From Thermoplasmata archaeon (GTDB lineage Archaea > Thermoplasmatota > Thermoplasmata > Thermoplasmatales > Thermoplasmataceae), in NCBI GenBank assembly GCA_021816965.1, contig JAKAWU010000010.1, forward strand, positions 1 to 32,866: a DNA stretch of 32,866 nt, in the 5' to 3' direction. Position 1 is the first letter of the stretch, and every line of letters begins with the position of its first letter. The notes under the pieces were generated by a model, which saw only the letters and a list, made by a program, of their open reading frames with translations, had not been told where the DNA came from and ran no database searches. This document shows, piece by piece, positions 1-32,866 of the stretch. The position numbers and the translations under genes were made by a program.

Positions 1-180
1 CGGAGACATTCCCAACCCCATGCTGAAGTCCTTATGGATCAATCACTGCATGGGAATTTTCATGCATGACTTTCTCATGATATTTCACAGGAGCAGTTTC
101 ATGCCTGAATCTCAATGCCTTTGTGAGGTATATAGGTTCGAATTCATCCCACGGCTTAAGTCGTGGGCTTTCTGCTCAGA
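1..180 (+). mobile_element. Probable right end of a decayed IS200/IS605-type element
   Basis: The stretch ends in a short hairpin at 148-167 (CCCACGGC-TTAA-GTCGTGGG, 8 bp with one G-T pair), preceded by GAATTCAT and followed by a pyrimidine-rich CTTTCTGCTC. Hairpins of this look are typical of the right ends of IS200/IS605 elements carrying tnpB. Upstream of it no frame is open for long, and I could not recognise a clear tnpB C-terminus in 1-140. The 68-residue ORF at 20-226 simply reads through the hairpin and is not supported as a gene. The rest of the element, if any, lies outside the window. From 180 to the tRNA at 457 I see only AT-rich sequence. Confidence 0.45.
148..167 (+). repeat. 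Hairpin with TTAA loop
   Basis: CCCACGGCTTAAGTCGTGGG folds into an 8-bp stem (one G-T wobble) with a four-base TTAA loop. It is the most compact G+C-rich hairpin in this AT-rich gap, and I read it as the subterminal structure of an IS200/IS605-type end. A transcription terminator is the alternative, but there is no clean T-tract after it. Confidence 0.55.
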
Positions 181-456
181 TGATCGTAAAATAATGAAAG
201 TTAGAGATTGCTGGATGGAAAAATAAGTTTTACAGTTTTGCCACAGATACAACATATATGATTATCTATTTTAGTCGTTATCAGATGTTATTTTTTTATT
301 AATGAAGAATGTTATACATGCTATAACTATCCTCAAATATCAGTAATTAGACGCAGGATACGGATGGAAATGATTATATTATGTAATGTTATAACACAAA
401 ACGTTTCCCTTAGAAATACTCATTATTTGGGTTTTTATGTAAGGAAATGGAAAAGA

Positions 457-529
457 GCGGGTGTGGTGTAGCCTGGTAACACGCGAGCTTGCCAAGCTCG
501 TGCCTCGGGTCCAAATCCCGGCACCCGCA
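457..529 (+). tRNA. tRNA-Gly (anticodon GCC)
   Basis: A complete cloverleaf can be folded. The acceptor stem is GCGGGTG/CACCCGC, the anticodon stem CGAGC/GCTCG encloses the loop TTGCCAA with anticodon GCC at 491-493, and the T arm contains GGTCCAAATCC. The discriminator base is A529. The CCA end is not encoded and there is no intron. A TTTTTATGT stretch at 432-440, about 21 bases upstream, is the only TATA-like candidate. Confidence 0.95.
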
Positions 530-756
530 TAGTCTAAAAAGATCGAACAGTAATTTTTTCAAATAACCGTTTTCTATTTTCTGAATTGATTTTTAATTGA
601 AATTGTATCCATAAATTTTATAAATCTACGCAATAACTGAGAGAAATTGAAACCATATTCCACAAAGGCAAAAATCATGAAAAATTTTAAAATTAGAAAA
701 GTTCCAATTCTGAATCTTTATATTGAAAGATAACATGTAACTGCAATCTGGTAAGG

Positions 757-1818
757 ATGGAATTCGAAAAATTCAAATTCATGCAATTTACGAGAGATAT
801 TTACGTAGGGCATGGAGTTATAAATAAAGCACCTGATGTAGTTAGAAAAAACCTCTTGAGGGGCAACGTTGCGATAATTACAGGCCACAACACATTCAAG
901 ATAGCAGGTAAAGAAATATCTATGCTGCTTGACGAGGCATCCATTGAAAATTCAGTTTTTATATGCGATAAGGCGGATGAGGAAAACCTGAACAGGGTAA
1001 CTAGGGAAGCAAAAGAGTATGGTGCAGGAATAGTGATTGGTGCTGGAGGTGGAAGTAAGATTGATCTTGCCAAAAAAACGGCATACAACCTTGACATACC
1101 CCTTGTAAGCATTCCTACAACACCCAGCCATGATGGAATAGCATCACCGAGAGCGTCCATAAAAAGGGGAAACTGGTCTGTTTCCGAGGAAGCTGTGATG
1201 CCGGTATCCATTATTGCTGATACATACATAATGTCCAAGGTTCCTTACAGGTATCTGAAAGCAGGAGCTGCTGACGTTATTTCTAATGAAACCGCAATAC
1301 TGGATTGGAAATTGGCAAACAGGATTAAAGGAGAAGAATTCAGCAGCAGTGCAGCTGCAATAGCTGAGTACGCTTCAAAAGAATTGGTTGAACGAGCACA
1401 TCTTATAATGCCGGAAGTTGAGGAGTCTGTATGGTTAGTAACAAAACAGATTCTTGCTTCGGGAACTTCCATGGCAATTGCGGCCTCATCAAGGCCTGCC
1501 AGTGGCAGTGAGCACCTCATAGCTCATGCTCTGGAAACCATGGCCCCTGGAACTGCAATACATGGTGAACAGGTTGCACTTGGATGCATTGTAGCCATGT
1601 TTCTGCATGGAAAGGATTGGAAATACATGGAGAATGTGTTCAAAAAAATAGGCATATCAACAAAGGCCAGCGATTATGGTATTAGGGATAATATAATGAT
1701 CGAGGCCCTGAGAACTGCCCACAGGATAAGGCCTGAGAGATTTACAATTCTTGGTGAAGTCGACCTGAGCTACCATGCTGCAGAATCTGCCCTCAGAATA
1801 ACAAATATAATAGATTAA
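757..1818 (+). CDS. egsA: sn-glycerol-1-phosphate dehydrogenase
   Basis: This cytosolic enzyme reduces dihydroxyacetone phosphate to sn-glycerol-1-phosphate with NAD(P)H, the step that sets the stereochemistry of archaeal membrane lipids. The 353-residue length is normal for the family. The nucleotide-binding loop GAGGGS is at residues 95-100, followed by the family motif PTTPSHDGIASPRAS at 120-134. Likely zinc ligands are Asp173 in GAADVISN, His253 in SEHLIAH and His269 in IHGEQ. The ATG follows GGTAAGG, a weak ribosome site. UPF0179 and GTPase genes follow 16 and then 3 bases apart on the same strand and are probably co-transcribed. Identification is firm; the cofactor preference cannot be read from the sequence. 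Confidence 0.95.
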   Translation: MEFEKFKFMQFTRDIYVGHGVINKAPDVVRKNLLRGNVAIITGHNTFKIAGKEISMLLDEASIENSVFICDKADEENLNRVTREAKEYGAGIVIGAGGGSKIDLAKKTAYNLDIPLVSIPTTPSHDGIASPRASIKRGNWSVSEEAVMPVSIIADTYIMSKVPYRYLKAGAADVISNETAILDWKLANRIKGEEFSSSAAAIAEYASKELVERAHLIMPEVEESVWLVTKQILASGTSMAIAASSRPASGSEHLIAHALETMAPGTAIHGEQVALGCIVAMFLHGKDWKYMENVFKKIGISTKASDYGIRDNIMIEALRTAHRIRPERFTILGEVDLSYHAAESALRITNIID

Positions 1819-1834
1819 AATCAGGTAGATCAAA

Positions 1835-2287
1835 ATGGCTTCAAAAGTAACACTTATAGGATTGGATCAAGCGGAAGTAGGTAATGTTTTCAGGTATGTG
1901 ACCCCTTTGCAGGTCTGTTCAGATTGCAAGGTAAAGGGCGCATGTTTTATTCTAGAAAAGGGGAAATTATACAGGGTTTCCCAGCTAAGAGAGAAAGAGC
2001 ATCCCTGCAAAGTTTTCAACCATGATAAGGTAAGGGTAGTCACAGTTGAAGAAGTACAGGAAGAGTTCATTGTGCCTTATGATAAAAGAGTCCAGGAAGG
2101 GTCCACCCTGAACATTGAAGGAATGGCGTGTGATCATATAACGTGCAGTTTCATCGAGAAATGCAATCTTCTGCACAATAAGGATGATCTTAAGATAAAG
2201 ATATCAAAAATAGAGAGAAAAGCAGAGTGCCCAAAGAATTATGACATGAGGATCATAAGCGGTACATACGCTACGGGGAAAAAGTAG
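1835..2287 (+). CDS. UPF0179 family Cys-rich protein
   Basis: A 150-residue protein of the archaeal family UPF0179, whose function is not known to me. It has a pattern of seven cysteines: CSDCxxxxxC at residues 28-37, one near 58, a CxxxxCxxxxxC group near 99-110 and one near 131. That pattern suggests bound metal, possibly zinc or an Fe-S cluster (inference). There is no signal peptide or membrane segment, so it is cytosolic. It sits between egsA and a TGS-domain GTPase with very short gaps, so it is likely translated from the same message. Family assignment rests on overall resemblance, including the N-terminal VTLIGxxQAxVGxxF pattern. Confidence 0.8.
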   Translation: MASKVTLIGLDQAEVGNVFRYVTPLQVCSDCKVKGACFILEKGKLYRVSQLREKEHPCKVFNHDKVRVVTVEEVQEEFIVPYDKRVQEGSTLNIEGMACDHITCSFIEKCNLLHNKDDLKIKISKIERKAECPKNYDMRIISGTYATGKK

Positions 2288-2290
2288 GAA

Positions 2291-3439
2291 ATGGATGTTG
2301 TTATTGGTATAGCTGGAAAACCAAATGCCGGCAAATCAACTCTCTTTTCTGCCATGACAGGCACCATGGTTGCTATAGGGGACTACCAATTCACCACGAC
2401 TGAAACAAACAAAGGTGTTGCATATATAGTATCCAAATGCCCTCATACTGAAATAAATAAAGAATGCAACCCAAGAAGGGGGAGATGTTTTTCCGGAATC
2501 AGGTATATTCCCATTGAAATTCTGGATATTCCGGGACTCATTGAAGGTTCTGGAAATGGGAAAGGAATGGGTAACAAATTCATGGATTCCATAAGAGGTG
2601 CATCTGCCATGATTAACCTCATAAGCCCTGTTTCTGACGGCAAGGAAATGTTATCTGCTCAGGAAATAGAGCAAGGTGCGAAAGAGGTTGAAACTGAAAT
2701 CATTTACTGGTTTTCATCAAGGCTTGGATCAGAATGGGACAAATTCTGCAGGAAGGTTTCACATATGCAGGGGCCAATTGAAGAGAAACTTCTCCATAAG
2801 GTTGGTTTTTTTGGGATAGGACTGGATGAAATAAAGAAAATTCTGAATTCTGGCAACTTCCCTGAGAATTTATCTGCATGGAATGATGAGAACATGGAAA
2901 ACTTCTCCAGAATTGCAATGACTGTGATCAGGCCTATAAGACGAATTGTGAATAAAGGTGACCTGCTTGAGAAAACTGAAGAATTTAGGGCAAAAAACAT
3001 GAGTGTGATATCTGCAGATTATGAACTTTCTATTCAGAGAGCATACTCAGCAGGAATAATAAGTGATATGGAAAGTTTGGCACCGACAGATAAAGCAACT
3101 CAAAAACAGGTGGATGCGCTGGAGAAGATAAGATCAGATTTTCATACAGGAAAAATAGACAGAATCCAGAAGATTCTTACTGATATGATAAAGGTTCAAA
3201 TGGAAAATATTGTAGTCTATCCCGTTTATGATGAGTCTAAGTGGTGTGACAAGGACGGAAAAGTTCTTCCTGACGCATTCATAATGAAAAACACTGACAC
3301 TGCACTTGATCTTGCATTTGCAGTTCATACAGAAATAGGACAGGGCTTTATCCGTGCAATAAATGGCAGAAACAGGATGATTCTGGGAAAAAACTATGAG
3401 ATGAAAGATTCGGACGTCATAAGAATCATATCAAAATAG
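2291..3439 (+). CDS. Obg/YchF-type GTP-binding protein with TGS domain
   Basis: A P-loop GTPase of the archaeal HSR1/YchF-related group, probably acting on ribosomes or RNA. Visible GTPase motifs are Walker A GKPNAGKST (residues 9-17), G3 DIPGL (79-83), a G4 motif NKGD (221-224) and a G5-like SAD (241-243). A C-terminal TGS domain occupies roughly 295-382 and contains LDLAFAVHTEIGQGF. The G4 motif is the canonical NKxD of GTP binders rather than the ATP-favouring NxxE of bacterial YchF/OLA1. At 382 residues it is full length. It starts 3 bases after the UPF0179 stop and ends 11 bases from the convergent uracil-DNA glycosylase gene. Confidence 0.88.
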   Translation: MDVVIGIAGKPNAGKSTLFSAMTGTMVAIGDYQFTTTETNKGVAYIVSKCPHTEINKECNPRRGRCFSGIRYIPIEILDIPGLIEGSGNGKGMGNKFMDSIRGASAMINLISPVSDGKEMLSAQEIEQGAKEVETEIIYWFSSRLGSEWDKFCRKVSHMQGPIEEKLLHKVGFFGIGLDEIKKILNSGNFPENLSAWNDENMENFSRIAMTVIRPIRRIVNKGDLLEKTEEFRAKNMSVISADYELSIQRAYSAGIISDMESLAPTDKATQKQVDALEKIRSDFHTGKIDRIQKILTDMIKVQMENIVVYPVYDESKWCDKDGKVLPDAFIMKNTDTALDLAFAVHTEIGQGFIRAINGRNRMILGKNYEMKDSDVIRIISK

Positions 3440-3450
3440 TGATTTTAAAT

Positions 3451-4113
3451 TTAAGAAATTACTTTCCTCAGTGTTTCAATAAATTCCTCCCTTGTTATTC
3501 TACCGGTGTTAACATTTCTTGGGCTTGGATGAAAAAGGCAGAATATTCTTTTTCCCCCTATTTCATAAGAAGCATTGTTTTTAAATTTGGCACCCTTCAC
3601 ATCAATATTCTTCCACTTAAAATATGAAATGATTGAATTGAAGGCCAATCCCCCTAGAATCACTATTTTCTCAAGGTTGGGCATGAGATCTATTTCCCTG
3701 TATAAAAAAGGGAGACAATTCCGAATCTCATCACTCTCAGGTCTGTTGTCAGGAGGCACACATTTAACTGCCAACGTTATGAATGAATCGTTATATTCGA
3801 GGCCATCATCACTGCTTACTGAATATGGTATGCTTGTCAATCCAACCTCATGCAGGCATGATATGAGGAACTCAGAACTCTTATCCCCTGTGAATACCCT
3901 GCCTGTTCTGTTAGCTCCTGAAGCAGCAGGTGCCAGTCCAATGATCAGGATTTTCCCATCAATGTCTCCATATCCAGATACGGGTTTTCGCCAGAAAACC
4001 TCTGTTGAATACCTTTTTGAATCCTTCAGGACGTTATTCCTGAAATCAACAAGCCTTGAGCATTTATTGCAGGAGTGAATCTCTTCCTTCAGCTTTTGTA
4101 ATTCAGTATTCAT
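3451..4113 (-). CDS. Family 5 uracil-DNA glycosylase (UDGb)
   Basis: A DNA-repair glycosylase that removes uracil, and in family 5 also other deaminated purines, to start base excision repair. Motif A, GLAPAASGANRTGR, spans residues 59-72; as in family 5 it lacks the polar catalytic Asp/Asn of other UDGs. Motif B is HPSPRNVNTGR at 195-205. Four cysteines at 15, 18, 118 and 133 match the 4Fe-4S ligands of family 4/5 enzymes. Length of 220 residues is normal. It is convergent with the GTPase gene and lies 47 bases downstream of the acyl-CoA synthetase stop, so it may be read from its own promoter or by read-through. Confidence 0.9.
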   Translation of the reverse strand: MNTELQKLKEEIHSCNKCSRLVDFRNNVLKDSKRYSTEVFWRKPVSGYGDIDGKILIIGLAPAASGANRTGRVFTGDKSSEFLISCLHEVGLTSIPYSVSSDDGLEYNDSFITLAVKCVPPDNRPESDEIRNCLPFLYREIDLMPNLEKIVILGGLAFNSIISYFKWKNIDVKGAKFKNNASYEIGGKRIFCLFHPSPRNVNTGRITREEFIETLRKVIS

Positions 4114-4160
4114 AGATCTACCTCACATTATGCTTACATTGATAAGAAACTATGCACATT

Positions 4161-5840
4161 TCACTGTTGCATTACCATGTCTCTAAGTGATTTTTTGATT
4201 ATTTTCCCGAGCGCATTCTTTGGAAGAAATTCAACAAATTCTATTGAATTTGGAATCTTATATTCTGCAAGGTATCTATTGCATTGCATAATTATTTCAT
4301 TTTCCGTAACCCTGAGCCCTTTCTTCACCACAATAAAAGCTTTTATGAACTCAATATCATTCTTCTTGTATCCGATTACAGCAACTTCCTCAACATTCTT
4401 GTTCCCCATTATGACTTTTTCAATCTCAGCAGGAGATACCACAAATCCTTTGGATAAAAAAACATCGTTCTTCCTGCCAAGAATGTATATAAACCCATCA
4501 TTGTCAATGCTTGCAATGTCCCCTGTGTACAGCCAACCTTCTTTCAAAACCCTGGCAGAATCTGTCGGGTTATTGCGAAACCCTGCCATGATCTGTGGGC
4601 CTGAGACTATCAGTTCACCAGTCTCACCTAATGGTACAGGAATTTTTCCTGTTTTCATGTCAACAATTTTGACATAAGTATTTGGAAGAGGCATACCAGC
4701 TGAATTCTCCTTCAGGATATTATAACCAATCGGCATGTAAGAAATGGTGGAAGCTGCTTCCGTCAGACCATAACCTTCAAGGATTTCTGTTTTTTTGATT
4801 CCTGATGAATTGGTTTCAACAAGATCAGATGAGGATAAATTACTGGATACGAGTGAAGAAACAGATCCAATTGTAGGTTCACGTACATTTATGGCCTCAA
4901 ACATTTCTTTATGCATATAGGGGTTGCTGGAAAAAATCACGTTAGATTCCTTTGATATGGTTGTCACTGCGGCAAGTGTATCATCGTGATTTCCCATTAT
5001 GACAATTTTAGCCCCAAGGAGGAATGGCAGAAGAATTCCATGCACGATTCCGTATGCATGAAAAAATGGGGCCCCTGAAATCATTGTGAGGGAATCTTTT
5101 TGAACAGGTGCTGCCCACTCCTTCATCTGATATGCATTTGAAACCAGATTCATGTGCGTTAAAATAACCCCCATTGGTGTGCTTGTTAATCCAGATGTGA
5201 AACATATTACTGCTGTTGTCTTTTCTGAATCAAATTGCTCTTCATCACGTGCTTGAATTACAACTCTTGCTTCGGACATATAATGAATGTTTTCATTCTG
5301 ATTCCTGGTTTCAATCAACCCGGAAACTTTTCTTACCATACTTGATAATACGTTGTCTGTCATATAGGATTCATGTTCAACAATGATTAATTTTTTCAGA
5401 TCTGTATATAAAATATTCAATATTCTTGGAACAATATCTTCCATTACAATCAAGGTGCTCGATGATGTCTCCCTAATTCTCTCCCTTAATTCGTGTTCTG
5501 TAAGCAAAATATTCATGGGAACTACAGTGGCCCCTAATTTAAGAACTGCAAAAAATGCAATGGGAAACTGGACAGAATTGGGGAGGAGTATTCCTACGAA
5601 ACTTCCCTTCCTTACACCCATTTCGTATAGAAATGCTGAAAATTGATCTATTTCCCTTAATGTGTCTGCGTAAGAGAATTTTTTACCGTTATTAATAATT
5701 GCAGTTTTGTTGCTGTTGATTTCGACTGATGATTTAAAGAGAGAGTATAGTGACATTTGTGGAATATTGATTGTGCGTCGCATGAACCCGGGATAATTTC
5801 TTTCCCAAATGTTCTCGAGATTGTTGTCCTTTTCTATCAC
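4161..5840 (-). CDS. AMP-forming acyl-CoA synthetase (GTG start)
   Basis: An ANL-superfamily adenylating enzyme, most like medium/long-chain acyl-CoA ligases; it would convert a carboxylic acid, ATP and CoA to the acyl-CoA. Order of motifs: P-loop-like FTSGLTSTPMGV (214-225), EGYGLTEAAS (about 353), YTGDIASIDNDGFIYILGRKND with the adenylate-binding Asp and hinge (about 437), and the C-terminal catalytic lysine in NALGKIIKKSL (about 547). The P-loop is degenerate: the usual PKGV reads PMGV. The GTG start is preferred over ATG at 5783 because the family N-terminal WxxxYP...SLYxLF block begins before that ATG and GGGAG lies 8-10 bases upstream. The substrate cannot be predicted. Confidence 0.88.
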   Translation of the reverse strand: MIEKDNNLENIWERNYPGFMRRTINIPQMSLYSLFKSSVEINSNKTAIINNGKKFSYADTLREIDQFSAFLYEMGVRKGSFVGILLPNSVQFPIAFFAVLKLGATVVPMNILLTEHELRERIRETSSSTLIVMEDIVPRILNILYTDLKKLIIVEHESYMTDNVLSSMVRKVSGLIETRNQNENIHYMSEARVVIQARDEEQFDSEKTTAVICFTSGLTSTPMGVILTHMNLVSNAYQMKEWAAPVQKDSLTMISGAPFFHAYGIVHGILLPFLLGAKIVIMGNHDDTLAAVTTISKESNVIFSSNPYMHKEMFEAINVREPTIGSVSSLVSSNLSSSDLVETNSSGIKKTEILEGYGLTEAASTISYMPIGYNILKENSAGMPLPNTYVKIVDMKTGKIPVPLGETGELIVSGPQIMAGFRNNPTDSARVLKEGWLYTGDIASIDNDGFIYILGRKNDVFLSKGFVVSPAEIEKVIMGNKNVEEVAVIGYKKNDIEFIKAFIVVKKGLRVTENEIIMQCNRYLAEYKIPNSIEFVEFLPKNALGKIIKKSLRDMVMQQ

Positions 5841-5910
5841 GAATGTTTCTCCCTTGAAAGTTAATCACGTATTCTATTGTCTTTTCATTAAATTACCATA
5901 TAAACAATAT

Positions 5911-5930
5911 ATTTAGATTTTTGTCTAAAT
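5911..5930. promoter_or_regulatory. Inverted repeat upstream of acyl-CoA synthetase
   Basis: ATTTAGA-TTTTTG-TCTAAAT is a 7-bp perfect inverted repeat with a 6-base spacer. It lies just upstream of a TATA-like TTTATATGG (minus strand, about 5896-5904) that would serve the acyl-CoA synthetase gene. Its position fits an operator for a dimeric regulator, but chance is possible in such AT-rich DNA. Confidence 0.35.
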
Positions 5931-6028
5931 TAATTCAATTTGTGTAATTATTGTTTGAAATTTAATATATTGTATATATCTTATTTTTATCTAAGACCCA
6001 CTGAATTTGACTTTATCCTGAAAAAAAA

Positions 6029-7390
6029 TCAGGTGGTTATGGAATCCGTACCTGAATTTGCAGTCTCTTTGGATAGAAAGATTCCAATAGCCATTACAGC
6101 AATACCAATAATGACAAAGGATAACCAAAGTTCCAGGAGAAATGCAATGCTTGTACTTTTATTCCATATATACCATAAATATGTAATGAGTGTCAATGCA
6201 AAGCTTGCTGGTAGAGCGGCAAAGTTATAAACGGTTCCAACTGCTGTAGTTCTGTGTGCTTTGTTGAAAGTCTCTGTAAGGAATGCAGGAATCGAAGAGA
6301 AGATTGCAGCTTCGAAGAATGCAATAATTGAAAAAGCTACAACTGCCATTAGGTTGGAAACAGGCGTCAGAAGATAAGCAGGGATAAATGCTATGAAAAA
6401 TAAAACTGTGAAGACACTGAGCGAAAGTTTCCTCCTGAACAGATAGAAACCTGCAAAGCCACCTATCCATACTCCCGCAAGAGATACGAGATTTATGTAT
6501 GCATTTTGAATACTCATTTTTGCAATTAATGCACTCGAATTCAGTGTTGGATATGATATGTGATCAAACATGATTAAAAGTGTCGGGAAAAAGCTGAAGG
6601 TTATTATATTTATGAAAAGTAGTCCTGATAGAATGAGGAAAGTTGCAAAATATTCTCTTAACTGCCCGATTATACCGAACAGGGGGACTTTTTCCAGTTT
6701 CCCCTCTTTCTGCATATTCTTGAATACCTCTGTTTCACTGGTGAACAGCCTTATTACCAGGGCAGCAAGGGCAGGTATTATTGTTGTTAGATACATGTAT
6801 CTCCAAGCCAAATCAGCTGATATGTGAAATGGCCCCTCAATCAAATAAATAACAAGAGATATAAGGAAAAATCCAACTCCGTATCCACTCTGCACGAATG
6901 ATCCTACGAAGAGCCTGCTTTTCTGTGGAACATTTTCCATTGAAAGTGCTGCACCTCCTGCATATTCGGCACCAGCGAATATTCCAACCATGAAAAGCAA
7001 TATGTAAAGTAGTACAGGTGCAATAAATCCAACTTGGGAATATACCGGAAGAAAGGCTATTGCAAAAGAGAAGATTGAAAAACCTATAATAGAATATACA
7101 AGCATAGTCCGGCGTCCATATCTGTCTCCCAGGAAATTGCCTAAAGTAATTGATCCGACTATTCTTGCAACTGCTCCAAATGGAAGGCCTAGAAATATTG
7201 CAACTAGAGAGAGACTACCAAAAGAATTTGGAAAAAATTGTGTAGACAAGGTACTTGCTACGAGTAGATAACCTATTGAAACATAGCCATCCATTAACCA
7301 TCCTGAAAAAGCTCCAAACACAGGAATGATAGAAGTCTTGCTCACAACATGTTCAGTGGAATTACTTTCCGTCGCGTTTAAATCATTCAC
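6029..7390 (-). CDS. MFS transporter, metabolite:proton symporter type
   Basis: A 453-residue integral membrane protein with about 12 hydrophobic segments. The major-facilitator signature between TM2 and TM3 is visible as GNFLGDRYGRRTMLV. The region GIFAGAEYAGGAALSMENVP, with an acidic residue in TM4, resembles the metabolite:H+ symporter/sugar transporter branch. The start is GTG at 7390; a TATA-like ATATTAAATA at 7411-7420 is centred about 25 bases upstream, which fits a leaderless message. The gene is followed by the acyl-CoA synthetase gene 188 bases downstream on the same strand, so the pair might take up and activate a carboxylic acid (inference only). Confidence 0.88.
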   Translation of the reverse strand: MNDLNATESNSTEHVVSKTSIIPVFGAFSGWLMDGYVSIGYLLVASTLSTQFFPNSFGSLSLVAIFLGLPFGAVARIVGSITLGNFLGDRYGRRTMLVYSIIGFSIFSFAIAFLPVYSQVGFIAPVLLYILLFMVGIFAGAEYAGGAALSMENVPQKSRLFVGSFVQSGYGVGFFLISLVIYLIEGPFHISADLAWRYMYLTTIIPALAALVIRLFTSETEVFKNMQKEGKLEKVPLFGIIGQLREYFATFLILSGLLFINIITFSFFPTLLIMFDHISYPTLNSSALIAKMSIQNAYINLVSLAGVWIGGFAGFYLFRRKLSLSVFTVLFFIAFIPAYLLTPVSNLMAVVAFSIIAFFEAAIFSSIPAFLTETFNKAHRTTAVGTVYNFAALPASFALTLITYLWYIWNKSTSIAFLLELWLSFVIIGIAVMAIGIFLSKETANSGTDSITT

Positions 7391-7735
7391 GGGACGTAAT
7401 ATTTATTCAATATTTAATATGACTACATCTTTTTATACATTCAGGAAAATAGTTCAAACATTTGTGAGTAGGAATCCCCTTCCCGGTCAAGAGGTCTTCT
7501 TGCTCACATCTGTTAAGCTGGGAAAAATTATTTTCTTTCTGTTGAAATTACAATTTCCTCTTTCAGACAGAACTGAGAGGAAACGCGTATTGGTTAATAG
7601 ATTGCCTCCATCCATAAAATCAAATTGCTTAACATGAAGGATAGAATACATTCAGACTGCGAAAATTAAAACCTGTGGAGATGCCGCAAACAATCTTTGA
7701 AGTGAGAAGATTCCACTGAAAACAGAGAGTGGAGG
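7391..7735. other. Non-coding gap with MFS promoter and a short hairpin
   Basis: This 345-base gap holds the likely minus-strand promoter of the MFS gene (ATATTAAATA, 7411-7420). A hairpin lies at 7559-7580: TCTTTCAG-ACAGAA-CTGAGAGG, 8 bp including two G-T pairs. The ORF track shows a 103-residue frame here on the plus strand, but it starts inside the MFS gene on the opposite strand and shows no recognisable domain, so I do not call it. Confidence 0.5.
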
Positions 7736-8032
7736 TCACATGAATTTGAGCCAGAGCATCACCGGGTCATCCTCTCCTTCCAGTTGAGTTACAGTTTCAC
7801 CCAGTGAACTTATGGTTCTAAATGTTGTGAAGAATATTTTATCATCTTCCCTGAACCCTGTCATTATGTGCTCTACGGGTTGTCCGTCTGGAAGATGTGC
7901 AAGTGCTTCAGGCATCTCGGGGCTGAAATGAAGCTCAATTGTATTATCCTCATTTTCATGGAGAGAATATGACCTGTTTATAAGTATATATTCCTTCAAT
8001 TTCTCATATTCAACCCATGGTTTGTTGTTCAT
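7736..8032 (-). CDS. Small acidic hypothetical protein
   Basis: A 98-residue soluble protein I do not recognise. It is rich in acidic residues and aromatics, with the stretch LHFSPEMPEALAHLPDGQPVEHIMTGF in the middle, and ends with LWLKFM. It has no cysteines, signal peptide or membrane segment. A TATA-like TTTAAAATATG is centred about 23 bases before the ATG, which supports a real leaderless gene. Neighbours are an MFS transporter gene downstream and deoxyhypusine synthase upstream on the same strand, separated by gaps of over 300 bases, so context gives no function. Confidence 0.65.
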   Translation of the reverse strand: MNNKPWVEYEKLKEYILINRSYSLHENEDNTIELHFSPEMPEALAHLPDGQPVEHIMTGFREDDKIFFTTFRTISSLGETVTQLEGEDDPVMLWLKFM

Positions 8033-8113
8033 ATGCTTAAATTACAGCATATTTTAAATCCCTTTGCCTTGAAATTATGATTCCTCATTTGTAATTATTG
8101 ATTCTATCTGGTA

Positions 8114-8308
8114 TCATTTCCATCCTGAAATAGCTGGAGCTCCCTGCTTCATATAGTTATAACTCGCGGGCCTCTTTTTGGATGAGCTGTAGCAGTAGCA
8201 CTTTCCAATGGCGTCAAATTGGGGATGCTCTTCCCTACTTAATATTACAATGTTGCATTTGTTAATTGCTGAATGCATACCCGTATCCATCATAAGGCCA
8301 CGATTCAC
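8114..8308 (-). pseudogene. Possible C-terminal relic of a tnpB-like gene
   Basis: This 64-codon frame in the 320-base gap between the orphan gene and deoxyhypusine synthase ends in NYMKQGAPAISGWK. That ending resembles the KQEAPxF..G tail of IS200/IS605 TnpB proteins. No zinc-ribbon or RuvC motif precedes it, and no promoter or SD is evident. The call is a weak motif resemblance; a chance ORF is the alternative. I see nothing else in 8033-8352 apart from the orphan gene's TATA box near 8050-8060. Confidence 0.22.
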
Positions 8309-8352
8309 AGAGATGGATGATAATTTTTAAATTGATTATTTTTACGTAAATA

Positions 8353-9291
8353 TCAAAGGAATGGCCCCAGAAGTAGCGGAAGGATAACAGTTGCATCCCC
8401 ATAAACATTGACAAATTTCGCATCTGGCCTGATCTTCTTCCATGAAATTGCCTCTTCGAGTTTTGCACCTGAAAGAGAACCATCAAATTCCTGTGCTGTT
8501 GTGATATAAACTGAGTAGTCAAGGCCACCTCTAAACTGATTCCACCATATGGTGTGGTGCTTGGAGATACCGCCACCTATCATCAGAGATCCTGTCTTTT
8601 TTGAATCAAATATTATGTCTGAAAGCTCATGCTCATCCTGAAGCACATCCACCATGAAATCTGGGTTCATTTCCCTGAAAGACCATAACTGTGAGCCAAA
8701 TGAGCCATCAGTTATGCCTGGAACGAATACCTTGATGTTGTTTTTTGCAGCATTATACAGGATGGAAGATTCATTGTTTATCTCCAACCCGAACCTGTGG
8801 ATGAGTTCCCATCCTGGCCAGACTTTCTTTTCTCCATACAGTTTTTCCAGCCTTGACTGCATGAATTGCTCCATTATTTCCCCATAGGATTCGTCAGGTA
8901 TGACAACACTACCCAGCCTGTTGACACCTATATCCTTGAGTTCTCTGTCCGGGTAATCAAAGGAACCACAGTAATAATCCCTGAATGACCGGGCAATATC
9001 ATGATCAAGTGTTCCGGTTGTGGTGATGATGACATCAACAAGTTTTCTCCTGACGATTTCATTTATCACCCCTCTGGTTCCAGTGGAAATGATGTCCGCC
9101 GGAAAGGAGAGGAACGTTGTGTTCTCATCCGAAAACATCTCTTTCATTATTTCATAAGCAACTGATATTTTTGAAGTAGTAAACCCGCCCGAAACGGCAA
9201 AATTCTCCATGAGTTCTCTCAGGCTTGTATTGCTGTTAACCATGGTATCTTTCACAGGTGTGGAAAGGATGCTCTTTCTATCTATTGACAT
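8353..9291 (-). CDS. dys: Deoxyhypusine synthase
   Basis: Transfers the aminobutyl group of spermidine to a lysine of initiation factor aIF5A, the first step of hypusine formation. The protein (312 residues, normal for archaeal forms) has the active-site lysine in GGGISKHHTIWWNQFRGG, followed by the family blocks YSVYITTAQEFDGSLSGA and AISWKKIRPDAKFVNVYGDA. The N-terminal GGFTTSKISVAYEIM and the NAD-site TTTGTLDHDIARSF are also present. The start is an ATG with no strong SD; a TTAAACATATT lies close upstream. It is flanked by relic-containing gaps and is not in an evident operon. Confidence 0.95.
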   Translation of the reverse strand: MSIDRKSILSTPVKDTMVNSNTSLRELMENFAVSGGFTTSKISVAYEIMKEMFSDENTTFLSFPADIISTGTRGVINEIVRRKLVDVIITTTGTLDHDIARSFRDYYCGSFDYPDRELKDIGVNRLGSVVIPDESYGEIMEQFMQSRLEKLYGEKKVWPGWELIHRFGLEINNESSILYNAAKNNIKVFVPGITDGSFGSQLWSFREMNPDFMVDVLQDEHELSDIIFDSKKTGSLMIGGGISKHHTIWWNQFRGGLDYSVYITTAQEFDGSLSGAKLEEAISWKKIRPDAKFVNVYGDATVILPLLLGPFL

Positions 9292-9402
9292 AATGCAATA
9301 TGTTTAACGCATATCTGATTTTTTCTATTGAAAAAAAAATCCGTGTTATGTTACTGTTAAATTATTACAGTATGTTGATGTCAACTACTACACCCTGAAG
9401 TA

Positions 9403-9459
9403 TTGTAGTTCGCTGCAGGTCTCCCTATTGCACATGGACATGAATTCATCGAACTACAA
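9403..9459. repeat. 10-bp inverted repeat, 37-base spacer
   Basis: TTGTAGTTCG (9403-9412) is exactly complementary to CGAACTACAA (9450-9459). An extra AACTAC at 9383-9388 is complementary to GTAGTT in the first arm. Possible readings are a transposon-end hairpin linked to the adjacent relic, or a structured RNA leader; the sequence alone does not decide. Confidence 0.45.
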
Positions 9460-9497
9460 CTATCTGTTGATTGACTTTGGTTGAGAACCTCAGTGGG

Positions 9498-9632
9498 TTA
9501 TTGACCATTTTTATACATCGGCACCCCCCATCCCGGCAGATGCTTTGACTCATTCAGTCCTCTCTTCGCGGAAGGTTTGCAATTGAAACCATTGTATCTC
9601 CATGCCAATGCATTGAAATTTGACTGCTGTTT
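9498..9632 (-). pseudogene. Probable 3' fragment of a tnpB-like gene
   Basis: A minus-strand frame open for 44 codons encodes SNFNALAWRYNGFN followed by SAKRGLNESKHLPG, ending in TAA at 9498-9500. The NFNA...RYNGF block looks like the segment just after the zinc ribbon of TnpB proteins (ADxNAsxNIA-R). The frame is interrupted upstream by TGA and no zinc ribbon remains, so this is a fragment. Confidence is limited because the fragment is short and no alignment was run. Confidence 0.35.
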
Positions 9633-9669
9633 TCAAACTCCTAACAAAAACTATTAATAATTTTCATAA

Positions 9670-10965
9670 ATGATGAAAAAGAGATTAAAAATGCAAAAAC
9701 GTGAAAATAATATTTCTAGAGATAATGGCAGAATAATGTCTGTAATGCTTATTTCACTCATTGTGGATGAATGGAATGTTTTCCTGATTCCACAAACTAA
9801 TACATTTGTCAGGTCTTTCTTTCATCTGAATAATTTTTCGTTTGGCCTAATCACTGCAGTGGTCATAGGTGGAGCAGCCATAGGTTCTCTTTTGGGAGGC
9901 TACCTGACAGATCGATTTGGAAGGAAAATTATATTTCAGGCAGACATGATAGTATTTATCATTGCAGCCATAGCATCCACCTTTTCCACTGATTTCACGT
10001 TCTTTACCATCACAAGGTTCATTGCTGGAATAGCAGTAGGTGCTGATATTTCAAACGTTTATGCATATATTATGGAAAGTTCAGCCACAGGCAGGAGAGA
10101 ATTCACAGGGGCCATGAATACTTTGATGGCTTCATTCTCTATTCTTGCGATAAATTTCGTTATACTGTACATGATGTTTATAAATGAAGCACAGAACATC
10201 ATATGGAAATATCCCCTGATTCTCTCTGTGTTGCCTGCATCAATCGGTCTTGTTCTATCCCTGAGAATTGGTGAAACGGGATTGTGGAAAGAAGTCTCAT
10301 CAAAGAATAAAGGAGAGAGAGGAAAAATCTCCGACATTCTTTCGAATGGCATTAAAAGGAAAACAACCATTTTCACCTGGATATCAGGAACTGCAAGCAC
10401 CATTGAAATAGGCACATTTGCCTTCTTCATACCTTATATAATAAGAAACCTCGGAATCTCCTCACCCATGTCAAGAGAACTGATAATAATAGGAGTGTAC
10501 GCTTTTGGTATTCCATCAGGTTATCTTGGGCCCAGACTCCTTCCACGGCTTGGATTGCGAAAATTGAGCTATGTCGGGTACATTATAACTGTTGTTTCCC
10601 TTATCTCTGCAGGGCTTTTGATCATTGAAAGGATGTACATACTTGTACCATTTTCAATGGTGATGTTTGTCTGGGGAAACCACTGGAATTCTCAACCTAT
10701 ACTGACTTCCCAGGCTCTTGTCTCACAAACTGAATACAGGGGAAGATCTGTTGGAATAACCAACTTCATTTCTGAACTGCCTGCTTTCCTCTCCATTACC
10801 TTATTCCCTTCGCTGATATCGTACATAGGCCTGGGTGAATCCACCCTCCTTATTGCACTGGCACCAGTGACTGGATTGCTTGCTGCACTGTACATTTTCA
10901 AGGAAATATATGGATATACGGATGATCTTAACATTTATGGCATATCTGCAATTGAGATGTCATGA
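9670..10965 (+). CDS. MFS transporter, sugar-porter-like
   Basis: A 431-residue integral membrane protein with about 12 predicted transmembrane segments. The signature GGYLTDRFGRKIIF follows TM2, and RFIAGIAVGADISNVYAYIMES in TM4 is typical of the sugar/organic-acid branch. Substrate is unknown. Start choice is uncertain: ATGs exist at 9670, 9673 and 9691. CTATTAATAA at 9652-9661 would place a leaderless start nearer to 9691 (MQKRENN), so the first seven residues may not be made. The ABC transporter pair follows 51 bases later on the same strand, apparently with its own TATA box. Confidence 0.87.
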   Translation: MMKKRLKMQKRENNISRDNGRIMSVMLISLIVDEWNVFLIPQTNTFVRSFFHLNNFSFGLITAVVIGGAAIGSLLGGYLTDRFGRKIIFQADMIVFIIAAIASTFSTDFTFFTITRFIAGIAVGADISNVYAYIMESSATGRREFTGAMNTLMASFSILAINFVILYMMFINEAQNIIWKYPLILSVLPASIGLVLSLRIGETGLWKEVSSKNKGERGKISDILSNGIKRKTTIFTWISGTASTIEIGTFAFFIPYIIRNLGISSPMSRELIIIGVYAFGIPSGYLGPRLLPRLGLRKLSYVGYIITVVSLISAGLLIIERMYILVPFSMVMFVWGNHWNSQPILTSQALVSQTEYRGRSVGITNFISELPAFLSITLFPSLISYIGLGESTLLIALAPVTGLLAALYIFKEIYGYTDDLNIYGISAIEMS

Positions 10966-11016
10966 ATTTTAAGGGATTATCTTATAATACAAGTTTTTCT
11001 CAAAGTTTTTATTCTG

Positions 11017-11781
11017 ATGTTGAATAACAAGCATATGGAATTTTCTGACACGGAATTAGCCACTGAAGCACAAATTCCGTTATCTTTCCGGAATGTCACA
11101 AAATCATACGGAAAAAATATTGCGGTAAATGGCCTAAATATTGAGATAAAGAATGGAGAAAAAGTAGCTCTCCTTGGAGAAAATGGTGCGGGTAAATCTA
11201 CCACATTGAAAATAATCAGTGGGCTCATGAGGCCGGATGCGGGAAGTGTCAGAATTTATGGGCATCTTCCAAGTTCCATTTCTGCAAAGAAACATATTGG
11301 ATATCTTCCTGAGGACCCGAGTCCATACCTGAATCTTTCTGTCAGGGAAAATCTGGAGTACATAGGAGCAATAAGGCAGGCTAGAAATCTTGAATCAAGG
11401 ATTGATGATCTCATATACAATCTCCAGCTCAAGAATTATGAGAAACAGAAACCACTTTCTCTCTCGCGGGGCAACAGGCAGAAACTCTGCCTTGCACTTT
11501 CCATCATACATGAGCCATCATTCTGTGTCATGGATGAACCACTGAATTACCTTGATATACCTACCCAGGAGATCATTTTCCAGTATTTTGAAAACATGAA
11601 TAGTTCATTCATTATTTCCACCCATATCCTTTCCATTGCAAGGAGATTGACTGAAAGAATTATCATAATTTCATCAGGAGCGAAAATCTGGGATGGGAAA
11701 CTTGCTGAACTTGAAGAAATGGGTAAGAATGGTAAAACCATGGAAAATGTCTTGTCGGAATTGATGAAAAATGTTTCTTAA
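11017..11781 (+). CDS. ABC transporter ATP-binding protein
   Basis: A 254-residue nucleotide-binding subunit that would drive the adjacent permease. Walker A is GENGAGKST (about residues 54-62), the Q-loop region reads GYLPEDPSPY, the signature is LSRGNRQK instead of LSGGQ, Walker B is FCVMDEPLNYLD and the switch histidine is in ISTHIL. A C-terminal extension after the catalytic core fits exporters of the ABC-2 type. ATG 11017 is about 32 bases after CTTATAATAC; ATG at 11035 is an alternative. The stop overlaps the permease start by 11 bases, indicating translational coupling. No substrate-binding protein is nearby, so export is more likely than import. Confidence 0.9.
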   Translation: MLNNKHMEFSDTELATEAQIPLSFRNVTKSYGKNIAVNGLNIEIKNGEKVALLGENGAGKSTTLKIISGLMRPDAGSVRIYGHLPSSISAKKHIGYLPEDPSPYLNLSVRENLEYIGAIRQARNLESRIDDLIYNLQLKNYEKQKPLSLSRGNRQKLCLALSIIHEPSFCVMDEPLNYLDIPTQEIIFQYFENMNSSFIISTHILSIARRLTERIIIISSGAKIWDGKLAELEEMGKNGKTMENVLSELMKNVS

Positions 11782-13174
11782 ACTTCTCACTCTTCTTATC
11801 AGAACCAGATTCTCGAAATCATACCTAATAATTATATCTCTTGTGTTTTTATACTCAATTCTTGCCTTATGGATGGGTTTCACAGCCAGCTTTTTTATTC
11901 CCCAGTATTACCTCGGGTTTATCTTCGCCATATTCCTTGTACCATCAACATATATTGGAGGACTTTCCATCAATGAAGCCGACAGGGATTTTCTCTTCAC
12001 TTCTGCCATTAGGAACAGAGATCTTATTCCAACCTTTTACCTTGCTCAGGCCATTGCCTCTTCTCTGATATTTATGTCTGCCACGCTTGTGTATCTTACG
12101 CTTCTGGCCGGTAATCTCCTGTATCTTGCATATGGAATTATCTCTGTAATCTGCATGTCACTTCTCCCCATATCCATGAGTCTTAACATGGCAGGAAAGG
12201 GTTCCATAATGAAGATTTCCATATGCACACTTGAATTCCTTTGGATTCTGTCATCATTCTTCGGATACACTATTGGGCCCATTTCTTTCCTGGATGGAGG
12301 GCCTGGCTCACTTATCTCCATGCTTGTGCTTCTTACCATAACTGTAATAACAACAAGTCTCGCATTCTTAAGTATCAATGCGGAATCACTTCCCTTCAGG
12401 TTCTATTCCTTTTCTGCAAGAAACAAAGATCGTTTTACAAGAACCCAGAAATTTGCAGGAATGAGAAGTGAGAAAGCAGTCATAAAATTAAATTTCACAC
12501 AGGTTGATTTCACGAGCAGAGTGGCCAGTGTTGGGAATATAAGAGTAAGAGTGAACAGGATCAGTGTATATAGGCTTTTTGTGGTGATGTGCGTTTTCTC
12601 TGCTGCATATTTCGCTGTGAGTTTTTTCTATATCAGAATGGAAAACTTTCAGATTTTTATTGCAACATCATACATAGCATGGTTCCTGATCATTGCAATG
12701 AGCTCTGGAACTATGTCCAAGGAAAGGGCATGGCTTTCCCTGAGCGCAATGCCTATTGAATCATACATGAGACTTCTGATGATATCAAAGATCATACAGG
12801 CATTGTTTGTTTCACTACCCTTCTCAATAGTAACAATTTTTCTGGTTTTTGAAGGTATTCTTCCCACATCTGTACCACTCCTCTTCCTTTTTGTTGTACC
12901 TTCATTTGCAGGTATTAACTTCACTATTTCACTTATAAGAAAACCATACCAGGTACTTCAGGAAGATATTCTTCCATCAATCTATAATTCCTCTCAGTTC
13001 ATGACCGTTCCAATTTCACTTTTTATGCTTTTCTTCATCTTTCTGGTGATGATATATCCATTTGCATTCCTACTCCTGATTCCTGGAACACTACTTGTCA
13101 TATTTGCATCGTTCTTCAGTAGGTTTTACTGGCAGAACGGAATTTACAGATGGATAGAGATGGGTTATGTTTGA
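11771..13174 (+). CDS. ABC transporter permease (membrane subunit)
   Basis: A 467-residue, very hydrophobic protein with roughly 12 membrane segments, starting with SYLIIISLVFLYSILALW and ending with a pair near the C-terminus (LFMLFFIFLVMIYPFAFL). A charged loop of about 60 residues divides two six-helix halves near residues 200-260. I recognise no family motif in the sequence; the assignment as permease comes from topology and from the 11-base overlap with the ATPase gene. Substrate is unknown. The gene ends 14 bases from the convergent IMP dehydrogenase stop. Confidence 0.75.
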   Translation: MFLKLLTLLIRTRFSKSYLIIISLVFLYSILALWMGFTASFFIPQYYLGFIFAIFLVPSTYIGGLSINEADRDFLFTSAIRNRDLIPTFYLAQAIASSLIFMSATLVYLTLLAGNLLYLAYGIISVICMSLLPISMSLNMAGKGSIMKISICTLEFLWILSSFFGYTIGPISFLDGGPGSLISMLVLLTITVITTSLAFLSINAESLPFRFYSFSARNKDRFTRTQKFAGMRSEKAVIKLNFTQVDFTSRVASVGNIRVRVNRISVYRLFVVMCVFSAAYFAVSFFYIRMENFQIFIATSYIAWFLIIAMSSGTMSKERAWLSLSAMPIESYMRLLMISKIIQALFVSLPFSIVTIFLVFEGILPTSVPLLFLFVVPSFAGINFTISLIRKPYQVLQEDILPSIYNSSQFMTVPISLFMLFFIFLVMIYPFAFLLLIPGTLLVIFASFFSRFYWQNGIYRWIEMGYV

Positions 13175-13188
13175 AAAAAATTTAAAAA

Positions 13189-14643
13189 TTAATTGGAATA
13201 GAGTTGGTAATTTGGTGGCTCTGAAATTATTTTTATGTCATGTGGATGGTTTTCTCTCAGCCCACTGTTAGTGATCTTCACAAAGGTCGTGTTCTTTCTC
13301 AGTTCCTCAATGTTCCTTGAGCCAGAATAGCCCATTCCAGCCTTAATTCCGCCTACCAGTTGATACAGGACATCCTCAACCTTTCCCCTGTATGGAACTG
13401 CACCCTCCACTCCTTCTGCAACAAACTTGCTTCCGCTGAATTTTCCATACCTGTCAGAACCTTTCACCATTGCCCCCAGAGAGCCCATTCCCCTGTATGT
13501 CTTGTACTTCCTTCCATTTATTATCATTTCTGTTCCGGGGCTTTCATCAGTTCCTGCCAGAAGTGAACCGACCATGACTGATTCTGCACCTGCTGCAATT
13601 GCTTTCACTATATCACCAGAGAAACGTATTCCCCCATCAGAAATAATTGGAATATCATGCATCGATGCTATGTCAGCCGTTTCTGAAATTGCGGTTATCT
13701 GTGGAACGCCGATACCTGCAACAACCCTTGTTGTGCATATAGATCCTGGACCTATCCCTGTCTTGATACCATCAACTTCACATGATGCTATATCCTCTGC
13801 TGCCTGAGCAGTCGCAATATTTCCTACCACAATATCTACATCAATTTTCTTTCTCAGGGTTCGTATGGATGAAAGCACATTCTCGTTGTGTGCGTGAGCG
13901 GTGTCGATAACTATTACATCGGCACCTTCCTTTTCCATCAGGAGTGCCCTGTCAATGTCAAAGGGGCCAACGGCAGCACCAACCATTAATTGCCCCTCAT
14001 CATCCCTTGTGGCAAGTGGGAATCTTTTTCTTGTGAAGATATCTTTTGATGTTATCAGACCCACCACCTTCATCTTCTTATCTACAAGAGGAAGCTTTTC
14101 AATGCGGTTCTTAAACAAAATCATTGATGCTTCATCTGGAGAAATGCCCTCTTCAGCATATATGACATCCTTCGTCATTATGTCCTTGACTCTTGTGCCA
14201 TCCCTCTGTGCATAACCAAGATCTCTTCTTGTGACAATTCCAACCAGTTTTTCATGCTCAATAACAGGGAATCCTGCAATGTTCTTTTCATCCATTATGT
14301 TAAGTGCTACATTGGCAGGAGTTTCCGGATCAATAGTATGAACATTCCTTATAACGATGGATTCCTCTCTCTTCACTTTCCTGATCATTGTAGCTTCTTC
14401 ATTCTTTGACATGTTCCTGTGGATTATTCCAAGTCCACCAGCTCTTGACATTGCAACTGCCATGTTCCATTCAGTGACTGTATCCATGGGGGAACTTGTG
14501 ATTGGTGAATTTAGTTTTATCCTCTTGGAAAATCTTGTGGTAACATCAGTCATAGATGGCTCTATAAGTGATTTTGCCGGTAAAATTAGTACATCATCAA
14601 AGGTCAATCCTTCTACAATTTTAGATAACTTATCGTGGAACAT
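13189..14643 (-). CDS. guaB: IMP dehydrogenase
   Basis: Oxidises IMP to XMP with NAD+, the committed step of guanine nucleotide synthesis. The N-terminal [13 protein letters not shown] is diagnostic. Two CBS domains are inserted at about residues 95-205, then [12 protein letters not shown]-type barrel strands, the catalytic cysteine in [11 protein letters not shown] (about residue 303) and the flap [10 protein letters not shown]. The ORF track begins at a TTG at 14691; I prefer ATG 14643 because known family members start with MF.xKL and a TATA-like ATATTTATTA (14665-14674) is centred about 27 bases upstream, fitting a leaderless message. This gives 484 residues, the usual length. Confidence 0.94.
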
Positions 14644-14664
14644 GAGAAGTGAGGTTAAATCACT

Positions 14665-14674
14665 TAATAAATAT
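14665..14674 (-). promoter_or_regulatory. TATA box of guaB
   Basis: ATATTTATTA on the minus strand is centred about 27 bases before ATG 14643. It falls inside the longer ORF-track version of guaB, which argues against the upstream TTG start. Confidence 0.6.
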
Positions 14675-14736
14675 TGCCAAATATTGCCCAAAAATGCCTG
14701 TAGAATCCATGTGTGCAGACATCGTTTGAAAAATCA

Positions 14737-15429
14737 TTAAGGATTAAAAATTTCCATTTTATTAGTGGAATAAAGTTTCTCTAGTTTTCCAAGATGTTCA
14801 TGGATTATGGAGTCATAATCATAACTTATGACCTCATAGTATCTCTGCACTATTCTGGAAGGGATGCCAATTTCCAAACTTGCTGCAGTTTTTCTCTTTT
14901 CCCATGGAGTCACCCTGAAATCAGCGGGAAAAACGTCTGATGAATCAGGTCCCTTTTTCCTGACTGTTACTGCATAAATACTGTAAAGGTTGTAAAGCCT
15001 GCTGAACATGTGTGTAACATCATAAATGATCCTGAAGGAACTACTGTATACAGAGAGCGCAGCGTCTCCTATTACAAGTGCAAAATCATTTTCTTCAAGC
15101 AGTGATGTCGGGTCTGAATGCTTACTCCTGATCAGTATTGAATCTGGAAATGTTTTATCCAGGACCAAACGAAGGAAAAATGCAGTGGTTTCAGTCTGGC
15201 TTGTGACCCCTATTCTCATTCTATCATGAGGTTCTTCATTTCGTGATATCATGAGATTCGACATAGAATGCCCAAGGCCCGTTATTGTAGGACCTCTTAC
15301 GAGATTTAATTGATCTTTATTATTGAAATAATCCACAACGGAAATCATGGCATAATCAACTTTTCCCGACATTACAAGGGACAGATTTTCCCTTGTGTCA
15401 TGGCTTTCCACCGAAATTTTATCCTTCAT
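14737..15429 (-). CDS. mqnA: Chorismate dehydratase MqnA (N-terminus uncertain)
   Basis: MqnA converts chorismate to 3-enolpyruvylbenzoate, the first step of the futalosine route to menaquinone. The blocks SGKVDYAMISVVDYF, GVTSQTETTAFFLRLVL and ALVIGDAALSV...YDVTHMFSRLYNLYSIYAVTVRKK match the MqnA/MqnD fold, and the neighbours are mqnE and mqnC. At 230 residues from ATG 15429 it is short: family members begin with an IxxLN...PL segment. The same frame is open upstream back to TAA at about 15499 and encodes SSISLINLTHSIPL, which resembles that missing segment, yet it contains no ATG, GTG or TTG. Either an unusual start (CTG near 15483 or ATA near 15489) is used or a shortened protein is made. 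AAGGGA before 15429 is a weak SD. Confidence 0.78.
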   Translation of the reverse strand: MKDKISVESHDTRENLSLVMSGKVDYAMISVVDYFNNKDQLNLVRGPTITGLGHSMSNLMISRNEEPHDRMRIGVTSQTETTAFFLRLVLDKTFPDSILIRSKHSDPTSLLEENDFALVIGDAALSVYSSSFRIIYDVTHMFSRLYNLYSIYAVTVRKKGPDSSDVFPADFRVTPWEKRKTAASLEIGIPSRIVQRYYEVISYDYDSIIHEHLGKLEKLYSTNKMEIFNP

Positions 15430-15479
15430 GTGTTCCCTTAATGGAATGCTGTGTGTGAGATTGATCAGGGAGATGCTGC

Positions 15480-16589
15480 TCAGAAATATCCCCTTATATT
15501 ATAGAATGTGTCTCTCTTTGCAGGTATTTTCCCTACTTCCCTTATCATGGATGATAATTCTTCCACTGTTGTCTGCTCATGCCTGTTTGTTGCACCGAAT
15601 ATCTTTTCGCTTACGGCGGTTCCGACCAAGTCATTTCCACCTCCAGTCAGTGCCATCTGGGCTATTCCCTTTCCCATTGCCACCCAGTAAACGCTGATGT
15701 TTTTTATAGAATTTCCCAAAATGATCCTTGCAAGGGCGATCACCTTAAGGTCCTTGTCCCCTGGCGATGGTCCCTTCACCATTCCCATTTTCAGCAAAGG
15801 AGTGTTTTCAGGACTGTATTTCAATGGGATGAAAGAGAGGAAACCTGGCGATTCAATCTCGCAATCCCTCAATTTTATCATGTGATCTGCTATATGAACC
15901 CATTTTTCCACATGTCCATAGGTCATTGTGGAATTCCCCCTGATTCCCATGGAATGAAGAAGCTTGGCAATATTGAGATATTCCTCACCGCTTATCTTTT
16001 CAGGTGTGGTGATTGTCTTTCTGATATCCGGATCAAAAATCTCCGCTCCTCCTCCAGTGTGTGCCTGCATGCCAGCAGCATGAAGCCTTTCTATAGTTTC
16101 CTTGACCGAGTTTCCTGTGACCTTGGCAATGAAGGATATCTCTGGTATAGTGAGTGCTTTAAGAGTACTTTCAGGCATGTAATTCCTGACTGTTGAGAAA
16201 ATTTCCTCATAATATTCAAGTGGAAGATATGGGTTGAACCCTCCTACCATATGGATTTCAGTCGGATGAAAAGCCTTTGCTTTCTCCAGTTCATTCTTCA
16301 CATCATCCACAGTGAGTTCATATCCCCGATCAGTTTTTCCCCTGATCTTTGCAGGAACATAAAAAGCACATATGGGACAACTTGCAGCACAGAAATTACT
16401 ATAGTTGATATTATATGAGACGGCGAAGGTCACCCTGTTTCCAATCTGAAGATCAGTAAGTGAGTCTGCCATGGACATCAGTTCATGAACAGAGAGGCTT
16501 TCTAACATCTCCATTGAATCCTTGACATCAAACCGGTGATTATTCCTTGAAAGTTCTGACCAGTAATCTGAGGAATAAGTGTTCAACAT
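15480..16589 (-). CDS. mqnE: Aminofutalosine synthase (radical SAM)
   Basis: A radical S-adenosylmethionine enzyme that joins 3-enolpyruvylbenzoate with the adenosyl moiety to give 6-amino-6-deoxyfutalosine in menaquinone synthesis. The 4Fe-4S cysteines are in NFCAASCPICAFYV (CX3CX2C, about residues 67-74). Downstream are HMVGGFNPYLPLEYYEE, the GGGAEIFDPDIRKTITTPEKISGEEYL block and SFIPLKYSPENT; the IPL...ENT form favours MqnE over MqnC. The ORF track starts at a TTG (16619), but ATG 16589 preceded by GGAG is more likely, giving 369 residues. It is transcribed with mqnA downstream and diverges from mqnC. Confidence 0.87.
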   Translation of the reverse strand: MLNTYSSDYWSELSRNNHRFDVKDSMEMLESLSVHELMSMADSLTDLQIGNRVTFAVSYNINYSNFCAASCPICAFYVPAKIRGKTDRGYELTVDDVKNELEKAKAFHPTEIHMVGGFNPYLPLEYYEEIFSTVRNYMPESTLKALTIPEISFIAKVTGNSVKETIERLHAAGMQAHTGGGAEIFDPDIRKTITTPEKISGEEYLNIAKLLHSMGIRGNSTMTYGHVEKWVHIADHMIKLRDCEIESPGFLSFIPLKYSPENTPLLKMGMVKGPSPGDKDLKVIALARIILGNSIKNISVYWVAMGKGIAQMALTGGGNDLVGTAVSEKIFGATNRHEQTTVEELSSMIREVGKIPAKRDTFYNIRGYF

Positions 16590-16697
16590 AACTCCATATT
16601 TCAATATTGTTAATAACAATTATTTAGGTAAAGTTTTACACAACTTTCTATGCATTATCCATTACAACAGGTGATTCACATAAATCTTTTGCAATTC

Positions 16698-16707
16698 TTT
16701 ATTTATT
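16698..16707 (+). promoter_or_regulatory. TATA box of mqnC
   Basis: TTTATTTATT is centred about 24 bases before ATG 16726, the usual distance for a leaderless archaeal message. It lies in the 136-base divergent region between mqnE and mqnC. Confidence 0.55.
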
Positions 16708-16725
16708 CATGAAAGATACTGATTC

Positions 16726-17835
16726 ATGTTTATGCAGTCGGATGATCCCATGGTAGATATCATGGAAAGGGCAATAAGAGGTGCTCCTATCTCCAGAGAT
16801 GAAATTGTATACTTATATAATGAGGTCGATATCAATAAACTTGGATATGCTGCCCGGATTATAACTGAAAAACTCACTGGAAGACAGGTCAGTTTTGTCT
16901 CGAACATGATATTCAATTACACAAACATATGCAATGTGAGATGCAAATTCTGTGCGTTTTACAGGACTGGAACGGAATCTGATGCATACACACTCACATC
17001 ACAGCAGGTTGTTGACAGGGTGAGACATTTTCATGAGTTATATGGAATAAGACAGTTGCTCATACAGGGTGGTGTGAATCCTGACCTTCTCCTGAGTTAT
17101 TATACAGAATTATTCAAGCATATAAAGCAACAGATCCCTGAGATAGGAATCAATGGTCTCTCAACCTCGGAAATTTCATTCATAGCAAGGAAGGAGAAGA
17201 TGAGCATCGAGAAAACACTTACTGCTCTTAGGGAAAGTGGCCTTGATACTATTCCGGGTGCAGGGGCTGAAATTTTCGATGATGAAGTGAGGAAAGTTCT
17301 GAGAAGGCCCCCAAAGAGTGGAGAACAGTGGCTCAATGTCATGGAAACTGCCCATAAAATGGGAATAAAGACAAGCGCAACAATGATGTTTGGGCATGTT
17401 GAAAATGCGTACCACAAGGCTGATCACCTTCTTGCACTGGTAGAACTGCAGAAAAAATATAACGGATTTCTCTCCTTCACCCCATGGAATTTTGAACCTG
17501 GAAATACAGAGCTTGAAAAAGAGGGACTTGTGTCTGGGAGAGTTGGTGGGCAGGAGGTTCTGAGAAACATAGCAATATCAAGAATTGTGCTTAACCGGCA
17601 CTTGCCCATAATCCAGTCCTCATGGCTTACAAATGGAGTGCAGATGGGACAGATGGCTATTTTTTATGGAGCGAACGATTGGGGTGGAACAATATATGAT
17701 GAAAAGGTCATACCTGCCACTGGGAAAATGGTTGGAAACCTCAGAAAAGAAACAATTATAAGGGCTGTGAAAGAGATTGGAATGGTGCCTGTTGAACGCG
17801 ACAATTCATACAGGATCGTCAGAACGTACATCTGA
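16726..17835 (+). CDS. mqnC: Cyclic dehypoxanthinyl futalosine synthase (radical SAM)
   Basis: A radical SAM enzyme that cyclises dehypoxanthinyl futalosine to the bicyclic precursor of the naphthoquinone ring. The cluster-binding motif is NICNVRCKFCAFYR (Cys69, 73, 76). LIQGGVNPDLLLSYY, the block IPGAGAEIFDDEVRKVLRRPPKSGEQWL, the TMMFGHVE motif and SFTPWNFEPGNTELE are all as in MqnC; the FTPW..PGNT version separates it from MqnE. Length of 369 residues is normal. ATG 16732 is an alternative start two codons in. truD follows 5 bases after the stop and is probably co-transcribed, although it belongs to tRNA modification. Confidence 0.88.
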   Translation: MFMQSDDPMVDIMERAIRGAPISRDEIVYLYNEVDINKLGYAARIITEKLTGRQVSFVSNMIFNYTNICNVRCKFCAFYRTGTESDAYTLTSQQVVDRVRHFHELYGIRQLLIQGGVNPDLLLSYYTELFKHIKQQIPEIGINGLSTSEISFIARKEKMSIEKTLTALRESGLDTIPGAGAEIFDDEVRKVLRRPPKSGEQWLNVMETAHKMGIKTSATMMFGHVENAYHKADHLLALVELQKKYNGFLSFTPWNFEPGNTELEKEGLVSGRVGGQEVLRNIAISRIVLNRHLPIIQSSWLTNGVQMGQMAIFYGANDWGGTIYDEKVIPATGKMVGNLRKETIIRAVKEIGMVPVERDNSYRIVRTYI

Positions 17836-17840
17836 TATTC

Positions 17841-19010
17841 ATGCCTTATAGTATAAAGATGACCCCTGAAGATTTTCAGGTGGAAGAGATACCTGTTGAA
17901 ATTCCAGTGAACCCTGATGGAAAATACCTCATTTTGCGAATCAGGCTCATGAACTGGGAGACAAACCACTTTGTCTCTTATTTGTCAAAGGTCCTCTCCA
18001 TTAGCAGGAAAAGAATTACCTATTGTGGGACAAAGGACAAGAGAGCTGTCACAACACAATTTTTCTGCATCAACATTCCAGGAACTCACCAGTTCAATAT
18101 CAAAGATTGTGAAATCCTTGAAAGTTTCAGATCTGACAGAATGCTCTCACTGGGAGATTTAAGAGGGAATAGATTCTCAATAAGGGTGCAATCAGACAAT
18201 GATGAAAATATTGTGATGGAAAGATATACATCGATCAAAGAACATGGAGGATTCTGGAATTATTTTGGCGAACAGCGCTTTGGAAGTGTGAGGGCAAATA
18301 CCGATATTGTTGGGAAAAAGCTTCTAAAATATGGCGTTGAAGCTGCGGTGAGGGAGTATCTGTATGATCCGGATATTGATCTTGAGCAATACAGGGTCAA
18401 TCTTGGAAAAACATGGGATTATGCCGCTGGAATTAAGGAATATCCAGAGCATCTCCAGTTTGAAAGAGCTATGATGAATTCTCTTGTTCATGAGGAAAAT
18501 TACGCCCTTGCATTTGATACGCTACCAAAGAACCTGAAAATGATGTTCATTCATGCATATCAGTCAAGGATATTCAACAGAATCATAGATTTAAGGAAAG
18601 AGATGATGGAGCACCCTGAAACTGCAGTTGCAGGAGATTATGTCTCGCCATGCGATTCTCTATCAAATATAAACGAGGATCAGATCATAAAGGTGGATAG
18701 TTTCAACCTTGACCATATCAACAGGATGATAAAATCCGGTAACGTTTCCCTTGTTGCTCCCCTTGTGGGATATTTAACACCGGAAATCGATGGTATTCCG
18801 GGTGAAATTGCTCAAAAAGCACTGGATGAGGAGGATGTCAGAAGAGGGGATTTTGATATTCCCGGAATGAAGGAATTCTCCTCCACTGGTACTTTCAGAG
18901 CCATACAATTCAGGCCAGTTGATCTTTCAATAAGTGATGGATGGCTCAGATTCTCCCTGGGAAGAGGAATGTACGCCACAACACTCATTAAGCAGATCTT
19001 CTCAGATTAA
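17841..19010 (+). CDS. truD: tRNA pseudouridine synthase TruD
   Basis: Makes pseudouridine 13 in tRNA. The catalytic aspartate is Asp66 in YCGTKDKRAVTTQ. Other TruD blocks are MTPEDFQVEEIP at the N-terminus, GNRFSIRVQ, FWNYFGEQRFGS and the C-terminal RPVDLSISDGWLRFSLGRGMYATTLI. The 389-residue length is about normal for the family. Its ATG lies 5 bases after the mqnC stop, so it is likely translated from the mqnC message. The last 9 bases overlap the end of the convergent TBP gene. Confidence 0.93.
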   Translation: MPYSIKMTPEDFQVEEIPVEIPVNPDGKYLILRIRLMNWETNHFVSYLSKVLSISRKRITYCGTKDKRAVTTQFFCINIPGTHQFNIKDCEILESFRSDRMLSLGDLRGNRFSIRVQSDNDENIVMERYTSIKEHGGFWNYFGEQRFGSVRANTDIVGKKLLKYGVEAAVREYLYDPDIDLEQYRVNLGKTWDYAAGIKEYPEHLQFERAMMNSLVHEENYALAFDTLPKNLKMMFIHAYQSRIFNRIIDLRKEMMEHPETAVAGDYVSPCDSLSNINEDQIIKVDSFNLDHINRMIKSGNVSLVAPLVGYLTPEIDGIPGEIAQKALDEEDVRRGDFDIPGMKEFSSTGTFRAIQFRPVDLSISDGWLRFSLGRGMYATTLIKQIFSD

Positions 19011-19556
19011 ACCTACTTTCTGCAGTTCTTTTTTTACCTTGATGACTGCCTGCTCAATTTCATTTTCTTCCTTTGCGCCAGTGCATACAACCTTTCCAGA
19101 ACCGAACAGCAGAAGAACAACCTTTGGCTCCTCTACCCTGTAAACTAGACCGGGGAACTGTTCGGGTTCGTATTCAACATTTTCAAGGCCAAGGGACATG
19201 GCTATCTGTGTGAGGTTCAGATCGGCTTCAAGATCGTAAACTGCTACAATGTTCTGCACAACTATCTCAGGATCGTCCACGACCTCAATTCCTGATTTTT
19301 TCAATTTTTCAATAATAGTCTTTATGGTAAGTCTTACATTGGCAAGATTTTTTGCACCAGTACAGTTGACTTTACCACTTCTAAATATAAGAACCGCTGT
19401 TTTAGGATCATGCAATCTGTATATGAGGCCGGGAAACTGCTCTGGTTCGTATTCCGATCCTTCCAGTGCTAGTGCAATCTTGCTGAGATCCAGATGCTCT
19501 GCAAGCGATGTCGATGCCACTATATTTTCGATATGTATCTTTTCTCTCTCGCTCAT
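19002..19556 (-). CDS. tbp: TATA-box-binding protein (TBP)
   Basis: General transcription factor that binds promoter TATA boxes with TFB. The 184-residue protein shows the two direct repeats of the saddle fold: IVAST...EPEQFPGLIYRLHDPKTAVLIFRSGKVNCTGAK in the first half and IVAVYDL...YEPEQFPGLVYRVEEPKVVLLLFGSGKVVCTGAK in the second. The C-terminal acidic tail of some archaeal TBPs is absent. ACTATATATAAAT (19581-19593) is about 30 bases before the ATG and is the likely TATA box. Convergent with truD, with a 9-base overlap of the coding ends. Confidence 0.97.
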   Translation of the reverse strand: MSEREKIHIENIVASTSLAEHLDLSKIALALEGSEYEPEQFPGLIYRLHDPKTAVLIFRSGKVNCTGAKNLANVRLTIKTIIEKLKKSGIEVVDDPEIVVQNIVAVYDLEADLNLTQIAMSLGLENVEYEPEQFPGLVYRVEEPKVVLLLFGSGKVVCTGAKEENEIEQAVIKVKKELQKVGLI

Positions 19557-19637
19557 AAAAAACCAACATAGGATATTTAAACTATATATAAATGTTATAT
19601 AAAGGGATAGAAAAATCAGACTAAAAATTGATAATGA

Positions 19638-20093
19638 TCACTCAATTTTGCAGCTGAGGATCTTAACATCTGTTACAGGCCTGTCGTTTCTGCTTGTCTG
19701 GACTTTACCTATCTTTTCCACTGTTTCCATACCTTCAACCACTTTCCCGAAGACGGGGTGTTTTCCGTCCAGATAGAGATTGTCAACAAGATTTATGAAA
19801 AACTGACTTCCACCTGTGTTTGGTCCTGCATTGGCCATGGAAATTGTTCCCTTCTTGTTGTGATTGTCCTTTGAGAACTCATCTTTGATTGTGTACCCGG
19901 GGCCCCCTGTTCCATTTCCTTTTGGGTCTCCACCCTGAATCATAAAACCACCAATGACTCTGTGAAATATTGTGCCATTATAGAATCCTTTTTCTGCAAG
20001 TTTTATGAAATTGCCTGCGGTTATAGGCATGTTCTTGTCGTCCAGCTCAATGACAAACTTTCCCATGTTGGTTTCCATATGTGCTTTCTTCAT
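19638..20093 (-). CDS. Peptidyl-prolyl cis-trans isomerase (cyclophilin)
   Basis: A small single-domain cyclophilin, 151 residues from ATG 20093, that speeds proline isomerisation during folding. The family blocks are visible in order: [40 protein letters not shown] with the catalytic arginine in [24 protein letters not shown], and [15 protein letters not shown]. There is no signal peptide, so it is cytosolic. The ORF track starts at GTG 20102; the ATG three codons later gives the usual cyclophilin N-terminus [13 protein letters not shown]. A 14-base palindrome sits 3 bases upstream of this ATG. TBP follows 81 bases downstream, with its own TATA box. Confidence 0.94.
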
Positions 20094-20096
20094 TTT

Positions 20097-20110
20097 AATC
20101 ACATGTGATT
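20097..20110. promoter_or_regulatory. Perfect 14-bp palindrome at cyclophilin start
   Basis: AATCACATGTGATT is identical to its reverse complement and lies just upstream of the chosen ATG (20091-20093). Its position over the likely transcription start would suit a repressor site. Such a palindrome is expected about twice by chance in a window of this size, so the position is the main argument. Confidence 0.35.
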
Positions 20111-20210
20111 CCTTACTCGGTTATGATTTCTTCTAAACATGTTGACTTTTATCTTTGGAAGTTAATATTCTTTCTTGATAATACTTTGCAGATATGCACC
20201 ACCATCCCCT

Positions 20211-20468
20211 CTATCCCAATGTGGTTGAGTTCAGGTATTGCCTTTTTGTTATGTTATATGCATTATTTAGGCCAGCATGTATGAATGTTCCATCTGAAGA
20301 TTGAAATGTGCCTCTTTAGCTATTTTCCAAAGTATGTATTTTGGTGTTCTCTGGTTTCATTACCGGGAAAACAACCTTTATTTTTTTAATGGTTCTGATT
20401 CCCATGAATATATTCGGATGCTCATTCCATGTCCTCATTTCTCTCAAGAACCAGTTCCAAGATTGCAT
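20211..20468 (-). pseudogene. Decayed tnpB (IS200/IS605) C-terminal fragment
   Basis: One minus-strand frame runs from ATG 20468 to TAG 20211 with a single internal TAA (20316-20318). It reads KVVFPVMKPENTKIH..., then stop, then RGTFQSSDGTFIHAGLNNAYNITKR. This lines up with the TnpB C-terminus: the P-NTS-xC-xCG region, a RGxFxC element, and HADLNAAYNIxxR. All four zinc-ribbon cysteines have been lost and the frame is broken, so the gene is dead. The N-terminal two thirds is not recognisable. Confidence 0.55.
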
Positions 20469-20595
20469 AACTTACCTGATTGTCCACGGTGCTATCTCTG
20501 ATATAGATCTGTTCAGTTTTGTTAACTTTCATACCCAGCCTTTCGCCAGTAGTTTGTTGTCTCTGAATTGAAATATAATCTTAACACAGAAAACT

Positions 20596-20614
20596 AAAAT
20601 ATACTATAGGGGAT
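20596..20614 (+). promoter_or_regulatory. TATA box and TATAGGGGAT element of mcm
   Basis: AAAATATAC (20596-20604) is centred about 23 bases before ATG 20623. It is followed by TATAGGGGAT (20605-20614), a 10-mer that also occurs just before the start of the HTH_10 regulator on the other strand at 31175-31184. Confidence 0.45.
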
Positions 20615-20622
20615 ATACACCA

Positions 20623-22788
20623 ATGAGCGATTTGGAGAATGAAGATATATTAATCTCAGGTTTTGATCCTTCACAGATCAGGACTGCCTGGGAACACTTT
20701 TTTCAGAAATATGGTTATTTCAATGTTATAACAGAGATGAGTTCCCATTACCCTGAAGTGAGAAGCCTGTATGTCTCCTATGAGGACATAGACGAATTCA
20801 GTTCGGACTTTTCCCTTTACCTCATCCAGAATGCAGAAGAAACCATAGATTGGGGGGTGAGCGTGATCCGTGATTATATCTCCACACCAAACATGTCAAT
20901 AGGTGGGAAAAACAAGAATTCCATCATCGTAAATATAAGAATTATAGACCTTCCTGAGAACATCAAGATTGATATACGAAATCTGAGAAGTATCAATGTG
21001 GGCAGGCTCCTCAGCATAACTGGAATTGTTAGAAAAACTGCTGAAGTGGCCCCAAGGCTCTACAATGCTGCTTTTATGTGCTCATTCTGTGGATATGTTT
21101 CATTTGTCCTTCAGCAGAAGGGTAGGGTTGAAATGCCTGAAAGATGCGAGAATAATGAGTGCGGTGCATTGGAAAAAAACAAGCCCAGATTCACACTCAG
21201 ACTTGAAGAATCCAAATTTATAGATACGCAGAAAATAGAGATTCAGGAGGAACCAGAGAATATCAATGGTGGTGCCCAGCCCCTTCGTCTTACTGCAATC
21301 ATTGAAGATGATATTGCAGGAAAGATATTCCCCGGAGACAGGGTCACTCTTGACGGAATTATCAAGGCTGAGCAGAAGATGCTTGCAGGAAACCTTCTAA
21401 CGGAGTTCTCCACACACCTGTATGTCCTGAATATAAGAAAGGCCACAAAGGAGGTGGATGATGTCGTCATTACGCCCGATGAAGAGAAAGAAATTCTTGA
21501 TATGGCCAAGGATCCTAAAATTCTGGACAAACTTGCAGGTTCCATCGCACCGACTATATTTGGGCTTGAAAACATAAAAAAGACACTTGCACTGCAGATG
21601 TTTGGCGGTGTGAGAAAGACCATGAAAGATGGCACGACCATCAGGGGTGATATTCACATAATGATGGTTGGTGATCCAGGTACCGCAAAATCACAACTTC
21701 TAAGGTACATGTCCGAAGTGTCTCCGAGAGGCATACTTGCAATCGGTAAGGGCTCAAGTGCTGCTGGACTCACAGCTGCTGCTGTAAGGGATGATTTTGG
21801 TGAAGGGAGATGGACCCTTGAGGCAGGGGCACTTGTTCTTGCTGACAATGGATTCGTAGCCATTGATGAGCTTGATAAAATGGATGTGAAGGATACTGCA
21901 GCCATGCATGAGGCAATGGAGCAACAGACAGTAACAATTTCAAAAGCAGGAATCATAGCAACGCTCAAGTCCAGATGCTCTGTTCTTGCTGCAGCTAATC
22001 CCGATAAGGGGAGGTATGATGAATCATCAGAATTAATGGAACAGGTCAAGTTCCCTGCACCACTTATATCGAGATTTGATGTCATTTTCAAGATGATTGA
22101 CAGACCGGATGAAAAGAGGGACTCAGATCTTGCAACACATGTCCTGAATGCGCACAGGCTTGGGGAAATATATAGGAGTTATGAATTGAAGAATGAGGAA
22201 GAACCGGTCCTTACTGAGGAGGAGAAGGTTTATGAGCCACCATTCTCAAAGGAGATGCTGAGGAAATATGTTACCTATTCCAAAAGCCATGTTATTCCGA
22301 AGCTCACTCCGGATGCCATTGAGTATCTCAGGGAAGAGTATGTCAGGACAAGAAATCCTCCGGGAAGAAAAATAGATGGGCGACCTTCTGTTCCAATCAC
22401 TGCAAGGCAGCTTGAGTCGACCATCAGGCTTGCAGAGGCTTCTGCCAGGGCAAGACTCTCGACTGCTGTAAGCCTTGACGATGCCATAATCGCGAAAACT
22501 ATTGTGGATTCTTTCCTGAAGGAACTTTCATCTGATAAGAATGGATATGATATCGATATACTTGAAACTGGAATAAGTGCTGCCAGAAGAACCAGCATTG
22601 ATGAATTGCTCTACATCATAAGAGACCTGAAGGCCATGAAAAAAGGTGCTGCTCCTTTGGAAAAAGATGTGGTTGAGGAAGCTGTTACAAGAGGGATGAA
22701 AAAGGAGGACGCAGAAAAAACCATAAGAATGGCAATCTCATCCACTATACTGTACAGGCCCATGGATAAATGCATAGACGAGGTGTGA
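20623..22788 (+). CDS. mcm: Replicative helicase MCM
   Basis: The hexameric 3'-5' DNA helicase of archaeal replication. The N-terminal domain carries a zinc motif, CSFC...CENNEC, at about residues 152-178. The AAA+ core has Walker A GDPGTAKSQ (about 350-358), Walker B VAIDELDKM (about 413-421), sensor 1 AAANPDKGRYD and the arginine finger SRFDVIF (about 483). A C-terminal winged-helix region follows to residue 721, a slightly long but normal size. There is no intein. A DUF424 gene and menG follow on the same strand with SD sites at the gene junctions, so the three form one operon. Confidence 0.97.
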   Translation: MSDLENEDILISGFDPSQIRTAWEHFFQKYGYFNVITEMSSHYPEVRSLYVSYEDIDEFSSDFSLYLIQNAEETIDWGVSVIRDYISTPNMSIGGKNKNSIIVNIRIIDLPENIKIDIRNLRSINVGRLLSITGIVRKTAEVAPRLYNAAFMCSFCGYVSFVLQQKGRVEMPERCENNECGALEKNKPRFTLRLEESKFIDTQKIEIQEEPENINGGAQPLRLTAIIEDDIAGKIFPGDRVTLDGIIKAEQKMLAGNLLTEFSTHLYVLNIRKATKEVDDVVITPDEEKEILDMAKDPKILDKLAGSIAPTIFGLENIKKTLALQMFGGVRKTMKDGTTIRGDIHIMMVGDPGTAKSQLLRYMSEVSPRGILAIGKGSSAAGLTAAAVRDDFGEGRWTLEAGALVLADNGFVAIDELDKMDVKDTAAMHEAMEQQTVTISKAGIIATLKSRCSVLAAANPDKGRYDESSELMEQVKFPAPLISRFDVIFKMIDRPDEKRDSDLATHVLNAHRLGEIYRSYELKNEEEPVLTEEEKVYEPPFSKEMLRKYVTYSKSHVIPKLTPDAIEYLREEYVRTRNPPGRKIDGRPSVPITARQLESTIRLAEASARARLSTAVSLDDAIIAKTIVDSFLKELSSDKNGYDIDILETGISAARRTSIDELLYIIRDLKAMKKGAAPLEKDVVEEAVTRGMKKEDAEKTIRMAISSTILYRPMDKCIDEV
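22780..22785 (+). promoter_or_regulatory. Shine-Dalgarno of the DUF424 gene
   Basis: GAGGTG inside the last codons of mcm is 5 bases before ATG 22791 (and 2 before ATG 22788, which overlaps the mcm TGA). It supports a start at the gene junction rather than at 22770 as in the ORF track. Confidence 0.6.
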
Positions 22789-22790
22789 TG

Positions 22791-23096
22791 ATGCCGGATC
22801 CTATAAACATGAAAATGATCCATATCAATCAAGAAATAGTTCTCAGCGCTGCAGATCATGATCTCATTGGAAAGGTCGTTGCAGAAAATGGACTTCACAT
22901 AAATATAACAGAAGATTTTTACGGAGACAACACAGTGAGGATCGGAATGCTTGATGAGGCCATTGAGATATGCACCATAGGGAATTTTGTTGGTGAAAAA
23001 TCTGTTGGAAGGGCAGTAAAAATGGGTGTAGTTGATCCTGATAATATCATAACAATTGCAGGTGTTCCACATGCACAGTTTGCCAGAATGAGGTGA
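22791..23096 (+). CDS. DUF424 family protein
   Basis: An archaeal protein of about 101 residues; its function is not established to my knowledge. Family features are LIGKVVAENGLHINITEDFYGDN in the first half and NFVGEKSVGRAVKMGVVDPDNIITIAGVPHAQFARMR at the end; the PHAQ motif is diagnostic. It is soluble, without cysteines in a metal-binding arrangement. Starts at 22788 or 22791 are both possible and I prefer 22791 because of SD spacing. It is wedged between mcm and menG. Confidence 0.85.
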   Translation: MPDPINMKMIHINQEIVLSAADHDLIGKVVAENGLHINITEDFYGDNTVRIGMLDEAIEICTIGNFVGEKSVGRAVKMGVVDPDNIITIAGVPHAQFARMR

Positions 23097-23100
23097 TATC

Positions 23101-23769
23101 ATGAGCCAGAAAGAAGCCATGGTAAGGGATGTTTTCAAGAATATCAGCAAAAATTATGATTTCTTTGATTCACTCATGAGTTTTGGGATGGATAAAAGAT
23201 GGAGAAGAATTGCAGTAGACATGATGGATATCCATGATGGGATGAGAATTATGGACGTTGGTGCAGGTTCCGGAAAAACCATAGAGGAGATCACAGTGAG
23301 ATATCCAAATTCTATGATTGATGCTATAGATATCACACAGGAAATGTTTCCCGGAAACATGAAGAACGTGAATTTCAATATTGCCTCTGCTGAATCAATC
23401 CCTTTCCAGGATGGTTCCTTCCAGCGAATCGTATCTTGTTTTTTGACAAGAAACGTAGAATCCCTTGAGAATTACTTCTTCGAAGCTTACAGGTGCCTTG
23501 AGAAGGGAGGCGTTTTCTGCAACATGGATATTTTTGATCCAGGGAATAGCTTCATTTCACCTCTCTTCAGGACATACTTCTATAATATCATGCCCAGGCT
23601 CCTTGACAGAACAAGCAGGAGCCATTCCTATTCATACCTTGCAGGTTCAGTGAAAAGATTCATAACTCCCTCAGCAATGGTTGAAATACTTGAAAATTCG
23701 GGGTTCAGTGAAGTTATAACAAGAAGGCTTGCAGGTGGAACTGTCTATATTCACAAATGTATTAAATAA
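23101..23769 (+). CDS. menG: Demethylmenaquinone methyltransferase (UbiE/MenG family)
   Basis: SAM-dependent C-methyltransferase predicted to act last in menaquinone/thermoplasmaquinone synthesis. The family N-terminus VRDVFKNISKNYDFFDSLMSFGMDKRWRR is clear, followed by the SAM loop MDVGAGSGKT (motif I), ESIPFQDGSFQRIVSCFLTRNVES, and the UbiE/COQ5 C-terminal block LLDRTSRSHSYSYLAGSVKRF. At 222 residues it is normal. GAGGTGAT overlapping the DUF424 stop gives a good SD for ATG 23101. It links the mcm operon with the mqn genes encoded 6 kb away. The exact quinone substrate is inferred. Confidence 0.87.
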   Translation: MSQKEAMVRDVFKNISKNYDFFDSLMSFGMDKRWRRIAVDMMDIHDGMRIMDVGAGSGKTIEEITVRYPNSMIDAIDITQEMFPGNMKNVNFNIASAESIPFQDGSFQRIVSCFLTRNVESLENYFFEAYRCLEKGGVFCNMDIFDPGNSFISPLFRTYFYNIMPRLLDRTSRSHSYSYLAGSVKRFITPSAMVEILENSGFSEVITRRLAGGTVYIHKCIK

Positions 23770-23795
23770 AAGATATTTCATAATAAGCATCAATG

Positions 23796-23803
23796 TATAA
23801 ATA
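23796..23803 (+). promoter_or_regulatory. TATA box of the trp operon
   Basis: TATAAATA is centred about 26 bases before ATG 23826, the spacing for a leaderless transcript. It lies inside the first codons of the ORF-track version of trpB, so the track start at 23793 would be upstream of transcription. Confidence 0.75.
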
Positions 23804-23825
23804 CAATCATTTTATACCTTTATCT

Positions 23826-25067
23826 ATGTATGGAGTTAAAAATAAAGATATCATACCGGAGCAATGGTACAACATCACGCCTGACCTTCCTGAACCATTA
23901 TCACCTCCGAGGGATCATGATCCGGAAAGATCTTCAATTGATCTCCTGAACAGGATTCTTCCTTTGGAAGTGCTGAAACAGGAATTCACCTCGAGGAGAT
24001 ATGAGAAAATACCTGATGAAATCCTCAGGCAGTATGAACAGGCTGGAAGGCCAACTCCCCTTATCCGGGCAAGGAATCTTGAGTCCTTTCTGAATTTTAC
24101 AGGAAAAATATTTTACAAGTATGAGGGTGCAACAGTCACAGGTTCCCACAAGATAAATGCTGCAATTCCACAGGCATATTATGCTGCACAGGAGGGTGTA
24201 ACGGAAGTAGCAACTGAGACTGGGGCAGGGCAGTGGGGTACTGCAACTGCTCTTGCTGCTTCACTGAATGGAATAAAATCAAAGATATTCATGGTGAATG
24301 TGAGTTTCAGGCAGAAACCCCTGCGGAAAAGAATAATTGAAATTTATGGAGGAAATGTTGTTGCAAGCCCCAGTACACTGACTGACTATGGAAGACAGAT
24401 CCTGAAAAAGGAACCTGAGCATCCGGGGACACTGGGGATTGCCATCAGTGAGGCTGTTCAGTACACCCTGGACAATAATATAAGATACCTTATGGGAAGC
24501 GTGGAAAACTCAGTCATAACATTCCAGAGCATCATTGGGCAGGAAGCGCAGAAACAACTTGAAATTGAAGGGGAGGAACCGGATGTGCTAATCGGATGCG
24601 TAGGAGGAGGAAGCAACTTTTCGGGTTTCGTTTTCCCTTTTATGAAAACAGATGTTGAGATGATTGCCTCTGCAGCCTCTGAAGTGCCAAAATTTTCCAA
24701 GGGAAAATACAGATATGACCTGATTGACACCGCAGGTATACTTCCACAGCTAAAGATGATATCACTCGGAGCAGATTATGTTCCTCCGCCAATCTATTCT
24801 GGAGGTTTGAGATATCATGGCGCTGCCCCTGCACTCTCAATGCTTGTGAACAATGGAAGGATCAGAACGGATGAGGTAACTGAAGAGAAAAGCATGGAAG
24901 CAATGCAGATATTTGCCAGAACTCAGGGAATTGTTCCTGCACCCGAATCAGCTCATGCAATTGCAACTGCAATTGACTACTGCAGGAATCATGAAAATCA
25001 GGGAAAAACAGTTGTGCTTAATGTTAGCGGGCATGGATTGCTTGATCTTTCAATTTTCGGTGATTAA
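23826..25067 (+). CDS. trpB: Tryptophan synthase beta chain, TrpB2 type
   Basis: PLP enzyme that condenses indole with L-serine to tryptophan. It is of the TrpB2 class: the N-terminus has IIPEQWYNITPDLPEPLSPP and the protein is longer than TrpB1. The PLP lysine is in GATVTGSHKINAA (about Lys109), ETGAGQWG precedes the GTATALAASL helix, and the phosphate loop is GCVGGGSNF. Length from ATG 23826 is 413 residues. I reject ATG 23793 because a TATAAATA box overlaps it. trpA begins directly after the stop. TrpB2 enzymes generally bind TrpA weakly, yet this is the only trpB in the operon. Confidence 0.94.
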   Translation: MYGVKNKDIIPEQWYNITPDLPEPLSPPRDHDPERSSIDLLNRILPLEVLKQEFTSRRYEKIPDEILRQYEQAGRPTPLIRARNLESFLNFTGKIFYKYEGATVTGSHKINAAIPQAYYAAQEGVTEVATETGAGQWGTATALAASLNGIKSKIFMVNVSFRQKPLRKRIIEIYGGNVVASPSTLTDYGRQILKKEPEHPGTLGIAISEAVQYTLDNNIRYLMGSVENSVITFQSIIGQEAQKQLEIEGEEPDVLIGCVGGGSNFSGFVFPFMKTDVEMIASAASEVPKFSKGKYRYDLIDTAGILPQLKMISLGADYVPPPIYSGGLRYHGAAPALSMLVNNGRIRTDEVTEEKSMEAMQIFARTQGIVPAPESAHAIATAIDYCRNHENQGKTVVLNVSGHGLLDLSIFGD

Positions 25068-25799
25068 ATGAAACTTGCACTCTATTTCACATTTCCATAT
25101 CCCTCAAGGGTGGCGTTTGATAAATTCATCAATAGAACCTTACTACTGAATTACGAATATGTTGAATTGGGCATACCAACTGAGCACCCTTACTATGATG
25201 GCCCAATCGTAAGGAGAACCCATGGAAAGGCCATGGAAGAATTTTCCATGAAACTGCTGGAGGATACAGTTCATATGATCAGGGAGAAAGGAAAGAAAGT
25301 TTATGCCCTTGCATACTGTAATCTTTTTGAAAATGATCCGGATGGATTCATGTCTTCAATGGAAGATGCAGGCTTTGATGGCTTGATTCTCCCTGATCTA
25401 CTAACTGATTATTACAGTATAAGGAAAGATATTGCCTCATCTGTTTCTTCCCATGGACTGGAACTGATTCCATTCTTCAATTCAACCACACCAGATGCCT
25501 CCATTAATGAAATTCTGCAGTTAACCAACAGCTGGGTGTATTTTGGTCTCCAGCCATCCACGGGTATCAGGGTCCCTCTTGATATACCAAGCATGTACAG
25601 CAGGATAAGGAATCTCTGCGGAGAGAGGGAAATCATTGTTGGATTTGGCATCAACAGTGCCGGCACCATAAAAGAACTGAGGAAAATAGGGTTTGATGGC
25701 ATAGCAGTTGGTTCTGCATTCGTAAATTCCATGGAAAATGATGATCAGGTTGCTTTCGACCTGCAGATTAAAATGCTGGAGAGTGAAACACATGGATGA
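25068..25799 (+). CDS. trpA: Tryptophan synthase alpha chain
   Basis: Splits indole-3-glycerol phosphate into indole and glyceraldehyde-3-phosphate. The TIM-barrel catalytic residues are present: Glu33 in YVELGIPTEHPYYDGPIV and Asp44 in the same block. GLILPDLL and the phosphate-binding VGFGINSAGT and GIAVGSAFV motifs follow. At 243 residues it is slightly short, as in other archaea. The ATG directly abuts the trpB stop (TAA-ATG), and its end overlaps trpD by 8 bases. Confidence 0.95.
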   Translation: MKLALYFTFPYPSRVAFDKFINRTLLLNYEYVELGIPTEHPYYDGPIVRRTHGKAMEEFSMKLLEDTVHMIREKGKKVYALAYCNLFENDPDGFMSSMEDAGFDGLILPDLLTDYYSIRKDIASSVSSHGLELIPFFNSTTPDASINEILQLTNSWVYFGLQPSTGIRVPLDIPSMYSRIRNLCGEREIIVGFGINSAGTIKELRKIGFDGIAVGSAFVNSMENDDQVAFDLQIKMLESETHG

Positions 25800-26808
25800 G
25801 GCACTCCTGGAAATACTTAATGGGAAACTTGCGAAAGGACATGACATGAATAGAATGGCATGCCTCCTTTCTTCTCCGGATGCGACTGACAGTTTAAGGG
25901 CAGCATTTCTCTCATCTCTCTACGTGAGGGGTGAAACAGCAGAGGAAATTGAGGGATTTGCTTCAGGCATCATGTCTATGGCATCCATAAAACCATACAG
26001 GAAGTGCACTGACATAGTTGGAACAGGTGGAGATAGAAAGGGGACAATCAATGTCAGCACTGCATCCGCAATTGTCTGTGCTTCCCTTGGTATTAAAATT
26101 GGAAAACATGGAAACAGGAGCATTACAGGAAAATTCGGAAGTGCAGATTTCATGGAAGCATGCGGTTATGATTTTTCAATGAATGGTGAAGAAATAGTAA
26201 GAAATATACTAAATGAGAATTTTGTATTCATTCTTGCCCCTGAGTACAATAATTCATTCATGTCATTTTCTTCAGTCAGGAAAAAGTTAGGACACAGAAC
26301 AATATTCAACATAATGGGGCCCATTACAAATCCGCTGGGCCCGGAAAAGGCAGTTATTGGAAGCATCAGTCCTGAAATGCAGGGTATGATTGCAAGAGTG
26401 ATGAAGATTAGGTCTGTGAATGGTTATTCCATAACATCTTCAGACGGAATGGATGAAATTTCCCCTATTTCAGAGTCTTTCCTAATGGAAGTTTCTGATT
26501 CGATAAAAACACATGAAGTGGACGGGAGGAATATCATAGGAAGAAGGATTTCTGAAAATAACATAGAAGGAAAAGAGAGGGAGACCCTATTCAACCTTAC
26601 GCTTTCCGGAATAAAGGGAGAAAACAGGGATGCATCAGCATTTATTGCTCTCAACGCTGCACCTGCACTTCTTCTTAACGGAGTTTCGGGCACATTTGAA
26701 GATTCTTACAAGATTGCACTGAAATCCATGGAAAATGGAATGGCATTCTCAAAACTTACCAAAATCACGAAGGGAAAGGTGCTGGAGGCAGATACAGTTG
26801 CTGGTTAA
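25792..26808 (+). CDS. trpD: Anthranilate phosphoribosyltransferase
   Basis: Transfers phosphoribose from PRPP to anthranilate. The PRPP-binding GTGGDRKGTINVSTASAIV and the anthranilate site KHGNRSITGKFGSADFMEACG are clear, and HRTIFNIMGPITNPLGP follows. The ORF-track start at 25738 lies deep in trpA; ATG 25792, overlapping trpA by 8 bases, gives the usual N-terminal helix MDEALLEILNGKLAKG and 338 residues. Confidence 0.94.
   Translation: MDEALLEILNGKLAKGHDMNRMACLLSSPDATDSLRAAFLSSLYVRGETAEEIEGFASGIMSMASIKPYRKCTDIVGTGGDRKGTINVSTASAIVCASLGIKIGKHGNRSITGKFGSADFMEACGYDFSMNGEEIVRNILNENFVFILAPEYNNSFMSFSSVRKKLGHRTIFNIMGPITNPLGPEKAVIGSISPEMQGMIARVMKIRSVNGYSITSSDGMDEISPISESFLMEVSDSIKTHEVDGRNIIGRRISENNIEGKERETLFNLTLSGIKGENRDASAFIALNAAPALLLNGVSGTFEDSYKIALKSMENGMAFSKLTKITKGKVLEADTVAG
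26784..26788 (+). promoter_or_regulatory. Shine-Dalgarno of trpF
   Basis: GGAGG in the end of trpD is 9 bases before a TTG at 26798, the only reasonable start for trpF because no ATG or GTG occurs near the conserved N-terminus. Confidence 0.55.
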
Positions 26809-27391
26809 GGTATGTGGTATAACCAATGTGGGAGATGGAATCATGGCATCAGAAATGGGTGCTTTTATCCTTGGAGTTGTCCTTTCAGAAAGATCTATAA
26901 GAAAAGGGACTGTGGAAGTGGTTTCACAGCTCAAGTCATATGGATACTCGGTTGCAGCAGTTCATACATCCATGAATGATGCCATCACTTCGGTTGGGGA
27001 TGAGGACTACATACAGCTTCACTTCCCTCATGTCATACATGAAGTTGAAGAGATTAAAAAACTCGGAAAGAAGGTCATATCTGTGATTCCAGTAGATTCC
27101 AGCACTGAATACATAGGAGAAATAAAGCAAGCATCTGATCTAGTCCTATTTGAACATAAGCCTGAAATTGTGGATAAAATGACTCAGATCTCTCCATTTA
27201 TGGATAAATCTACAGGAGTTGCAGGAGGGATCGCGATAAATAACCTGAGAGAGATAATTTCGCATGAACCGGGATTCATAGATGTAAGCAGTTCGCTTGA
27301 ATGTGCACCTGGTAAGAAGAGCAAACAGAAGATGGAGAAATTTTTCAGGGAGGTGAAACTGCTTGGAAATACTTGCGAACAGGATGCGTGA
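26798..27391 (+). CDS. trpF: Phosphoribosylanthranilate isomerase (TTG start)
   Basis: Isomerises phosphoribosylanthranilate to CdRP. The barrel begins with LLVKVCGITN, whose cysteine is the catalytic base, and ends with GVAGGIAINNLREII and IDVSSSLECAPGKKS carrying the catalytic Asp and phosphate-binding loop. The conserved VKVCGIT strand starts at 26804, so the ORF-track start at 26735 is too early. TTG 26798 with GGAGG upstream gives 197 residues, the family norm. It overlaps trpD by 11 bases and trpE by 29. Confidence 0.9.
   Translation: MLVKVCGITNVGDGIMASEMGAFILGVVLSERSIRKGTVEVVSQLKSYGYSVAAVHTSMNDAITSVGDEDYIQLHFPHVIHEVEEIKKLGKKVISVIPVDSSTEYIGEIKQASDLVLFEHKPEIVDKMTQISPFMDKSTGVAGGIAINNLREIISHEPGFIDVSSSLECAPGKKSKQKMEKFFREVKLLGNTCEQDA
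27349..27356 (+). promoter_or_regulatory. Strong Shine-Dalgarno of trpE
   Basis: GGAGGTGA near the end of trpF lies 6 bases before TTG 27363. It matches the expected anti-SD of archaeal 16S rRNA and decides the TTG start over ATG 27384. Confidence 0.7.
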
Positions 27392-28511
27392 TCTTGCTTC
27401 AAGGAATATAAATTTTGCCTACTTCTGCAGGTTCAAGGATCATGACAGACTTATTGGTGAGGAAAAACTGTACACAGGAAAGGAGGCGATCAACTTAATT
27501 AAAGCGGAAACGCTTGATCATGTTTCTGTAGAGGTGCCAGTTATCGTTTCATTTTCCTATGTGAACAACATATTTGAAAACATAAAGTACAGTTCTGAAT
27601 ATCCTCCATTATCTTATTTTATTCCTGACACTGCAGAAACAGGAAGATACATCAGAAGGAATGTATTCAACCCGTCTCCTCCTTCAGGATTTCCAAGTGA
27701 TCATGAATTTGAGACGGAAATCCTGCATATGAGATCACTCATAAAAGAGGGAGAAATGCTTCAGGTAGTTCTTTCAAAGGAATTTGGCCCCCTCAGCATT
27801 GATCCTGTGGAACGACTTCTTTCATTCCTTGAGAACGACAGGTCCATGTATGTTTTCTATTACAGGATAGGCCCCTATGAAGTGATTGGGAGCTCACCGG
27901 AAAATGTTATAACGAGGAATGGTAAAATAACGATGATAGAACCCATTGCAGGAACAAGAAAGATATCACAGGATCATATGGAAAATTTGGAGATTGAGAG
28001 AAACCTTCTTGGTGACCCAAAAGAACTACTTGAACATAGGATGCTTGTGGATCTTGCAAGAAATGATCTTGGAAAGGTTTCGGAATATGGAACTGTAAAA
28101 GTTGTAAAATCCATGGAAATCAGGAGATTTGCCTCGGTTATGCACATTGTGAGCAGGGTAGAATCTACTTTGAAAGAAGATGCTACGAACAGCAGAATAC
28201 TGGATGCAGTCTTTCCAGCAGGTACAGTTTCAGGGGCCCCCAAGGAGAGAGCCATATATCATATAAAGAGAACAGAGAAGATGGAAAGAGGAGTATATGC
28301 AGGGGCTGTCGGAATTGTTTCGGAAAATGCCATGGATCTTGCCCTTGCTATCCGAACAATATATGGCAGGGATGGGCTATATTACACCAGAGCAGGTGCA
28401 GGAATTGTAAAGGATTCAATTCCTGAGAGGGAGATGGATGAAATTTTCATGAAGGCATTTTCTGCAGCAGGAGGTGAATTGTATGAAATTACTGGTTGTA
28501 AACAACCATGA
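27363..28511 (+). CDS. trpE: Anthranilate synthase component I (TTG start)
   Basis: Makes anthranilate from chorismate with ammonia delivered by TrpG. The chorismate-binding core is complete: EGEMLQVVLSKEF, YYRIGPYEVIGSSPEN, MIEPIAGTR, EHRMLVDLARNDLGKV, VMHIVSRVE and FPAGTVSGAPK, ending with the Gly-rich AGAGIVKDSIPEREMDE. At 382 residues the N-terminal domain is shorter than in bacterial enzymes; I do not see the LLES tryptophan-binding motif in the short N-terminal part, so feedback inhibition is uncertain. The start TTG 27363 is set by GGAGGTGA 6 bases upstream, inside trpF. Confidence 0.94.
   Translation: MEILANRMRDLASRNINFAYFCRFKDHDRLIGEEKLYTGKEAINLIKAETLDHVSVEVPVIVSFSYVNNIFENIKYSSEYPPLSYFIPDTAETGRYIRRNVFNPSPPSGFPSDHEFETEILHMRSLIKEGEMLQVVLSKEFGPLSIDPVERLLSFLENDRSMYVFYYRIGPYEVIGSSPENVITRNGKITMIEPIAGTRKISQDHMENLEIERNLLGDPKELLEHRMLVDLARNDLGKVSEYGTVKVVKSMEIRRFASVMHIVSRVESTLKEDATNSRILDAVFPAGTVSGAPKERAIYHIKRTEKMERGVYAGAVGIVSENAMDLALAIRTIYGRDGLYYTRAGAGIVKDSIPEREMDEIFMKAFSAAGGELYEITGCKQP
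28469..28477 (+). promoter_or_regulatory. Strong Shine-Dalgarno of trpG
   Basis: AGGAGGTGA inside trpE is 5 bases before ATG 28483. It is the best SD match in the window and supports this ATG over the GTG at 28474, which it overlaps. Confidence 0.75.
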
Positions 28512-29046
28512 TTCCTTTGTGTACAACATAATCCAGATACTTGGAAAACTAGGGAACAGCTACGATGTGGTGAACAATGAGGATGCAGATAAAGTGAAAC
28601 CTGAGAAATATGAAAAAATAATAATATCTCCCGGACCCGGGACACCCCTTAACACGAAGGATAGAGGAAATGTGGACATTCTGCTGGACATGGCAGTTGA
28701 CCAGCATGTTCTTGGAGTGTGCTTCGGCCATCAACTTCTCGGAATGAGGATGGGTTCAGAAATAAGAGTGATGGATGAACCGATGCATGGGGAGGTTGAC
28801 GTGATGATTCATTCTGATTCTCCATTGTACAAAGGCATCCCAAGGGAGTTTCAAGCAGTTAGATATCATTCGCTTGCAATTTCAGGAAATGACAGTATTG
28901 TAGTAGATTGTGTTTCGGAAAGAGATGGGGCCATAATGGGATTCCACAGCACCGATATGAAACGTTTTGGCGTGCAGTTCCATCCTGAAAGTTATTACTC
29001 TGAATATGGCGAGAAGATCATATCAAATTTTTTGGGGGCATGCTGA
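28483..29046 (+). CDS. trpG: Anthranilate synthase component II (glutamine amidotransferase)
   Basis: Class I glutamine amidotransferase that supplies ammonia to TrpE. The N-terminus MKLLVVNNHDSFVYNI is typical. SPGPGTP forms the oxyanion region, the nucleophile cysteine is in LGVCFGHQLLG, and the His-Glu pair of the triad is in GVQFHPES. 187 residues, normal length. It begins 29 bases inside trpE behind a near-perfect SD; its stop TGA overlaps the trpC start. Confidence 0.95.
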   Translation: MKLLVVNNHDSFVYNIIQILGKLGNSYDVVNNEDADKVKPEKYEKIIISPGPGTPLNTKDRGNVDILLDMAVDQHVLGVCFGHQLLGMRMGSEIRVMDEPMHGEVDVMIHSDSPLYKGIPREFQAVRYHSLAISGNDSIVVDCVSERDGAIMGFHSTDMKRFGVQFHPESYYSEYGEKIISNFLGAC

Positions 29047-29813
29047 TGGCCCTTGTTGATGAAATTTACAGGAAAAACAGGGCGAGAAAATATAAATTGG
29101 ATGGCAGAAGAACAAGGAATACCATATCACTGGAAGGAACCATAAAAAATATCAACAAAAAAAGAAAGAAAGGATTCATCATAGAGTTCAAAAGATCATC
29201 GCCATCTGGATTCAGGGGAAATACAGTACTCAATCCTGAAGATTTTGCAGTTATGGTGCATGAATATGCAGACGCAATCAGTGTGCTCACTGAGCCGGAT
29301 CACTTCAATGGAAGCCTTCAGGACGGAACGAGGCTGCAGGGTATGAATATGCCCATGCTCATGAAGGATTTCATCTGTACGGAGGATATGATTCTCGCGG
29401 GATACCACAGCGGATTTGACGCTGTTCTCCTGATTGCAGACTTTCTCAGCGGAAATGACATGGATGTTCTTGTAAATTATGCACTTTCACTTAAAATGGA
29501 TGTACTTGCGGAATTCCATGATACGAAAGCACTTGAGAGAATACCTGAGAAAGCCGGAATACTTGTTGGATATAACAGAAGGAATCTCAAGAGCCTCAAG
29601 ATGGAGCCGAATGAAATTAATGCCATGAGTATGATTAGTGAGAGAAAAGCGTTGAAGATACTGGAAAGCGGCATAGGTAGGGATAACTTTCAGGAACTGC
29701 TTGAAACACCATATAATGGGTTCCTGATAGGGACCTCTGTGCTGAATGAACCAAAATTTTTAAAAGAGATTAAAGAGGGTGAAAGTAATTATGTTGACAG
29801 AAAACATGCGTAA
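29046..29813 (+). CDS. trpC: Indole-3-glycerol phosphate synthase
   Basis: Closes the indole ring of CdRP to give indole-3-glycerol phosphate. Visible catalytic segments are GFIIEFKRSSPSG (Glu and Lys), ISVLTEPDHFNGS, LMKDFICTEDMI with the catalytic Lys, VLLIADFLS, VLAEFHD, VGYNRRNLKSLK and GFLIGTSVL. 255 residues. ATG 29046 overlaps the trpG TGA as TGATG; ATG 29040 is an alternative two codons upstream. The end overlaps the DAHP synthase gene by 23 bases. Confidence 0.94.
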   Translation: MALVDEIYRKNRARKYKLDGRRTRNTISLEGTIKNINKKRKKGFIIEFKRSSPSGFRGNTVLNPEDFAVMVHEYADAISVLTEPDHFNGSLQDGTRLQGMNMPMLMKDFICTEDMILAGYHSGFDAVLLIADFLSGNDMDVLVNYALSLKMDVLAEFHDTKALERIPEKAGILVGYNRRNLKSLKMEPNEINAMSMISERKALKILESGIGRDNFQELLETPYNGFLIGTSVLNEPKFLKEIKEGESNYVDRKHA

Positions 29814-30573
29814 AGTGAGAGAACTGTTACCAGAGGGTGAAATATCCTTCATAGCGGGCCCATGCTCAGTGGAAAGCAGAAAAATGCTGAATGATGTTGC
29901 AGGATTCCTTTCAGGGATAGGAGTCAGGATGCTTCGTGGTGGCCTATTCAAGCCAAGGACATCACCGGACAGTTTCCAGGGACTCAGGGAGCAGGGATTA
30001 TCCATAATGAGAGAAGTCGCGGATGAACATCATATGGTGATGATTACAGAGGTCATAGACCCAGATTATATTGAACTCGTAGGGCAATACACTGATGTTT
30101 TCCAGGTGGGAAGCAGGAACAGCCAGAACTTTGCACTACTCAAAGAGCTAGGCAGGCAGGAAAAACCGGTTCTTCTAAAGAGGGGTTTTGGGAATACCAC
30201 AGAGGAGTTCTACCAGTCCTCAAGATATATATCATCTGAAGGAAACAGTGATATAATCATGGTTGAAAGAGGAATCAGAACATTTGAGGATTCCACCAGA
30301 TTTACTCTGGACATATCAAGCGTCCCAGTGATGAGGGAGAAAGTTGCTTATCCCATAGTTGTTGATCCAAGCCATCCTGCTGGGAAAAGAGAGTATGTGG
30401 AATCAATGTCTCTCGCTGCAGTGGGTGCAGGGGCAGATGGATTGATGATTGAAGTCCATCCTGAACCGAATCATGCACTCAGTGATGGGAGGCAACAGGT
30501 GACCTTCGCACAGTTTGAAAAAATATACAGGAAAGCTATTGAAATAAGGAAGACTATGAATTCAGGGCTTTGA
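29791..30573 (+). CDS. aroF: 3-deoxy-7-phosphoheptulonate (DAHP) synthase, type I-beta
   Basis: Condenses phosphoenolpyruvate and erythrose-4-phosphate, the entry step of aromatic amino acid synthesis. The motif IAGPCSVES near the N-terminus is diagnostic, followed by LRGGLFKPRTSPDSFQG, QVGSRNSQNFALL, VLLKRGFGNTTEEF, PIVVDPSHPAGKREYV and DGLMIEVHPEPNHALSDGRQQ. It is the short core form (260 residues) without an N-terminal ACT/ferredoxin-like or C-terminal chorismate mutase domain, so domain-based feedback control is not evident. GAGGGTGA 8 bases upstream favours ATG 29791 over GTG 29779. Last gene of the trp operon. Confidence 0.94.
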   Translation: MLTENMRKVRELLPEGEISFIAGPCSVESRKMLNDVAGFLSGIGVRMLRGGLFKPRTSPDSFQGLREQGLSIMREVADEHHMVMITEVIDPDYIELVGQYTDVFQVGSRNSQNFALLKELGRQEKPVLLKRGFGNTTEEFYQSSRYISSEGNSDIIMVERGIRTFEDSTRFTLDISSVPVMREKVAYPIVVDPSHPAGKREYVESMSLAAVGAGADGLMIEVHPEPNHALSDGRQQVTFAQFEKIYRKAIEIRKTMNSGL

Positions 30574-31173
30574 TTCTTTCAGGTAATCCTTCACAAGTTT
30601 TTTCATTGCCCTTCTCAATGTTTCCGAGAGAGAGGAGGTGGATATGCCCATTATTTTTGCAATTTCCGTGAGGGATGCCCTCCTTTCATTCTCAAAATAA
30701 CCAAGCTCATAACACATCTTAAGGATGGAGAACTCCCTTTCCGATATCTCAGTTTTCTTCTCCTCGGGGCCCTCTATTATCATTGGCTTAAGGTCTTCAT
30801 CCTCAAGTTTTTTCACGAGCCTTCTCATGGCACCTCTGTTCTCAACAAGAACCCGGTAGTTTATCCTGTAGTTATCCACGGAAGTGCTTGAAAGAATCAC
30901 TGCTTCACTGAGGGCCATAGTCCTGCAGGCAGAACAACTCTTTCCATAAACCCATATCTTCTTCTGACCCATCCTTGCCACATTTATGGACAGTTTCTTA
31001 AGAATCAGCATATCCCTTTCAGAGAAATTTTCTTTTTCAAAACTGTGAAGAGTCTCTTCTGGTTCAATCTTCAATCTAGATACTGACTTGACCCCCGTCA
31101 TTTTCATTATGGCATCAACGATCTTACAGTCATCTCTCTGAACCTGTACGACGAACTCAAGGGGGTAGTTCAT
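30562..31173 (-). CDS. HTH_10 (bacterio-opsin activator-like) transcriptional regulator
   Basis: A 203-residue regulator. The C-terminal 60 residues are a helix-turn-helix of the HTH_10/Bat type: ISEREFSILKMCYELGYFENERRASLTEIAKIMGISTSSLSETLRRAMKKLV. The N-terminal 140 residues are a probable sensor domain that I do not recognise; it contains a CSAC motif (Cys80, Cys83) plus Cys16, which could sense metal or redox state (inference). It is convergent with the trp/DAHP operon, overlapping the end of the DAHP synthase gene by 12 bases. ATATAAAT at 31195-31202 is about 25 bases upstream of the ATG. Its target genes are unknown. Confidence 0.85.
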   Translation of the reverse strand: MNYPLEFVVQVQRDDCKIVDAIMKMTGVKSVSRLKIEPEETLHSFEKENFSERDMLILKKLSINVARMGQKKIWVYGKSCSACRTMALSEAVILSSTSVDNYRINYRVLVENRGAMRRLVKKLEDEDLKPMIIEGPEEKKTEISEREFSILKMCYELGYFENERRASLTEIAKIMGISTSSLSETLRRAMKKLVKDYLKESKP

Positions 31174-31174
31174 A

Positions 31175-31202
31175 ATCCCCTATATATAAGGGCAATATAA
31201 AT
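31175..31202 (-). promoter_or_regulatory. Promoter of the HTH_10 regulator with near-palindrome
   Basis: On the minus strand ATTTATAT (31195-31202) is the likely TATA box. Between it and the ATG lies CCTTATATATAGG, a near-palindrome continuing into TATAGGGGAT. A symmetric element over the transcription start suggests autoregulation (inference). Confidence 0.4.
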
Positions 31203-31219
31203 GTTCAAATGTAGTTATT

Positions 31220-32125
31220 TCAATTGCCTGTACTTCCCTTGAGAATGCTTTTCCTTAAATCCCCTGCTGTTGATTCTATCTGTGCATATGCATTGTGTGG
31301 GTGGATGCTTTCGTAGCTCTCTGAACTGATGGAAACTATAGTGTCATCCCTAATGCCCATTTCTTTTAGAAGCCTTGAAGCTATTTCTCTCACAATATCC
31401 TCTACAAACATAGGATTCATATGTGCCCTGACCACGAGTTCTCCCTCATCCCTTCTCTTGAGCACTGGAAGAAGCGAGCCATTGGCAACGGATTCACCGA
31501 TTTCTATTAGCCTCAGGGCCTCAACCTGAATTTCCCCGTCCGTTTCAAGAGAAATTTTCACCCTGTTTCTCTGATTATGTGTTATGATCGGTATCTTCGA
31601 CAGAAACTCCTCTGCTTCAGGATGTGAATCAGATATTATGGATCTTGCGCTTTCCATTGCGCAGGGACAGGCATTCATCCCCATAAATTCAACTCCTATT
31701 TTCTGCCTGAGATTACCTCCTCTGTGAAGAACAGTGGATGATTCAAGATTGTAAGAGACAAAAGATTTCCTTCCACTTCCTGATGTTGTTTCCGCAAATA
31801 ATTCAGTTTTGAGTGAAACGTTGCATTTTTCAGAATATGTGAATCTTTTCAGGGAATCCCTTGCTATCTCCAGAGTCACGTTCTCGATAGATATCTCATC
31901 CTCCCTGTCGAGTGCTATGCTGTTGATTGATTCTACAGCTCTGGACATGTCAGCACCCTTTCTTCCTGGAGGAAGATCAACATATAATTCGATATCCGCA
32001 AGGATATGATTCACATTGCCTCCCCTCTTTATGTTGAGAGGTACCCTGACGTTCCTGACTCCAACCTTCCCAATAGAAAGATAATGTTTTGGAGAACCGC
32101 CCTGAACGTCAGCTAGTTCTTTCAT
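31220..32125 (-). CDS. mptA: GTP cyclohydrolase MptA (FolE2 family)
   Basis: Metal-dependent GTP cyclohydrolase making the dihydroneopterin cyclic phosphate that starts archaeal pterin (methanopterin/folate-like) synthesis. Typical blocks are LPPGRKGADMSR, the conserved cysteine motif MNACPCAMESAR, THNQRNRV, AHMNPMFVEDIVREIA and the C-terminal ESIHPHNAYA with likely metal-binding Glu/His. 301 residues, full length. It lies 6 bases downstream of pfdB and is probably the third gene of the pcc1-pfdB-mptA operon. Confidence 0.93.
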   Translation of the reverse strand: MKELADVQGGSPKHYLSIGKVGVRNVRVPLNIKRGGNVNHILADIELYVDLPPGRKGADMSRAVESINSIALDREDEISIENVTLEIARDSLKRFTYSEKCNVSLKTELFAETTSGSGRKSFVSYNLESSTVLHRGGNLRQKIGVEFMGMNACPCAMESARSIISDSHPEAEEFLSKIPIITHNQRNRVKISLETDGEIQVEALRLIEIGESVANGSLLPVLKRRDEGELVVRAHMNPMFVEDIVREIASRLLKEMGIRDDTIVSISSESYESIHPHNAYAQIESTAGDLRKSILKGSTGN

Positions 32126-32131
32126 ATGAAC

Positions 32132-32491
32132 CTACTTGCCTGTCTGTCCGCCATAAGCTTTCTGGATTGCCTGTTCGAGTTCCCTGTACTTCTCATCCAG
32201 TGACTTTTGCTGCTTTTCTATGGTTTTAATCCTGATCTCACTGAGTTCCTTCTGCTCCTTAAGGTCATCCATAAGTTTTGTTTTGTCATCAACCTTGTAT
32301 AAAACGGGGCCCACACTCTTGTACACGGGAACACCATCATTTATTTTCTCAAGTTCCTCTATCGTTTTTGAGAGTTCCTTAATTCTTAGGTCAATCTGGT
32401 ACTTCTGGTTTCCAAGTTGTTCTATCTGGTTCTCCAACTGCTGGGCCTGCTTGATCTGATTCTGTAAATAATTACTTATTCCCCCTTCCAT
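32132..32491 (-). CDS. pfdB: Prefoldin beta subunit
   Basis: Subunit of the hexameric chaperone that hands unfolded proteins to the thermosome. The 119-residue sequence is two long coiled coils (about residues 5-47 and 75-112) around a short beta-hairpin GVPVYKSVGPVLYKVD, exactly the prefoldin beta layout. It starts 3 bases after the pcc1 stop; pcc1-pfdB pairing is widespread in archaea. Confidence 0.95.
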   Translation of the reverse strand: MEGGISNYLQNQIKQAQQLENQIEQLGNQKYQIDLRIKELSKTIEELEKINDGVPVYKSVGPVLYKVDDKTKLMDDLKEQKELSEIRIKTIEKQQKSLDEKYRELEQAIQKAYGGQTGK

Positions 32492-32494
32492 CTC

Positions 32495-32734
32495 TTATTC
32501 ACCTTTAATTATTCTGTCTGCTATTACGAGCCATTTCTGGATAGAACCCATAACAGCCCTAAGTGAAACTATATCGCTGGCTCCTATATAAATTATGAAA
32601 TCTTCACTGTTTTCCTGAATGCTGACTTCTGTCCTTCCAGACCTTGAATCTATGTTTTCTCTTATGGAATCCACATGTTTTGAGAACATATTTTTTTCCA
32701 GCCTTATGGTCAGGTTGAAAGGTTGTCTATTCAT
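32495..32734 (-). CDS. pcc1: KEOPS complex subunit Pcc1
   Basis: Small dimerisation subunit of the KEOPS complex, which makes t6A in tRNA. The pattern FNLTIRLEKN at the N-terminus and DIVSLRAVMGSIQKWLVIADRI at the C-terminus is typical of Pcc1. The ORF track begins at TTG 32758; I choose ATG 32734 (79 residues) because the AT-rich TATA box at 32759-32770 is centred about 30 bases upstream. ATG 32749 would be only 15 bases from that box. Confidence 0.82.
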   Translation of the reverse strand: MNRQPFNLTIRLEKNMFSKHVDSIRENIDSRSGRTEVSIQENSEDFIIYIGASDIVSLRAVMGSIQKWLVIADRIIKGE

Positions 32735-32758
32735 TTCCAGATAATGCATGGAACTCAA

Positions 32759-32770
32759 AAATATATATTT
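32759..32770. promoter_or_regulatory. Palindromic TATA box shared by pcc1 and tRNA-Arg
   Basis: AAATATATATTT is its own reverse complement. Its centre is about 30 bases from the pcc1 ATG on one side and about 25 bases from the first base of tRNA-Arg on the other, so one box is correctly placed for both divergent units. Confidence 0.6.
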
Positions 32771-32789
32771 GTGTTAAGTATCACATTTT

Positions 32790-32864
32790 GGGCTCGTGGC
32801 CTAGTATGGATAAGGCACCGTCCTTCTAAGTCGGTGATCGTGGGTTCAAATCCCACCGGGCCCG
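32790..32864 (+). tRNA. tRNA-Arg (anticodon TCT)
   Basis: A full cloverleaf: acceptor stem GGGCTCG/CGGGCCC with one T-G pair, D stem GCC/GGC, anticodon stem CCGTC/GTCGG with a T-T mismatch at pair 30-40, loop CTTCTAA with anticodon TCT, T stem GTGGG/CCCAC with loop TTCAAAT, and discriminator G. It reads AGA (and likely AGG) codons. No encoded CCA and no intron. Confidence 0.94.
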
Positions 32865-32866
32865 TA

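Follow-up and report, generated by a model that had tools for sequence, protein, structure and literature searches.

Probable initiation of mqnA at a CTG codon overlapping the mqnE stop codon in a clade of Thermoplasmataceae archaea

In a Thermoplasmata archaeon and three sister species, all of them acidophiles, MqnA is most probably made at full length from a CTG codon (first base at position 15483) by termination-reinitiation at the overlapping stop codon of mqnE, a reading to which a probability of about 0.87 was assigned. No canonical start codon fits the conserved N-terminus of mqnA in this organism. Initiation at CTG is itself already known, though rare. The sequence analysed, here called the window, is a stretch of 32,866 nucleotides from contig JAKAWU010000010.1 (assembly GCA_021816965.1), and positions are numbered from its first letter. 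The features discussed below are as follows, with the basis of each in brackets.

14737..15483, reverse strand: mqnA, proposed coding sequence with CTG start, 248 residues and TAA stop (frame, alignment, PF02621, fold)
15481..15483, reverse strand: CTG, proposed mqnA start codon, TTG in seven congeners (comparison)
15480..15482, reverse strand: TGA, mqnE stop codon, sharing bases with the CTG (sequence)
15483..15485, reverse strand: TTC (Phe), final mqnE codon, whose wobble position doubles as base 1 of the mqnA start (sequence)
15490..15494, reverse strand: AGGGG, Shine-Dalgarno-like, within mqnE, 6 nt 5' of the CTG (16S tail of congener G009)
15427..15429, reverse strand: ATG, mqnA codon 19, first canonical start in frame, not conserved (sequence, comparison)
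15480..16589, reverse strand: mqnE, radical SAM protein of the MqnE/MqnC/CofH kind, ATG 16589 to TGA (assigned as MqnE by elimination)

The mqnE-mqnA junction and the N-terminus of MqnA

The mqnA frame opens behind a TAA at 15501-15499 and, read directly, holds no ATG, GTG or TTG until the ATG at 15429. The initial annotation had pointed to this lack of an ordinary start for the conserved N-terminus and to an open frame running upstream of the ATG as far as the TAA, and both were found to be so: 23 codons separate the two (TAT AAG GGG ATA TTT CTG AGC AGC ATC TCC CTG ATC AAT CTC ACA CAC AGC ATT CCA TTA AGG GAA CAC), none of them ATG, GTG or TTG. The CTG at 15483-15481 and the mqnE TGA at 15482-15480 form a 4-nt CTGA overlap on the same strand; the coordinates, the overlap and the AGGGG just before it were all confirmed. 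The 16S gene was not found in the window genome, and the 16S tail was therefore taken from congener G009; with this tail the AGGGG forms 5 pairs (-6.2 kcal/mol), and its spacing of 6 to the CTG is proper for a Shine-Dalgarno motif.

The mqnE product failed both relevant NCBIfam cut-offs (306 vs 434.55 bits for MqnE, 321 vs 428.1 bits for MqnC), and the divergent gene beyond it, mqnC (16726-17835), passed the MqnC cut-off (435 vs 428 bits); the former was therefore taken to be MqnE by elimination. Elsewhere in the window, a 467-residue open frame (11771-13174, forward strand) had no Pfam or NCBIfam match at 0.001.

The mqnA product matched PF02621 at 70.4 bits (gathering score 26). A second PF02621 protein, with a far stronger match, is encoded at G000:C15 of the window genome and is likely MqnD. 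The AlphaFold model of MqnA (11 sequences) had a mean pLDDT of 90.7, with a strand at residues 3-7 and a helix at 10-19, and its best PDB matches were MqnA structures (TM 0.75-0.82 of query length; 2i6e, 7an7 and 6o9a, E about 1e-17 to 1e-16) ahead of MqnD (2czl, 3.7e-12). The protein thus shares its fold with MqnA, the chorismate dehydratase of the futalosine menaquinone pathway (PDB 2i6e, 6o9a, 7an7), and its gene shares the pathway neighbours mqnE and mqnC; it differs in having about 15-18% identity to those structures over the structural alignment and in matching no NCBIfam model. Sequence alignments to the PDB entries for MqnA begin past the N-terminus.

Twelve genomes of the genus were compared, and mqnA was present in 11. 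The 11 proteins align without gaps at the N-terminus, where S3, I7, L9, H11, S12, P14 and L15 are invariant. Between the window species (G000) and G004, codons 2-18 gave a pS of 0.54 and a pN of 0.05, and between G000 and G001 a pS of 0.81 and a pN of 0.24; synonymous change exceeded non-synonymous change over these codons in all six pairs within the group of species that carry CTG. Codons 2-18 of mqnA are under purifying selection. The resemblance to MqnA that had been noticed in the peptide upstream of the ATG is thus that of genuine MqnA sequence, as seen from the ungapped alignment to 10 congeners, the purifying selection and the invariant residues.

These results bear on the proposal that MqnA is made from the ATG at 15429 as a protein of 230 residues, the upstream similarity being a relic. 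In its favour, no canonical start precedes that codon in the frame, a weak Shine-Dalgarno-like motif stands 4 nt upstream of it, and the corresponding codon of G004 is TTG. Set against this are the selection on codons 2-18 with their seven invariant residues and the replacement of the codon by CTG in G001 and CTT in G010. Going by the predicted structure, a protein that began at Met19 would lack the HSxPL block together with strand 1 and the greater part of helix 1. The ATG is also too far away for coupling: it comes 50 nt after the mqnE stop, and in Haloferax and E. coli a distance of about 20 nt all but abolishes reinitiation (PMC10666635). We consider this explanation very unlikely, and the shortened functional form that the initial annotation had offered as an alternative is not supported, for the same codon 19 substitutions and the same loss of conserved structure. 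A minor short MqnA may nonetheless be produced in three species, since their codon 19, ATG in G000 and G008 and TTG in G004, is preceded at 3-4 nt by an AGGGA-like motif.

Start codons among relatives and the last codon of mqnE

All 11 congeneric loci carry YTG over the mqnE TGA, at the identical protein position and with the same AGGGG upstream. The overlap reads TTGA in seven (G002, G003, G006, G007, G009, G010 and G011) and CTGA in four species (G000, the window species, with G001, G004 and G008). The same CTGA was found in two named Thermoplasmata MAG contigs, YS4.bin59 and YP4.bin8, which are sisters of the window species. The initial annotation had named orthologues that begin at the later ATG as evidence that would overturn its reading; the congeners instead have YTG at the mqnE stop. 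In other genera of the family, most of the loci read have an ATG where the similarity starts or immediately before that point, with TTG in one locus and no clear start in a few; the N-terminal peptide in these genera is M-I-x-L-I-N-x-x-H-S-x-P-L.

On the MqnE tree the CTG species group together as a single clade (100/100); the MqnA tree leaves their grouping unresolved, yet does not contradict it. The site pattern of TTG and CTG is explained by one change on the tree; the four CTG species reflect a single origin of a TTG-to-CTG switch. An assembly or sequencing error in a TTG, ATG or GTG start might be entertained for a fragmented genome (1.36 Mb, archaeal, 77 contigs, 85.5% completeness), and the stretch 15480-15500 had been singled out with this worry in mind. 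The same C is present in four separately assembled species whose proteins are 62-89% identical to that of the window, so that no base correction is needed, and their forming one clade excludes sequencing error; the probability of this explanation is negligible.

A start 5' of the CTG, at the ATA at 15489 or another codon, was also considered, the frame being open to 15501 and ATA being near-cognate. The ATA abuts the AGGGG with a spacing of zero, and it is replaced by CTA in G002 and by GTA in G011 and G009, all three of which retain TTG at the position of the CTG. The region upstream of the CTG is conserved because it codes for mqnE. An upstream start is accordingly very unlikely, and of the CTG or ATA start coupled to mqnE termination that had been suggested initially, the CTG part is strongly supported by the comparison and the ATA part falls away. 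Similarly, the mqnA frame is offset by -1 from that of mqnE and stays open past the mqnE stop codon, as would suit a -1 frameshift near that stop which joined MqnE to MqnA and left mqnA in no need of a start; however, no good slippery heptamer was seen by inspection, mqnA has its own ATG in other genera, and TTG stands exactly at this position in seven congeners, making such a fusion extremely unlikely.

The identity of the overlapping codon is set by the upstream gene. Since mqnE ends in Phe and a stop codon (TTY-TGA), TTG and CTG are the only starts that the overlap permits; a mutation to ATG or GTG would alter MqnE itself. For mqnE the switch from TTG to CTG is silent, its terminal Phe codon going from TTT to TTC, and it is by this change that the CTG would have arisen. 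Conserved Phe codons of mqnE showed a mean of 2.3 such changes on the tree and the site overlapping the start showed 1, which is lowish but not significant, a count of 1 or fewer being seen at 8 of the 45 mqnE columns comparable with it. TTC makes up 52-62% of Phe codons in the CTG species and 21-61% in the others, so that a neutral origin of the CTG start is plausible. More generally, an upstream gene can dictate the start codon of the gene downstream, TTY-TGA allowing TTG and CTG, which are silently interchangeable.

Proposed initiation at CTG

In the proposed mechanism, the ribosome would end mqnE at the overlapping TGA and re-initiate one base back at the CTG, aided by pairing of the AGGGG inside mqnE with CCUCC of the 16S rRNA. 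The initiator Met-tRNA presumably tolerates a C-U mismatch in pairing with the first base of the codon, and the product would be the full-length enzyme, with the predicted N-terminus (M)SSISLINLTHSIPLR in the CTG species. From these comparisons we infer initiation at the CTG, its coupling to mqnE termination, Met as residue 1 and a yield below that from TTG. The last is suggested by the lower stability of CUG initiation complexes in E. coli (PMC11497404); CTG probably initiates less well than TTG.

Termination-reinitiation at gene pairs with a 4-nt overlap (ATGA) has been shown in Haloferax volcanii and E. coli (PMC6728339, PMC10666635). The mqnE-mqnA pair resembles these in its 4-nt stop/start overlap, in the Shine-Dalgarno-like motif within the upstream gene and in joining two genes of one pathway; it differs in that the start is CTG (TTG in sister species) and not ATG, and in that coupling is proposed here from sequence. 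CUG starts are rare in prokaryotes. In a survey of 36 genome groups, switches to CUG numbered 2 from AUG, 1 from GUG and 1 from UUG, the last among 2,468 ancestral UUG starts (PMC5622118). Ribo-seq of Methanosarcina mazei found 5% of unannotated small ORFs to be CUG-started (PMC11456600), and a review of archaeal initiation names AUG, GUG and UUG only (PMC7531240). The mqnA start is likewise a CTG reached from UUG by a single-base switch; unlike those cases, it belongs to a core pathway enzyme, is kept in four species down to 62% protein identity, and arose through a substitution that is silent in the upstream gene.

If the CTG reading is true, the usual start prediction for MqnA is wrong, and gene finders limited to ATG, GTG and TTG leave the protein without its first strand and the greater part of its first helix. 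The sister species offer a natural comparison of TTG and CTG for the study of CUG initiation in archaea.

A genome screen and a permease with a probable ACG start

Genes that have a conserved N-terminus but lack a canonical start were sought by setting about 1.34 Mb of the window genome against about 0.42 Mb of G001. The screen took in 361 genes with 100 residues or more, and reading frame, neighbours and synonymous change served to judge the candidates. After inspection two of the 361 remained, mqnA and an MFS_1 permease:

L187:1507-2712, G000:C54 about 41,644, forward strand: MFS_1 permease (PF07690, 3.1e-56; relatives L186, L188-L193)

The ACG of the permease is invariant in all eight congeners having the gene, while its flanking codons vary, and at least the 36 codons that follow include no in-frame ATG, GTG or TTG. 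The ACG is preceded at about 20-29 nt by a TATA-like box, and in G003 immediately by a stop codon. Judged from these sequence features, the permease probably has a leaderless ACG start. The initiator tRNA retains an intact GGG/CCC anticodon stem and aIF1 is present, so that no general loosening of start selection is evident. There is about an even chance that the genus stably uses starts other than ATG, GTG and TTG in more than one mode, by reinitiation at CTG in mqnA and leaderless initiation at ACG in the permease, with initiator tRNA and aIF1 not obviously altered. The permease could raise the weight of the mqnA finding, and with the two genes together the range of archaeal start codons becomes directly testable.

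False extensions rejected in the screen comprised antisense shadow frames, conserved promoter stretches such as o5969, a tRNA gene (o2729) and a probably frameshifted nucleotidyltransferase (o896). The last, at about 62,671 of G000:C54 (L128), has a nucleotidyltransferase-like frame that seems to carry on from a different upstream frame, which points to a frameshift in the gene.
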